Shown here: positions 1 through 64,000 of the stretch, piece by piece
Layout of the letters: each line of letters starts with the position of its first letter
Position numbering within the stretch: the stretch's first letter is position 1
Assembly: GCF_000280495.2 (NCBI RefSeq)
Contig: NZ_CP018016.1
Span: 2,542,001-2,606,000 of the forward strand
Length of the DNA: 64,000 nt
Origin: Kosakonia radicincitans DSM 16656
Lineage (GTDB): Bacteria > Pseudomonadota > Gammaproteobacteria > Enterobacterales > Enterobacteriaceae
Direction of reading: 5' to 3'
The notes under the pieces: model-generated
What the model saw: the letters and a program-made list of their open reading frames with translations, nothing else
Databases searched by the model: none
What the model was told of the DNA's origin: nothing
Position numbers and translations under genes: made by a program

Positions 1-1347
1 GGTGATTTCCGCCTTAAAGCGCGCGGGCGTATTTTGCGTTTCGATGGCTGGACAAAAGTGATGCCGGCACTGCGCAAGGGCGATGAAGATCGCACTCTGC
101 CGTCGGTGAATAAAGGTGATGTGCTGTCGCTCGTCGAACTGACTCCGGCGCAACACTTTACCAAGCCGCCAGCGCGTTTCAGCGAAGCTTCGCTGGTTAA
201 AGAGCTTGAAAAACGCGGCATTGGCCGTCCGTCCACTTATGCGTCGATCATTTCGACCATTCAGGACAGGGGCTATGTGCGCGTGGAAAACCGTCGCTTC
301 TACGCGGAAAAAATGGGTGAAATCGTTACCGATCGCCTGGAAGAGAACTTCCGCGAGCTGATGAACTACGACTTTACCGCGCAGATGGAAGACAGCCTTG
401 ACCGTGTCGCAAACCATGAAGCCGAGTGGCGGAAGGTGCTGGACAGCTTCTTTGGCGATTTTTCTCGCCAGCTTGAGCAAGCTGAACAGGATCCGGAAGC
501 TGGCGGGATGCGACCGAACCAGATGGTGCTGACCAGCATCGACTGCCCGACCTGCGGCCGTAAAATGGGGATTCGTACTGCCAGTACCGGCGTATTCCTC
601 GGTTGTTCCGGCTATGCGCTGCCGCCAAAAGAGCGCTGTAAAACCACCATTAACCTGGTGCCGGAAAACGAAGTGCTCAATGTGCTGGAAGGCGATGACG
701 CGGAAACCAACGCGCTGCGTGCCAAACGTCGTTGCCAGAAGTGTGGCACGGCGATGGACAGCTACCTCATTGATCCGAAGCGCAAATTGCATGTTTGCGG
801 TAATAACCCGACCTGTGATGGCTACGAAATCGAAGAGGGCGAGTTCCGCATCAAGGGGTATGACGGTCCGATCGTTGAATGTGAGAAGTGCGGTTCTGAA
901 ATGCACCTGAAAATGGGGCGTTTTGGTAAGTACATGGCATGTACCAACGACGAATGCAAAAACACGCGTAAAATTCTGCGTAACGGCGACGTAGCACCGC
1001 CGAAGGAAGATCCGGTGCCATTGCCGGAGCTGCCTTGCGAGAAATCCGACGCTTATTTCGTGTTGCGTGATGGTGCTGCCGGGGTGTTCCTCGCCGCCAA
1101 TACCTTCCCGAAATCGCGTGAAACGCGTGCACCGCTGGTGGAGGAACTGTACCGTTTCCGTGATCGTCTGCCGGAAAAACTGCGTTACCTGGCCGATGCA
1201 CCACAGCAGGATCCGGAAGGTAATAAAACGATTGTCCGCTTTAGCCGTAAAACCAAACAGCAGTACGTGGCATCGGAAAAAGAGGGCAAAGCAACCGGAT
1301 GGTCGGCTTTCTACATTGATAACAAATGGACTGAAGCTAAAAAATAA
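1..1347 (+). CDS. topA: DNA topoisomerase I, C-terminal part (5' end outside window)
   Basis: The reading frame is open from base 1, so the gene enters from the left and only its last 448 codons are visible. TopA relaxes negatively supercoiled DNA and is a type IA enzyme. This part starts downstream of the catalytic tyrosine domain. It carries the C-terminal four-cysteine zinc ribbons: CPTCGRK near base 545, CQKCGT near base 735 and CEKCGS near base 880. A basic tail ending in KWTEAKK follows. It closely resembles E. coli TopA and lies directly upstream of cysB, as in E. coli. An intrinsic terminator follows the stop codon. I see no disruption. Confidence 0.97.
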
Positions 1348-1370
1348 GCGACTTCAGTTACCTATCCCCA

Positions 1371-1396
1371 AAGGGCCGCTCTGTCGGCCCTTTTTT
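1371..1396 (+). terminator. Intrinsic terminator of topA
   Basis: AAGGGCCG pairs with CGGCCCTT around a six-base loop, followed by a run of T, 23 bases after the topA stop codon. Confidence 0.85.
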
Positions 1397-1448
1397 ATGC
1401 CTGCATTATTATTCTTTGTTAGCTGCTATACACAGAAGCTATAAATGA

Positions 1449-2504
<1,056 letters not shown>

Positions 2505-2510
2505 TGTCAG

Positions 2511-2540
2511 AGGGTATCTTTTCGACTGAAAAGATACCCT
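2511..2540. terminator. Perfect 13-bp inverted repeat after cysB
   Basis: AGGGTATCTTTTC and its exact complement flank a GACT loop, six bases after the cysB stop. Outer bases GTCAGA and TCTGAC can extend the stem. There is no T-run, so it may be a processing or stability hairpin rather than a true intrinsic terminator. Confidence 0.55.
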
Positions 2541-2599
2541 TAACTCTGACTAAAGCTAAATCACTATTATCATCATCTGACTTATCGAAAATCCGCCTC

Positions 2600-2615
2600 A
2601 GTGATTGAAATCACA
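2600..2615. promoter_or_regulatory. Candidate CRP-type site upstream of ymiA
   Basis: GTGA, six bases, then TCAC form a good match to the CRP consensus core, with A on both outer flanks. It lies about 240 bases before ymiA in an otherwise gene-free AT-rich stretch (2541-2855). I see no other clear feature there. Regulation by CRP is inferred from the motif alone. Confidence 0.35.
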
Positions 2616-2855
2616 TCCTCAAAGCAGACACTGTCACTAATTAGCGACAAAAATAGAAACTAAATTGCTGGTCTGCAAATTTATTACTTCAATAATTTAT
2701 TTGTGGTCAAAAGATTAAATATTTCTTTGGAAATGGTGAGTAAATTCACTGGATTTTCGGCTAAAGTTCTTTTAGGATTTGTCTCATCTCATGATTAATT
2801 GTACCTATTGTTGGTGCCTAAAATGATAAGTGATGTCGATTGTACGAGGTTAGCA

Positions 2856-2984
2856 ATGCCATCAGGAAGTGAAGAGCCAAAAAGGGATCCTGAGCTCAAG
2901 CGTAAAGCCTGGCTGGCGGTATTTCTTGGTTCTGCCTTATTTTGGGCGGTTATCGCGTTATTGATCTGGAAATTCTGGGGTTAA
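2856..2984 (+). CDS. ymiA: Small inner-membrane protein YmiA
   Basis: This is a 42-residue protein starting MPSGSEEPKRDPELKRKAW. A single hydrophobic helix (LAVFLGSALFWAVIALLIW) follows, so the charged N-terminus probably faces the cytoplasm. I chose the ATG at 2856 because GAGG sits six bases upstream. An earlier in-frame ATG at 2799 would add 19 residues with no good ribosome-binding site. E. coli ymiA occupies the same place between cysB and acnA and is nearly identical over this span. Its function is unknown. yciX begins one base after its stop, so the two are probably cotranscribed. Confidence 0.8.
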   Translation: MPSGSEEPKRDPELKRKAWLAVFLGSALFWAVIALLIWKFWG

Positions 2985-2985
2985 A

Positions 2986-3156
2986 ATGGCTATAGCGGGT
3001 CGATTAGAACCAGTTAAGCAAGTATGTCAGCTTCGTGACACACCACAGAAAGCGAAAACCAAAACTGTGACCTCTATTCCAGCATGCTGGAAACTGACGC
3101 CACAGCAGCAAGCTTTTATTGATGCCTTCGCGGAAGACGACACCAAAAAACAATAA
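2986..3156 (+). CDS. yciX: Conserved small protein YciX
   Basis: A 56-residue protein begins MAIAGRLEPVKQVCQLRDTP, and ends AFIDAFAEDDTKKQ. It has no membrane helix or signal peptide and contains two cysteines. It resembles E. coli YciX, found at the same place. The ATG lies one base after the ymiA stop, which points to translational coupling, since no separate Shine-Dalgarno sequence is obvious outside the ymiA end. Function unknown. Confidence 0.75.
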   Translation: MAIAGRLEPVKQVCQLRDTPQKAKTKTVTSIPACWKLTPQQQAFIDAFAEDDTKKQ

Positions 3157-3294
3157 ATATATCATCAGAATAATTGTGGGAAATTATCTGCGCTATTCAT
3201 TGATATGTTCTTATGTACTCTTTAATTAATACACAGCATAAATGAATTGAGTAAAGACTCAGTTTTAATGAATAGTTTTTCTGGTAATTTATTG

Positions 3295-3393
3295 ATGAAT
3301 AATGATTGTCGAATGAAATACTGGTCGTGGATCACCGTGTTTTCTGTTTCCATCCTCTTTTGGACTCAGATTGTCTGGATGCTCTTCCGGTAA
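3295..3393 (+). CDS. ymiC: Microprotein YmiC-like, single membrane helix
   Basis: A 32-residue peptide containing MKYWSWITVFSVSILFW is almost entirely one transmembrane helix. It sits just upstream of acnA, where E. coli encodes the 31-residue YmiC with the same MKYWSW core. In-frame ATGs at 3268, 3295 and 3313 are possible. I chose 3295 because it gives the E. coli-like length. The ribosome-binding site is weak. A strong terminator follows eight bases after the stop, closing this microprotein unit before acnA. Function unknown. Confidence 0.65.
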   Translation: MNNDCRMKYWSWITVFSVSILFWTQIVWMLFR

Positions 3394-3400
3394 TGAATTG

Positions 3401-3427
3401 AAAAGCCTCGCAACTGCGGGGCTTTTT
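3401..3427 (+). terminator. Intrinsic terminator after ymiC
   Basis: AAAAGCCTCGC and GCGGGGCTTTT form a long stem with a four-base AACT loop, followed by more T. It isolates the microprotein genes from acnA. Confidence 0.85.
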
Positions 3428-3515
3428 TAATTTCCTCGCCTGCAAATTTGTCCATTTGTAGCAATTGGGGTTGTTATCAAATCGTTACGATATGTTTGTG
3501 TTATCTTTAATACAG

Positions 3516-3535
3516 ACCCTGAAGATCCTCAGGGT
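3516..3535 (+). promoter_or_regulatory. Hairpin in the acnA leader
   Basis: ACCCTGA and TCAGGGT form a perfect seven-base stem with a six-base loop, 30 bases before the acnA start. No T-run follows, so it is not a terminator. It may be an operator or an mRNA leader structure. Confidence 0.35.
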
Positions 3536-3565
3536 ATCGCAATCCCTGTAAGTAAGGAGGAGCAC

Positions 3566-6241
<2,676 letters not shown>

Positions 6242-6243
6242 AC

Positions 6244-6271
6244 AAAAAGGCCTGCAGATGCGGGCCTTTTT
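6244..6271. terminator. Bidirectional terminator between acnA and ribA
   Basis: AAAAAGGCC and GGCCTTTTT flank a short loop. A on one side and T on the other let it serve both converging genes. Confidence 0.85.
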
Positions 6272-6287
6272 ACTTTCATCGGGCAGC

Positions 6288-6875
6288 TTATTTCAGCAGA
6301 TGCCCCATTTTTTCGGCTTTGGTATCCAGATAATGTTCGTTTTTCGGGTTGCGGCCGACAATCAGCGGTACGCGTTCCACGATGTTGATCCCGGCTTCGG
6401 TCAGGATTTCCACTTTCTTTGGGTTATTGGTCAGCAGGCGGACTTCATCGACGCCCAGCAGTTTGAACATATCGGCGCACAGGGTGAAATCGCGTTCATC
6501 GGCGGCGAAACCCAGTTGATGGTTGGCCTCAACGGTGTCGTAGCCCTGATCCTGCAACGCATAAGCGCGAATTTTATTCAGTAGACCAATGTTACGGCCT
6601 TCCTGGCGATGATAAAGCAACACTCCACGGCCTTCCTCGGCGATATGATTCAGGGCCGCTTCAAGCTGAAAACCGCAGTCACAACGCAAACTGAAAAGTG
6701 CGTCACCGGTCAGACACTCCGAGTGCACGCGCGCCAGGACAGGCAACTGCCCGGAAATATCGCCGAAAACAAGAGCAACGTGATCTTGCCCGGTAGCCAG
6801 TTCTTCAAAACCCACCATCAGGAAGTCGCCCCATGGGGTTGGCAGCTTGGCTTCTGCCACACGTTTAAGTTGCAT
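6288..6875 (-). CDS. ribA: GTP cyclohydrolase II
   Basis: RibA opens GTP to a diaminopyrimidine, formate and pyrophosphate, the first step of riboflavin synthesis. Zinc ligands appear as the family pattern [16 protein letters not shown] (about residues 53-68). The catalytic region [11 protein letters not shown] follows. At 195 residues it matches the family. I chose the ATG at 6875 ([16 protein letters not shown]) because GGAG lies seven bases upstream; an earlier in-frame ATG at 6902 has no such site. It is transcribed toward acnA and divergently from pgpB. Confidence 0.96.
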
Positions 6876-7071
6876 GTGAATCTCCGAATTATATTGGCGC
6901 ACTGCGCGCCTTTAGCCTGTTGGCCTTCTGTATAGGTGTATTTTGCCACAATGCACTGAATAACACCTACAAGTGACCATTCCATTGCTGGTTAAACGCA
7001 CAAATACGGCGCTTTTAGCGTGAATGTTATATTTCGGTTATGATTGAGTCGCTTATCAGAAAGGAGAGGAC

Positions 7072-7836
7072 ATGCTGTCAATTGTAAAGCGTACAACTGT
7101 GGGAGCGGCGATTTTATTGGTGATGCCGCTGACCGTGTGGGTTTCCGGCTGGAGTTGGCAGCCCGGACAATCCCGATGGTGGCTCCATTTTCTCTTCTGG
7201 CTAACCGAAACGGTTACGCAACCGTGGGGGATTATTACGCACGTGGCGCTGTGCGGCTGGTTTCTCTGGTGCCTGCGTTTTCGCCTGAAAGCGGCGCTGA
7301 TGCTGTTTGCTATTCTTGGATGCGCAATCCTGGTCGGGCAGGGGGTAAAATCCTTCGTCAAAGAGCGGGTGCAGGAGCCGCGTCCTTTCGTGTTATGGCT
7401 GGAAAAAACGCACAATATCCCGGCGGATGAGTTCTACACTTTAAAGCGTAAGGCACGGGGAGAACTGGTAAAATCGCAACTCTCCGGACAGCATGATATT
7501 CCTGGTTTTTTACGTAAACATTGGCAAAAAGGGACCGGTTTTGCCTTTCCTTCCGGGCACACTATGTTTGCTGCCAGCTGGGCGCTGCTGGGTGTGGGGT
7601 TATTGTGGCCGCGCAGACGGACATGGACCATTGTTTTCCTGCTAGTATGGGCAACCGGGGTAATGGGTAGCCGTTTATTGCTGGGTATGCACTGGCCGCG
7701 CGATTTGGTGGTCGCAACGCTGATCTCCTGGCTGCTGGTTACGCTGGCAACCTGGCTGGCGCAATGCCTGTGTGGGCCATTAACGCCGCCTGCGCAAGAG
7801 GTGCCAGAAATTGTCGCCAGAGATCGCGAGACTTGA
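7072..7836 (+). CDS. pgpB: Phosphatidylglycerophosphatase B / undecaprenyl-diphosphatase
   Basis: PgpB is an inner-membrane lipid phosphatase of the PAP2 superfamily. It acts on phosphatidylglycerol phosphate and undecaprenyl pyrophosphate. The three family motifs are visible: KERVQEPRP near residue 97, PSGH near residue 160 and SRLLLGMHWPRD near residue 200. Several hydrophobic helices span the 254 residues. AAGGAGAG precedes the ATG. lapA starts 140 bases downstream, as in E. coli. Confidence 0.95.
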   Translation: MLSIVKRTTVGAAILLVMPLTVWVSGWSWQPGQSRWWLHFLFWLTETVTQPWGIITHVALCGWFLWCLRFRLKAALMLFAILGCAILVGQGVKSFVKERVQEPRPFVLWLEKTHNIPADEFYTLKRKARGELVKSQLSGQHDIPGFLRKHWQKGTGFAFPSGHTMFAASWALLGVGLLWPRRRTWTIVFLLVWATGVMGSRLLLGMHWPRDLVVATLISWLLVTLATWLAQCLCGPLTPPAQEVPEIVARDRET

Positions 7837-7976
7837 TTTTCGATATTTCGCCCGCAAATCGGAATTTGGCATTATGTAATTTCATTCCACGATGGGCGCT
7901 AAAATGATAGGTTATAAGGCTGCGTGCAGTCATTTGCATAGAAATTCGTCGCCTGAACCACATAACGGGATGTAAT

Positions 7977-8285
7977 GTGAAATATTTACTCATTTTCTTA
8001 CTGGTATTAGCGATTTTTGTCGTGTCGATTACGCTTGGTGCGCAAAACGATCAGCAAGTGACATTCAATTATTTACTCGCGCAGGGCGAATATCGCATTT
8101 CTACGCTGTTGGCTGTGCTGTTTGCAGCCGGGTTTATCATCGGCTGGCTGATTTGCGGCCTGTTCTGGCTACGCGTGCGTGTCTCTCTGGTTCGCGCGGA
8201 ACGTAAGATCAAACGACTTGAGCACCAGCTTGCTCCCGCCTCAGATGTACCGGTTGTCTCCGGCACAGCGGCGGTGAAGGAATAA
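7977..8285 (+). CDS. lapA: LPS assembly protein A
   Basis: LapA (YciS) is a small inner-membrane protein working with LapB in the balance of lipopolysaccharide synthesis. The 102 residues have two transmembrane helices (about 3-23 and 44-66) and a basic cytoplasmic coiled region (RVSLVRAERKIKRLEHQL). The start is GTG at 7977, giving the E. coli-like MKYLLIFLLVLAIF. The GGGA upstream supports it. lapB begins six bases after the stop, so the two form an operon. Confidence 0.93.
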   Translation: MKYLLIFLLVLAIFVVSITLGAQNDQQVTFNYLLAQGEYRISTLLAVLFAAGFIIGWLICGLFWLRVRVSLVRAERKIKRLEHQLAPASDVPVVSGTAAVKE

Positions 8286-8291
8286 TATTTT

Positions 8292-9461
8292 ATGCTGGAG
8301 TTGCTGTTTCTGTTGTTACCTGTCGCCGCTGCCTACGGCTGGTATATGGGGCGCAGAAATGCTCAACAAACAAAGCAGGATGAAGCTAACCGGCTCTCAC
8401 GTGAATATGTGGCTGGGGTTAACCTGTTACTCAGCAACCAGCAAGATAAGGCTGTAGATCTGTTCCTCGAGATGTTGAAAGAGGATACCGGCACCGTCGA
8501 AGCTCATCTCACCCTTGGTAACCTGTTCCGCTCGCGCGGCGAAGTGGATCGCGCTATTCGCATACACCAGACGCTGATGGAAAGCGCTTCGCTCACCTAT
8601 GACCAGCGTCTGCTGGCCGTGCAGCAACTGGGTCGTGACTATATGGCGGCGGGTCTGTATGACCGGGCCGAAGATATGTTCAAGCAATTGGTCGATGAGA
8701 CGGATTTCCGCGTCAACGCACTGCAGCAATTGCTGCAAATTTTTCAGGCCACCAGTGAATGGCAGAAAGCGATTGATGTGGCTGAGCGGCTGGTGAAACT
8801 CGGCAAAGAGAAGCAACTCGTCGAGATCGCCCATTTCTACTGTGAGCTGGCGCTGCAACAGATGGGCAATGAAGATATGGATCGTGCGATGGGGCTGCTG
8901 AAAAAAGGTGCCGCCGCCGATCGTAATAGCCCACGCGTCTCCATCATGATGGGGCGGGTGTTTATGACCAACGGGGAGTACAGTAAAGCGGTCGAAACAT
9001 TGTTGCGGGTTATCGAGCAGGATAAGGAGCTGGTATGCGAAACGCTGGATATGCTCCAGACCTGCTATCAGCAACTGGGCAAAAATGACGAGTGGGCAGC
9101 TTTTCTACAACGTTGTGTTGAAGAGAACGTTGGCGCCACCGCGGAACTGATGCTGGCGGAAATCATTGAGCAGCGTGATGGGGCAGATGCTGCGCAGAGC
9201 TACGTGACCCGACAGGTACAGCGTCATCCGACCATGCGTGTGTTCCACAAACTTATTGATTATCATTTGAATGATGCAGAGGAAGGGCGTGCGAAAGAGA
9301 GCCTGATGGTACTGCGCGACATGGTGGGTGAGCAGGTGCGCAGTAAACCGCGCTACCGCTGCCATAAATGCGGTTTTACGGCATTTACCATTTACTGGCA
9401 CTGTCCGTCGTGCCGGGCGTGGTCAACGGTTAAGCCTATTCGCGGCCTCGATGGGCAGTGA
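8292..9461 (+). CDS. lapB: LPS assembly protein B (TPR and rubredoxin-type)
   Basis: LapB (YciM) is an essential inner-membrane adaptor. With FtsH it controls degradation of LpxC, the committed enzyme of lipid A synthesis. The 389 residues begin with a membrane anchor (LLFLLLPVAAAYGWYMG). TPR repeats fill about residues 35-330. The protein ends with a rubredoxin-like metal site of two CxxC pairs (CHKCGF and CPSCRA). Length and order match E. coli. Confidence 0.96.
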   Translation: MLELLFLLLPVAAAYGWYMGRRNAQQTKQDEANRLSREYVAGVNLLLSNQQDKAVDLFLEMLKEDTGTVEAHLTLGNLFRSRGEVDRAIRIHQTLMESASLTYDQRLLAVQQLGRDYMAAGLYDRAEDMFKQLVDETDFRVNALQQLLQIFQATSEWQKAIDVAERLVKLGKEKQLVEIAHFYCELALQQMGNEDMDRAMGLLKKGAAADRNSPRVSIMMGRVFMTNGEYSKAVETLLRVIEQDKELVCETLDMLQTCYQQLGKNDEWAAFLQRCVEENVGATAELMLAEIIEQRDGADAAQSYVTRQVQRHPTMRVFHKLIDYHLNDAEEGRAKESLMVLRDMVGEQVRSKPRYRCHKCGFTAFTIYWHCPSCRAWSTVKPIRGLDGQ

Positions 9462-9649
9462 TTTTTTAAAAGCCCTTATTTTAGTTACAACATACTGATA
9501 GATTTGAACACCCATTTGTCAGACCTGCGCAGTAACATCGCTTTGCAGGCGAAAAATGGAAACTGTTATTTCCAGGCTCCCGCAGGTAGAATGCACGCCG
9601 TTTATTCACTTCGCGCCTGTGCGGGTGCCTCATTTCAGAAGGTCTGATC

Positions 9650-10387
9650 ATGACATCTACTCCTTTATCGACTTCCCGCGCTGTGACTGCTTCCCCGGTG
9701 GTAGTGGCACTTGATTACGATAACCGCGACAAAGCACTGGCGTTTGTCGACCGCATCGATCCCCGCGATTGCCGCCTGAAAGTGGGCAAAGAGATGTTTA
9801 CGTTGTTCGGGCCGCAACTGGTGCGCGATCTGCAACAGCGTGGTTTTGATATTTTCCTCGACCTGAAATTTCATGATATCCCTAACACCACGGCGCATGC
9901 GGTGAAAGCAGCGGCAGAACTCGGTGTGTGGATGGTTAACGTTCACGCCTCGGGTGGGGCGCGGATGATGACGGCGGCGAAAGAGGCGCTATCGTCTTTT
10001 GGCTCCGATGCGCCGCTGCTGATCGCTGTGACCGTATTAACCAGCATGGAAGCCAGCGATTTACAGGATCTGGGCATCAACACCTCACCGGCAGAGCATG
10101 CTGAGCGTCTGGCGCGCCTGACGCAGCAGTGCGGCCTTGATGGCGTAGTCTGCTCTGCTCAGGAAGCCGTACGTTTCAAAAGCGAACTGGGTAAGGCGTT
10201 TAAACTGGTGACGCCGGGCATTCGTCCCAAGGGCAGTGCAGCGGGCGATCAACGCCGTATTATGACGCCGGAAGAGGCGCAGCTTGCAGGCGTAGACTAT
10301 ATGGTAATTGGACGCCCGGTTACGCAATCGGAAGATCCGGCCGCAACCCTGAAAGCCATCAACGCTTCGCTGGGTAAGGGGGCTTAA
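9650..10387 (+). CDS. pyrF: Orotidine 5'-phosphate decarboxylase
   Basis: PyrF makes UMP from OMP, the last step of de novo pyrimidine synthesis. The signature [10 protein letters not shown] (about residues 70-80) contains the catalytic Lys and Asp. The phosphate-binding TPGIRP and MVIGRPVT segments follow. At 245 residues it matches the family. AAGG precedes the ATG. The stop codon TAA overlaps the yciH ATG by one base, so the two are translationally coupled. The 188-base gap upstream probably holds the promoter, but I found no strong match. Confidence 0.96.
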
Positions 10388-10713
10388 TGAGCGACAACAA
10401 CAGCCGTCTGGTTTATTCGACGGAAACCGGGCGTATTGACGAGCCCAAAGAGGCTGCCGTACGCCCGAAAGGCGATGGCATTGTACGTATTCAACGTCAG
10501 ACCAGCGGACGCAAAGGCAAAGGCGTGTGCCTGATCACCGGTATCGATTCTGATGATGAAACACTAGCGAAACTGGCCGCTGAATTGAAGAAAAAATGTG
10601 GATGCGGCGGTGCGGTAAAAAACGGTGTAATTGAGATCCAGGGGGACAAGCGTGATTTATTAAAATCGCTGCTGGAAGCCAAAGGAATGAAAGTCAAACT
10701 TGCCGGTGGATAA
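10387..10713 (+). CDS. yciH: SUI1/eIF1-family translation factor YciH
   Basis: YciH is the bacterial homologue of eukaryotic initiation factor eIF1 and influences start-site fidelity in E. coli. The 108 residues contain the SUI1 fold with GKGVCLITGID and KKKCGCGGAVKNG, then a basic end. It is coupled to pyrF by a one-base TAATG overlap and is followed by a strong terminator. Confidence 0.95.
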   Translation: MSDNNSRLVYSTETGRIDEPKEAAVRPKGDGIVRIQRQTSGRKGKGVCLITGIDSDDETLAKLAAELKKKCGCGGAVKNGVIEIQGDKRDLLKSLLEAKGMKVKLAGG

Positions 10714-10720
10714 AACAGAA

Positions 10721-10751
10721 AGGCCGCGATATAAATCGCGGCCTTATTTTT
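10721..10751 (+). terminator. Intrinsic terminator of pyrF-yciH
   Basis: AGGCCGCGAT and ATCGCGGCCT form a perfect ten-base stem with an ATAA loop, followed by T-rich sequence. Confidence 0.88.
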
Positions 10752-10819
10752 ACACTGCGTAACTCAGACCTGAAAAGAAAGTATATTTATTTTCTTGTTG
10801 TCGCCGTTTCAATGACCAA

Positions 10820-11041
10820 TTATTTACCAACCTGGTGGCCAATAATACCGCCGACAGCCGCGCCACCTAATGTACCCAGCGTGCTACCATCAGTCAGTAC
10901 AGCACCACCCAGCGCGCCCGCACCTGCGCCGATGGCAGTATTACGAGAACGTTTATCCCAGTGACCGCAGGCGCTCAGAGACATTGCCAGGGTTACGGTG
11001 AGAAGTGCGGTGGCCATTTTTTTACTTGTTAACATCATCAT
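10820..11041 (-). CDS. osmB: Osmotically inducible lipoprotein B
   Basis: OsmB is a small glycine-rich outer-membrane lipoprotein induced by high osmolarity and stationary phase. A signal peptide ends in the lipobox LSAC near residue 25. A Gly/Ala-rich glycine-zipper region (GAGAGALGGAVLTDGSTLG) follows. Three ATG codons lie in a row. AGGAG sits five bases before the first, so I start there, but the second would give the E. coli-like length. A sigma-S type promoter lies upstream. Confidence 0.92.
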   Translation of the reverse strand: MMMLTSKKMATALLTVTLAMSLSACGHWDKRSRNTAIGAGAGALGGAVLTDGSTLGTLGGAAVGGIIGHQVGK

Positions 11042-11083
11042 ACTTTCTCCTGAATTATCGATTCACGGAAAAATGTTCTCTTT

Positions 11084-11091
11084 AAGTATAG
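11084..11091 (-). promoter_or_regulatory. Candidate sigma-S (-10) element for osmB
   Basis: On the minus strand CTATACTT matches the extended -10 of RpoS promoters, about 45 bases before the osmB start. E. coli osmB is known to be RpoS-dependent. Confidence 0.6.
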
Positions 11092-11271
11092 AAGCTGTAG
11101 CCCACCTTAAAGCACTTCCGTGAAACCTTGCTGCGCAGGTGTAATACAATCACGCGAGTGATAGTCACTTCCTGTTATATCGCTAATATTAATTTTACTC
11201 GCGGGCAGAAAGTCAGACAGGTAAAAACTCTTAATCAACGCGTCGGAATATTCCCAGATATAAGTAAGATA

Positions 11272-11287
11272 GCCCGCTTTCGCGGGC
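11272..11287 (-). terminator. Hairpin after yciT
   Basis: GCCCGC and GCGGGC pair around a four-base loop, just beyond the yciT stop. The T-content after it is modest, so termination strength is uncertain. Confidence 0.45.
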
Positions 11288-11293
11288 GGAGAA

Positions 11294-12052
11294 TTAATCA
11301 GTAATACCGGGTTTAACAATATCAACGATCAGGCCTGCCTGGCGAAGTTGTTGATGTGCTTCGGAAGAGAGTTTTTCATCGGTAATCACCCGCTGGAAGC
11401 GTTCAGCCGGGCCTAGCGTATAAGGATGCATCACACCAAATTTGGAGCTATCGGTAAGCACAATCGCCTCGCTGCCTTTTTCCAGCACCGCATTAACGAC
11501 ATCAGTACGCATCATATCCCGACCGGTAAAACCCGTTTCCGGCTGCCAGCCATCGATACCGATAAACGCTTTACTGAAGTGCACCTGCTGGATGTACTGC
11601 CGCGTCAGCGGGCCGACCATGCTTTCACTCTTTTTCTGGTAGATGCCGCCAAGCAGGATCACATCGCACAGCGACTCCTTCAGCAGGTGCGCGATATAGC
11701 TGCTGACAGTAATAATGGTGATGTCGCTCTGTTCGCCTAACTTGCGGGCGAGCAGCGCATTACTGCTGCCGTTTTCAATAAATACAGTTTCGCCTGGGCT
11801 AACCAGAGAGGCGGCAAAATCCGCCAGCGCGCGCTTGACGGTGTAGTTACTCATCATGCGCGTTTCAACATCATCGCTATCCAGCGGCACGGCAAAACCG
11901 TGTGTGCGGCGCAGATAGCTCTGTTTCTCCAGCGTATTCAGATCCTGGCGAATCGTGACTTCAGAAACGCCGGTCATGCGAGCCAGATCGGCGACGCTCA
12001 TCTGGCCTTTATCAATCACCGTTTGCAGAATAATTTGTTGTCGGGAATTCAT
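11294..12052 (-). CDS. yciT: DeoR-family transcriptional regulator YciT
   Basis: The 252 residues start with a DeoR-type helix-turn-helix (about residues 1-55, [20 protein letters not shown]). A sugar-phosphate-sensing domain follows, with [10 protein letters not shown] and the C-terminal [10 protein letters not shown]. coli YciT occupies the same locus beside osmB and is linked to osmotic stress. The extreme C-terminus differs from E. coli. The target genes and effector cannot be read from sequence. Confidence 0.92.
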
Positions 12053-12140
12053 AGTCGTGTCGTTTTAATCAGGTATTGAATTCGGACATCACCACTGCGG
12101 CTATCGCATCCTGCTGCCGCGTGATGGTGAAAATGAAAGA

Positions 12141-12323
12141 TCAAATTTCCCAGGGCGTTTTAGGCGCGCCAGAAGAGGAGGCCTTGTCGTTGTTGTCGAG
12201 ATCCAATAATTCCGCCTTCAGAATCTCCAGATTGCGAATTGCAGATTGTGTGTCTCCGGCAACCAGTATGTCCAGAACGGTATCGATCCGGCCCGCAAGG
12301 AGTTTAAGGTCAATGTCTGCCAT
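12141..12323 (-). CDS. yciZ: Small conserved protein YciZ (UPF0509)
   Basis: A 60-residue soluble protein, [20 protein letters not shown] at its start, resembles E. coli YciZ (57 residues) at the same locus. It is mostly helical and acidic with a variable Ser/Lys-rich tail. It has no signal peptide or membrane helix. AAGGTG precedes the start. Function unknown. Confidence 0.85.
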
Positions 12324-12479
12324 ACCTTCACCTTTATATCGAAAAATGAATAAATTAATGATGCAGAAAAGAGTGTAAAAAGAGAAGAAAAAAAACGAAA
12401 TCTCAAATTCTTATAAGCACTCAGCATATATTCATTATGTCACAGGCAGCCCGGTTCTGGCGTGGATTAGTCTTGCAGT

Positions 12480-12499
12480 GCGCGCAATGCGCTTTTTTT
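12480..12499 (+). promoter_or_regulatory. Short GC hairpin with T-run before rpfF
   Basis: GCGC, a five-base loop, GCGC and then seven T lie immediately before the rpfF ribosome-binding site. This looks like a minimal terminator or attenuator, but the stem is only four pairs. The rest of the yciZ-rpfF gap shows nothing I can name. Confidence 0.3.
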
Positions 12500-12515
12500 A
12501 CCGGAGGATAAAGCA

Positions 12516-13385
12516 ATGACTGTTATCAACCAGGCTACGTGCAAACTGTTTACTGATAATGAACGTTTTACGCAACTTTCTGGATACTATGAGGAGGAGC
12601 GACGTACCGTGTGGATGATGTTGCGCGCCAGGCCGCGCCCTTGCTTCAACCACGCATTGATTGAAGAGATCATGAATATCTCCTGGCTCGTCAAACGGGC
12701 AGGGTTCGCAGTGGATTTCTGGGTAACAGGTTCGCTGGTTCCCGGTATGTACAACACAGGCGGAGATCTACAATTCTTTGTTGAATGCATTAAAAATGGA
12801 CGACGCGAAGCGCTACGTGCCTACGCCCGTGCCTGCGTGGACTGTGTCCATGCCGCGTCACGCGGCTTTGACACCGGTGCGATTTCACTGGCGATGGTCG
12901 AAGGCAGCGCGCTCGGTGGTGGTTTCGAAGCGGCGCTGGCGCACCACTTTCTGTTAGCGCAACGTGATGCCCGTATGGGGTTCCCGGAAATAGCCTTTAA
13001 CCTCTTTCCCGGTATGGGAGCCTATTCGCTGGTCGTTCGCCGTTCTGGTATGAAACTGGCGGAAGACCTGATCTACAAAGGCGAGTCGCATACCGCAGAG
13101 TGGTACGAACAGCAGGGGCTGGTGGATCAGACCTTTGATGTCGGGCAGGGGTTTATGGCGGTACGTACTTTTATCGATACGCTCCAGCCCCGCCTGAACG
13201 GTGTTCGCGCAATGCTACGTGCACGGCAGCGGGTACTGCAACTGCCGCGCAGCGAGTTGATGGATATTACGGAAGATTGGGTGGATGCGGCGTTTTGCGT
13301 CCAGCCAAAAGATATTGCTTATATGGAACGCCTGGTGTTGCTGCAAAACCGGCACACTGCGGTGAGCTTACGTAATGCCAGCTAA
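12516..13385 (+). CDS. rpfF: DSF/BDSF synthase RpfF (crotonase family)
   Basis: RpfF makes cis-2-unsaturated fatty acid quorum signals from acyl-ACP, acting as both dehydratase and thioesterase. The 289 residues show the crotonase fold. E138 (GGGFEAA) and E158 (FPEIAF) align with the two catalytic glutamates of Xanthomonas RpfF, and FPGMGAYSL follows as expected. GGAGG lies before the ATG. The next gene, facing it, is the matching receptor rpfR, the arrangement known from Cronobacter and Burkholderia systems. E. coli K-12 keeps the rpfR orthologue (pdeR) at this locus but has no rpfF. Substrate chain length and exact signal are inferred, not visible. Confidence 0.93.
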
Positions 13386-15373
13386 CGCATCTTTCGCGCC
13401 TGATAGCGCTTAAACCAGCGCTCAAACGCGGCAGCGGGCATCGGTCTGGCAAACAGAAACCCCTGCCGCTCATTGACGCCATTCTTGGTCAGAAAGGCGT
13501 CTTCTTTTGCACTCTCTACTCCTTCGGCAATCACCTGCAAATTCAGCGCCTGCGCCACGGCGACGATGGCGCGCACCAGTGATTGCGAAACGGATTGTTT
13601 ATGAATTTCACGGACAAAAGATTGGTCGAGCTTGATGGCGTCCAGGGGAAAACGTGCCAACTGCGACAGAGACGAATAGCCGGTACCGAAATCATCCAGA
13701 TGCACCTGCGCGCCTAATGCGCTGAATTGCTGAATAACCGACAGCGCCAGTTCAGCGTTTTCAATCAGGCAACTCTCTGTCAGTTCGACATCAATAGGGC
13801 AGTGTTCAAAATTGAGGTCGTGAAGCGCCTGTTTCAGGTCGCTAAAAATCGTCTGGTCGGCGAGCTGGCGTGCTGAAACGTTGACCGCAACGCGCAAATT
13901 GATCTCTTTGTCTCGCCATTTCGCGAGCTGACGCACCACCTCCAGCATGACCCATCGTCCGAGCGGAACAATCAGCCCCGACTCTTCCGCATAAGCAATG
14001 AAATCCATCGGCGGGATCAATCCGCGCTCCGGTGATTGCCAGCGCACCAGCGCTTCCAGGCTGCGAACTTCGCCGCGCCAGGTCACTTTGGGTTGATAGT
14101 GAATGACGAGCTGGTTTTTTTCCAGCGCTCTGCGCAGGTTGGTATCCAGCCAGATATATTCAAAAACACGTTGATTCATCTCCGGCGAGAAGACGCAAAA
14201 TTTCCCACGGCCATTCTCTTTGGCGGTATACATCGCCGTGTCGGCATTGCGGATCACGCTTTCGCGATCGGCACCGTGCTGCGGTGCAAGCGCAATACCC
14301 AATGAACACCCCGTATAAATTTCGATAAGCCCGATACGGAAGGGCTGACGCAGGCGTGTCAGTATACGGGAAGCCATTGCTTCGAGAGTGCTCTGAGAAG
14401 TATTCGTCCCCAGCACAATAAACTCATCGCCGCCGAGCCTTGCCAGCACCTGGCCTTCTTCAAGGCAGCTCAAAATAGCCAGTGCAACCGCCTGTAACAG
14501 TTGATCGCCGAACATGTGGCCATACGCGTCGTTGACCTTTTTGAAGTTATCTAAATCGAGATACACAATCCCGACCTGCGTATCGCCCCGGTTGGCAATG
14601 GCGTCGCTGATCATCTCGTGAATGGCATTGCGGTTAGGTAAACCGGTGATGGTGTCAGTATTAGCCAGCACCCGCAATCGTTCCTGTGCCCGGCGCTCTT
14701 CGGTAATATCCGTGCCCGAGCAAATCAGGAAGATCTCGTTTTTACCGCTGCCGCTGTGGACGAACTTATTGCGAAACAGAAACAGGCGCTGGCCTTTGCG
14801 CGTTTTGATCCAGCGCTCCACCTCATAGGATGAACCTTCCCTAAAAAATTGCGTGATATTGCGCTTTGAGGCGGCGGCTTCGCTGCGACTCATAAACAGC
14901 TTAAAGACATTTTGCCCGATCACTTCCTGCTCTTTCATGCCGGTATATTCTTCGCTCAATCGGTTAAAGCGCTGAATATTGCCGAGGCGGTCGAGGATCA
15001 CGATCACTGAATTAGCTTCCGAAACCACCTGTTCAGCAAAAGAGAGCCCCTGAACCAGGTCGCGGGCGACAGACTGAGTATCGTCCCATGCCGAAGCGGT
15101 ACCAGCCCATTCCCGGCGGGAAATTTTGCGCCCGACCAGATGGATGGACATCTCTTCACCGTAAACGGAAATATGCATAGTTAAGCTGGAAGTGATCACC
15201 GTCATTTCGCGGATCTGTTCCGCCTGCTCATCAGTCAGAGGCACTACCTGGCTGATATCGGCAGTTTCATCGGGGGCAAAGTGCAGGGCGTTGCTATCGG
15301 CGCTCAATCGCCAGAATGGGCTATTCGAACCCAGGTAACGAAACAGCAGATTCTGTTCCTGCGAGTCTTTCAT
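13382..15373 (-). CDS. rpfR: DSF receptor RpfR / PdeR: PAS-GGDEF-EAL c-di-GMP enzyme
   Basis: RpfR binds cis-2 fatty acids through its PAS domain, which stimulates c-di-GMP hydrolysis. The 663 residues hold an N-terminal RpfF-interaction region (about 1-95), PAS (about 105-215), GGDEF and EAL. The GGDEF motif is intact (RLGGDEF, about residue 314). So is EAL (SLEALVRW, about residue 440) with [10 protein letters not shown], so both activities may exist. The start is ATG 15373 with GGGAG upstream; an in-frame TTG lies 12 bases earlier. It converges on rpfF with a four-base overlap of the ends. E. coli PdeR (YciR/Gmr) is the orthologue. Confidence 0.94.
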
Positions 15374-15625
15374 GCTATCTCCCAACCCACCTAAAAGCGC
15401 AACGGGTACTCATTTTACGGGCGTAACACCGCCCAGGTTAAAGGGCCATCAGGACGAACGCGTTGTATTTCTTAGAATATGCCATTAACGCGAGTCCGGG
15501 TATCAGCAGAGCTGGCGCGAAAAATGTATAAATCGGGGCGAAACAGTAAGTTGACCTGGTTTTATTGTGGCTGTTTTTACCGGGTTGTGGGAGGAATTGA
15601 AAAAAAATGCGGGAGGGATCGCAGC
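15374..15625. other. Intergenic region between rpfR and rnb
   Basis: This 250-base stretch should contain the rpfR promoter. I see AT-rich sequence and no convincing open reading frame or RNA. Confidence 0.5.
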
Positions 15626-15657
15626 GAAAAACGGCTCCTTCGACGGGGAAGGAGCCG
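15626..15657 (-). terminator. Intrinsic terminator of rnb
   Basis: CGGCTCCTT and AAGGAGCCG form a nine-base stem, followed on the minus strand by a run of T. Confidence 0.85.
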
Positions 15658-15669
15658 CTGGTGAGTTTT

Positions 15670-17604
15670 TTACAGGGCCGGACGCGCGATAATGCTGCGG
15701 GTTTCCATGCGCACTTCGGCGATCGTGACATCAATAACATCCGTCACTTTAAACGCTGTTTCGCCTTTGATTTGCACCGTGCCGTTTTCCTGGCTGCAAA
15801 CCAGCTCATCACGCACAGCGTGAATGAAGGGGGCCGGAATAAACGCGACGGCGCCGTTATCGACTAGGCGCACGCGCATACCACCACGGCTGACATCGAT
15901 AATCTCGGCTGCAAAACGGGTGTCTGTACCGGCTTTGTTTTGCAGGAAACGGGCGTACAGCCAGTCACCGACATCGCGTTCAGCCATGCGATTCAGACGG
16001 CGACGTTCAGCCATCTGCACGGTGGTTTCGTCCTGCGGACGCTTCGGCGTTTCACCTTTAATAATCGCTTTCAGCAGACGATGGTTAACCATATCGCCGT
16101 ACTTACGGATTGGTGAAGTCCAGGTGGCATACGCTTCGAGGCCAAGACCGAAGTGCGGGCCTGGCGCAACGCTGATCTCGGCAAACGACTGGAAGCGGCG
16201 AATACGGCTGTCGAGGAAGCCTGACGGTTGAGCATCCAGTTCGCGACGCAGTTTGCAGAAACCTTCCAGCGTCAGCACTTCTTCCGCATCAACATGCATG
16301 CCATGGGTTTTCAGCATGGCGGCCAGCTGCTCGCTGTTCGCCGGATCAAAACCAAGGTGCACGTTATAAATACCGAAGCCCAGCTTGTCGCGCAGAACGC
16401 GAGCGGCGCAGATATTGGCGGCGATCATCGCCTCTTCAACAATGCGGTTCGCAATGCGGCGCGGTTCGGCCACGATATCCAGCACTTCGCCTTTTTCACC
16501 CAGCACAAAGCGGTAATCCGGGCGATCTTTGAACACCAGCGCGTGGGTCTGACGCCACTGTGAACGAAGCTGGCTTACGCGATGCAGCAGACGGATCTGC
16601 GCGGCAATCGCTTCATTCGCCGGTTGCCATGAGCCGGTATTTTCCAGCCAGTCGGAGACCTCGTCGTAAACCAGTTTGGCTTTCGATTCGATGGTGGCGG
16701 CAAAGAATTCGATATTCTCTTCGATGCTACCTTCGTCATCCAGCGTCATGCGGCAAACCAGCGCAGGGCGGATTTCGTTCGCGCGCAGAGAGCAGAGATC
16801 GTCGGAGAGTTCGCGCGGCAGCATCGGGATATTAAAGCCCGGCAGATAGTTGGTGAAGGCGCGCACTTTGGCGGAATCATCCAGCTTGCTGCCTTCAGCA
16901 ATCCACGCGGTAGGATCGGCGATAGCAACGGTCAGTTGCAGTTTGCCGTCGGCGGTCTCTTCCACAAACAACGCATCGTCCATATCTTCAGTGCTGGCGC
17001 TGTCGATAGTGACGAAATCCAGCGCGGTCAGATCGACGCGTTGCAGACCGTCATCAAGCATTTCCGTCGCCACGCCGTTCGGCGCTTCTTTTTCCAGATT
17101 ATGGCGCGCCAGGGTAACCCACCACGGAACAAAATGGTCTTCCGCAAAGGTAATAAACTGCGTCAGTTCGGCATAGAAGCCGCGATCGCCTTTGAGTGGA
17201 TGGCGACGCATTTCCGCAACGGCCCAGTCGCCTTCTTTAAAATCATGTTCCACGCCGCGAGCCGCGCGGCAGGGAATGGCGTCTTTTAGCAACGGATGAT
17301 CCGGTACGATGGAAAGACGATCGTCTTTCTTCTGCACTTTACCGACAAAACGGGTCAGAAACGGCTCGACCAGCTCTTCAGGTTCTGCGCTTTCGCGATC
17401 TTTGTCGCTGTGAATGACGGCGATGATTTTGTCACCGTGCATCACTTTCTTCATCTGCGGCGGCGGAATGAAGTAGCTTTTTTGCGCATCGACTTCCAGA
17501 AATCCGAAGCCTTTTTCCGTGCCTTTTACAACACCTTCCGCGCGTGGTGTCTGGGAATGAAGTTGCTGTTTAAGCTGCGCTAGCAGCGGGTTGTCCTGAA
17601 ACAT
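15670..17604 (-). CDS. rnb: Exoribonuclease II
   Basis: RNase II degrades single-stranded RNA processively from the 3' end. The 644 residues match E. coli. Cold-shock-like domains at the N-terminus include [17 protein letters not shown]. The RNB catalytic domain has the metal-binding cluster around [18 protein letters not shown] (about residues 200-215). A C-terminal S1 domain follows. The ATG at 17604 gives the canonical [16 protein letters not shown]. It is followed by its own terminator and preceded by yciW on the same strand, 122 bases away. Confidence 0.97.
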
Positions 17605-17694
17605 AGTTATGTATTTTCGTGGCTAAAAGAGCGGCTGACAGTTTTACGCGATTCTGCTGGTTGCGGCAAGCGCTGTTTCAGCAAAATCTGTGTG

Positions 17695-17720
17695 GGCAAG
17701 CGGCGGCGAAGCCGCTTGCC
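17695..17720 (-). terminator. Strong hairpin after yciW
   Basis: GGCAAGCGGC and GCCGCTTGCC form a perfect ten-base stem with a six-base loop, six bases beyond the yciW stop. The T-run is delayed, so it may be a stability hairpin or a weak terminator. Confidence 0.55.
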
Positions 17721-17726
17721 GCTGCG

Positions 17727-18899
17727 TTATTCCGTCTCAGGGAAGGTAGTTTGCCCGAGGGCGATTTTCAGGCGGTTAAGCCAGCCGTTCAGGGCGCAGC
17801 CCATCAGCAGGCTCACCGCTGCCTGGCGACTGAAACCTTGCTCAACAAGCAGTGAAAAGTGCAGTGGGCTGAAGCGATCGGCGGCGCAGGTAAGCAATTG
17901 CACGGACTGCAGCAATGCCCTGATTTGCGGATTGTCGGCCGTTTCGCGATTAACCTCGCGCTCGCCGCCGCGCAAGGCGTGTTCCATCGATCTCTCCTGC
18001 GGCGCACGTTGTAGCGCTTCGGCGAAACAACCGACGCTGCCATTAATGCGGGCAGTATAGAGCGCGGTAAGCCCGGCGAGCTGTTTATTCGGCGTCGCTC
18101 TGGTCAGCTTGTCGCAAATCTCGCCCAGCGCATTTAATTGCAAATGTTCATGTGCCAGCAGCGGGGCGAGCAGGCGCAGTTCCGGTAGCGGTTGCCAGTG
18201 AGCCAGCGACTCCATCTGCGGCGCGTTAGCAATGCGCAAATCCACGGCATCAATGGCGGGTTCCCATATGATATCGGCGTGAGCGAACAGTGAGGCATCG
18301 GCTTCCTGTTGTACCTCCATGCCAGGGATCACGCGCACAGGCTGGCCGAGAACGGCCTGCAATATCGCCAGAACACGGGCCTGGAAAGCGACAAAGCCGA
18401 TAATTTGCGTGATAACCACCACGTCATACTGGGTTAAACCGACATCTTCCAGTTGCTGCCGCGCGCGGGCGTCAATCACTGACGGTGAAGCCGCAAGCTG
18501 GCGGGCATATTGCGTGATTTGCGCCAGCCGGTAGTTACTCTCCCGCGAAGAATCCGGGCCTGGCAGCGGTGCTAGTCGCGCTGCATAGTGGTTGCATAAC
18601 CGCTGAATACCAAAAACCTGCGCTACGGTAAGCGCAGTGCTGAGACGATCGTAGGTGCTGAAGGTGCGCAGGCGATTAACCGTCACGCGCTGCGGAAAGA
18701 GCAGGGCGTAGAGCTTGCGGGCGGGTGTCACAATACCGTCAAGATTGGCAGCCTGGTCTTCAGGCAGGGCGATATCGAGCAGGAAAGGGTCATTTACCGT
18801 GGCGGCTTCGGGAACCAGCGGTAGCGCCTGCGCACGGCTGGCACTCGACTGGGTCTCATGGTACCAGTGGTTTTTGCCTTCTGTCCGGCGTCGTTCCAT
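17727..18899 (-). CDS. yciW: Peroxidase-related / CMD-like protein YciW
   Basis: The 390-residue protein resembles E. coli YciW, an AhpD/carboxymuconolactone-decarboxylase-like protein reported to be CysB-regulated and to affect cysteine metabolism. The start MERRRTEGKNHWYHETQSS is supported by AAGGA upstream. No signal peptide is present. Its middle (DVVVITQIIGFVAFQARVLA) matches the helical CMD-type core. The exact reaction is unknown. It lies between rnb and fabI as in E. coli. Confidence 0.88.
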   Translation of the reverse strand: MERRRTEGKNHWYHETQSSASRAQALPLVPEAATVNDPFLLDIALPEDQAANLDGIVTPARKLYALLFPQRVTVNRLRTFSTYDRLSTALTVAQVFGIQRLCNHYAARLAPLPGPDSSRESNYRLAQITQYARQLAASPSVIDARARQQLEDVGLTQYDVVVITQIIGFVAFQARVLAILQAVLGQPVRVIPGMEVQQEADASLFAHADIIWEPAIDAVDLRIANAPQMESLAHWQPLPELRLLAPLLAHEHLQLNALGEICDKLTRATPNKQLAGLTALYTARINGSVGCFAEALQRAPQERSMEHALRGGEREVNRETADNPQIRALLQSVQLLTCAADRFSPLHFSLLVEQGFSRQAAVSLLMGCALNGWLNRLKIALGQTTFPETE

Positions 18900-19046
18900 G
18901 GTCGTTCCTTGGTCTGAAAGTGGCGATCCGGATTCGACGTCAGGTCTATACGCCGGATCTTTTTTGCTGCTTTATCCTGGCGCATGGCAAGTTTGGGATG
19001 AAAGATTGTTAGGTGATAATAAATATCAGAATGGCATATCGAAGGA

Positions 19047-19068
19047 AAAGCCCCTTCAGAGAAGGGGC
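19047..19068 (-). terminator. Intrinsic terminator of fabI
   Basis: GCCCCTTC and GAAGGGGC pair around a three-base loop, followed on the minus strand by TTTT. Confidence 0.75.
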
Positions 19069-19077
19069 GAGGGGAAA

Positions 19078-19866
19078 TTATTTGATTTCCAGTTCGTTCA
19101 TCGCAGCGATGTTAAAGCCACCATCTACGTGAACCACTTCACCGGAGATACCGGCGGAGAGATCGGAGCACAGGAACGCAGCGGAGTTGCCCACGTCCTC
19201 AATGGTCACAGTGCGGCGAATCGGGGTAACCGCTTCGCAGTGCGCCAGCATTTTACGGAAGTCTTTAATACCGGACGCCGCCAGCGTACGGATCGGACCT
19301 GCGGAAATACCGTTAACACGCACGCCTTCCGGGCCCATGGCATTCGCCATGTAACGCACGTTCGCTTCCAGAGAGGCTTTAGCCAGACCCATTACGTTGT
19401 AGTTCGGGATCGCACGCTCAGCGCCCAGGTAGGAGAGCGTCAGCAGCGCGGAGCCAGGATTCAGCATCTGGCGGCAGGCTTTAGCCATTGCCACGAAGCT
19501 GTAGGAGCTGATGTCGTGTGCGATTTTAAAACCTTCGCGGGTTACCGCGTTGACGTAGTCGCCGTCCAGCTGATCGCCCGGAGCGAAGCCGATGGAGTGA
19601 ACGAAACCGTCAAATTTCGGCCAGACTTTCGCCAGGTCCGCAAACAGCGCGTCGATGCTCTCATCCTTAGCAACATCACATTCCAGAACAATACTGGAAC
19701 CCAGCTGGGCGGCAAACTCTTCAACACGGCCTTTCAGCTTGTCGTTCTGGTAGGTGAATGCCAGCTCAGCGCCTTCGCGATGCATTGCCTGTGCGATGCC
19801 GTATGCGATGGAGAGTTTGCTGGCGACGCCAGTAACCAGAATGCGCTTACCGGAAAGAAAACCCAT
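19078..19866 (-). CDS. fabI: Enoyl-[acyl-carrier-protein] reductase (NADH)
   Basis: FabI performs the last reduction of each fatty acid elongation cycle and is the target of triclosan and isoniazid-like inhibitors. At 262 residues it matches E. coli. The N-terminal nucleotide fold [18 protein letters not shown] and the active-site Tyr and Lys (Y-x6-K in [10 protein letters not shown], about residues 156 and 163) are visible. The start is ATG 19866 (MGFLSGKR) with AAGGA upstream; an upstream extension of 27 codons is open but not conserved. It is intact. Confidence 0.96.
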
Positions 19867-19988
19867 AGCTTTAATCCTTATATTCATTGTTGTGGCGAGC
19901 GTCCTCTTCATGGGGCGCTCGTCGTTAAAACGCGGCGATTCTATCATGAGTCGCCGAATGAGTTAATCCGACCACTGAATCTCGTCAA

Positions 19989-20795
19989 TCAGCGGTCTTT
20001 ACGCCAGGCATCAGCGGTTAATGCTTCGCCAAAATGCCCGGCGATCAAACGTTTTGTTAAATCATGCAGCGGAGAGGCCAGCACATCGGCAGTGCTACCG
20101 CGCTCCACCACTTCGCCCTGATGCATAACCAGCACCTGGTCGCTAATGTGCTTCATCATCCCGATATGCTGGGTGACATAGATATAAGAGATACCCTGTT
20201 TTTCCTGCAATTCCAGCATCAGGTTAATTAACTGCGAACGCATCGACATATCCAGCGAGGCCAGCGCTTCATCGGCGATGATCACCTTCGGCCGCAGGAT
20301 CAGCGCGCGCGCCAGACCAAGGCGCTGTTTTTGTCCTGGCGCCAGCATGTGCGGGTAGTAGCTGACATGATCCGGCAACAACCCCACCATGCGCAGCGTC
20401 TCCAGGATGCGTTTTCGTCGTGCTTCCGGCTCCAGATCCGTGTTCAGACGCAGCGGAAAATCAAGAATTTGCGACAAACGTTGACGCGGGTTGAGCGATG
20501 TCGTGGGATCCTGAAAAATCATGCGAATGCGCTGGCTGCGGAAAGTATAGTCGCCATAATGCAGCGGCTGATCGTCAATCACCAGCTCGCCGGAAGAGGG
20601 TTCGACCATGCCCGCCAGCATTTTCGCCAGCGTCGATTTCCCGGAACCGTTCTCGCCGATAATCGCCAGCGTCTGCTTTTCGCGCAGGGTAAAACTTAAC
20701 GGTTTAACTGCCTCCACGGTTTGACGACGGAACCAGCCTGTGCGGTAGCGGAAGGTTTTGCTCAGGTTACGCACTTCAAGCAAGGTCTCAACCAT
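19989..20795 (-). CDS. sapF: Sap transporter ATP-binding protein SapF
   Basis: SapF is an ATPase of the SapABCDF transporter, linked to antimicrobial-peptide resistance in pathogens and putrescine export in E. coli. Walker A is GENGSGKST and the Walker B segment is ILRPKVIIADEALASLD. The ABC signature is degenerate (LAPGQKQRLGLARA). The ATG at 20795 overlaps the sapD TGA by one base, giving 268 residues as in E. coli. An upstream ATG at 20798 is also possible. It is the last gene of the operon. Confidence 0.95.
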   Translation of the reverse strand: MVETLLEVRNLSKTFRYRTGWFRRQTVEAVKPLSFTLREKQTLAIIGENGSGKSTLAKMLAGMVEPSSGELVIDDQPLHYGDYTFRSQRIRMIFQDPTTSLNPRQRLSQILDFPLRLNTDLEPEARRKRILETLRMVGLLPDHVSYYPHMLAPGQKQRLGLARALILRPKVIIADEALASLDMSMRSQLINLMLELQEKQGISYIYVTQHIGMMKHISDQVLVMHQGEVVERGSTADVLASPLHDLTKRLIAGHFGEALTADAWRKDR

Positions 20796-21787
20796 CATTC
20801 GCTCTCCATATTCAGCGGGAAGTGGCAGGCATAAAGATGGTTTCTCGCGCCGGTCAGACGCGGTGTTTCGACGCATTTGCGCTGCGCATACGGACAGCGC
20901 GGCCCGAGGCGGCAACCAATCGGCAGTTGCTCAAGCAGTGGAATGGCGCCAGGCATTGTGTTGAGGCGGCTTTTATGCGGCATCGCACTGCCAAAATCCG
21001 GAATCGCGCGGATCAGCGCCTGCGTATACGGATGGTGCGGCGTAACCACCAGCTCTTCGCTGGGCGCGGTTTCCACCGTTTGCCCGCAATACATCACATT
21101 AATGCGGTCGGCCCATTTGCTGAGCATTTGTAAATCGTGGCTGATCAGCATAATGGTAGTGTTGTTGTTCTGGTTAAGACGGTCGAGCAGACGGAAAATC
21201 TGCGCCTGGGTTGTCGGCTCCATCGCGTTCGTCGGTTCGTCAGCAATCAGCAGGCGCGGCTGGTTAGCCAGCGCGATGGCGATCATCACTTTCTGACATT
21301 CGCCTTCAGTCAGCTCGTAGGGGAAACTGCGCATCGCATCTTTGTGATCTTTAATCCCGACGCGGTGCAGAAGCTCAATAGCCCGGCGTTTACGCCAGCC
21401 AAAGCGCTGCCACCAGCGGCCTTTCCACGTCCAGCCGGGAATGTTTTGCATCAACTGCTTACCGACGCGCTCCGAGGGATCGAGACAGGATTGCGGCTCC
21501 TGGAAAATCATCGACACGTTATGGCCGAGCAGCTTGCGGCGTTCGCGCGCCGAGAGACGCAGCAGGTCAATATCGTCAAAGCGCATGCGATCGGCGGTGA
21601 CGCGCCAGTTATCTTTGGTGACGCCGCAAATCGCTTTTGCGATCAGGCTCTTACCCGAACCAGATTCGCCCACCAGCCCGCGAATTTCACCTTCTGCAAG
21701 CGTCAGGCTGATGCGATCGACGGCTTTAACCCAATCATCGCCGGTCTTCACTTCAATGGTCAGATTGCGGATATCAAGAAGTGGCAT
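20795..21787 (-). CDS. sapD: Sap transporter ATP-binding protein SapD
   Basis: SapD is the second ATPase of the transporter. In E. coli it is also needed for TrkH/TrkG potassium uptake. Its 330 residues match E. coli. Walker A is GESGSGKSL and Walker B is [18 protein letters not shown]. The C-terminal oligopeptide-transporter motif has cysteines ([18 protein letters not shown]). One-base overlaps at both ends couple it to sapC and sapF. Confidence 0.96.
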
Positions 21788-22677
21788 TATTCGACTCCCG
21801 CCGCGATCGCACGACGGATCCCGTCGCCGAGGATATTAACCAGCAGCACGCTAATCATAATGGCCGCGCCCGGTAGCATCACGGTCCACGGCGCGACATA
21901 AATCAGTTCCAGCGCATCGCCGAGCATTGCGCCCCATTCAGGGGAGGGAAGCTGCGCGCCGAGATCGAGAAAGCCCAGCGCAGCGATATCCAGAATCGCC
22001 ATCGACAGCGCACGGGTGATTTCCGTCACCATCCCGGCGGTAATATTAGGCAGCACGGCGTACCAGAGGATATTGCTCGTTGACGCGCCATCAAGCCGGG
22101 CGGCGACCACATACTCTTTCTCCAGCTCGTCATGCACCATGCTGTAGACCGAACGCACCATGCGCGGCAACAGCGCCAGCCAGACGGCGAACATCGCATG
22201 AGTAAGATGCGGACCAGCAAATGCCACCACAATAATCGCCAGCAGCAGTGTCGGCAGCGATAACAGCGTATCGAGAATATGGTTCAGCACAGCTGAGCGC
22301 AGCCCGTGGGTGGCGCCCGCAAAAATGCCGAGCGCCAGCCCGCACAGCGTGGCAGCCAGCGTGACGATAAATGCACCGCCTACTGTTGGCGCTGCGCCGC
22401 TTAACAGACGGCTCAGCACATCACGCCCCAGATCATCCGTGCCGAGGAAAAATGACACATCGCCATAGCGCGACCATGATGGCGGTAAAAGCTGATAACC
22501 GAGGAACTGTTGGTCGATACCGTAAGGCGCGAACCAGTGGCCAAAAATACACAGCAACGCCAGCGCGCCGCAGCCGTACAGACCGATCATCGCGGTGGTA
22601 TCGCCATAAAATTTACGCCAGGCTGTGCGCAGCGTGCCGGGCGGGCGTTTTTCGCTATAAACGCTATCGTAAGGCAT
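21787..22677 (-). CDS. sapC: Sap transporter permease SapC
   Basis: SapC is an inner-membrane permease of the dipeptide/oligopeptide family (DppC-like). Its 296 residues have several hydrophobic helices and the EAA-type loop ([22 protein letters not shown]). It overlaps sapB by 14 bases at its start and sapD by one base at its end. Confidence 0.95.
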
Positions 22678-23629
22678 ACCATTCCTTATGTTTCAACGGG
22701 TTCGCCAGCGCACCCAGAATATCCGACAGCACGTTGACAATAATGACCAGCGAGCCAATTACCATCACACCGGCCGAAATCACCGCGTAATCCTGCTGGC
22801 GAATGGCATTAATCAACCAGCGCCCAAGGCCCGGCCAGCTGAATACCATTTCAGTGATCATCGCCAGCGTCAGCATGGTGGAAAATTGCAGCCCAAGGCG
22901 CGGGATCACCGGCGGCAGGGCATTATGCAGCACATGGCGGCGCAAAATCGTAACGCGTGAAAGACCGCGCGTCGCCGCCGCTTTAATGTAATTTTTGTCG
23001 AATACATCAATGGTGCTGATTCGCATCAGGCGGATCACTTCCGTCGTTGGCGCTACCGCCAGCGTCATTACCGGCAATATCAGATGGCGCAAAGCGCTGG
23101 CCATCATCTCATCGCGCCACGGCGAGTCCGAAAGCCAGGCATCAATCAGCGAGAATCCGGTGACTGTTTTTACCTGATAGAGCAGGTCGAAGCGCCCGGA
23201 CACCGGCAGCCAGCCAAGATTGAGCGAAAAGAAAAGCGTCAGCAGCAGCGCCAGCCAGAACACCGGGATGGAAAAGCCGAGCAGCGCAATGGCGCTAATC
23301 AGTGAATCCTGCCACTTACTGCGCATTACCCCGGCGAGCATCCCGACCGGGATACCGATCACCAGCGCGGAACCAAAAGCCAGCAGGCAGAGTTCCATCG
23401 TGGCGGGGAATACCTCTTTTAACTGTTCTGAAATAAGCTGGCCGTTAATGCTGGATACGCCAAAATCCCAGTGCAGCAGGCCATTAAACCAGAACACCCA
23501 CGCGTTCCACAGCGAGGCGCCCTGGAGTGGCGCGTGTGGCGTGAAATAGCTCAGGCTGAAGCCGACAAACGTCAGCAAAAAGAGGGTCACCAACAGAAGC
23601 AACAGACGACGCAAAGTAAAGATAATCAT
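22664..23629 (-). CDS. sapB: Sap transporter permease SapB
   Basis: SapB is the DppB-like permease. The 321 residues begin with a transmembrane helix ([19 protein letters not shown]). The conserved permease loop ([21 protein letters not shown]) is near residue 215. ATGA overlaps the sapA stop by four bases, and the end overlaps sapC. Confidence 0.95.
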
Positions 23630-25266
23630 GGCTTCGACACCTCTTGTTTATCCCGCGAGACCCCGGCAAAAGAGGCGCTGCCGAACGGACTCAGCACCAG
23701 CCCTTTAATATCATAGCGATACGCCTGCAAACGCAGCGAGGAGGCCAGCGGCAGCACCGGCAATTCGCGAGCGAGGATTTGCTGGGCTTCGTCATAATCA
23801 TCAATTCGCGCAGCAAGTTGCTGTGAAGCGAGCGCTTTTTGCAACACATCGTCGAATTCATGGTCGCACCAGTGCGCAAAGTTGGTCTGCGAGTTTATCG
23901 CCGCGCAACTCAGCAGCGGGCGGAAGAAACTGTCCGGATCGTTACTGTCCGTCGCCCAGCCCGTGAGTGTCAAATCATGGTTCATGTCCATCAATCGCGC
24001 TTCCTGGAAACGGCCTTCCACCGGTACGATCACCACTTTAACGCCGACCTGCGCCATATCGGCCTGGATAAGCTCGGCGGTTTTCAGCGGGCTGGGGTTC
24101 CAGGGCTGTGAGCTGGTCGGCACCCACAGTTGTAATGTGAGATTCTCCAGCCCCAGCGCTTTCAGCCGTTCGCGCGCCTGATCCGGATCGTATTCGGTGA
24201 TTTTGGCTTCATTATCATAAGCCCAGGAGGCGCGGGGCAGAATTGACGCCGCCGTTTCCGCTGTGCCGTAGTAGATCGACTGCATCAGGCGCTGGTTATT
24301 GATCGACAGTGCCAGCGCATGGCGCACTTGCGGGTTATTCAGCGGCGGTTTGTTGGTATTAAATGCCAGATAGGCGATGTTCATCCCCGGACGCAGCGTC
24401 AGGCGCAGGCGCGGGTCGTCACGCAGAATGGTCAACTGGCTGGCGGCTGGCCACGCCAGGACATCGCACTCGCCGGTCAGTAATTTTGATAAACGGCCCG
24501 TACCGCCGGAGCCTAAATCGACAACCACCTGCTGCATCAGTGGTTTACCGCGCCAGAATTTTTCGTGACGTTGTAACCGAATATATTGCCCGGCGCGATA
24601 CTCATCAAGCTGATAGGGGCCGGTGCCGACCGGCTGGCGATCGATCAGTTCCTGCCGATCTTTGTTCGCCAGTTCGCCTGCGTATTCCGCCGACATCACC
24701 GAGGCATAATGTGTTGCCAGATGCCATAAAAATGAGGCATCCGGTTTTTTCAGGCGAAACTCGACGGTGCGGTTGTCCAGCTTGCGCACGCTGTCGACGG
24801 AATCGGCAAACTGCAAACTGTCGAAGTACGGGAAACTATCGCCGTTGACGTTATGCCAGGGATGATTGCGGTTGAAAATGCGCTGAAAAGTAAATACCAC
24901 GTCGTCGGCATTTAATGCGCGGTGCGGAGTGAACCAGGGCGTGGTCTGAAAGGCAACGTTATCGCGCAGACGAAAACGGTAAGTTGCACCGTTATCCAGC
25001 ACTTCCCAGCTTTCCGCCAGTTCCGGCACCAGCCGGTAAGTGTAGGGATCGACGTCCAGCAAGCGATCGTAGAGTTGCGCGGCCAGCGTATCAACAATCA
25101 AACCGCTGCTGGTTTTCTGCGGGTTAAAAGTATCGACCTGGCCGTTGACGCAATAAACAAAACCGCTGTCGCGAATATCCGCCAGCGGAGCAGGCGTGAC
25201 TGCCGCCTGGGCGATGCCTGCGATCAGGCTTGCGGTCAACAGCAGAGAGGAGAGAACCGGACGCAT
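23626..25266 (-). CDS. sapA: Sap periplasmic solute-binding protein SapA
   Basis: SapA belongs to the oligopeptide-binding family. In Haemophilus and Salmonella its relatives bind cationic antimicrobial peptides. The 546 residues begin with a signal peptide ([18 protein letters not shown]). The family pattern continues with the solute-binding fold ([34 protein letters not shown]). The upstream gene on this strand is pspF, 98 bases away. In E. coli the puu genes intervene, so this junction is different. A possible promoter, TTGTAC and GATACA with 17 bases between, lies in the gap. Confidence 0.95.
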
Positions 25267-25364
25267 GATTTATTCAACATGTTTAAATTCATGAACAAAG
25301 TGTATCGCACTTGCTATGGCTTCGTACAAATGTCTGCAAGCGACTGCTGTTATTGTCGACGATT

Positions 25365-26336
25365 TCAGCTTATTTGATGCTTTTTCAGCAGTGCCCGTAG
25401 CTGGTGATAGGTCAGTCCCAGCAATTCCGCGGCGCGTTTTTGGCTAAATTTCGCCTGTTGCAGACTCTGCTGCAGCAGTTGCTTTTCCTGCTGGTGCTGA
25501 AACTGACGCAAATCCAGCGGCAGGGAAATTGAGGTATTCTCTTCAGCCTTCGGTGCAGTCAATGTACGGTTAAACGGGTCAAGAATGATGGTATCAAGCG
25601 GCTCATCACTGCGCCCATGGCGATAAACTGAACGTTCCACCACGTTTTTTAGCTCGCGAATATTTCCGGGCCAGGCGTAATTCATCAGCACATCGCGGGC
25701 ACGTTCGGTAAAGCCGGGGAACAGCGGCAATTTAAGTTCCCGGCACATCTGAATGGCAAAGTGATCGGCCATCAGCATGATATCGCTCTGGCGCTGGCGC
25801 AGCGGTGGCAACAACACCACGTCAAAGGCCAGCCTGTCGAGCAGATCGGCGCGGAAGGTGCCGTCCAGCACCATCTGTGGCAGGTCGGCATTGGTCGCGC
25901 AGACCAGCCGCACATTCACCTGCAAAGGCTGGCTGCCACCCACGCGTTCGAGTTCGCCATATTCAATGACCCGCAGGAGTTTTTCCTGTACCAGCATTGG
26001 CGCGGTGGCCAGCTCGTCGAGAAACAGTGTTCCGCCGTCGGCACGCTCAAAGCGGCCTGGATGGCGCTTCTGCGCGCCGGTAAAGGCGCCGGCTTCGTGG
26101 CCGAACAATTCGGAATCCAGCAGATTTTCATTCAGCGCCGCGCAGTTAAGCGAGATAAATGGCCCTTGCCAGCGCGAGGAGAGGAAGTGCAGACGGTTTG
26201 CAATCAACTCTTTACCGGTGCCGCGCTCGCCGATGATCAGTACCGGTTTATCGATCGGCGCAAGGCGCGAAACCTGTTCCAGCACCTCGATAAAGCTATT
26301 GGCCTCACCGAGCAGGTTATCCTTATATTCTGACAT
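25365..26336 (-). CDS. pspF: Sigma-54-dependent activator of the phage-shock operon
   Basis: PspF is an enhancer-binding AAA+ activator that lacks a receiver domain and is held inactive by PspA. The 323 residues contain Walker A (GERGTGKE), the sigma-54 contact loop GAFTGA, and the arginine finger region near RADLLDRLAFDV. A Fis-type helix-turn-helix at the C-terminus (KRAAELLGLTYHQLRALL) follows. I start at ATG 26336 (MSEYKDNLLG), matching E. coli, although an ATG five codons earlier exists and neither has a strong ribosome-binding site. It is divergent from pspA. Confidence 0.94.
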   Translation of the reverse strand: MSEYKDNLLGEANSFIEVLEQVSRLAPIDKPVLIIGERGTGKELIANRLHFLSSRWQGPFISLNCAALNENLLDSELFGHEAGAFTGAQKRHPGRFERADGGTLFLDELATAPMLVQEKLLRVIEYGELERVGGSQPLQVNVRLVCATNADLPQMVLDGTFRADLLDRLAFDVVLLPPLRQRQSDIMLMADHFAIQMCRELKLPLFPGFTERARDVLMNYAWPGNIRELKNVVERSVYRHGRSDEPLDTIILDPFNRTLTAPKAEENTSISLPLDLRQFQHQQEKQLLQQSLQQAKFSQKRAAELLGLTYHQLRALLKKHQIS

Positions 26337-26435
26337 GATGAAATTCGCCATTAGTTGGTCTTATTAACCACTCTAAATGAAAACGTCGCTGCGGTAAAAT
26401 TATTCAATTTCTTAAAAATCAATTAAATAAAAACC

Positions 26436-26451
26436 TGGCACGAAGATTGTA
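26436..26451 (+). promoter_or_regulatory. Sigma-54 promoter of pspABCD
   Basis: TGGCAC, five bases, then TTGTA give the -24 GG and -12 GT at the required spacing, 67 bases before pspA. The AT-rich stretch upstream (26390-26430) resembles the IHF and PspF enhancer region, but I could not fix individual sites. Confidence 0.85.
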
Positions 26452-26518
26452 ATAGCAGGGCTATGTAGTCATGTAGCAGGGCCACGCCCGATAACAGAAA
26501 CAGGAAGAGGAACAGATT

Positions 26519-27187
26519 ATGGGTATTTTTTCTCGTTTTGCCGACATCGTGAACGCCAACATTAACTCGCTGCTGGAAAAGGCGGAAGATCCGCAGAAAC
26601 TGGTGCGCCTGATGATTCAGGAGATGGAAGATACGCTGGTTGAGGTGCGTTCAACTTCAGCGCGTGCGCTGGCGGAAAAAAAACAGCTGACGCGCCGTAT
26701 TGAGCAGGCCACGGCCCAGCAAGAAGAGTGGCAGGAGAAAGCTGAACTGGCGCTGCGTAAAGATAAAGACGATCTGGCGCGTGCGGCGCTGATCGAAAAA
26801 CAGAAAGTCACCGCGCTGATTGATACTCTGGGCCAGGAAGTCACGCTGGTGGATGAAAGTCTGGCGCGGATGAAAAAAGAGATTGGCGAGCTGGAAAATA
26901 AACTCAGCGAAACCCGTGCTCGTCAGCAGGCGTTGACCCTGCGCCACCAGGCGGCCAGCTCCTCGCGCGATGTGCGCCGTCAACTGGATAGCGGCAAACT
27001 GGATGAGGCGATGGCGCGTTTTGAATCTTTCGAACGTCGTATCGATCAGATGGAAGCGGAAGCCGAAAGCCACGGCTTTGGTAAACAAAAATCGCTGGAT
27101 CAGCAATTTGCCGAACTGCGTGCGGATGACGAAATCAGCGAGCAACTGGCGCAACTGAAAGCCAAAATGAAACAGGACAACCAATAA
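26519..27187 (+). CDS. pspA: Phage-shock protein A
   Basis: PspA is a peripheral membrane protein of the ESCRT-III/IM30 superfamily. It stabilises damaged inner membrane and inhibits PspF. The 222 residues are almost entirely coiled coil. The N-terminal amphipathic helix [18 protein letters not shown] binds membrane. GAGGA lies before the ATG. It is the first gene of the psp operon behind the sigma-54 promoter. Confidence 0.97.
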
Positions 27188-27237
27188 TAATAAGGCGGTA
27201 TCAGAAGATGCCGCCTCACTTGCTGTAAGGAGTACAC

Positions 27238-27459
27238 ATGAGCACGCTTTTTCTGGCTATACCCCTGACGCTATTCATCCTGTTTGTTCTGCCCGTCTGG
27301 TTATGGCTGCATTACAACAATCGCCAGCGCGGCGATCTGAATCAGAACGAGCAGCAGCGGCTCCAGCAACTTTCCGCCGATGCCGCTCGGATGCGCGAAC
27401 GTATTCAGGCGCTGGAAGATATTCTTGATGCTGAGCATCCGAACTGGAGGGATCGCTGA
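27238..27459 (+). CDS. pspB: Phage-shock protein B
   Basis: PspB is a 73-residue inner-membrane protein. It works with PspC to relieve PspA inhibition of PspF under membrane stress. One N-terminal transmembrane helix (LAIPLTLFILFVLPVWLWL) is followed by a cytoplasmic coiled coil. AAGGAG precedes the ATG. The stop overlaps the pspC start by one base. Confidence 0.95.
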   Translation: MSTLFLAIPLTLFILFVLPVWLWLHYNNRQRGDLNQNEQQRLQQLSADAARMRERIQALEDILDAEHPNWRDR

Positions 27460-27818
27460 TGGCAACGTTAGATCTGAATAAGAAATTATGGCGTATCCCG
27501 CAGCGCGGCAAACTGGGCGGCGTCTGCGCCGGTATTGCGCAGTATCTGGATATCAAAGTCAAAGTGGTGCGTATTCTGGCGATCCTGGCAATGTTTTTCG
27601 GCCTGTTTTTCTTTGTCGTCGCCGCCTATATCGTGCTGTTTTTTGTCCTCGATCCGCTGCCGGATAATTACGCGGAAGGGGAAAGCGTTCCCTCCAGCAG
27701 CGAATTGCTCGATATCGTCGATGCGCAGTTGGCTGAAGGGGAACATCGCCTGCGCCAGATGGAACGCTATGTCACTTCCGACAGCTTCTCGCTGCGCAGC
27801 CGTTTCCGTCAGCTTTAA
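27459..27818 (+). CDS. pspC: Phage-shock protein C
   Basis: PspC is a 119-residue membrane protein and partner of PspB in stress sensing. The PspC domain (LWRIPQRGKLGGVCAGIAQY) precedes a strongly hydrophobic segment (about residues 42-67). A helical C-terminal tail (AEGEHRLRQMERYVT) follows. The TGATG overlap couples it to pspB. Confidence 0.95.
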   Translation: MATLDLNKKLWRIPQRGKLGGVCAGIAQYLDIKVKVVRILAILAMFFGLFFFVVAAYIVLFFVLDPLPDNYAEGESVPSSSELLDIVDAQLAEGEHRLRQMERYVTSDSFSLRSRFRQL

Positions 27819-27828
27819 GAGGTAAATC

Positions 27829-28065
27829 ATGAATCGTCACTGGCAACAGGCACGGCAGCATGTCAAACCGGGGTTAAAATTCGCCGGTAAGCTGGTTTTG
27901 CTCACCGCGCTGCGTTATGGCCCGGCGGGCGTCGCCGGTTGGGCGGTTAAATCCGTGGCCCGCCGTCCGGCCAGAGTACTGCTGGCATTTGCACTGGAAC
28001 CGTTACTGAAGCGTGCAGCAGATAAATTTTCTCGCCGCTTTATGGCCGAGAGGCATGTAAAATAA
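27829..28065 (+). CDS. pspD: Phage-shock protein D
   Basis: PspD is a small peripheral membrane protein of unknown precise role, last in the core psp operon. The 78 basic residues contain a hydrophobic centre ([19 protein letters not shown]). It starts ten bases after pspC with AGAGG upstream. Neither pspE nor the ycjM-W sugar cluster follows as in E. coli; ycjX comes next. Confidence 0.9.
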
Positions 28066-28099
28066 GTGATTTACGGCTTCACCCTAAGGGCAATGCAGC

Positions 28100-29503
28100 A
28101 TGGCGATGGACCGATTTAAGAACGAACTGAATGCGCTGGTGAACCGCGGCATGGACAGGCATTTACGCCTCGCGGTCACCGGCCTGAGCCGCAGTGGAAA
28201 AACCGCGTTTATCACGGCGCTGGTCAATCAACTTCTTACCCTGCATGCTGGCGCGCGATTGCCGTTGCTGAGCGCCGTGCGCGAAGAGCGGTTACTGGGT
28301 GTGAAACGCGTTCCCCAGCGCGATTTTGGCATTCCCCGTTTCACCTACGATGAAGGGCTGGCCCAGCTTTATGGAACGCCGCCCGCCTGGCCGACGCCAA
28401 CGCGCGGCGTCAGCGAAATTCGTCTGGCGCTGCGTTTCCGCTCGAATGATTCGCTGCTGCGCCATTTCAAAGAGACCTCCACGCTCTATCTGGAGATTGT
28501 CGATTATCCCGGCGAGTGGCTGCTGGATTTACCAATGCTGGCGCAGGACTACCTGAGCTGGTCGCGGCAGATGACCGGGCTTTTGCAAGGGCAACGCCAG
28601 GCGTGGTCGCAAAAATGGCACGTGTTGTGCGCCGATCTCGATCCGCTTGCACCAGCCGATGAGAACCGTCTGGCGGAAATTGCTGCCGCGTGGACAGACT
28701 ACCTGCATCAGTGCAAACGTGAAGGTCTGCACTTTATTCAGCCTGGGCGCTTTGTGCTGCCGGGCGATATGGCGGGTGCGCCCGCGCTGCAATTCTTCCC
28801 GTGGCCGGATGTCGATAGCGGCGGCGAGACGAAACTGGCACAGGCCGATAAACACACCAATGCCGGGATGCTGCGCGAGCGCTACAACTATTACTGCGAA
28901 CATGTGGTGAAGGGCTTCTACAAACATCACTTTTTGAAGTTCGATCGCCAGATTGTGCTGGTGGATTGTCTGCAACCGCTGAACAACGGTCCGCAGGCGT
29001 TCAATGATATGCGGCTGGCACTGACCCAACTGATGCAAAGTTTCCATTATGGTCAGCGCACGTTGTTTCGGCGTCTGTTTTCGCCAGTGATCGATAAATT
29101 GCTGTTTGCCGCCACCAAAGCTGATCATGTGACGCTCGATCAGCACGCCAATATGGTGTCGTTGCTGCAACAACTTATCCAGGATGCCTGGCAGAATGCG
29201 GCCTTTGAAGGTATTAGCATGGATTGCATGGGGCTGGCCTCGGTACAGGCGACGCAGAGCGGCATCATTGAGGTGAATGGCGAGAAAATCCCGGCCTTGC
29301 GCGGGCATCGTCTGAGTGACGGTACGCCATTGACCTTTTATCCGGGTGAAGTGCCCGCGCGTCTGCCGGGGCAGGCGTTCTGGGATAAACAGGGTTTCAG
29401 CTTTGAAGCTTTTCGCCCACAGGCGATGGATGTGGATACGCCGCTACCGCATATCCGCCTCGATGCCGCGCTGGAGTTTTTAATTGGAGATAAATTGCGA
29501 TGA
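28100..29503 (+). CDS. ycjX: P-loop NTPase YcjX (DUF463)
   Basis: YcjX is a conserved cytoplasmic P-loop protein, structurally GTPase-like, that accompanies psp genes. The 467 residues have Walker A GLSRSGKT near residue 33 and [14 protein letters not shown] as a likely switch/Walker B region. The N-terminus could be either of two ATGs six bases apart. It overlaps ycjF by four bases and is only 34 bases from pspD, so it is likely part of the psp regulon. Confidence 0.93.
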
Positions 29504-30549
29504 GCGAGCCGCTAAAACCAAGAATCGATTTCGCCGGGCCGCTGGATGCGGAAACCGACGCGCAGTTTAAAGGCGCGCAAACTTTTGACGCACAGCAGGC
29601 GGAGAAATTCTCGCCGCTCGTCACTGACAATTTGCCAACCGACGGGCAGGCGGAAGCCGTAGTGGAATCCGCGCTGCGTCCGAAGCGCAGTCTGTGGCGC
29701 AAAATGGTTAGCGCCGGGCTGGCGCTGTTTGGCGTGAGCGTTATCGGTCAGGGTGTGCAGTGGACGATGAACGCCTGGCAGACCCAGGACTGGGTCGCGC
29801 TCGGTGGCTGTGCGGCCGGCGCGTTGATCATCGGCGCTGGCGTCGGTTCGGTCGCCAGCGAATGGCGGCGGCTCTGGCGTTTGCGGCAGCGAGCGCAGGA
29901 GCGTGATGAAGCCCGTGATTTGCTGCACAGCCATGGTACTGGCAAAGGCCGCGCGTTTTGCGAAAAGCTGGCGCAGCAGGCAGGCATCGATCATGCACAC
30001 CCGGCAATGCAGCGCTGGTATGCAGCCATTCACGAAACGCAAAGCGATCGTGAAATTGTCAGCCTCTACGCTCACCTGGTGCAACCGGTGCTGGATGCGC
30101 AGGCGCGGCGTGAAATCAGCCGTTCGGCGGCCGAATCCACATTAATGATCGCAGTCAGTCCGCTGGCGCTGGTGGATATGGCGTTTATCGCCTGGCGCAA
30201 CCTGCGGCTGATCAATCGTATCGCCACGCTTTATGGTATTGAACTGGGCTATTACAGCCGCTTGCGATTATTCCGCCTGGTCTTGCTGAATATTGCCTTT
30301 GCTGGTGCCAGTGAACTGGTGCGCGAAGTGGGAATGGACTGGGTATCGCAGGATCTCGCTGCGCGGCTTTCTGCTCGCGCCGCACAGGGAATTGGCGCCG
30401 GGTTGCTGACGGCGCGTCTGGGAATTAAGGCCATGGAATTGTGCCGCCCTTTGCCGTGGCTGGATGATGATAAACCCCGACTCGGCGATTTCCGTCTCCA
30501 GCTGATTGGTCAGCTTAAAGAGAGCCTGCAAAAGCGGCCGGCGGAGTAA
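29500..30549 (+). CDS. ycjF: Inner-membrane protein YcjF (DUF697/UPF0283)
   Basis: YcjF is a 349-residue membrane protein of unknown function, always beside ycjX. An acidic N-terminus (about 1-65) is followed by two transmembrane helices ([15 protein letters not shown] and [19 protein letters not shown]). The C-terminal DUF697 domain follows with [23 protein letters not shown] overlaps the ycjX stop. Confidence 0.93.
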
Positions 30550-30601
30550 CAACGGCACTGCGCGCTTATCTTTACAGCGCTATGCCGCTTTTTCCGGCAG
30601 G

Positions 30602-30621
30602 CTGTCAATATTTGTTGACAG
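30602..30621 (+). promoter_or_regulatory. TyrR box upstream of tyrR
   Basis: TGTCAA, six bases and TTGACA form a perfect palindrome close to the TyrR consensus TGTAAA-N6-TTTACA, 73 bases before the tyrR start. A likely -10 (TATCAT at 30650) lies downstream. Autoregulation is known for E. coli tyrR. Confidence 0.75.
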
Positions 30622-30693
30622 ACATCTTCCTGCCAGCCGGGAAGTGGCTTATCATCCTTTTATTACGTGAATGAAAAAAGGGTGGTTATTCCC

Positions 30694-32235
30694 ATGCGTC
30701 TTGAAGTTTTTTGCGAGGATCGTCTTGGTCTGACACGTGAATTGCTCGATTTACTGGTGCTGCGCGGCATTGATTTGCGCGGCATCGAAATTGATCCAGT
30801 CGGGCGTATTTACCTCAATTTCGCCGCGCTTCAGTTCGATACATTCAGTAGCCTGATGGCTGAAATTCGCCGCATTCCCGGCGTTACCGACGTTCGCACC
30901 GTATCGTGGATGCCGTCTGAGCGCGAGCACCGCGCCCTGAGTGCGCTGCTGGAAGCGCTGCCTGAGCCGGTACTGTCGCTGGACATGAAAAGTAAAATTG
31001 AGCTGGCAAACCCGGCCAGTTGCCAGCTTTTCACGCAGGATATCGACAAATTACGCAACCACAATGCCGCACAACTGATCCCTGGTTTTAACTTCCAGCG
31101 CTGGCTGGAGGGGAACCCGCATAACTCCCATAGCGAACATGTGGTGATCGGCGGACAAAACTTCCTGATGGAAATTACCCCGGTGCACCTGGAAGGGGAA
31201 ACCGGCGAACCGATGCTGACAGGCGCCGTTGTTATGCTGCGTTCCACCGTGCGCATGGGACGGCAGTTACAGAATATCAGCCCGCAGGATATCAGCGCCT
31301 TCAGCCAGATTGTCGCTGCCAGCCAGAAGATGAAGCATGTGGTCGAGCAAGCGCGCAAACTGGCGACGCTGACCGCACCGCTGTTGATTACCGGCGATAC
31401 CGGTACAGGAAAAGATCTGCTGGCGCATGCCTGCCACCTTGCCAGCCCGCGAGCGGCGAAGCCGTATCTGGCGCTGAACTGTGCCTCGATCCCGGAAGAA
31501 TCGGTCGAGAGCGAACTTTTCGGTCATGCGCCGGAAGGAAAAAAAGGTTTTTTTGAACAGGCTAACGGCGGCTCGGTGCTGCTGGATGAAATTGGCGAAA
31601 TGTCGCCGCGTATGCAGGTCAAACTGCTGCGTTTCCTCAACGACGGGACTTTCCGCCGCGTTGGCGAAGATCATGAAGTGCATGTTGATGTCAGAGTGAT
31701 TTGCGCCACGCAACGTAACCTGGTGGAGCTGGTACAGAAGGGGCTGTTTCGCGAGGATCTCTATTATCGTCTGAATGTCCTGACGCTGAATTTGCCGCCG
31801 CTGCGCGAACGTCCGCAGGACATCATGCCGCTGACGGAACTGTTTGTTGCCCGTTTCGCCGATGAGCAGGGCGTACCACGGCCAAAATTATCGCAGGATC
31901 TGCCGCCATTGCTGAACCGCTATAGCTGGCCGGGCAACGTCCGTCAGCTGAAAAACGCCATTTACCGGGCGTTAACGCAACTGGAAGGTTATGAACTGCG
32001 CGCGCAGGATATTTTGTTGCCGGATTACGACGCAGCTACTGTTGCAGTGGGTGAAGATGCAATGGAAGGTTCACTGGATGAGATCACCAGCCGGTTTGAA
32101 CGTTCGCTGCTGACCCAGCTTTATCGCAACTATCCCAGTACGCGTAAACTGGCGCGTAGGCTTGGCGTATCGCACACGGCGATTGCCAATAAGTTGCGGG
32201 AATATGGTTTAAGCCAGAAGAAAAGCGAAGAGTAG
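30694..32235 (+). CDS. tyrR: Aromatic amino acid regulator TyrR
   Basis: TyrR controls genes for synthesis and uptake of tyrosine, phenylalanine and tryptophan. From ATG 30694 it has 513 residues, the E. coli length, with an N-terminal ACT domain (MRLEVFCEDRLGLTRELLD), PAS and AAA+ domains. A C-terminal Fis-type helix-turn-helix closes it (TRKLARRLGVSHTAIANKL). The AAA+ domain has Walker A (GDTGTGKD) but no GAFTGA loop, replaced by GHAPEGKKGFF. That fits its sigma-70 mode of action. An upstream GTG would add nine residues that E. coli lacks. Confidence 0.96.
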   Translation: MRLEVFCEDRLGLTRELLDLLVLRGIDLRGIEIDPVGRIYLNFAALQFDTFSSLMAEIRRIPGVTDVRTVSWMPSEREHRALSALLEALPEPVLSLDMKSKIELANPASCQLFTQDIDKLRNHNAAQLIPGFNFQRWLEGNPHNSHSEHVVIGGQNFLMEITPVHLEGETGEPMLTGAVVMLRSTVRMGRQLQNISPQDISAFSQIVAASQKMKHVVEQARKLATLTAPLLITGDTGTGKDLLAHACHLASPRAAKPYLALNCASIPEESVESELFGHAPEGKKGFFEQANGGSVLLDEIGEMSPRMQVKLLRFLNDGTFRRVGEDHEVHVDVRVICATQRNLVELVQKGLFREDLYYRLNVLTLNLPPLRERPQDIMPLTELFVARFADEQGVPRPKLSQDLPPLLNRYSWPGNVRQLKNAIYRALTQLEGYELRAQDILLPDYDAATVAVGEDAMEGSLDEITSRFERSLLTQLYRNYPSTRKLARRLGVSHTAIANKLREYGLSQKKSEE

Positions 32236-32241
32236 AGAAAA

Positions 32242-32263
32242 CCCGGCAGCGTTCGCTGCCGGG
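32242..32263 (-). terminator. Terminator between tyrR and tpx
   Basis: CCCGGCAGC and GCTGCCGGG pair around GTTC. On the minus strand TTTT follows, so it serves tpx, and it may also stop tyrR. Confidence 0.8.
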
Positions 32264-32271
32264 CTGAAATA

Positions 32272-32778
32272 TCAGGCTTTCAGCACGTCAAGTGCCGCAG
32301 TGTAATCCGGCTCAGTAGTAATTTCATTGACCAACTGGCTGAAAATAACCTTATCGTTTTCATCAAGTACCACGACAGCGCGTGCCGCCAGGCCTTTCAG
32401 TGCGCCTTCAGAAATGCTCACGCCGTAGTTTTCCAGGAAATCAGCGCTGCGCAGCGTTGACAGCGTAATCACATTGCTCAGGCCTTCCGCGCCGCAGAAG
32501 CGGGATTGCGCAAACGGCAGATCGGCAGAAATGCACAGTACCACTGTGTTGCTAATTTCAGTGGCTAACTGGTTGAATTTGCGGACAGAAGCTGCGCAAA
32601 CACCGGTATCAATACTCGGGAAAATGTTCAGTACTTTGCGTTTGCCCGCGAACTGCGCGAGAGAGACGTCAGACAGGTCTTTAGCCACAAGCGTAAACGG
32701 TTTGGCTTGTGCGCCAACCTGCGGGATTGCGCCTGCAACGGGAACCGGGTTGCCCTGAAAATGAACGAGTTGTGACAT
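32272..32778 (-). CDS. tpx: Thiol peroxidase
   Basis: Tpx is an atypical two-cysteine peroxiredoxin that reduces hydroperoxides with thioredoxin. The 168 residues carry the peroxidatic cysteine in [12 protein letters not shown] (about residue 61) and the resolving cysteine in SRFCGAEGL (about residue 95). The start ATG 32778 has AGGAAG upstream. The gene converges on tyrR and is divergent from ycjG. Confidence 0.96.
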
Positions 32779-32894
32779 AATATCTTCCTGTTTACATATA
32801 GTTAACGTCGGGGCTAGTGTATGCCATCCGCCGAGACCACGGCAAACCAATTTTCATATCTATACTGGTTTACATTGCGGCAGAGGAGAGAGGA

Positions 32895-33860
32895 ATGCGC
32901 AACGTTAAAGTTTATGAGGAAACCTGGCCGCTGCACACTCCGTTCGTGATCTCGCGCGGCGCCCGCAGCGAAGCGCGCGTGGTGGTCGTTGAACTGGAAG
33001 AAGATGGCATTAAAGCCTCCGGTGAATGTACGCCTTATCCGCGTTACGGTGAGAGCGAAGCGTCAGTCATGGCGCAGATACTGACCATTGTGCCGCAACT
33101 GGAAACCCGGCTCAGCCGCGAGGAGTTGCAAACGCTCTTGCCGCCCGGCGCTGCGCGAAACGCCGTGGATTCTGCACTCTGGGACCTGGCGGCGCGCAAA
33201 GCAAACCAGACCCTGACACACTATGCAGGCGTTACATTGCCGCAAAATGTCATCACGGCGCAGACCGTGGTGATCGGCACGCCGGAGCAGATGGCGGCCA
33301 GCGCGGCGGCGCTCAGCGAGAAGGGCGCTCAGTTACTGAAAGTGAAGCTTGACGATCACTTGATCAGTGAGCGGCTGGTGGCGATCCGCGCCGCAGCGCC
33401 CGAAGCGACACTGATTGTCGATGCCAATGAGTCGTGGCATGCCGAAGGCCTTGCGGCGCGTTGCCAGCTGCTGGCGGATTTAGGTGTGGCGATGCTGGAA
33501 CAACCGCTTCCGGCCGGGAACGACGAGATGCTGGCCAACTTTATCCACCCGTTGCCCATTTGCGCTGATGAGAGTTGCCATACGCGGGAAAGCCTGGCGT
33601 CCTTGCACGGGCGTTACGAGATGGTCAACATCAAGCTCGATAAAACCGGCGGTCTGACGGAAGCGCTGGCGCTGGCCGACGAGGCCGCAAAGCAGGGTTT
33701 TGCGCTGATGCTGGGCTGCATGATCTGCACGTCGCGCGCCATCAGCGCGGCATTACCGCTGGCAAACCGTGTGCGCTTCGCCGATCTGGATGGCCCGACG
33801 TGGCTGGCGGTGGACGTCGAACCGGCGCTGCACTTTACCACCGGCACGCTTCATCTTTGA
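32895..33860 (+). CDS. ycjG: L-Ala-D/L-Glu epimerase
   Basis: YcjG is an enolase-superfamily epimerase for L-Ala-D-Glu, letting the cell digest recycled murein peptides. The 321 residues contain the KxK catalytic motif (LLKVKLD, about residue 150), metal ligands in DANESW and ADESCH, and the second catalytic lysine in NIKLDKTGG. GAGGA precedes ATG 32895. The last ten bases overlap the end of mpaA on the other strand. Confidence 0.94.
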   Translation: MRNVKVYEETWPLHTPFVISRGARSEARVVVVELEEDGIKASGECTPYPRYGESEASVMAQILTIVPQLETRLSREELQTLLPPGAARNAVDSALWDLAARKANQTLTHYAGVTLPQNVITAQTVVIGTPEQMAASAAALSEKGAQLLKVKLDDHLISERLVAIRAAAPEATLIVDANESWHAEGLAARCQLLADLGVAMLEQPLPAGNDEMLANFIHPLPICADESCHTRESLASLHGRYEMVNIKLDKTGGLTEALALADEAAKQGFALMLGCMICTSRAISAALPLANRVRFADLDGPTWLAVDVEPALHFTTGTLHL

Positions 33861-34564
33861 GGATCCCAGTGCAGTAATTCTGTCACTGCCGCGAGGTATT
33901 TTTCGCTCGCTTCGTCGGCGGAGATCGGCGGAAACTCAACGGTGATGCAGTGCAGACCGATATCCGCGCACCAGCTTCCAAAAGAGCCGGGTGTTTCGTA
34001 ACCAACACTGGTGACCAGCGGCAGGGAGAGCTGGCTGGACAACCATTGGCCAAGCACACTTTCCTGCGGATCTTCCACACATGCCAGCGGATCATGGAAC
34101 GTCACCACCCATGCCGGGTGAATGCGATGAATCAACTGGCACAGCGCTTGCGTTTCCGGTTCAGAACCGGGCGCGTCACCGGTCAGCAACACCACATCCC
34201 GTTCATCCGCGGCGCTGTTCCAGCGATAAACCGTTTCACCTGCTTTCCAGTTGGCGGCGGGGAAATTCCGGTTGAGATCGACGCCATTGGCGTTCGCGCG
34301 CAGGCCAAGCTGGCAACCGTCCGGATTGACCGCGAGGACCACATGATGATGGCGCAGATCGGACTTCAGCGTGCGCAGGGCGCAGGAAAGCGTGACGACC
34401 GAGGAGTTTTCGTCACCGTGAGTCCCGGCGATGATCAAACCGCTTTCGCGCGTGGCGACTGGTGCCGGGAACCAGATCAGCGGCGCGCCAAGCTGTGAGC
34501 GGCCAAACTCTTCGCTTCCGGGGGCAAAACGGCCCCGCTGCGGACGTGGTCGTGTGACAGGCAT
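33851..34564 (-). CDS. mpaA: Murein peptide amidase A
   Basis: MpaA is a cytoplasmic zinc carboxypeptidase (M14-like). It cuts the gamma-D-Glu-meso-diaminopimelate bond of murein tripeptide. The zinc ligands are visible in GTHGDEN and the later His of TFHDP. The catalytic Glu lies near VEFPP at the C-terminus. It has 237 residues from ATG 34564, with AAGGA upstream. It converges on ycjG by a ten-base overlap and is divergent from mppA. Confidence 0.93.
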   Translation of the reverse strand: MPVTRPRPQRGRFAPGSEEFGRSQLGAPLIWFPAPVATRESGLIIAGTHGDENSSVVTLSCALRTLKSDLRHHHVVLAVNPDGCQLGLRANANGVDLNRNFPAANWKAGETVYRWNSAADERDVVLLTGDAPGSEPETQALCQLIHRIHPAWVVTFHDPLACVEDPQESVLGQWLSSQLSLPLVTSVGYETPGSFGSWCADIGLHCITVEFPPISADEASEKYLAAVTELLHWDPQR

Positions 34565-34753
34565 AAATTTCCTTTGTTCTGGCGTTTGCTTACAGCAAGT
34601 GTTGAGCAAAAATCGGTGTGACGCAAATCTTGCCATGGAGGTTAAATTACTGTCCATCATCAATTTTTTGACTGACCAGGTTTGCATTCCGGTATGTTAA
34701 AACAAATAATTACACTTCTATTGCCGGGAAATGACACATCAAAAGGGGATCCC

Positions 34754-36370
34754 ATGACGCATCGAGTTTCCACGCTGTGCTGCGCGCTCTGGCTGTGCGG
34801 TTTTTCTTCTGTATCGTTTGCTGCTGATGTTCCTCCAGGTACGCAACTGGCGGCAACGCAGGAAGTTGTGCGTCATCTGAAAGATGAACCCGCCTCGCTG
34901 GATCCTGCGAAAGCCGTGGGTCTGCCGGAGATTCAGGTGCTGCGCGACCTGTTCGAAGGGCTGGTGAATCAGGACGAGAAGGGCAACATTATTCCCGGCG
35001 TCGCCAGCAAATGGCAGAGCAATGATAATCGCATCTGGATTTTTACCCTGCGTGACAATGCCCGCTGGTCTGATGGTTCGCCGGTAACCGCAGAGGATTT
35101 CGTTTATAGCTGGCAGCGTCTGGTGGATCCGAAAACGACCTCGCCTTTTGCCAGCTTTGCGGCGCTGGCGGGTCTGGCCAATGCGCAGGATATTACCGAG
35201 GGTAAAGCGACGCCGGATAAGCTCGGCGTCAGCGCGATGGATGCGCGCACGTTGCGCGTGCAACTTTCCCGTCCCGTACCGTGGTTCCCGAGTCTTGCGG
35301 CCAGTTTCGCGCTCTACCCGGTACAAAAAGCGAATGTTGAAAGCGGCGCAGACTGGACGCGTCCGGGTCATCTGATCGGTAACGGCGCGTTTGTGCTGAG
35401 CGATCGTGTGGTGAACGAAAAGCTGGTGCTCAACCGCAACAAGCACTACTGGGATGACGGCAAAACCGTGATCGATAAGGTGACGTTTATGCCCATCAAT
35501 CAGGAGTCCGCTGCCACCAAGCGTTACCTGGCGAATGGCGTCGACATTACCGAATCTTTCCCGAAAAACCTCTATCAGAAATTGTTGAAAGATATCCCGG
35601 GGCAGGTTTACACGCCGCCGCAACTGGGCACTTATTACTACGCATTTAATACGCAAAAAGGTCCAACGTCCGATCCCCGCGTGCGTCTGGCGCTGAGTAT
35701 GACGATCGACCGTCGTGTGATCGCGCAAAAAGTGCTGGGCACTGGCGAGAAACCCGCATGGCGTTTAACGCCGGACGTGACGGCAGGTTTCACCCCGGAA
35801 CGTTCACAATTTGAATCGATGAGTCAGGCAGAGCTGAACGCGCAGGCGAAAACGTTATTGCAGGCGGCAGGTTACGGCCCGCAGCGGCCGCTTAAACTCC
35901 GGTTGCTGTATAACAGTTCTGAAAGTCACCAGAAGATTGCTATCGCAGTGGCCTCAATGTGGCGACAGAGTCTGGGCGCGGATGTGACGCTGCAAAACCA
36001 GGAGTGGAAAACCTATATCGACAGCCGTAACAGCGGCAATTTTGATGTGATCCGCGCGTCATGGGTGGGGGATTACAACGAACCGTCCACGTTCCTGTCG
36101 ATACTGACGTCGGGAAGCAGCAGCAATATTTCGCGTTTCAATGATGAAAGCTATGACAAAGTGATTGCACAGGCGGCGCAGGAAACCAGCGCCAAAGCGC
36201 GTAACGTGGACTACAACGCGGCGGAGCATCTTATTGCCGAAAAAGCGCCGATTGCGCCGATTTATCAGTACACCAATGGGCGCTTAATTAAGCCGTGGCT
36301 GAAGGGATACCCGATTAACAACCCGGAAGATGTGGCATACAGCCGCACGCTATACATTATTAAGCATTAA
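34754..36370 (+). CDS. mppA: Periplasmic murein tripeptide-binding protein
   Basis: MppA binds L-Ala-gamma-D-Glu-meso-DAP and delivers it to the Opp permease. The 538 residues start with a signal peptide (LCCALWLCGFSSVSFAA). They keep the OppA fold, including FTLRDNARWSDGSPVTAEDF and TPPQLGTYYYAFNTQKGP. I chose ATG 34754 because AAAAGGGG precedes it; the 24 codons upstream are not conserved. With ycjG and mpaA it forms a complete murein-peptide recycling cluster. Confidence 0.95.
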   Translation: MTHRVSTLCCALWLCGFSSVSFAADVPPGTQLAATQEVVRHLKDEPASLDPAKAVGLPEIQVLRDLFEGLVNQDEKGNIIPGVASKWQSNDNRIWIFTLRDNARWSDGSPVTAEDFVYSWQRLVDPKTTSPFASFAALAGLANAQDITEGKATPDKLGVSAMDARTLRVQLSRPVPWFPSLAASFALYPVQKANVESGADWTRPGHLIGNGAFVLSDRVVNEKLVLNRNKHYWDDGKTVIDKVTFMPINQESAATKRYLANGVDITESFPKNLYQKLLKDIPGQVYTPPQLGTYYYAFNTQKGPTSDPRVRLALSMTIDRRVIAQKVLGTGEKPAWRLTPDVTAGFTPERSQFESMSQAELNAQAKTLLQAAGYGPQRPLKLRLLYNSSESHQKIAIAVASMWRQSLGADVTLQNQEWKTYIDSRNSGNFDVIRASWVGDYNEPSTFLSILTSGSSSNISRFNDESYDKVIAQAAQETSAKARNVDYNAAEHLIAEKAPIAPIYQYTNGRLIKPWLKGYPINNPEDVAYSRTLYIIKH

Positions 36371-36378
36371 TAAAAAAA

Positions 36379-36406
36379 TCCCCTTACGTCACGGGAAGTA
36401 AGGGGA
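36379..36406 (+). terminator. Hairpin after mppA
   Basis: TCCCCTTAC and GTAAGGGGA form a perfect nine-base stem, eight bases after the mppA stop. No T-run follows on the plus strand, so it may be a 3'-end stabiliser. Confidence 0.5.
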
Positions 36407-36536
36407 AACTCATTGATTACGGAATGATTCCTGTCTTAGCAGGAGTGTTAAGAATTTTACTTAAGGAATGTGAAGGGACAATGGAGGAAATAAGGAGCGT
36501 TGCGGGAATGTGAATGACCGTTCTCGGGTACTGGCC

Positions 36537-36632
36537 AAAAAAAGCCCGCTACATTGAGCGGGCGAAAAATACTGGAAGCAATGTGAGCAATGTCGTACTG
36601 AATACCTGAGTGTTTAACTCAACTATTCAGTA
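36537..36632 (-). ncRNA. RyhB-type iron-responsive small RNA
   Basis: On the minus strand this region contains CGACATTGCTCACATTGC and then TTCCAGTATT. This is the conserved target-pairing core of E. coli RyhB. The architecture is RyhB-like: a 5' hairpin (CTGAATA pairing with TATTCAG), an unpaired core, and a 3' terminator (GCCCGCT and AGCGGGC followed by seven T). A promoter, TTGCGC, 17 bases and TATCTT, lies just upstream and is overlapped by a Fur box. The 5' and 3' arms differ from E. coli ryhB, and the locus is not that of E. coli ryhB. I infer a paralogue comparable to Salmonella RyhB-2. The 5' end is predicted to within a few bases. It probably down-regulates iron-using proteins when iron is scarce. 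Confidence 0.88.
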
Positions 36633-36634
36633 TT

Positions 36635-36653
36635 GAGAAAGATAATCTTTATC
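36635..36653 (-). promoter_or_regulatory. Fur box over the RyhB-type promoter
   Basis: The 19 bases match the Fur consensus GATAATGATAATCATTATC at 16 positions. They overlap the -10 element (36639-36644) and the spacer to the -35 (36662-36667), a position where Fur would block transcription when iron is plentiful. Confidence 0.8.
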
Positions 36654-36758
36654 ATTTATTGGCGCAACCCCTTTTTTTGTAAGGTCGTTCGGAGCGGCAT
36701 TTTCCGCGGATAAACCCAGCTCTTTTACGATTATGGTCAAAAAACAGACAGCATTCGG

Positions 36759-36767
36759 TGGTATAAT
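36759..36767 (+). promoter_or_regulatory. Extended -10 promoter
   Basis: TGGTATAAT combines the TG extension with a perfect TATAAT, 31 bases before the start of the small gene downstream. No good -35 is seen. Confidence 0.6.
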
Positions 36768-36797
36768 AGAAGGGTGTTTACTACCTCAGAGGACGTT

Positions 36798-36986
36798 ATG
36801 GAGACTGAATTAGACCCAACCCAACTGGCTATCGAATATCTGCGTCGCGATCGCAGTGCGATGACACCGGCCGAGTACCTCAAAAAACTCAAACGACTCC
36901 GGCTGGAGTTTGCGGATCTGCTGACCCTTTCGCATACAGAATTAAAAGAAGAGATCGATTTTGCCTGGCGGTTGGGCATTCATTAA
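36798..36986 (+). CDS. Small uncharacterised protein (62 residues)
   Basis: I do not recognise this gene. The 62-residue soluble protein (METELDPTQLAIEYLRRDRS at the start) is charged and predicted mostly helical, with no signal peptide or membrane segment. GAGGA lies four bases before ATG 36798; an upstream in-frame GTG at 36774 is less likely. It has its own extended -10 promoter and a strong terminator, so it is a complete single-gene unit. That supports it being real. It sits between the RyhB-type RNA and dgcM. Confidence 0.75.
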   Translation: METELDPTQLAIEYLRRDRSAMTPAEYLKKLKRLRLEFADLLTLSHTELKEEIDFAWRLGIH

Positions 36987-37003
36987 TGCCGTGATAACGC
37001 CAT

Positions 37004-37030
37004 AGCGCCCGAAAGCGGGCGCTTTTTTTT
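37004..37030 (+). terminator. Intrinsic terminator
   Basis: AGCGCCCG and CGGGCGCT pair around AAAG, followed by eight T. Confidence 0.9.
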
Positions 37031-37038
37031 GCCTTCAT

Positions 37039-38262
37039 TCAGGCGGCAAGCACCTGGTTACGACCGTTATTTTTTGCGCGATAAAGCGCTTCATCGACGC
37101 GACGGAACAGGGCATCGAGGCTTTCATTTTGCAAATGACGCGCGACGCCGATACTGACGGTAAAGTCAGGCAGACCGGGCGTGGCGATATTCACTACCGC
37201 CAGGCGGATGGCTTCCGCCACGTCCAGCGCGGTATCTATGCGGGTATGCGGCAACAACAGTAAAAATTCTTCGCCACCCCAGCGAAAGACATAATCACCA
37301 CTACGGCTGTTGGCTTCCAGCGTGCGTGCAAGTTCGATCAGCACTTCGTCCCCGCACTGATGGCCGAATTGATCGTTAATATGTTTGAAATGATCTGCAT
37401 CGACCAGCATGACGCAAAAATCGAGCACGGTCGGCAGAACATGCTCTGTCAGGTGATAAAACTGACGGCGGTTCAAAAGCCCGGTGAGGGCATCGCGGTG
37501 TGCAGCGTATTCCAGCTCCTGCTCAAGCCGCTTCTGTTCGGTAATATCATGAATAATGCATAACATCAGCCGTTCGCCGTATATCTCAATTGGCCCGGCG
37601 TAGGTTTGCACATGTCGCGTTGAGCCATCGGCCAACTGATGAATAAAATTGAGCGGCTTATGTCCACCAGGCAGCCTGGCGATTTCTGACATCACCGGCA
37701 AGACGCTGCGCCCCATGGTGTTAATTTCCCATGTGTGCTTCTGGCACATTTCTTCATGATCGTAACCATAAAAGCGCAGAGCAGCGAGATTGGCATCCAC
37801 GATCAGGCCATCGCGGACGGGATCGATAAGCAGCATTGGGGCTGACGTGGTATAGAAAAAACGGGCGTAGAACCCTTGCTTACTCGGCCGGTAAGAGGAG
37901 GAGTGGTTGGCCTTGAGCGCGGCGGCTGCAGCGCCACCGGAAATGCCTTCGAAAATGAGCACTTCACCGACAGTTTCAAGTTCGCGCAGCACGGCGCGGC
38001 AACTGATCGTACACTCTTCACCGGAAGGGCAAATACTCCAGATTTCGACCACATCTTCGTGATTTTGCAGGCAGGGTAAATACATTGAGAGGCTGGTCTG
38101 CGCAATGGCAGAAAAGAGGCCACTGCGCATTTCACGCAATGAACGACCCGCCGCCAGCTTCTGCGCCTGTGTGTTAGAAAATAACAACGTTTCCGTGTCA
38201 GGGGCGACCACCCAAACCGGCGTGGAGAGGACATTCAGCGCATCCAGGTGATATTTAAGCAT
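37039..38262 (-). CDS. dgcM: Diguanylate cyclase DgcM (PAS-GGDEF)
   Basis: DgcM (YdaM) makes c-di-GMP. In E. coli it also binds the regulator MlrA to switch on csgD and curli. The 407 residues have an N-terminal sensory region, a PAS domain (SAPMLLIDPVRDGLIVDANLA begins it, about residue 145) and a GGDEF domain. The active site is GGEEF (FRWGGEEFLLLLP) with HFKHINDQFGH for substrate binding. No RxxD inhibitory site check was done. ATG 38262 has GGAG upstream. The MHYT gene lies 96 bases upstream on the same strand and could be cotranscribed. Confidence 0.92.
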   Translation of the reverse strand: MLKYHLDALNVLSTPVWVVAPDTETLLFSNTQAQKLAAGRSLREMRSGLFSAIAQTSLSMYLPCLQNHEDVVEIWSICPSGEECTISCRAVLRELETVGEVLIFEGISGGAAAAALKANHSSSYRPSKQGFYARFFYTTSAPMLLIDPVRDGLIVDANLAALRFYGYDHEEMCQKHTWEINTMGRSVLPVMSEIARLPGGHKPLNFIHQLADGSTRHVQTYAGPIEIYGERLMLCIIHDITEQKRLEQELEYAAHRDALTGLLNRRQFYHLTEHVLPTVLDFCVMLVDADHFKHINDQFGHQCGDEVLIELARTLEANSRSGDYVFRWGGEEFLLLLPHTRIDTALDVAEAIRLAVVNIATPGLPDFTVSIGVARHLQNESLDALFRRVDEALYRAKNNGRNQVLAA

Positions 38263-38358
38263 GGCTACTCCACTTATTGCGCAGGTTGCAATGTCGCCGC
38301 TGGCCAGATGTTGCGGCAATTTACTAACTTTATTGCAACACACATGAAATGTAGAGCC

Positions 38359-40494
38359 TTATGCAGGTTTTTTTTGTGACGGCTCTGAACATTCCAGTGA
38401 CAACGCGAAAGGTTTATGTTTAAGCAACGCTGAAATCTTCTCGACGGGTTGTGGACGGGCAAACAGGAAACCTTGTAAAAAAGCACAGCCCATATTGGTG
38501 AGCAATGCATGTTGTTCTGCCGTTTCGATTCCTTCGGCGACCACACGCATATTCATCGAGTGGGCAATGTCGATTATCGTCGAGACAATTTTCACGTTGC
38601 GGCTATTTTCGCGAATATCTTTCACAAAACTTTTATCAATTTTGAGTTCAGTGGCAGGCAATTTTTTCAGCATCAACATATTGGAATAACCGGTACCAAA
38701 ATCATCAATCGCCACCGTGATCCCCAACTGCGCAAACTGGGTCAGCAGATGAACGCTACGCTCAAGGTTTTTCAGCGCGGTGTTCTCGGTGATTTCCAGT
38801 GTCAGGCGCGTCGGGTCGACACGGTAACGGGTCAAGGCATCAGTGACCTGTTCATAAATATCATGCTGTTCAAACTGGCTGGGCGAGAGGTTAATCGCCA
38901 ATGTCAGGTGGGGAAAACCCTGGGTATTCCAGTAATGTAACTGGCGACAGGCAGATTCGATCACCCACTGACCAACAGAGAGAATCAGTCCGGTTTTTTC
39001 CAGCATCGGCAGAAACGTTGCCGGCTGCAAAACTCCCTGCTGCGGGTGACGCCAGCGCAGCAGGGCTTCAAATCCGGCAAGGGTTTGTTCGGGCGCGGTA
39101 TATTGCGGCTGATACCAGAGTTCAAACTGATTACGCGTCAGCGCCTGCGATAAATCCTGCAAGAACTGTGGCGCATCGGCGGTTTTCTGCGCCATTCCGG
39201 CGTGATAAATCGCCCAGCCATTGCGACCTTCCTGCTTAACGCTGTACATGGCGGTATCGGCTTTCAGCTTCAGCTCATGGGCGTTTTCACCGTGCTCAGG
39301 ATAAAAACTCACCCCGGCGCTAAGCGATACATTGATGACATGGCTTAATTCATAAAAAGGGTGCTGAATGGTCGCGATCAGGCGGCGAATCAGGGCGTCA
39401 ACTTCTTCCTCGCTGGTCTGCGGCACCAGCAGCGTAAATTCGTCACCACCGAGCCTGGCCAGCGACATTTTGTCATTAATACAGGCGGAAAGCCGTTCTG
39501 CCACCACGACCAGCAACCGGTCGCCAATATGGTGTCCCCAGGCATCATTCACCAGCTTGAAGCGATCCAGATCCATATAAATCAGCGCGAAGGTCGTCTG
39601 CTCTTCCGCTGCGCGATTCAGGCAGGAGTCCAGCAAAATATCGAGCTGAATACGGTTTGCCAGCCCGGTGAGGGGATCATAATGCGCCTGTTTCTCCAGT
39701 TGCAGGTTTAGCTGACGCAGACTATCGGTCAGGCGTGCTGTCCGCAATTGTGAATCGATCATCGAGATAAAAAGCATGATGCCAAAAATCACCAGCGTTG
39801 TAGTGGCGACCCACAGTGACAGCCCTTGCTCGCCGACGCCGCGGCTCATGATATGTATGGCATCGCTACGCACGATAATGCCGAGCCCATCATTACTGAA
39901 GGTCGCGGCGCTCATGCCGGTATAGTGCATGGCGCAAATGGCAATGCCCATCACCAGCGAGGCAAAAACGCGATTAATAAAGACGCCGTGCGTATTTTGC
40001 CGCAGGCTGAACGCCAGCCACAGCGCGACCCAGGCGCTGGCGATGGCAATCACGATCGACAGCGCCACCAGCGGGATATTCCAGTAAATGCTGACGAAGC
40101 TCATCATCGCTGCCATGCCGATATAATGCATCGACACCACGCCGCTGCCGAGGACAAGGGTGGCGAAAATCAGGCGCTTTATCGGCAAGGTATGGCTGCT
40201 GACGGCGATATTGAGCGACAGCGTCGAGGCCAGTAAAGCAATAACAAATGAGAGGATGGTTAATTCAAAATCATAATGCATCATTATCGGCATTTTCATC
40301 GCTAGCATACCGACAAAGTGCATTGACCAGATGCCCATGCCCAATGTGGCTCCACCAGAAATCCGCCAGAACAGGGCGCTACGAGGTTCTGAGTTCAGCA
40401 CTTTACCTGCACTATCGAGTGCGACAAATGAGGCAATGAATGCCACCAAAAAAGAGATGCCGACCAGAATAGGGTCCCACGAAACATAAAGCAT
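38359..40494 (-). CDS. MHYT-GGDEF-EAL membrane c-di-GMP protein
   Basis: This 711-residue inner-membrane protein has about seven transmembrane helices carrying three MHYT-type repeats: SMHFVGM, SMHYIGM and AMHYTGM. MHYT domains are proposed to bind copper and sense O2, CO or NO. A GGDEF domain follows with intact ARLGGDEF, then an EAL domain with FEALLRW and [10 protein letters not shown]. Both catalytic sites look intact, so synthesis, breakdown or switching is possible. It resembles Pseudomonas MucR-type proteins in layout. E. coli K-12 has no orthologue at this locus. The ATG at 40494 has GGAT upstream. Confidence 0.9.
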   Translation of the reverse strand: MLYVSWDPILVGISFLVAFIASFVALDSAGKVLNSEPRSALFWRISGGATLGMGIWSMHFVGMLAMKMPIMMHYDFELTILSFVIALLASTLSLNIAVSSHTLPIKRLIFATLVLGSGVVSMHYIGMAAMMSFVSIYWNIPLVALSIVIAIASAWVALWLAFSLRQNTHGVFINRVFASLVMGIAICAMHYTGMSAATFSNDGLGIIVRSDAIHIMSRGVGEQGLSLWVATTTLVIFGIMLFISMIDSQLRTARLTDSLRQLNLQLEKQAHYDPLTGLANRIQLDILLDSCLNRAAEEQTTFALIYMDLDRFKLVNDAWGHHIGDRLLVVVAERLSACINDKMSLARLGGDEFTLLVPQTSEEEVDALIRRLIATIQHPFYELSHVINVSLSAGVSFYPEHGENAHELKLKADTAMYSVKQEGRNGWAIYHAGMAQKTADAPQFLQDLSQALTRNQFELWYQPQYTAPEQTLAGFEALLRWRHPQQGVLQPATFLPMLEKTGLILSVGQWVIESACRQLHYWNTQGFPHLTLAINLSPSQFEQHDIYEQVTDALTRYRVDPTRLTLEITENTALKNLERSVHLLTQFAQLGITVAIDDFGTGYSNMLMLKKLPATELKIDKSFVKDIRENSRNVKIVSTIIDIAHSMNMRVVAEGIETAEQHALLTNMGCAFLQGFLFARPQPVEKISALLKHKPFALSLECSEPSQKKPA

Positions 40495-40610
40495 ATGTCA
40501 TCCACGCAGGCAAAAGAGTTGATATGTAATCCTGGCACTAATTTTAGCAAGTAACCTGATGAATTTAATGGTTGCGCTGAGTTTATTATTGCGAGGACAA
40601 ATTAATAAAC

Positions 40611-40724
40611 ATGGAGCATCTTTTATTTATCGACATTAACAGCAGGAACTTAAAAAAAGTGGATGATTTAAGCGAGGCTAAAACTAAATTAAGAAGGAAA
40701 TATGCTGTGAGGCTCACTGAGTGA
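40611..40724 (+). CDS. Possible 37-residue peptide
   Basis: An ATG opens a 37-codon charged peptide (MEHLLFIDINSRNLKKVDDL at the start). It is followed at once by an imperfect hairpin and TTTTTT (40713-40735). GAGGA lies 14 bases upstream, rather far. It may instead be the 3' part of an untranslated RNA. The surrounding 40495-40947 stretch holds no other gene I can support. Confidence 0.25.
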   Translation: MEHLLFIDINSRNLKKVDDLSEAKTKLRRKYAVRLTE

Positions 40725-40947
40725 GGCTGTTTTTTATATGATATATTTTGATGCTGAATTCTGGGTTTATCGCATTACCTGGCTGTTTGTGTTGGGGTTG
40801 CGGCTTATGTTCAGATGAATAACCTGACTTAATCTGAATTGTAGTTACTTAACCGTGAACATTGCGCAGTATCAATTTAGCCGTGTAAAAGTATATTTCG
40901 AATGCTATAACGATCTTACCTTCTTCTGCTGTTTGGTGGGTATCACT

Positions 40948-42138
40948 ATGTTAAGGCATATTAGTGTAAGGACTTTTATTATTTTATTTTTGCTTTTCTC
41001 TTTTATTCTCATGGAAGCTTTGGTGATCATTCTCTCAAAAAATGCCACCCTGATTATGACTACCTCAGTTGTTTCCATTACTTCGCTGGCATTACTTTGG
41101 CTGTATATGACGCAATATTTAGTGACGCCGATTAATACTGTTAAAAAAAGTATAGAAGAGGTAACCTCAGGAAATCTTTCTATTGTTATTCCTGAATTTG
41201 GAAATAACTGCGCCGGTCGCTTAATACCCGGAATCAACTCACTTTCTGCCAGCATTGCTACCTTAGTCAGAGAAATTCGCTCCTCTTCGGATTCTGCCCT
41301 CAATCTTTCGGCTGAACTGGCCACGCGTAGCGCTGACCTCTCCGTTAAAACCGAGGAGCAATCTGCTGCACTGGTACAGACCGCCTCCAGCATGGAACAA
41401 ATGGCTTCCAGCACCAAAAATAATGCCGACAATACGCGCATCGCCAGCACCCGCGCTAAAGATGCGACCAGCTGTGCGTTAAAAGGCGGGGATTTAATGG
41501 GGCTGGTAGCGAAAAATATGCAGTCAATTACCGAATGCGCCAATCAGATGACGGAGATTATTTCGATTATTGACGGTATCGCTTTCCAGACCAATATTCT
41601 GGCGCTCAATGCGGCGGTAGAGGCAGCGCGAGCAGGCGATCACGGGAAGGGGTTCTCCGTAGTGGCCGGTGAGGTGCGTAGCCTTGCGCATCGCAGCGCT
41701 GAGGCGGCGAAAAATATCAAATCCCTGATTGCCGAAACGACAGATAACGTGACGCAGGGTGCGACAGTGGTGAACGAAGCAGAACAAAACATGCATGATA
41801 TTGTTTCTGGCGCGAGCGTGGTCAGTAAGTTGATGGATGAAATTGCCGTCACGACGTTGCAACAGGAAAAAGGCATTTCGCAGATCACCCTGGCGTTAGC
41901 AGAGTTAGAAAAAGTGACACAGAGCAACGTCACCACGGTTGATGAACTTGCCGGTTCCTCTGACGTACTGAAACATCAGGTCGAGGAGTTACAAAAACGG
42001 ACCGGTAAATTCCGTTTGATCGAGGGCGCTCCGGCAGCACGCGTGGCAGCGGAGACCGCGTTGCCGCCGGAAAAACAGCGCCAGCGCGTCAAAACGCCGG
42101 TTTTGCAGAATCAGGAAAATTACTGGCACTCCTTCTGA
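40948..42138 (+). CDS. Methyl-accepting chemotaxis protein without a periplasmic domain
   Basis: This 396-residue chemoreceptor has two N-terminal membrane helices (about 8-29 and 38-59) separated by only about eight residues. There is therefore no room for the usual ligand-binding domain. A HAMP region (about 60-110) and a full signalling coiled coil follow. The tip reads IIDGIAFQTNILALNAAVEA, as in Tsr and Tar. The C-terminus ends YWHSF, close to the NWETF tail that binds CheR and CheB. I start at ATG 40948; an upstream GTG would add 31 residues. It may sense a cytoplasmic, membrane or energy signal. Its own terminator follows. Confidence 0.88.
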   Translation: MLRHISVRTFIILFLLFSFILMEALVIILSKNATLIMTTSVVSITSLALLWLYMTQYLVTPINTVKKSIEEVTSGNLSIVIPEFGNNCAGRLIPGINSLSASIATLVREIRSSSDSALNLSAELATRSADLSVKTEEQSAALVQTASSMEQMASSTKNNADNTRIASTRAKDATSCALKGGDLMGLVAKNMQSITECANQMTEIISIIDGIAFQTNILALNAAVEAARAGDHGKGFSVVAGEVRSLAHRSAEAAKNIKSLIAETTDNVTQGATVVNEAEQNMHDIVSGASVVSKLMDEIAVTTLQQEKGISQITLALAELEKVTQSNVTTVDELAGSSDVLKHQVEELQKRTGKFRLIEGAPAARVAAETALPPEKQRQRVKTPVLQNQENYWHSF

Positions 42139-42162
42139 AGATCTCTGTACTGAACAACAAGG

Positions 42163-42183
42163 CCCGGGAAACCGGGTTTTTTA
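42163..42183 (+). terminator. Intrinsic terminator of the chemoreceptor gene
   Basis: CCCGG and CCGGG pair around GAAA and run into six T. Confidence 0.85.
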
Positions 42184-42285
42184 TTTGCAGTTTGCGTGAA
42201 TTTGTTAACAAATTCAGCGTGATGATTGCTTAAGATTCTCATCCGGCTAGACTGACAGCAATACCTTGCTGATTTTGGAGGCGCT

Positions 42286-43269
42286 GTGGAAGCATTAAAA
42301 GGCTCCGGGGTGAATGTCCCGGATGCGGTTTTTGCGTGGCGGCTGGATGGAAAAGGGGGCGTTAAGCCGCTCGAAGATGATGACATTATTACTGAACAAA
42401 CACCGTGCTGGGTGCATCTGAATTATACCAATCAGGAGAGTGCACAGTGGCTGGCCTCAACGCCGTTGCTGCCGAACAGTGCGCGTGATGCGCTTTCCGG
42501 AGAAAGTACGCGTCCACGCGTTAACCGGTTGGGTGAGGGGACGCTCATTACGCTGCGCTGCATTAACGGCAGCACTGATGAACGACCCGACCAGCTCGTG
42601 GCCGTGCGGTTATACATGGATTCGCGGATGATTGTCTCCACGCGTCAGCGTAAAGTTATGGCGCTGGATGATGTGGTCAGGGATCTGGAAGAGGGTTCCG
42701 GCCCAACGGATAGCGGCGCCTGGCTGGTGGATGTTTGCGATGCGTTGACCGATCATGCCAGCGAATTTATTGAATCCTTGCACGACAGGATTATCGATCT
42801 GGAAGATAACCTGCTCGATCAGCAAATTCCTCCGCGGGGAATTCTGGCGTTGCTGCGCAAACAGTTAATTGTTATGCGCCGCTATATGGCGCCGCAGCGT
42901 GATGTCTTTTCACGGCTGGCCAGTGAACGTCTGGCGTGGATGAGTGACGATCAGCGCCGTCGGATGCAGGATATCGCCGATCGCCTCGGGCGTGGCCTGG
43001 ATGAGATCGATGCCTGCATTGCACGTACGGCAGTGATGACGGATGAGATTACGCAGGTGATGCAGGAGTCGCTGGCGCGACGCACGTATACCATGTCGTT
43101 GATGGCAATGGTGTTTTTGCCGAGTACCTTTCTTACTGGCTTGTTTGGCGTCAATCTGGGCGGCATTCCGGGAGGCGGTTGGCAATTCGGCTTTTCGATC
43201 TTCTGCGTGATGTTGGTGGTACTGATCGGCGGTGTTACCTGGTGGTTGCATCGTAGTAACTGGCTGTAA
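42286..43269 (+). CDS. zntB: Zinc transporter ZntB
   Basis: ZntB is a pentameric CorA-family inner-membrane zinc transporter. It was first described as an exporter in Salmonella and later as a proton-coupled importer. The 327 residues have a large cytoplasmic domain and two C-terminal transmembrane helices. The selectivity loop [10 protein letters not shown] lies between them. The start is GTG 42286 with GGAGG upstream, giving the E. coli length. Confidence 0.95.
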
Positions 43270-43315
43270 AATTTCACTTTTTTAACATTTTTTGAACATA
43301 AAAACGCCAGATAGT

Positions 43316-43329
43316 TTGAGCGAGGTCAA
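43316..43329 (+). promoter_or_regulatory. FNR box of fnrS
   Basis: TTGAG-N4-GTCAA matches the FNR consensus TTGAT-N4-ATCAA. Its centre is about 42 bases before the predicted fnrS start, the class II activating position. Confidence 0.8.
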
Positions 43330-43364
43330 TAAATACAATACCTATTCAGGGCAATATTTCTCTC

Positions 43365-43485
43365 GCAGGTGAATGCAACGTCAAGCGATGGGCGTTGCGC
43401 TCCATATTGTCTTACTTCCTTTTTTGAATTACTGCATAGCACAATTGATTCGTACGACGCCGACTTAATGAGTCGGCTTTTTTTT
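43365..43485 (+). ncRNA. fnrS: Anaerobically induced small RNA FnrS
   Basis: The sequence matches remembered E. coli FnrS almost base for base. It begins GCAGGTGAATGCAACGTC and ends in the terminator GCCGACT-loop-AGTCGGC plus eight T. It is 121 bases long, one shorter in the terminator loop. FnrS is an Hfq-binding RNA made under FNR control without oxygen; it represses aerobic metabolic genes such as sodB and maeA. It lies between zntB and dbpA, as in E. coli, and an FNR box is in place upstream. Confidence 0.95.
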
Positions 43486-43542
43486 GCCTCTTTTTTACCT
43501 GCGACTACCCTTAACAAGGTATCTCACGTAAAGGAGGCGATG

Positions 43543-43710
43543 ATGAATACACGCAATTCCTCATATCCCAGCGATCCGGTTCCGACCGATCCGATCCCGA
43601 TTCCCGATCCCATTCCCCATCCGCAACCGATGCCGGACCCGCCGCCGGATGAAGAACCCATTAAGATGTCGCGTAAACAGGGCAGATCTGAGAGGATACG
43701 CGCCTGCTGA
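43543..43710 (+). CDS. Proline-rich microprotein (55 residues)
   Basis: I do not recognise this protein. A strong AAGGAGG lies five bases before ATG 43543; the ATG three bases earlier is too close. The peptide is dominated by D/P repeats (DPVPTDPIPIPDPIPHPQP) and ends in a basic tail KQGRSERIRAC with a final cysteine. It has no signal peptide or membrane helix and is probably disordered. It lies between the fnrS terminator and dbpA, 29 bases before dbpA, so it may be expressed with dbpA. The underlying DNA has CGATCC-like repeats. Function unknown. Confidence 0.65.
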   Translation: MNTRNSSYPSDPVPTDPIPIPDPIPHPQPMPDPPPDEEPIKMSRKQGRSERIRAC

Positions 43711-43739
43711 TCTCAGCCCTTTTATCGCGAGACTTTATT

Positions 43740-45110
43740 GTGACCGCTTTTTCAACCTTAAATGCTTTGCCCGCCGCCCAGATCGAGAATCTTAACGATC
43801 TGGGCTATCTCTCTATGACTCCAGTCCAGGCCGCTGCGCTGCCTGCCATTCTCGCCGGAAAAGATGTCCGCGTGCAGGCAAAAACAGGCAGTGGCAAAAC
43901 GGCGGCGTTTGGGCTGGGCTTATTGCAACATATTGATGCCAGCCGATTTCAGACGCAGTCATTGATTTTATGCCCGACGCGTGAGCTGGCCGATCAGGTC
44001 GCCAGCGAGTTACGCCGCCTGGCGCGCTATATGCCCAATATCAAAGTGCTGACTCTCTGCGGCGGCCAGCCATTTGGTGCGCAGCGCGATTCATTACAAC
44101 ATGCGCCGCACATTATTGTTGCCACGCCGGGGCGTTTGCTCGATCACCTGCAAAAAAACACCGTTACCCTGGATAACCTGCAAACGCTGGTCATGGACGA
44201 AGCCGATCGCATGCTCGACATGGGATTCAGCGAGGCGATTGATGACGTTATCCGTTTTGCGCCTGCCTCACGGCAGACCCTGCTGTTTTCAGCCACCTGG
44301 CCGGAAGCGATTGCCGCCATCAGTGGCCGCGTCCAGCGCGACCCGGAAACCATTGAAATCGATAGCGTCGATGCGCTGCCCGCCGTTGAACAGCAGTTCT
44401 TCGAGGTTTCCCGTCAGGGCAAAGCCGCACTGTTGCAAAAGCTCTTAAGCGAGCACCGTCCGGCTTCCTGTGTGGTGTTCTGTAATACCAAAAAAGATTG
44501 TCAGGAAGTGTGCGATGCGCTGAACGCCGCGGGGCAGAACGCACTGGCGCTGCATGGCGATCTGGAGCAGCGCGACCGCGATCAAACACTGGTGCGTTTT
44601 GCCAACGGTAGCGCGCGCGTGCTGGTGGCGACCGATGTCGCTGCGCGTGGTCTCGACATTAAATCGCTCGAGCTGGTGGTGAACTACGAACTGGCATGGG
44701 ATCCGGAAGTACACGTACACCGTATCGGACGTACTGCGCGCGCGGGTAATAGCGGCCTGGCAATCAGTTTCTGTGCGCCGGAAGAGGCACAGCGCGCCAA
44801 TATTCTCGCGGAAATGCTGCAACTGAAGCTGAACTGGTGCAACGCACCAGCTAACGTCAAAGTGGTGCCGCTGGAAGCGGAAATGGCCACGCTGTGCATT
44901 GATGGCGGTAAAAAAGCCAAAATGCGTCCCGGCGATGTGCTGGGCGCGCTGACCGGCGATATGGGGCTGGATGGCGCGGACATCGGTAAAATCACCGTGC
45001 ATCCGGCGCATGTTTATGTGGCTGTTCGCCAGAGTGTGGCGCGTCAGGCGTGGAAGCAGTTGCAGAACGGGAAGATTAAAGGCAAGAGCTGCCGCGTACG
45101 GCTGTTGTAA
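43740..45110 (+). CDS. dbpA: ATP-dependent RNA helicase DbpA
   Basis: DbpA is a DEAD-box helicase that acts on hairpin 92 of 23S rRNA during 50S subunit assembly. The 456 residues hold Walker A AKTGSGKT, the DEAD motif (VMDEADRMLDMGF), SAT, and the helicase motif HRIGRTARAG. A C-terminal RNA-binding domain recognises 23S rRNA. The start is GTG 43740, giving MTAFSTLN. The ribosome-binding site is weak (GAGA), in keeping with E. coli. Confidence 0.96.
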   Translation: MTAFSTLNALPAAQIENLNDLGYLSMTPVQAAALPAILAGKDVRVQAKTGSGKTAAFGLGLLQHIDASRFQTQSLILCPTRELADQVASELRRLARYMPNIKVLTLCGGQPFGAQRDSLQHAPHIIVATPGRLLDHLQKNTVTLDNLQTLVMDEADRMLDMGFSEAIDDVIRFAPASRQTLLFSATWPEAIAAISGRVQRDPETIEIDSVDALPAVEQQFFEVSRQGKAALLQKLLSEHRPASCVVFCNTKKDCQEVCDALNAAGQNALALHGDLEQRDRDQTLVRFANGSARVLVATDVAARGLDIKSLELVVNYELAWDPEVHVHRIGRTARAGNSGLAISFCAPEEAQRANILAEMLQLKLNWCNAPANVKVVPLEAEMATLCIDGGKKAKMRPGDVLGALTGDMGLDGADIGKITVHPAHVYVAVRQSVARQAWKQLQNGKIKGKSCRVRLL

Positions 45111-45115
45111 AATCC

Positions 45116-45140
45116 GCCTCTCTGCATGCAGCAGAGAGGC
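45116..45140. terminator. Hairpin between dbpA and ttcA
   Basis: GCCTCTCTGC and GCAGAGAGGC form a ten-base stem around ATGCA. Short T-tracts lie on both sides, so it probably serves both converging genes. Confidence 0.7.
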
Positions 45141-45146
45141 TGGGAT

Positions 45147-46082
45147 TTATTTCACTTCAATGACGTTAAGACGCAGTTCATCGAGCTGCGCGTCATCTTC
45201 TTCCGGCTGCCAGCCAGCCGGTTGCAACGGGATCTCTTCGCGGTCAAACGCCAGGTCGCCGCCGTTGACCACTTCCGAACCGTGTGTAATACCTTTGAAA
45301 TCAAACAGATTGACGTCACTGAGATGCGATGGCACCACGTTCTGCATGGCGCTGAACATGGTCTCGATGCGCCCTGGATAACGTTTGTCCCAGTCACGCA
45401 GCATATCGGCAATCACCTGGCGTTGCAGGTTCGGCTGCGAACCACACAGGTTGCACGGAATGATCGGGAAACCTTTCGCTTGTGAAAAACGCTCAATATC
45501 TTTTTCGCGGCAGTAAGCCAGCGGGCGGATCACAATGTGTTTGCCGTCATCGCTCATCAGCTTCGGCGGCATGCCCTTCATTTTCCCGCCATAGAACATA
45601 TTCAAAAACAGCGTTTGCAGAATGTCATCGCGGTGGTGGCCAAGGGCAATCTTGGTCGCGCCCAGTTCGCTCGCCGTACGGTAGAGGATCCCGCGACGCA
45701 GGCGGGAACAGAGAGAACAGGTGGTTTTGCCTTCCGGGATCTTCTCTTTCACGATGCCGTAAGTGTTCTCTTCCACGATTTTGTACTCAACGCCGAGCGC
45801 ATCCAGATACTGCGGCAGAATATGTTCCGGGAAACCCGGTTGCTTCTGATCGAGATTGACCGCCACCAGCGAAAAATTGACCGGCGCGCTCTGTTGCAGG
45901 TTGCGCAGAATTTCCAGCATCGTGTAGCTATCTTTGCCGCCGGAAAGGCAGACCATGATGCGGTCGCCTTCTTCAATCATGTTGAAGTCGGCAATGGCTT
46001 CGCCGACGTTACGGCGCAGACGTTTTTGCAGTTTGTTCAGGTTGTACTGCTCTTTCTTTGTAATCTCTTGTTTCTCGGTCAT
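45147..46082 (-). CDS. ttcA: tRNA 2-thiocytidine biosynthesis protein TtcA
   Basis: TtcA makes 2-thiocytidine at position 32 of certain tRNAs. It uses ATP and an iron-sulfur cluster. The 311 residues have the PP-loop SGGKDS near residue 42 and cluster cysteines in CSLC (about 122 and 125) and CNLCGSQ (about 222). I start at ATG 46082; upstream in-frame codons are not conserved. In E. coli K-12 the Rac prophage sits in this gene; here it is uninterrupted. Confidence 0.96.
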
Positions 46083-46519
46083 TATTTCTTTTCTCTGGAT
46101 GCGTCGGGAGCACGACGTGGGCAAACCAAATCCGCAAGGGACAGCCGATTATTCCCTGTGACAGTGCGATTCTGGTTCATTACCTCTGTCCATGCGCCAT
46201 AAGCCATTTGCGCGTTTTTATGCCCCTTCAGGTTGGCAATAAAATACAGATTAGCGCCGGCACTCAAAAGTCAGCAGGCAAAAGTATGCGCGTATGGTAC
46301 GGATTCCGGCGACGAATGCCAGCGCGTTTTACGAGCGCATTTCATCTTGCCCCTGCAAAGGATAAAGAATAGTGTGGTTTTCGTTCGCTTTTGCGCATTC
46401 GCTGAATATAAACATCATGCATTTTACCGTCTTCTGTCCGTAGGATCTTCCTCAAACCTGTATCGCCTGGTAGGGAGAAATATCCTGTTATCTCTATAAC
46501 AGCAAGGGAGATGTAAGCA
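46083..46519. other. Intergenic region between ttcA and the phytase gene
   Basis: These 437 bases hold the ttcA and phytase promoters but no reading frame that I trust. A perfect inverted repeat, CTGTTAT-CTCT-ATAACAG (46485-46502), lies directly before the phytase ribosome-binding site (AAGGGAG). It could be an operator or a leader hairpin. Confidence 0.5.
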
Positions 46520-47812
46520 ATGAACACCTTGATTGTTCGTTTCATTTTTTTAACGCTGATATTCGGTTCGGTTCCAGCGCTTGCTTCGGGAAAGAGCGAA
46601 ATGAAGCTGGAACGCGTGGTCATTCTCAGCCGCCATGGCGTAAGGGCACCGACAAAATCCACCGCGCTCATGCAAGCCGTCACACCTTATCAGTGGCCAC
46701 AATGGGACGTGCCTTTAGGCTGGCTGACGCCGCGTGGAGGGCAGCTTATTTCTGAGTTGGGGAAGTATCAGCGTTTGCGGCTGGCGGAGAAAGGTCTGCA
46801 AGGCGATAAAACGTGTCCGTTTGCGCAGGTCGCTGTCGTTGCCGATACGGATCAACGAACGCGTAAAACAGGTGAAGCATTTCTTGCCGGGTTTGCGCCA
46901 GAATGCCATATCCCGGTGCACTATCAACAACAGCAAACCCGAACAGATCCTGTTTTTAACCCCATAAAAGCGGGTAAATGTTCATTCAACCCTGTAAAAG
47001 TGAAAGAGGCGATTCTGAACCAGGCCGGAGGCGATATCGGGCACTACGCGCAACGATACCAACCAGCCTTTCAGACTCTGGAAAAGGTTTTAAATTTCTC
47101 TCAGTCAGAAAAATGCAAAGCAACCGGGCAGAATAATGGCTGCTCATTAACCCAGGTCTTACCCACGAAACTCAACGCCACGCCGGATAATGTTTCGTTA
47201 ACCGGCGCATGGGGGCTTTCTTCAATGCTGACAGAGATATTCCTGCTCCAGCAGGCTCAGGGTATGCCACAAGTGGCCTGGGGACGGATAGCGGGGGAGA
47301 AAGAATGGGGCGAGTTATTAAGTCTGCACAACGCGCAGTTTGACCTTTTGCAAAAAACGCCAGAAGTGGCACGTAGCAAGGCAACGCCCTTACTCGATTT
47401 GATTCGCACTGCGCTGGTAACGAAAGGGTCAGCCGAAAATAGCTATGGCATTAACTTGCCGGTTTCTTTGTTATTTATTGCCGGGCACGATACCAATCTG
47501 GCCAATATCAGCGGGGCATTAGGTATTAACTGGTTGCTCCCCGCTCAGCCCGATAATACTCCGCCGGGCGGTGAGCTGGTTTTCGAAAGATGGAAGCGGC
47601 TCAGTGATAATAGCGACTGGATTCAGGTTTCGTTCGTTTATCAGACATTGCAGGAGATGCGGGAAATGCAGCCTTTATCGCTGGAAAATCCACCCGGACA
47701 AGTGGATCTGAAGCTCACGGCATGCAACGAAAAAAATGCGCAGGGAATGTGTTCGCTGGCAAGTTTTTCAGCGCTGATTGAATCAGTGCGTGTACCTGCT
47801 TGCGGTTTATAA
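46520..47812 (+). CDS. AppA-type periplasmic phytase / acid phosphatase
   Basis: This 430-residue histidine acid phosphatase closely resembles E. coli AppA, which hydrolyses phytate and other phosphate esters at low pH in the periplasm. A signal peptide (LIVRFIFLTLIFGSVPALA) is followed by the catalytic RHGVRAPT (about residue 38). The proton-donor motif GHDTN is near residue 325. Cysteines are placed as in AppA for disulfides. It is not at the E. coli appA locus, so it may be a relocated orthologue or a separate acquisition. It has its own leader with an inverted repeat. Confidence 0.92.
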   Translation: MNTLIVRFIFLTLIFGSVPALASGKSEMKLERVVILSRHGVRAPTKSTALMQAVTPYQWPQWDVPLGWLTPRGGQLISELGKYQRLRLAEKGLQGDKTCPFAQVAVVADTDQRTRKTGEAFLAGFAPECHIPVHYQQQQTRTDPVFNPIKAGKCSFNPVKVKEAILNQAGGDIGHYAQRYQPAFQTLEKVLNFSQSEKCKATGQNNGCSLTQVLPTKLNATPDNVSLTGAWGLSSMLTEIFLLQQAQGMPQVAWGRIAGEKEWGELLSLHNAQFDLLQKTPEVARSKATPLLDLIRTALVTKGSAENSYGINLPVSLLFIAGHDTNLANISGALGINWLLPAQPDNTPPGGELVFERWKRLSDNSDWIQVSFVYQTLQEMREMQPLSLENPPGQVDLKLTACNEKNAQGMCSLASFSALIESVRVPACGL

Positions 47813-47909
47813 ACAAGCGTCTGTTAGCGAAAAATATTCTCACCGTACATGCCCGGAACTCCGGCAGTTTTTCACTCCGGGCATGTTTCCAGGCAGTAAA
47901 ATCGATGGA

Positions 47910-48236
47910 TTATTCCTGTGGCGCAGCAAACGAATACTCTTTTTCAACCCGGCAGATGCGCGTGGTGAAGGAGTGATACCACTTTTCCCGTCCGGTTTTC
48001 TGCGCTATCGCGTGCTCAGCGTTTGCTTTCCAGTTTTTAATCGCGTCAAGTGATTCCCAGTATGAGACGGTAATTCCCACTTCCTCACGCGCGGAATCGA
48101 CACCGAGAAAACCCGGCTGGTTAATCGCCAGTTCCATCATACGATCGGACATTGCGCCATAACCGTCATCAACCGCTGTGCGCACGGAGGTAAAAATCAC
48201 GGCGTAATAGGGCGTGGAAGGACTGTTTTTTGACAT
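47910..48236 (-). CDS. Small ABM-like (antibiotic biosynthesis monooxygenase fold) protein
   Basis: The 108 residues fit the dimeric alpha/beta-barrel ABM fold. Typical features are YYAVIFTSVR at the first strand, MELAINQPGFLGVDSARE, ISYWESLDAI-like ITVSYWESLDAIKNW, and the later KWYHSF. Such proteins include quinol monooxygenases and heme-handling enzymes, but many have no known reaction. The assignment is to the fold only. It lies on the minus strand after a KTSC gene, 69 bases away, and could be in one unit with it. Confidence 0.7.
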   Translation of the reverse strand: MSKNSPSTPYYAVIFTSVRTAVDDGYGAMSDRMMELAINQPGFLGVDSAREEVGITVSYWESLDAIKNWKANAEHAIAQKTGREKWYHSFTTRICRVEKEYSFAAPQE

Positions 48237-48305
48237 TGCGGTTTCCGTTATAAGAGTGAAAAAACTTATCCTGACAGATTATAAGAACGGCGGGCAGCTA
48301 CCTGT

Positions 48306-48518
48306 TCAGGCGACTTTTTTTTCGGGGAATTTTCCTTTGACCACGCCATCGTAAAAGCGGCCTTTCGAGACAACGGTCAGAAAAACCGTGAAGATCCGCT
48401 CCGGAACGTTCTGATACTGATAAATGCTTTTATCGTGAAAACAGATTTCGAGCGTGAGGCTGCGGCTGTCATAACCAATGGAAGAAATGCGTGATGAGGT
48501 TACGGGATGATGTCGCAT
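48306..48518 (-). CDS. KTSC-domain protein
   Basis: A 70-residue protein fits the KTSC domain pattern: SSRISSIGYDSRSLTLEICF, then YQYQNVPERIF and SKGRFYDGVVKGKF. KTSC domains occur alone or fused to RNA- and DNA-acting enzymes, and single-domain members have no known role. AAGGAG lies nine bases before ATG 48518. The ABM-like gene follows on the same strand. Confidence 0.75.
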   Translation of the reverse strand: MRHHPVTSSRISSIGYDSRSLTLEICFHDKSIYQYQNVPERIFTVFLTVVSKGRFYDGVVKGKFPEKKVA

Positions 48519-48594
48519 GCTGTTCGCTCCTTGCTGCCCGGGAAAACTGATTATTAACGCAGCTTGCGGATGGTGTCATGCGAAATCCGTGCGT

Positions 48595-48627
48595 TAAAAA
48601 AGCCACCGGCGTTAACCGGTGGCTTTT
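48595..48627. terminator. Bidirectional terminator after nifJ
   Basis: AAAAAAGCCACCGG and CCGGTGGCTTTTT form a long stem around GTTAA-type loop bases, with T-runs on both strands. Confidence 0.88.
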
Positions 48628-48639
48628 TAGGCAGCTCGT

Positions 48640-51600
48640 TTACTCGGTCGGGCTTTTCTCTGCTTTTCCGGCCAGTTGCGCGAGGAAGTCATAGCGTTTT
48701 TGCAGGTCGGCGGCGGCATCTTTCCACAGTTGCTCTGCCACTTCCGGCTGCTGCGCATTCAGACGACGGAAACGCTGCTCATTGAGCAGCGTTTCCGCCA
48801 GCGCGTCAGATGGCGGACGTGAATCCAGCGCCAGCGGGATTTTGCCTTCCTCTTCGCGGCGTGGATCGTAACGATAGAGCGGCCAGAAGCCGGTGGCGGT
48901 CAACTGACGCATCTGATCGTGGCTCAGCGCCAGGTCGTAACCGTGCTCTTCGCATGGGCTGTAAGCGATGATCAGCGATGGCCCCGGATAGGATTCCGCT
49001 TCCTGAATAGCTTTCACGGTCTGGTTCAACTGTGCGCCAAGGGAAATCTGCGCCACATAAACATGTCCGTACATCATCATGCTGACACCCAGATCCTTGC
49101 GCGCTTTACGTTTACCGTGTTCGCCAAATTTGGTCACCGCACCCAGCGGTGTGGCTTTTGATGCCTGGCCGCCGGTGTTGGAGTAGCACTGGGTATCAAG
49201 CACCAGAATATTGACGTTTTCGGTCAGACTCATCACATGATCCAGCCCGCCGAAACCAATGTCATAGGCCCAGCCATCGCCGCCAATCAGCCAGATCGAT
49301 TTCTCAACCAGCGCATCGGCATCGGTCAGAAGTTGCTGTGCACCTTCAACATTGGCCAGTGCGTTACGCAGTTCAGCAACCTGTGCACGGCGAACGTCCG
49401 GCGTGGCCTCCTGCTGAAGAGCGGCAAACAGTTCCGCCGGAATATGGTCGGCAAATTGATTCACCAGACGCATCACACGCTGGCGATGTTGATCGACGCT
49501 GAGACGGAAGCCCAGACCAAACTCGGCGTTATCCTCAAACAGCGAGTTCGCCCACGCCGGACCGCGCCCGTTGGCGTCTGTGGTATACGGCGTTGAAGGC
49601 AGATTACCGCCGTAAATGGATGAGCACCCGGTAGCGTTGGCAATCATCATCCGGTCGCCATACAACTGGGTCAGGAGCTTGATGTACGGCGTTTCACCGC
49701 AGCCGGAACACGCGCCGGAATATTCAAACAGCGGGGTGATCAGTTGCGAAGTACGGATATCAATGCGTTCCAGCGTGCTGCGGTCGATCTCCGGCAGACC
49801 GAGGAAGAAGTCATAATTCACTTTCTCTTCTTCCACATGTTCAAGGCGCGACATCATATTGATGGCCTTGATATCCGGGTTCTGACGATCTTTCGCCGGG
49901 CAGACCTCAACACACAGATTACAGCCGGTGCAATCCTCCGGCGCGACCTGCAAGACATATTTCTGACCCCGCATATCGCGCGATTTTACGTCCAGTGAAT
50001 GGAGCGTATCGGGAGCCTCTTCCATCGCTGCCGGAGAAACTACTTTCGCGCGGATCGCCGAATGCGGGCAGGCGGCGACACAGTGGTTACACTGGGTACA
50101 GAGATCTTCTTTCCAGATGGGGATCTCTTCCGCGATATTGCGTTTCTCCCAGCGGGTGGTGCCGACCGGCCAGGTGCCGTCCGGCGGCAGGGCTGAGACC
50201 GGCAGCGCATCGCCAAGGCCCGCCAGCATAGCGGCGGTGACGGTTTTGACAAAATCCGGCGCCGCATCGGAAACCACCGGCGGGCGGTGTGCGCTCAGCG
50301 GGTTGACAGGCTCCAGCGATACTTCGAACAGTGATTCACGCGCCAGCGCCAGTGCCTGCCAGTTGCGCTCAACCAGCTCCTGACCTTTGCTGCTGTAGCT
50401 TTTGGCGATCGCGCCCTGCAATTCAGCCAGCGCGCTGTCGCCCGGCAATATATTTGTCAGATGGAAGAACGCCATCTGCATTACGGTGTTAATACGTGCG
50501 CCGAGGCTGCATTCGCGGGCGATTTTCGCCGCGTTGACCACGAAGAAACGGGCTTTTTTCTGATTCAGCACCGCCTGAACTTCCTGCGGCAGCCGCGACC
50601 ACACTTCCTCTGCGCTGTAGGGCGTATTGAGCAGGAAAATACCGCCCGGCTTCAGCCGTTCGGCCATTTGGTATTTATCGATAAACTGCAACTGATGGCA
50701 ACCGACAAAATCCGCCTGCGAAACCAGATAGGCGGAGTTTATTGGTCTTTCGCTGACGCGCAAATGCGAAACCGTCAGGCCGCCCGCTTTTTTCGAGTCA
50801 TAGACAAAATAACCCTGCGCATACCACGGCGTGGAGTTACCAATAATCTTGATATTGTTTTTGGTCGCCGAGACGCTGCCATCGCTGCCCAGCCCGTAAA
50901 ATAGCGCTTCCAGTTTCGCGTGCGATGGCAGGGTGTTTTCCGGCAGCGGCAGCGAGAGATTGGTAACGTCGTCGTAGATACCGACGGTAAAACGCGGTCT
51001 GGGCTTTGCCGCGCGCAGCTCGTTAAACACCGCCAGCACGCATTCCGGGCCAAACTCTTTGGAGGATAAACCATAGCGCCCGCCAATCACTCGCGGCAGG
51101 GTTTCGCGTTCACCGTGATTAAAGGCTTCCGCCAGCGCGGTCATCACATCAAGATAAAGTGGTTCCGCCAGCGCGCCTGGTTCTTTGGTGCGATCGAGCA
51201 CAGCGACAGTACGCGCGCTTTCCGGCAAGACCGCCAGCAGATGCGCGGCGCTAAACGGGCGATAGAGGCGAACTTTCAGCACGCCGACTTTCTCACCCCG
51301 CGTCAGCAACTCATCAACCACCTCTTCGCAGGTACCTATTGCTGAACCCATCAGTACAATCACGCGATCGGCCTGCGGATGTCCGTAGTATTCGAACGGC
51401 TTGTAGCTGCGGCCGGTGGCTTCGGCTAAATCGTTCATTGCCTGTTCGACGTGAGCGTAAACCGCGTTGTACCACGGGTTGGTCGCCTCGCGGGACTGGA
51501 AGTAAGTGTCCGGGTTAGCCGATGTGCCGCGAATGACCGGATGCTCCGGGTTCAACGCACGGGCGCGATGGTCGTCAATCTCCTGTTGTGGTAGCAGATT

Positions 51601-52164
51601 GCGGATAGTGTCGTCCGCCAGCGGCGTAATCTTGTTGATTTCGTGCGAGGTACGGAAACCATCAAAAAAGTGAATGAACGGCACGCGGCTTTTCAGCGTG
51701 GCAATATGCGAAATCAGCGCAAAATCCTGCGCTTCCTGCACGCTACCCGCAGCGAGCATGGCGCAGCCAGTCTGGCGCACCGCCATCACATCGGAGTGAT
51801 CGCCAAAAATGGAGAGGGCATGGGTAGCCACTGTACGTGCTGCGACGTGCAGTACAAAGGGGGTCAGTTGCCCAGCCAGTTTGTACAGCGTCGGGATCAT
51901 CAGCAGCAGCCCCTGCGATGAGGTAAATGAGGTTGAGAGCGCCCCGGTTTGCAGTGCGCCGTGGACAGTTGCAATAGCCCCGGCTTCCGACTGCATTTCA
52001 ACAACGCGGGGCGTGTCGCCCCAGACATTCTTCAGACCGTTACCGGCCCAGGCATCAGCCTGCTCAGCCATCGTTGAACTGGGCGTTATGGGATATATGG
52101 CGATAACTTCACTGGTACGAAAGGCCACCGAGGCCACGGCGCCATTACCGTCAATAGTGATCAT
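48640..52164 (-). CDS. nifJ: Pyruvate:flavodoxin/ferredoxin oxidoreductase
   Basis: This enzyme (YdbK in E. coli) oxidises pyruvate to acetyl-CoA and CO2, passing electrons to flavodoxin or ferredoxin. It needs thiamine diphosphate and three [4Fe-4S] clusters. At 1174 residues it equals E. coli YdbK. The two-ferredoxin domain shows CTQCNHCVAACP and CTGCNLCVEVCP. The thiamine-binding domain is C-terminal (GCSSIYGGNLPSTPY, GGDGWAYDIGFGG). In nitrogen-fixing relatives the same family feeds nitrogenase; here the locus is the housekeeping one. It ends in a strong terminator. Confidence 0.96.
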   Translation of the reverse strand: MITIDGNGAVASVAFRTSEVIAIYPITPSSTMAEQADAWAGNGLKNVWGDTPRVVEMQSEAGAIATVHGALQTGALSTSFTSSQGLLLMIPTLYKLAGQLTPFVLHVAARTVATHALSIFGDHSDVMAVRQTGCAMLAAGSVQEAQDFALISHIATLKSRVPFIHFFDGFRTSHEINKITPLADDTIRNLLPQQEIDDHRARALNPEHPVIRGTSANPDTYFQSREATNPWYNAVYAHVEQAMNDLAEATGRSYKPFEYYGHPQADRVIVLMGSAIGTCEEVVDELLTRGEKVGVLKVRLYRPFSAAHLLAVLPESARTVAVLDRTKEPGALAEPLYLDVMTALAEAFNHGERETLPRVIGGRYGLSSKEFGPECVLAVFNELRAAKPRPRFTVGIYDDVTNLSLPLPENTLPSHAKLEALFYGLGSDGSVSATKNNIKIIGNSTPWYAQGYFVYDSKKAGGLTVSHLRVSERPINSAYLVSQADFVGCHQLQFIDKYQMAERLKPGGIFLLNTPYSAEEVWSRLPQEVQAVLNQKKARFFVVNAAKIARECSLGARINTVMQMAFFHLTNILPGDSALAELQGAIAKSYSSKGQELVERNWQALALARESLFEVSLEPVNPLSAHRPPVVSDAAPDFVKTVTAAMLAGLGDALPVSALPPDGTWPVGTTRWEKRNIAEEIPIWKEDLCTQCNHCVAACPHSAIRAKVVSPAAMEEAPDTLHSLDVKSRDMRGQKYVLQVAPEDCTGCNLCVEVCPAKDRQNPDIKAINMMSRLEHVEEEKVNYDFFLGLPEIDRSTLERIDIRTSQLITPLFEYSGACSGCGETPYIKLLTQLYGDRMMIANATGCSSIYGGNLPSTPYTTDANGRGPAWANSLFEDNAEFGLGFRLSVDQHRQRVMRLVNQFADHIPAELFAALQQEATPDVRRAQVAELRNALANVEGAQQLLTDADALVEKSIWLIGGDGWAYDIGFGGLDHVMSLTENVNILVLDTQCYSNTGGQASKATPLGAVTKFGEHGKRKARKDLGVSMMMYGHVYVAQISLGAQLNQTVKAIQEAESYPGPSLIIAYSPCEEHGYDLALSHDQMRQLTATGFWPLYRYDPRREEEGKIPLALDSRPPSDALAETLLNEQRFRRLNAQQPEVAEQLWKDAAADLQKRYDFLAQLAGKAEKSPTE

Positions 52165-53013
52165 ATGAATGCTCTCATTACTTAATTATATTCAGTATAA
52201 ACAGCCAGCGAAGATAGATATTTGATCTGATGTGCCTGGCCGGTATTTAGCATGTGAATGAATTCGTTGCGTTCTGTCAGATCGGGCTCAGGAGTTTCTT
52301 TTTTCATCAGCCTGTGCGTTCTGAACGATTTTTTATTTTATTTTTTAATGCATTGCACTCCATCAACCGCTTCCTTCGAACAGAAAGCGTATCAGGTATG
52401 TTTCTGGTAACCGATTCACAGCTACGTCGCGCTATCGTGGAAAAATACACTGAAATGCAGCCAGTTATTTTCCCGTAAGTAGCACTCATTGACTTTGCTG
52501 GTGCTAATCCTGCGTAAAACGTCCTGTAACTCTGGCGCAAAGGTGGGGGAATCGCCAGCCAACCCTGCCCGCGAACGCACGGTTGCGCCGACGCGAGCAG
52601 GGCGCGGGTCAACAGGCACTTGCAGGAGGAAGCATTCACACAGCCCATTTACAGGGCGTGACAAGATAGCAGCATAGTGTTGGATTTTAGCACCATGATG
52701 TCTGACATATTTGATAAAATCGCCTGGGTTTGCTCTAACATTGGACGTCATTTTACTAATAATACCAATTGCCTGACATCTCGCGTCGTGGGTCATCAAT
52801 CTAAAATAAAGCTTGCTATAAGTTGGTATATGTGTGACTAATGAGTGGTAGGTTTGTTCCACAGATGTAATAAAGCGGTTTAGTAAAGCAGTCCTCATCA
52901 CAAGTGTTATCTGTAGATAATTCTTCTTTTTGAGCCTCCTTATCGTTAATAATTTAATTCTGTGCGAAAACCCTTTTTCGCCGAAAGGCTCTATGTATAT
53001 TGAGGAAATATTT
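52165..53013. other. Gene-poor region with long csp leader
   Basis: These 849 bases separate nifJ from the cold-shock gene. Most is AT-rich. A GC-rich patch (about 52530-52680) stands out. The last 140 bases probably form the long untranslated leader typical of cold-shock genes, ending in CGCCGAAAGGCTC close to the start. Several reading frames cross the region on both strands, but none has conserved features I can defend. Confidence 0.5.
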
Positions 53014-53226
53014 ATGTCTAACAAAATGACTGGTTTAGTAAAATGGTTTAATGAGTCCAAAGGGTTTGGTTTCATCACGCCTGACAATGGCAGCAAAGAC
53101 GTATTCGTGCATTTTTCGGCTATCCAGAGCGGCGGTTTTAAAACGCTGAATGAAGGTCAGAAAGTAGAATTCACGATTGAAGATGGGCAAAAAGGCCCGT
53201 CAGCCGGGAATGTTTCCGCAATATAA
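53014..53226 (+). CDS. Cold-shock protein, CspA family
   Basis: The 70-residue single cold-shock domain begins [20 protein letters not shown] and binds single-stranded RNA and DNA as an RNA chaperone. RNP1 (KGFGFI) and RNP2 (VFVHF) are intact. It is a mixture of CspA- and CspB-like residues, so I give no letter. GAGG precedes ATG 53014; a 28-codon upstream extension is part of the leader. Genes of this family in E. coli are often prophage-borne (cspB, cspI), and here it stands alone in a gene-poor patch. Confidence 0.9.
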
Positions 53227-53240
53227 ATAGCATTCCCGGT

Positions 53241-53317
53241 CCGCTATTAGCTCAGCACGGTTAGAGCGTTGCTTTATTTACAGAAAGCAGAGTCGGGGTT
53301 TGAGTCCTCGATAGCGG
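53241..53317 (+). pseudogene. tRNA-like element, probably degenerate
   Basis: CCGCTAT pairs with ATAGCGG as a seven-base acceptor stem. TA, then GCTC-loop-GAGC, form a standard D arm. CGGGG-TTTGAGT-CCTCG form a T arm with a seven-base loop. The anticodon arm has six pairs (TGCTTT with AAAGCA) and an abnormal eight-base loop, and the T-loop C56 equivalent is T. CCA is not encoded. This supports a decayed tRNA rather than a working one. It starts 14 bases after the csp stop codon and is followed by a terminator. Confidence 0.7.
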
Positions 53318-53332
53318 CCCGATTTTAACAAG

Positions 53333-53362
53333 ATAACCCTGCCTCTCTGGCGGGGTTATTTA
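53333..53362 (+). terminator. Terminator after the tRNA-like element
   Basis: ATAACCCTGCC and GGCGGGGTTAT pair around TCTCT, followed by T-rich sequence. Confidence 0.8.
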
Positions 53363-53767
53363 TTTTCAGTATTGGTAACCTCTGTTTGCATTGCTCCTGC
53401 TTCCGGCTTTCTTTATTTAAGAATTCCCCCTCGGAAACTGACAAAACAACTTTTCAACATGTGTTCCCTTGTATGCGCTGTTGCACCGCACCGCTGATGT
53501 AAATCAAAAATAAGAGCAAAATAAAAGAAGAAATAGCGGAGTTACGTTCTGTCGGCCAATCGTGTAAGCAACAATTTCGCTTCGAAGTACACATAGTCAT
53601 GAACGTTAATAATGTGAAGCATCTGGTAGTACATCCTGCGAATTTATTATTGCATTTCAACCCACGTAATTTTTCATAGCTTCCTGGATACGTTTAAGTA
53701 TCGCATACAGCATTTTACTTTCATTACGCCACTATGTTTTCGAATGCCAACAACATACGGGTTATGA
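53363..53767. other. AT-rich intergenic region
   Basis: Four hundred bases without a gene I can support. A short minus-strand reading frame (53454-53660) has no recognisable domain or ribosome-binding site. Confidence 0.5.
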
Positions 53768-53977
53768 ATGATGGGTAAGACGTTGAGAACTGCATGGTTT
53801 CTACTGTTTCTGTCATTTTGTTCAGTTGCAGGCTATGCAGGTTCTTCTCCTGCCTTGCTTCACGGGCAAAAAAGTAGCTACGTTCGACATTCGTCAGGAG
53901 AGGGGGATATTGCCGAGAACCCTGATGAGCACGTCCGGGAATCGACTGAGCAATTCTTCCGCAGGATCCAAAGTTGA
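53768..53977 (+). CDS. Small predicted secreted protein
   Basis: I do not recognise this gene. The 69 residues begin with a convincing signal peptide (TAWFLLFLSFCSVAGYA) and continue with a short hydrophilic chain of about 45 residues (EGDIAENPDEHVREST within it). Two adjacent ATGs are possible. The ribosome-binding site is weak. A strong terminator 34 bases after the stop supports a real transcript. It may be periplasmic. Its order between csp and ydbJ is not one I know. Confidence 0.5.
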   Translation: MMGKTLRTAWFLLFLSFCSVAGYAGSSPALLHGQKSSYVRHSSGEGDIAENPDEHVRESTEQFFRRIQS

Positions 53978-54010
53978 ATTCTTCCTGTTTATAAAAAACA
54001 CGTTATCAGC

Positions 54011-54036
54011 AACCTGCTCACCGGGCAGGTTTTTTT
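54011..54036 (+). terminator. Intrinsic terminator
   Basis: AACCTGC and GCAGGTT pair around a seven-base loop and run into seven T. Confidence 0.85.
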
Positions 54037-54308
54037 ATTTCAGGCTGCGGGGATCCACTTCATGAATTCTTACAACCGGAGCCGATACCACCGCCATCAA
54101 GGAGCCAGCCCGTAGTGCTTCGAAAAGGGCGTACCGTGAGGACAGAAAATCTCTGGTGAAGTGTGGGCAAGCCAGTTATTACCTGCGTCAGGCGATAAAA
54201 ACGCAAAAAAATGTTTCTGCGGTGCATAAAGATGACTTTCAGCTCTCGACGTATTGCGCTGTGCTGCCTATTATGCTTGGGTTTCGCTTTAATAAAGGGA
54301 GAGAAGAG

Positions 54309-54575
54309 ATGCGTTCTGCGTTTTGGGTGGGGTGCGCCGTTTTATTATTGTCGGCATGCAGTAGTGAACCTGTGCAACAGGCTACGGCTGCTCACGTTGT
54401 GCCAGGCATAAAGGCCGCGATGTCTAACAGCGGTCAGGCAAATTGTGCAATGATTGGCGGATCGTTATCTGTCGCGCGTCAGCTTGACGGTTCGATGGTG
54501 GGAATGTGTGCATTGCCGAATGGCAAACGCTGTAGCGAACAGTCGCTTGCCACCGGAAGCTGCGGTAATTATTGA
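54309..54575 (+). CDS. ydbJ: DUF333 lipoprotein YdbJ
   Basis: YdbJ is a small predicted lipoprotein of unknown function. The 88 residues start with a signal peptide and lipobox (LLLSACSS). The DUF333 pattern CAMIGGSLSVARQLDG and CALPNGKRCSE follows, almost identical to remembered E. coli YdbJ. I start at ATG 54309; upstream in-frame codons are not conserved. Its stop overlaps the end of hslJ on the other strand by seven bases. Confidence 0.92.
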   Translation: MRSAFWVGCAVLLLSACSSEPVQQATAAHVVPGIKAAMSNSGQANCAMIGGSLSVARQLDGSMVGMCALPNGKRCSEQSLATGSCGNY

Positions 54576-54997
54576 GCGTTATTCGCGCGGGTATAAATCA
54601 ACGTCTGCGAAGCGGTTGCCAGCGTTAGCTGGTCGCCGGTCAAATCGATCTGCGCGCCGTCACTCAGCATGCCCTGAATAGTATGATCCAGCTCGTTACG
54701 CTGCGGATCTGCGCACATCATCATGGTCATGCCCATGTGCTTCACGGTTAATGCGCCGTCAGAAAGTTTGCCCTGGCCCATAAAGCCGTTGCACATTTTG
54801 CCTGAGACGCGCAGATCCTTGTCGAAACGGATTTCCGGAGCCGGGCTCTGGTCTGATGTCGTCAGTGCTTTGCCGTTAAAGGTAGTCAGTACAAAACGCT
54901 GGTTAGCCAACTGTTCCGGTTTAAGGGTATCAGTGCGGGAACTGACACAGGCGGAAAGCGCAATGCTCAGCGCAATTAAAGGGATAATTTTTTTCAT
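54569..54997 (-). CDS. hslJ: META-domain lipoprotein HslJ
   Basis: HslJ is a heat-inducible outer-membrane lipoprotein of the META family, linked in E. coli to novobiocin resistance. The 142 residues have a lipobox (LSAC near residue 16) and the META core with MCNGFMGQGKLSDGALTV and MMMCADPQRNELD. GAGGAAG lies directly before ATG 54997. It converges on ydbJ and lies downstream of ldhA on the same strand. Confidence 0.92.
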   Translation of the reverse strand: MKKIIPLIALSIALSACVSSRTDTLKPEQLANQRFVLTTFNGKALTTSDQSPAPEIRFDKDLRVSGKMCNGFMGQGKLSDGALTVKHMGMTMMMCADPQRNELDHTIQGMLSDGAQIDLTGDQLTLATASQTLIYTRANNAQ

Positions 54998-55073
54998 CTC
55001 TTCCTCTAAGAATTTTCCATTCAGGGCGGGGATTTTAACAGGGTTAACCTGGGTGTCACTGGCCGTTAATCTT

Positions 55074-55100
55074 AAAACGGCTCCCCTGGCCGGGGAACCG
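55074..55100 (-). terminator. Intrinsic terminator of ldhA
   Basis: On the minus strand CGGTTCCCC pairs with GGGGAGCCG (one mismatch) and is followed by TTTT. Confidence 0.75.
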
Positions 55101-55110
55101 CACAAACCGC

Positions 55111-56100
55111 TTAGAACAGCGCGTTCGGGCAACTTTCACCGTCACGTAACTGGCGCAGGTTTTCCAGCGTGGTCTCAGAAATGCTGGTCAACGCCTCGGC
55201 GGTCAGAAATGCTTGGTGGCCGGTGAACAGCACGTTATGGCATGCCGACAGGCGACGGAACACATCGTCTTGAATCACATCATTGGATTTGTCTTCAAAG
55301 AACAGATCGCGTTCGTTTTCATACACGTCCATGCCGAGCGCGCCAATTTTCTGTGTCTTCAGCGCATCAATCGCCGCCTGTGAATCGATCAAACCGCCAC
55401 GGCTGGTATTGATGATCATCACGCCGTCTTTCATGCGCTCAAACGCGGTACGGTTCAGCAAATGGAAGTTTTCCGGCGTCAGCGGACAGTGCAGGGAGAT
55501 AACGTCGGCCTGGGAAAACAGCGTATCAAGATCCACATACTCTACGCCCAGTTCCAGCGCAGCCGCGCTCGGGTAGGGATCAAACGCCAGCAGGCGCATA
55601 CCGAACCCCTTCAGGATACGCAGCGCCGCAACACCGATTTTGCCGGTACCAATCACGCCAGCCGTTTTACCGTACATCGTAAAGCCGGTCAGACCTTCGA
55701 GCGAGAAGTTGGCGTCACGGGTGCGCTGATAAGCACGGTGAATACGACGGTTGAGTGTCATCATCATGCCAATCGCATGTTCCGCCACCGCTTCCGGTGA
55801 GTAGGCAGGCACACGCACCACCTGCAGCCCAAGCTCTTTGGCCGCATCAAGATCGACGTTATTGAACCCGGCACAGCGCAGCGCGATAAATTTCACGCCC
55901 AGCTTTTTCAACTCTTCCAGTACCGGGCGGCTACCGTCATCATTGACGAAAATACAGACCCCTTCACAGCCGTTGGCGGTTTTGGCGGTCTTCTCCGTTA
56001 ACAAAAAGTCGAAAAATTCAAGATCGTAGCCATAATGCTCGTTTACCTGCTGCAAATACTTTTTATCGTATTGCTTTGTGCTATATATCGCGAGTTTCAT
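55111..56100 (-). CDS. ldhA: Fermentative D-lactate dehydrogenase
   Basis: LdhA reduces pyruvate to D-lactate with NADH during anaerobic growth or acid stress. At 329 residues it matches E. coli. It shows the NAD-binding motif GTGKIG, the substrate arginine in INTSRGGLID, and the catalytic His region HNVLFTGHQAFLT. The ATG at 56100 gives MKLAIYSTKQYDKKY. Confidence 0.96.
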   Translation of the reverse strand: MKLAIYSTKQYDKKYLQQVNEHYGYDLEFFDFLLTEKTAKTANGCEGVCIFVNDDGSRPVLEELKKLGVKFIALRCAGFNNVDLDAAKELGLQVVRVPAYSPEAVAEHAIGMMMTLNRRIHRAYQRTRDANFSLEGLTGFTMYGKTAGVIGTGKIGVAALRILKGFGMRLLAFDPYPSAAALELGVEYVDLDTLFSQADVISLHCPLTPENFHLLNRTAFERMKDGVMIINTSRGGLIDSQAAIDALKTQKIGALGMDVYENERDLFFEDKSNDVIQDDVFRRLSACHNVLFTGHQAFLTAEALTSISETTLENLRQLRDGESCPNALF

Positions 56101-56235
56101 AAGGCTTTCTCCAACGGTTTCCTGCCTACATTATCACTGTTTAAAATTATTATGTAAACCTTCAAATTTTATTGATAATCATAGGCCTGATGAATGTGTC
56201 TACTCTCAGTATAACTGCCTGCACTGCCGACAGTA

Positions 56236-56421
56236 TTAGCGCAGTTGCTTGAGAGTGCTGTTAGCGCTCCAGTTAATGATGAAGGCCAGCAGCACGCTGA
56301 TAACCCATGGGATTTTCGAGTCGTGAAACACATTTGCACTGAGATAATCACCAAACGTGAAACAGGTGAAAATAGTGGCGCCCGCGAACCAACCGCGGAT
56401 CAGAGAACCTTTAGTGAACAT
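56236..56421 (-). CDS. Small membrane protein (61 residues)
   Basis: I do not recognise this gene by name. Two hydrophobic segments (WFAGATIFTCFTFGDYL and WVISVLLAFIINW) suggest a hairpin in the inner membrane with basic termini. The reading frame has a stop just before the ATG, so the start is fixed. AAGGA directly abuts the ATG, which is unusually close. It sits between ldhA and ydbH. Composition looks like a true membrane protein rather than a shadow frame, but expression is unproven. Confidence 0.55.
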   Translation of the reverse strand: MFTKGSLIRGWFAGATIFTCFTFGDYLSANVFHDSKIPWVISVLLAFIINWSANSTLKQLR

Positions 56422-56592
56422 TCCTTAAACCTATAGCGTAATGATTTCGCAGCAATATCGTCCTCTGCTACTGAAAATGCAACAGCCAGACTATGATTAA
56501 AGCGGCTCGCGCTTTTAACAGGGCGGTTAAACATGTCACAATATCCGGCAGAATTGGCTTAATCACACGATAAATCAGGATATTAGCTGCCC

Positions 56593-59232
56593 ATGAAGGG
56601 TAAATACAAAGCCGCCATCGCACTGGTTTTATTATTTATACTGCTGCCGCTAACGTTACTGATGACGCTGGCGCAATGGGTGCCGACCCTTGCCGGGATC
56701 TGGCTGCCTGCCGGTACGCGCATCGCAATGGAAGAGCGCCCGCGCTTTACCCGCCATTCACTGAAAATTCCCGATCTGCGCTACTGGGTTGACGATTGCC
56801 AACTGGCGTGGCTCCAGAACGCTGAGCTTACCCATCCCAGCCGCTGGCAATTACACGCGGGCGCATTGACGATCAATAGCGCCTGTCTCAATAAGCTGCC
56901 AGCAAACGACACGCCATCAACCGCGCCGCGAACGCTGAGCGAATGGCAAGCGATGCTGCCTTACACCTGGCTTACGGTGGATCGGTTAACCATTTCGCCG
57001 TGGCAATCATGGGGCGGCAAACTGTCGCTGGCGTTGACACCTCAAATTCAGCAACTGAGTTACAACGGTGAGCGCGTGCAGCTTGAGGCCCGTCTGCACG
57101 GGCAGGCGCTGAGCGTTAACCGACTCGCGCTGCAACTGTTTGATAACCAGCCGCCATTCACGCTTGGCGGTGAATTTACGCTGCCCGCCGTCCCGGATGG
57201 ATGGCCCGTCAATGGCCATATGCAAAGCACGCTTACTCTGCCACAGCAACCCGGTCTGGTGGATGTTGATATGGAGTGGCGCGATAACGAAGGGCAGACG
57301 ATTGTTATGTCGCGCGACAGCAGCGATCCGCTGCTCGACTTACCCTGGCAGGTGACCGGCGAGCAGCTCGCCATCAGCGATGGCCGCTGGAACTGGCCAT
57401 ATGCCGGTTTTCCGCTGAGCGGTCGCGTAGGGCTGAAGATCGACAACTGGCAGCAGGGGCTGGATAAGGCGCAGATAAGCGGTCGGCTGAACGTGCTGAC
57501 GCAGGGGGAAGCCGGTAAAGGCAATGCCGTGCTGACGATTGGTCCGGGTCGGCTAAGCATGACCGACAACGCCATGCCGCTGCAACTGACCGGCGAAGCG
57601 AAGCAGGGCGATCTGGTGCTTTACGCCGTATTACCGGCACAACTGAGCGGCAGCTTTGATGAACCGCAACTGGCCTTTACGCCCGGCGCGCTGCTGCGTT
57701 CGCGCGGACGGGTGATCGATTCACTGAATATTGATGAGGTGCGCTGGCCGCTGGCGGGCGTAAAACTGACCCGGCAGGGCATCGACGGCCGTTTGCAGGC
57801 AATTCTTCGTGCGCACGAGAATGTGATGGGCGATTTTCGCCTGCATCTCGATGGGCAGGCGCAGAATTTTTTGCCAGATAATGGCGAGTGGCGCTGGCGT
57901 TACTGGGGGGATGGCAATTTTACGCCGATGAACGCGCGCTGGGACGTTGCCGGTCGCGGCGAGTGGCAGGACAACACCATCACGCTGACCGATCTTTCAA
58001 CCGGTTTTGATCAACTTCAGTACGGCACCATGCAAATCAGTACGCCCCGGCTGGTGCTGGATGAACCGGTGAAATGGGTGCGGGATGAGGAGAAGCCACA
58101 GTTCAGCGGCGCACTGACGCTGGATGCCGGGCAAACGACCTTTAGCGGCGGTAGCCATTTGCCCGCCTCGCAACTCAAGTTCAGCGTTGACGGCGCCAAT
58201 CCCACCGATTTTCAGTTTAAAGGCGCCCTGAGTGCCAATGCTATCGGCCCTGTGCAGGTGAATGGCCGCTGGGATGGCGAAAGATTGCGCGGGCAGGCCT
58301 GGTGGCCGCGTCAGTCGCTCAGTGTTTTCCAGCCGTTGATCCCGCCAGACTGGAAGATGAAGCTGCTCAATGGCTCGCTCTACGCTCAGGTGGCGTTTTC
58401 TGCGGCGGCCGGGCAAGGTTTTGAAGCCGGTGGGCACGGCGTGCTGAAAAGCGGCAGCGTCTGGACGCCGGATAATGAAATCAGCGGTGTCGATTTTGTA
58501 TTGCCTTTCCGCTACCGCAATGCTGCCTGGCAACTGGGTACCCGCAGGCCGGTATCGCTGCGCATTGGCGAAATTGTTAACCAGGTGACAGCCAAAAATA
58601 TCACCGCTGATTTGCAGGGGGCCTGGCCGTGGAGCGAAGAAAACCCGCTCATTCTGAGCGATGTCAGCGTCGATATGCTCGGCGGTAAAGTGACCATGCA
58701 GCAACTGCGCATGCCGCAGCACGATCCGGCACTGGTGCGCATTAATCATATTTCATCCAGCGAGCTGGTCAGCGCGGTCAATCCGAAGCAGTTTGCGCTT
58801 TCCGGGCCTTTTGACGGCGCGCTGCCGCTGTGGCTGGATAATCCGCAATGGATAATTAAGGACGGCTGGTTGCACAACCCGGGTCCGATGACGCTGCGTA
58901 TCGACAAAGATACCGCGGATGCGGTGGTGAACGACAACATGGCGGCAGGCGCGGCTATCAACTGGTTGCGCTATATGGAAATTTCCCGTTCCTGGACAAA
59001 GATAGATCTGGATAATCTTGGCGTGTTAAAAATGCAGGCTACCATTCGCGGCACCAGCTATGTTGAAGGCAAGAGCAGCACCGTGAATTTGAACTATACC
59101 CATGAGGAAAACGTCTTTACCTTATGGCGCAGTTTACGTTTTGGCGACAATTTGCAGTCATGGCTTGAGCAACATGCCGCGCTTCCCCAGGCGCGCTGTG
59201 CGAAGGGCGAAAAGTGTGAGGAAAAACAATGA
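56593..59232 (+). CDS. ydbH: AsmA-like envelope protein YdbH
   Basis: YdbH is one of three AsmA-like proteins (with TamB and YhdP) that carry phospholipids between the inner and outer membrane. The 879 residues have one N-terminal membrane helix (AAIALVLLFILLPLTLLM). A long beta-rich periplasmic groove follows, with repeated strands and a conserved C-terminal DUF3971-type end. The last four bases overlap ynbE (ATGA). Confidence 0.93.
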   Translation: MKGKYKAAIALVLLFILLPLTLLMTLAQWVPTLAGIWLPAGTRIAMEERPRFTRHSLKIPDLRYWVDDCQLAWLQNAELTHPSRWQLHAGALTINSACLNKLPANDTPSTAPRTLSEWQAMLPYTWLTVDRLTISPWQSWGGKLSLALTPQIQQLSYNGERVQLEARLHGQALSVNRLALQLFDNQPPFTLGGEFTLPAVPDGWPVNGHMQSTLTLPQQPGLVDVDMEWRDNEGQTIVMSRDSSDPLLDLPWQVTGEQLAISDGRWNWPYAGFPLSGRVGLKIDNWQQGLDKAQISGRLNVLTQGEAGKGNAVLTIGPGRLSMTDNAMPLQLTGEAKQGDLVLYAVLPAQLSGSFDEPQLAFTPGALLRSRGRVIDSLNIDEVRWPLAGVKLTRQGIDGRLQAILRAHENVMGDFRLHLDGQAQNFLPDNGEWRWRYWGDGNFTPMNARWDVAGRGEWQDNTITLTDLSTGFDQLQYGTMQISTPRLVLDEPVKWVRDEEKPQFSGALTLDAGQTTFSGGSHLPASQLKFSVDGANPTDFQFKGALSANAIGPVQVNGRWDGERLRGQAWWPRQSLSVFQPLIPPDWKMKLLNGSLYAQVAFSAAAGQGFEAGGHGVLKSGSVWTPDNEISGVDFVLPFRYRNAAWQLGTRRPVSLRIGEIVNQVTAKNITADLQGAWPWSEENPLILSDVSVDMLGGKVTMQQLRMPQHDPALVRINHISSSELVSAVNPKQFALSGPFDGALPLWLDNPQWIIKDGWLHNPGPMTLRIDKDTADAVVNDNMAAGAAINWLRYMEISRSWTKIDLDNLGVLKMQATIRGTSYVEGKSSTVNLNYTHEENVFTLWRSLRFGDNLQSWLEQHAALPQARCAKGEKCEEKQ

Positions 59233-59420
59233 AAACCCCGATAGCCGTGCCGGTGCTGGCAATAACTACCTTGCTGGCTGGCTGTACGCCGCGCATCGAG
59301 GTGGCGGCGCCAAAAGAGCCGATCACCATCAATATGAATGTGAAGATCGAGCATGAAATCCACATCAAAGTGGATAAAGATGTCGAAACCCTGCTGAAAT
59401 CGCGCAGCGATCTGTTCTGA
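59229..59420 (+). CDS. ynbE: Outer-membrane lipoprotein YnbE
   Basis: YnbE is a 63-residue lipoprotein. In E. coli it bridges YdbH to the outer membrane by beta-strand stacking. The lipobox is LLAGC near residue 18. The mature part has short alternating strands such as ITINMNVKIEHEIHIKV. It overlaps ydbH by four bases and precedes ydbL by seven bases. Confidence 0.93.
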   Translation: MKTPIAVPVLAITTLLAGCTPRIEVAAPKEPITINMNVKIEHEIHIKVDKDVETLLKSRSDLF

Positions 59421-59427
59421 GGCCATC

Positions 59428-59769
59428 ATGATGAAAAAACGACTGCTGATGGCATTGTTGGTGCTGAGCCTCGCCAGTGCAACCGCGCAGGCATTGACGC
59501 TGGACGAAGCCCGTTCACAAGGGCGGGTGGGGGAAACCTTAACCGGCTACATTGCGCCGGTAAGCCACGATAAAGAGACGATGGCGCTGGTGGATCGCAT
59601 TAACAAAGCGCGTGCCGAAAGCTACCAGCAACTGGCCGATAGCAACAACATCCCCGTTGATGATGTGGCGAAGATGGCGGGGCAGAAACTGGTGGATCGC
59701 GCCCGGCCCGGTGAATATGTGCAGGGCATTAACGGTAAATGGCTGAAGAAATCGTCAGCGGCGCATTGA
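59428..59769 (+). CDS. ydbL: Periplasmic protein YdbL
   Basis: YdbL is a periplasmic chaperone-like protein that keeps YnbE from over-assembling in E. coli. The 113 residues start with a signal peptide (LLMALLVLSLASATAQA) followed by LTLDEARSQGRVGE and MAGQKLVDRARPGEYVQG. The C-terminus KKSSAAH is slightly longer than the E. coli protein. It overlaps 41 bases of the LysR gene on the other strand. Confidence 0.93.
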   Translation: MMKKRLLMALLVLSLASATAQALTLDEARSQGRVGETLTGYIAPVSHDKETMALVDRINKARAESYQQLADSNNIPVDDVAKMAGQKLVDRARPGEYVQGINGKWLKKSSAAH

Positions 59770-60643
59770 TTTCATCACTAAGATGCTGGCGTAACCACGC
59801 CAGCGCCTGTTCCGCCCGCCGCGTTATCGGCCACTCCGCGCGGTGAATCAGCCACAGCGTATCGACAACGTTGACCGGATGGTTGTCAACCTGCAACAGT
59901 GCCTGGCGCGGAAAGGCCAGCCGCGCATAGCGCGGTAACACCGTAAAACCCAGCCCGCGTGAAACGGGTTCCGGTATCAGACCAATATGGTTAATAAAAC
60001 CGCTCACCCGTATGCTTTGCATTCCCGGATTGCCGGGAAAACGGCGGCTGAGCAGCCGCGTCGCCATCGCATGTCCATCCGGGTGGCTGATAAACCCCAG
60101 CTTTTGCAGATCCTGCCAGCTACTGGCAGTACAGCCAGCGGGAAGCACTAATTCTAGCGGCTCCTCGGTGAATTTATGCGCCGTCAGACGCGTGTCATCT
60201 GGTTGTTGCGTGACCAACCCTAACTCGTAGCGGCTGGCCAGCACTTCAGCAATCACCGAGTGATTGGGCGATACGCGCAGGCGGATGGTCAGTTCAGGTT
60301 GCTGCTGCTGCAAATTGAGCAGCAGCGGGTAGATGCGCAACCCGATGCTGCCCGGGCATATGACGCTGATTTCACCGCCTGCTTTATCCTTATCTTCCAG
60401 ACGATTTTGTAAACGCTTATCCGCCTGTTCCAGCTCCTGGCAATAATCGCGTAATGCGTTGCCTTGCGGCGTTAGCTCCAGCGTCCGTTTCCCGCGCAAA
60501 ATCAGCGGGCCGGTTTGTTGCTCCAGTTGGCGAATATGCTGGCTGACCGCCGCCTGGGTAATGCCAAGCTTATCCGCTGCGCGGGTAAACGATCCGGCTT
60601 CAATCAGGGCGCTAAATGATCGTAAAAGCTGCGGGTTAAACAT
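59729..60643 (-). CDS. LysR-family transcriptional regulator
   Basis: The 304 residues have the N-terminal helix-turn-helix (SFTRAADKLGITQAAVSQHI) and a LysR effector domain. I cannot assign targets. The gene ends inside ydbL and is divergent from the MarR gene on the right across 228 bases. LysR regulators often act on divergent neighbours, so the MarR gene or its own promoter are candidates. E. coli K-12 does not have this gene here. Confidence 0.88.
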   Translation of the reverse strand: MFNPQLLRSFSALIEAGSFTRAADKLGITQAAVSQHIRQLEQQTGPLILRGKRTLELTPQGNALRDYCQELEQADKRLQNRLEDKDKAGGEISVICPGSIGLRIYPLLLNLQQQQPELTIRLRVSPNHSVIAEVLASRYELGLVTQQPDDTRLTAHKFTEEPLELVLPAGCTASSWQDLQKLGFISHPDGHAMATRLLSRRFPGNPGMQSIRVSGFINHIGLIPEPVSRGLGFTVLPRYARLAFPRQALLQVDNHPVNVVDTLWLIHRAEWPITRRAEQALAWLRQHLSDEINAPLTISSAIYR

Positions 60644-60871
60644 AATGAATATTTATAGAGTTCATAAGGAAATGCCTATTTTCATTATAATTAGCCCGGT
60701 ATAGGCTTGTCCATCTGCTGAGCGTACAGCCCTGATTAACGTGGTGAATCCCCCTATGCGGCGGGGCGCTTTTGATCATGAAGAACATTGCTGCGCAGGC
60801 TACGGGATCAAACGTAGCTTACCGGGAGGCACCCGGCACCACTCCTCAGTTCTGCTTTTTCAGGATCCCCT

Positions 60872-61303
60872 ATGGACAATGCCGGGCTTTTATCGCGTGT
60901 ACACATGTTGTACCTGGCGTCGCATAATTTGCGTCTGCTGATTGATCAAAAAATTAAAGACAACCACATCGGTTTTAATGGCTGGATGCTTCTCGTCTGT
61001 ATTCGTAACGAATCGCAGATTGTGACGCAACGGGAAATCGCGCTGCGCATGGGGCTTAAGGAGCCCAGCGTCGGCGAGCTGATCAAACAGCTTATGAAAC
61101 AGAAATTGCTGGTGCGCGCGGTCAATATCAGCGACCGGCGTAAATACGCCATCAAAATCACCGATCAAGGTGTGGCGATGTATAACGAGATCCAGCAGGC
61201 GCTACAGCCGCTGTTTCACACTATTTTTCCCGGGCAAATGGAACAGTTGGATGGGTTACTGCAAACGATCCTGACAGCGACAAAGCGCTATACGGCAGAG
61301 TAG
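60872..61303 (+). CDS. MarR-family transcriptional regulator
   Basis: A 143-residue winged-helix protein resembles MarR/SlyA regulators: TQREIALRMGLKEPSVGELIKQL is the recognition helix-turn-helix and SDRRKYAIKITDQG is the wing. AGGA precedes the ATG. It converges on azoR, which encodes a quinone/azo reductase. MarR proteins often control redox or xenobiotic genes, so azoR is a reasonable but unproven target. Confidence 0.88.
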   Translation: MDNAGLLSRVHMLYLASHNLRLLIDQKIKDNHIGFNGWMLLVCIRNESQIVTQREIALRMGLKEPSVGELIKQLMKQKLLVRAVNISDRRKYAIKITDQGVAMYNEIQQALQPLFHTIFPGQMEQLDGLLQTILTATKRYTAE

Positions 61304-61315
61304 AGCGGGGAGAAA

Positions 61316-61339
61316 CCCTCCCACCGGATGGTGAGAGGG
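61316..61339 (-). terminator. Hairpin between the MarR gene and azoR
   Basis: CCCTCCCACC and GGTGAGAGGG pair around a four-base loop with one mismatch; TTT follows on the minus strand. Confidence 0.6.
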
Positions 61340-61347
61340 GGAATATC

Positions 61348-64000
<2,653 letters not shown>

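Follow-up and report, generated by a model that had tools for sequence, protein, structure and literature searches.

A third RyhB gene, predicted to be transcribed from the minus strand between mppA and ydiH, was identified in the genome of Kosakonia radicincitans DSM 16656 (G000). This copy is very probably a functional RyhB paralog of the RyhB-2 class, with its expression being a prediction, and it represents a new locus within the known RyhB family. The features found in and around this interval of the window (i.e., the whole stretch of 64,000 nucleotides that was analyzed) are as follows:

34682..36370, plus strand: mppA (open reading frame), encoding an oligopeptide-binding protein of the OppA/MppA group; convergent neighbor
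36372..36448, minus strand: second candidate sRNA, about 77 nt, with a predicted start; hairpin, motif at 36428-36406, and terminator hairpin at 36405-36380 followed by seven T
36454..36481, minus strand: promoter-like TTGTCC-16-TAAAAT ahead of the second candidate sRNA (scan, 9/12 bases)
36537..36633, minus strand: third RyhB gene, about 97 nt, with a start predicted from the position of the -10 element (Rfam RyhB, 74.1 bits; fold z -5.6)
36537..36563, minus strand: intrinsic terminator with seven T (terminator scan)
36568..36595, minus strand: 28-nt target-pairing core, with no substitutions relative to the other two copies of the genome (L001, L002 and L003 compared)
36596..36632, minus strand: 5' hairpin of the RyhB-2-class type (fold; covariation over 52 distinct class members)
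36635..36653, plus strand: predicted Fur box, 16/19 bases, overlapping the -10 element (consensus scan; 19/19 positions invariant in seven intact copies)
36639..36667, minus strand: sigma-70-like promoter TTGCGC-17-TATCTT, 7/12 consensus bases (read by eye)
36798..36986, plus strand: ydiH, divergent neighbor (Pfam PF15930 (YdiH), 126.9 bits)

Identity and parts of the mppA-ydiH copy

In a covariance-model search, the Rfam RyhB family (RF00057; gathering score of 55 bits) matched 36602-36537 on the minus strand with 74.1 bits over the full length of the model (1-67 of 67). The same strand carries the conserved core CGACATTGCTCACATTGCTTCCAGTATT with zero mismatches and a Rho-independent terminator with a U tail (stem at 36563-36544, then seven T). 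In the predicted fold of the 98-nt minus strand, a long hairpin at the 5' end and a terminator hairpin enclose a core that is mostly open; the energy is -32.6 kcal/mol versus a mean of -16.3 for shuffled sequences (z -5.6; 0/200 shuffles as good). By all of these features, the sequence looks like that of a real RyhB gene, encoding a regulatory RNA of iron starvation. A prior sequence-only reading had proposed a RyhB-type sRNA gene at 36537..36653, with the pairing core, a 5' hairpin and a seven-T intrinsic terminator, and each of these elements was recovered. Its remark that protein-only annotation would leave the interval empty holds as well, although Rfam-based annotation would detect the gene.

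The locus had been described as lying between mppA and dgcM; the mppA side of this description is correct, but the nearest gene on the other side is ydiH, with dgcM located beyond it. The best NCBIfam match of the mppA product was OppA (622 bits, under the cut-off of 947), and the adjoining mpaA scored above its own cut-off; the name mppA was adopted from the sequence-only reading and is consistent with the mpaA neighbor. Other Rfam matches in the window, all on the plus strand, were STnc180 (3222-3433), FnrS (43365-43481), the cspA thermoregulator (52848-53279) and STnc100 (60741-60842).

Upstream of the gene, TTGCGC (36667-36662) and TATCTT (36644-36639) are separated by 17 bases, so that the promoter spacing claimed previously can be seen by eye; however, this putative promoter is weak by consensus and, with 7/12 bases, falls under the threshold of the promoter scanner, which left it unlisted. 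The TTG...TATCTT arrangement recurs by eye in most of the RyhB-2-class members displayed, Franconibacter being one example without it. The Fur box reported to overlap the promoter was reproduced at 36635-36653, the score of 16/19 being relative to what we take to be the Fur consensus. This Fur-box-like site was the sole match with at most 3 mismatches in the 64-kb window, and none of 100 shuffles had any.

Three RyhB loci and class assignment

Three RyhB loci were found above the Rfam cut-off in this one genome, with 80.6, 74.1 and 66.3 bits. The highest-scoring copy (C1:334512) is located between genes that are presumably yhhY and yhhX, as assigned by resemblance and by the E. coli locus, and the lowest-scoring copy (C1:1543202-1543269, L003) is located between genes for a SpoIIE-domain phosphatase and an Ldh_2 dehydrogenase. 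A second RyhB copy in the genome had been considered probable; a copy at yhhX-yhhY does exist, but the total is three and not two. The 28-nt core is identical across all three copies. Over the transcript, 90 of 102 alignment columns are identical between the mppA-ydiH copy and the phosphatase-side copy, and 75 of 109 between the mppA-ydiH copy and the yhhY copy.

The mppA-ydiH copy shows the class promoter region, the 5' hairpin and the TACGAC junction, and its sequence places it in the RyhB-2 class (Salmonella RfrB/IsrE-like), which makes the comparison with Salmonella in the sequence-only reading apt. The phosphatase-side copy is a second RyhB-2-class gene in the same genome. The locus is not that of the Salmonella class member (L109), which has no mppA, ydiH or mpaA match alongside.

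Conservation of the 5' hairpin was assessed across 52 distinct RyhB-2-class members (53 were found and one with an indel was dropped). In this set, 90.4% of the hairpin cells were paired, and slid versions of the structure paired at 27 to 37%. Both sides were altered in 27 cells versus 9.5 in shuffles, with 0/500 shuffles as high; these both-side changes fall in 5 hairpin pairs, versus a shuffle mean of 3.4 (24/500 as high). A position inside the 5' stem (columns 12-30) is unpaired in 47/52 class members and, as judged by eye, this mismatch was closed oppositely in two sub-lineages of the mppA copy, through the 5' arm in L044 and through the 3' arm in L051 and L112.

A scan of the collection with the class pattern yielded 50 stretches and picked RyhB-2-class members in Klebsiella, Raoultella, Kluyvera, Citrobacter, Phytobacter, Salmonella enterica diarizonae and others. 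The position of the class varies by genus (e.g., near trpA in Klebsiella and beside yeaQ in Enterobacter roggenkampii). A tree built from 56 class members grouped the 9 rows of the mppA locus in one clade (support 96/87); its deeper branches have poor support, owing to the shortness of the sequence. Among 392 family genomes, 264 carried any RyhB match (E<=1e-6), 14 carried three matches and 4 carried four, in counts for which stricter filters were applied and weak matches may be missed. As only 3 of the 14 three-match genomes are Kosakonia, genomes with at least three RyhB copies also occur outside this genus. Two genomes of one genus with four RyhB matches each, G119 (L166, L170) and G236 (L168, L171), contain two RyhB-2-like copies each, 1 and 4 kb apart, and the re-run genome G133 carries a second RyhB-2-class copy (classes by eye).

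Target pairing and proposed role

The core was predicted to pair with the sodB start with a duplex energy of -23.5 kcal/mol, and 2/1000 shuffled cores were as good. As background, 47 ORF starts of the window were chosen mechanically, and among these the acnA start (3496-3605, plus strand) ranked first, with a duplex energy of -23.6 kcal/mol (15/2000 shuffled cores as good); acnA was also the top of these starts by co-fold (-14.4). This gene encodes aconitase A, an iron-sulfur enzyme (NCBIfam TIGR01341), and the predicted pairing with the RyhB core spans both its ribosome site and its AUG. The sdhC and sdhD duplexes were no better than those of shuffled cores (287 and 92 of 1000), and full-length co-fold failed to single out sodB (-8.7, behind 5/47 window starts; sodA control -8.3).

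With plentiful iron, 36635-36653 would be expected to be occupied by Fe-loaded Fur, which would block the promoter. Under iron limitation, an RNA of about 97 nt would be produced, with the 5' hairpin protecting it and Hfq presumably binding its U-rich 3' end, as in the family. The open core could then pair with the ribosome-binding sites of mRNAs for iron proteins, such as sodB and acnA for which pairing was computed, and these mRNAs would be shut down. The third copy would most likely raise the total, Fur-repressed RyhB dose rather than add a separate core regulon, extra dose being the simplest role because the core is common to all three copies. Differences in timing, stability or target strength may come from the promoter and the 5' hairpin that are particular to this copy, and the target set of the third RyhB may be narrower or shifted.

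It is conceivable, if rather doubtful, that this copy is a specialized paralog, in which the same seed is combined with a promoter and a 5' hairpin tuned to another signal, by analogy with the greater importance of RpoS for Salmonella RfrB, resulting in its own timing or target spectrum. The promoter flank and the 5' half differ from those of the yhhY copy (75/109 columns identical), but the phosphatase-side copy shares the 5' design (90/102 columns), and both the core and the Fur box are identical among the intact copies of the genus. In co-folds with the sdhD start, the yhhY copy reaches -18.9, far stronger than the RyhB-2-class copies (-10.4 and -10.3, the latter being the window copy), and the two ways in which the hairpin arms of the mppA-locus clade closed the internal mismatch (L044; L051 and L112) would also be consistent with specialization. 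PMC4211561 reports differential regulation of the Salmonella siblings.

Retention, decay and loss across Kosakonia

MppA was found in all 15 genomes of the genus, with the window MppA being 98% identical to that of G009 (K. sacchari) and to that of G003, and the mppA-ydiH interval was aligned for all 15. For G011, the interval was taken from the stretch beside ydiH because mppA is located about 48 kb away; the break near the mppA stop in this genome (L053) represents an insertion or rearrangement. The mppA-ydiH RyhB was intact in 7/15 genomes (G000, G003, G009 (K. sacchari), G005 (K. oryzendophytica), G001, G010 and G011), decayed in 5/15 (G008 (K. arachidis), G007 (K. quasisacchari), G012, G014 (K. 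pseudosacchari) and G004) and largely deleted in 3/15 (G006 (K. oryziphila), G013 (Enterobacter sp. Bisph1) and G002). Of the 28 core bases of G000, all are matched by each of the other six intact copies, and 24, 24, 17, 16 and 16 by the decayed copies, with no count between 28 and 24.

In the 7 intact copies, a set defined by core and Rfam similarity such that core invariance is partly ascertained while the Fur box played no part, 28/28 core and 19/19 Fur-box columns were invariant (47/47) versus 37/149 columns in the two near flanks (Fisher 1.8e-22, which is indicative only, as rows are related and columns non-independent). In the 5 decayed copies, by comparison, 8/28 core and 9/19 Fur-box columns were invariant (17/47) versus 67/149 flank columns (p 0.31). 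A 125-base stretch towards mppA was excluded from the flanks because the second candidate sRNA lies in this stretch, which is conserved in both sets (96 and 107 of 125). The decayed K. arachidis copy (G008), with 4 core changes, retains 19/19 Fur-box bases. Since core and Fur box are invariant in the intact copies while the near flanks diverge, selection probably maintains the third RyhB where it is kept.

The decayed versions in 5 sister genomes and the largely deleted versions in 3 raise an alternative in which the copy is silent in the K. radicincitans genome and heading for the same decay, and a promoter with just 7/12 consensus bases would fit such a fate. This reading is improbable, however, given zero core or Fur-box changes in 7 genomes, including four with 41 to 56 of 110 ydiH-side flank bases different from G000, and given that the core of the close relative K. 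arachidis (G008) already has 4 changes. That this is just a ryhB moved to a new place, or that the resemblance arose by chance, has practically no probability; only the locus, which is unlike that of E. coli ryhB, would speak for such a reading, and it is refuted by three loci above the Rfam cut-off in one genome, with the yhhX-yhhY site of a canonical ryhB ortholog held by another copy (G000:C1:334512).

The intact, decayed and deleted states need three changes on the MppA gene tree, and because remnants remain in place in five genomes, these changes are interpreted as losses of a copy that was present ancestrally. According to this one gene tree and the in-place remnants, the common ancestor of the sampled Kosakonia species probably already had the copy, and about three losses followed. 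With 8/15 Kosakonia genomes lacking an intact copy, the third RyhB is therefore dispensable in the genus.

A RyhB copy beside mppA was found in 4 of the 50 scan stretches, some of which end close to the RyhB match (K. oryzendophytica, K. sacchari, K. cowanii and Enterobacter sp. EA-1). When 15 genomes of other genera were searched with MppA, 13 gave the locus; neither ydiH nor a core with at most 7 changes was matched in about 1.5 kb after mppA at these 13 loci, and blastn of the G000 interval against the other-genus mppA loci gave no match. Three matches to a 15-base piece of the core, with 2 to 3 mismatches and 0.6 to 1.1 kb away, were attributed to chance. Among the loci examined, the RyhB site between mppA and ydiH is particular to Kosakonia.

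A link with nitrogen fixation was also considered. nifH scored above the cut-off in 10/15 Kosakonia genomes, and the third RyhB was intact in 4/10 nifH-positive and 3/5 nifH-negative genomes, i.e., no association was found. Spread by plasmids was likewise rejected; among 6 matching records of a plasmid collection, three exceed 4 Mb and are of chromosome size, and the three shorter ones (two Klebsiella and one 10.9-kb Enterobacter roggenkampii) carry RyhB among chromosomal-looking neighbors (trpAB, yeaQ), with no sign of a mobile RyhB among these matches. In a phage collection, RyhB matched partially in 4 cases; two of these are in large Salmonella records that carry a RyhB RNA annotation, and the other two in unannotated 2-kb records.

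A second candidate sRNA beside RyhB

Between the RyhB terminator and mppA, and on the same strand as RyhB, lies a second candidate sRNA, which is present in 15/15 Kosakonia genomes. Its fold has a z of -3.4 (1/200 shuffles as good), and promoter-like sites with 9/12 bases number 2 in the region versus 0.8 in shuffles. No Rfam family matched this element above cut-off; anti-hemB, the best own-strand near-match, was rejected with 18 bits versus a cut-off of 49.5. The motif ATTCCRTAATCAATGASTTT was found in 28/392 family genomes and 10/154 genera, with 0 matches for the reversed control. Motif invariance is by construction, as the motif was used to select the sites; in 30 of 32 motif matches inspected by eye, the flanking hairpin and the terminator hairpin stay paired though the stem sequences differ. 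The candidate sRNA is a paralog of an element found in 10 genera, with the motif ATCATTCCRTAATCAATGAGTTT between two hairpins, and a second G000 copy is located at C1:3293327.

Copies away from mppA have a DUF488 gene upstream in L236 and L238 and, downstream, a GAF-GGDEF gene in L202, L237 and L238, a GAF-GGDEF-EAL gene in L236 and tonB in L239; a literature search with the names of neighboring genes found nothing on the element. A model of the element (R1) matched in 8/198 genomes, with three marginal matches of 36 to 37 bits; two of these (G111 and G214) carry the motif, and the third (G127), in which the motif is absent, looks like chance. The second element may represent a new sRNA family.

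On balance, we lean towards viewing the mppA-ydiH interval as a Kosakonia-specific island of two sRNAs, comprising the third RyhB and a paralog of this undescribed enterobacterial sRNA family with the motif AUCAUUCCRUAAUCAAUGAGUUU flanked by two hairpins, in which intact, decaying and deleted copies at one site would provide a natural experiment on the fate of sRNA duplicates. A third copy whose locus is fixed, whose parent class is known and of which remnants persist at the site in sister species makes the retention, dosage and loss of a bacterial sRNA accessible to testing through comparison alone.

Comparison with known systems

In PMC3415461 and PMC4211561, two RyhB copies are reported for Salmonella and Klebsiella, as compared to up to three in Kosakonia. 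According to the former, K. pneumoniae ryhB-2 has a mapped start site and exists beside the yhhX-yhhY ryhB. The latter reviews RyhB sibling RNAs as pairs, including Yersinia RyhB1/RyhB2 and Pseudomonas PrrF1/PrrF2, with two sibling iron-responsive sRNAs per genome in each case; PrrF and similar RyhB-like sRNAs are described there as having function in common with RyhB but no significant homology. No report of a third RyhB copy was found in abstract-level searches of the open-licence literature for a third RyhB, for RyhB in Kosakonia and for RyhB paralogs in Klebsiella or Enterobacter.

The canonical ryhB at yhhX-yhhY shares with the window copy the identical 28-nt core, the terminator with its U tail, the full-length covariance-model match and a Fur-box-like promoter region; by contrast, the window copy has another locus, another 5' hairpin and a terminator stem with GCCCGC in place of GCCAGC. 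Closer counterparts are L109 (S. enterica diarizonae) and L080 (K. pneumoniae), which we infer to be Salmonella RfrB (IsrE/RyhB-2) and Klebsiella ryhB-2 themselves; these show the same class promoter region, 5' hairpin and TACGAC junction as the window copy, but are found at other loci.
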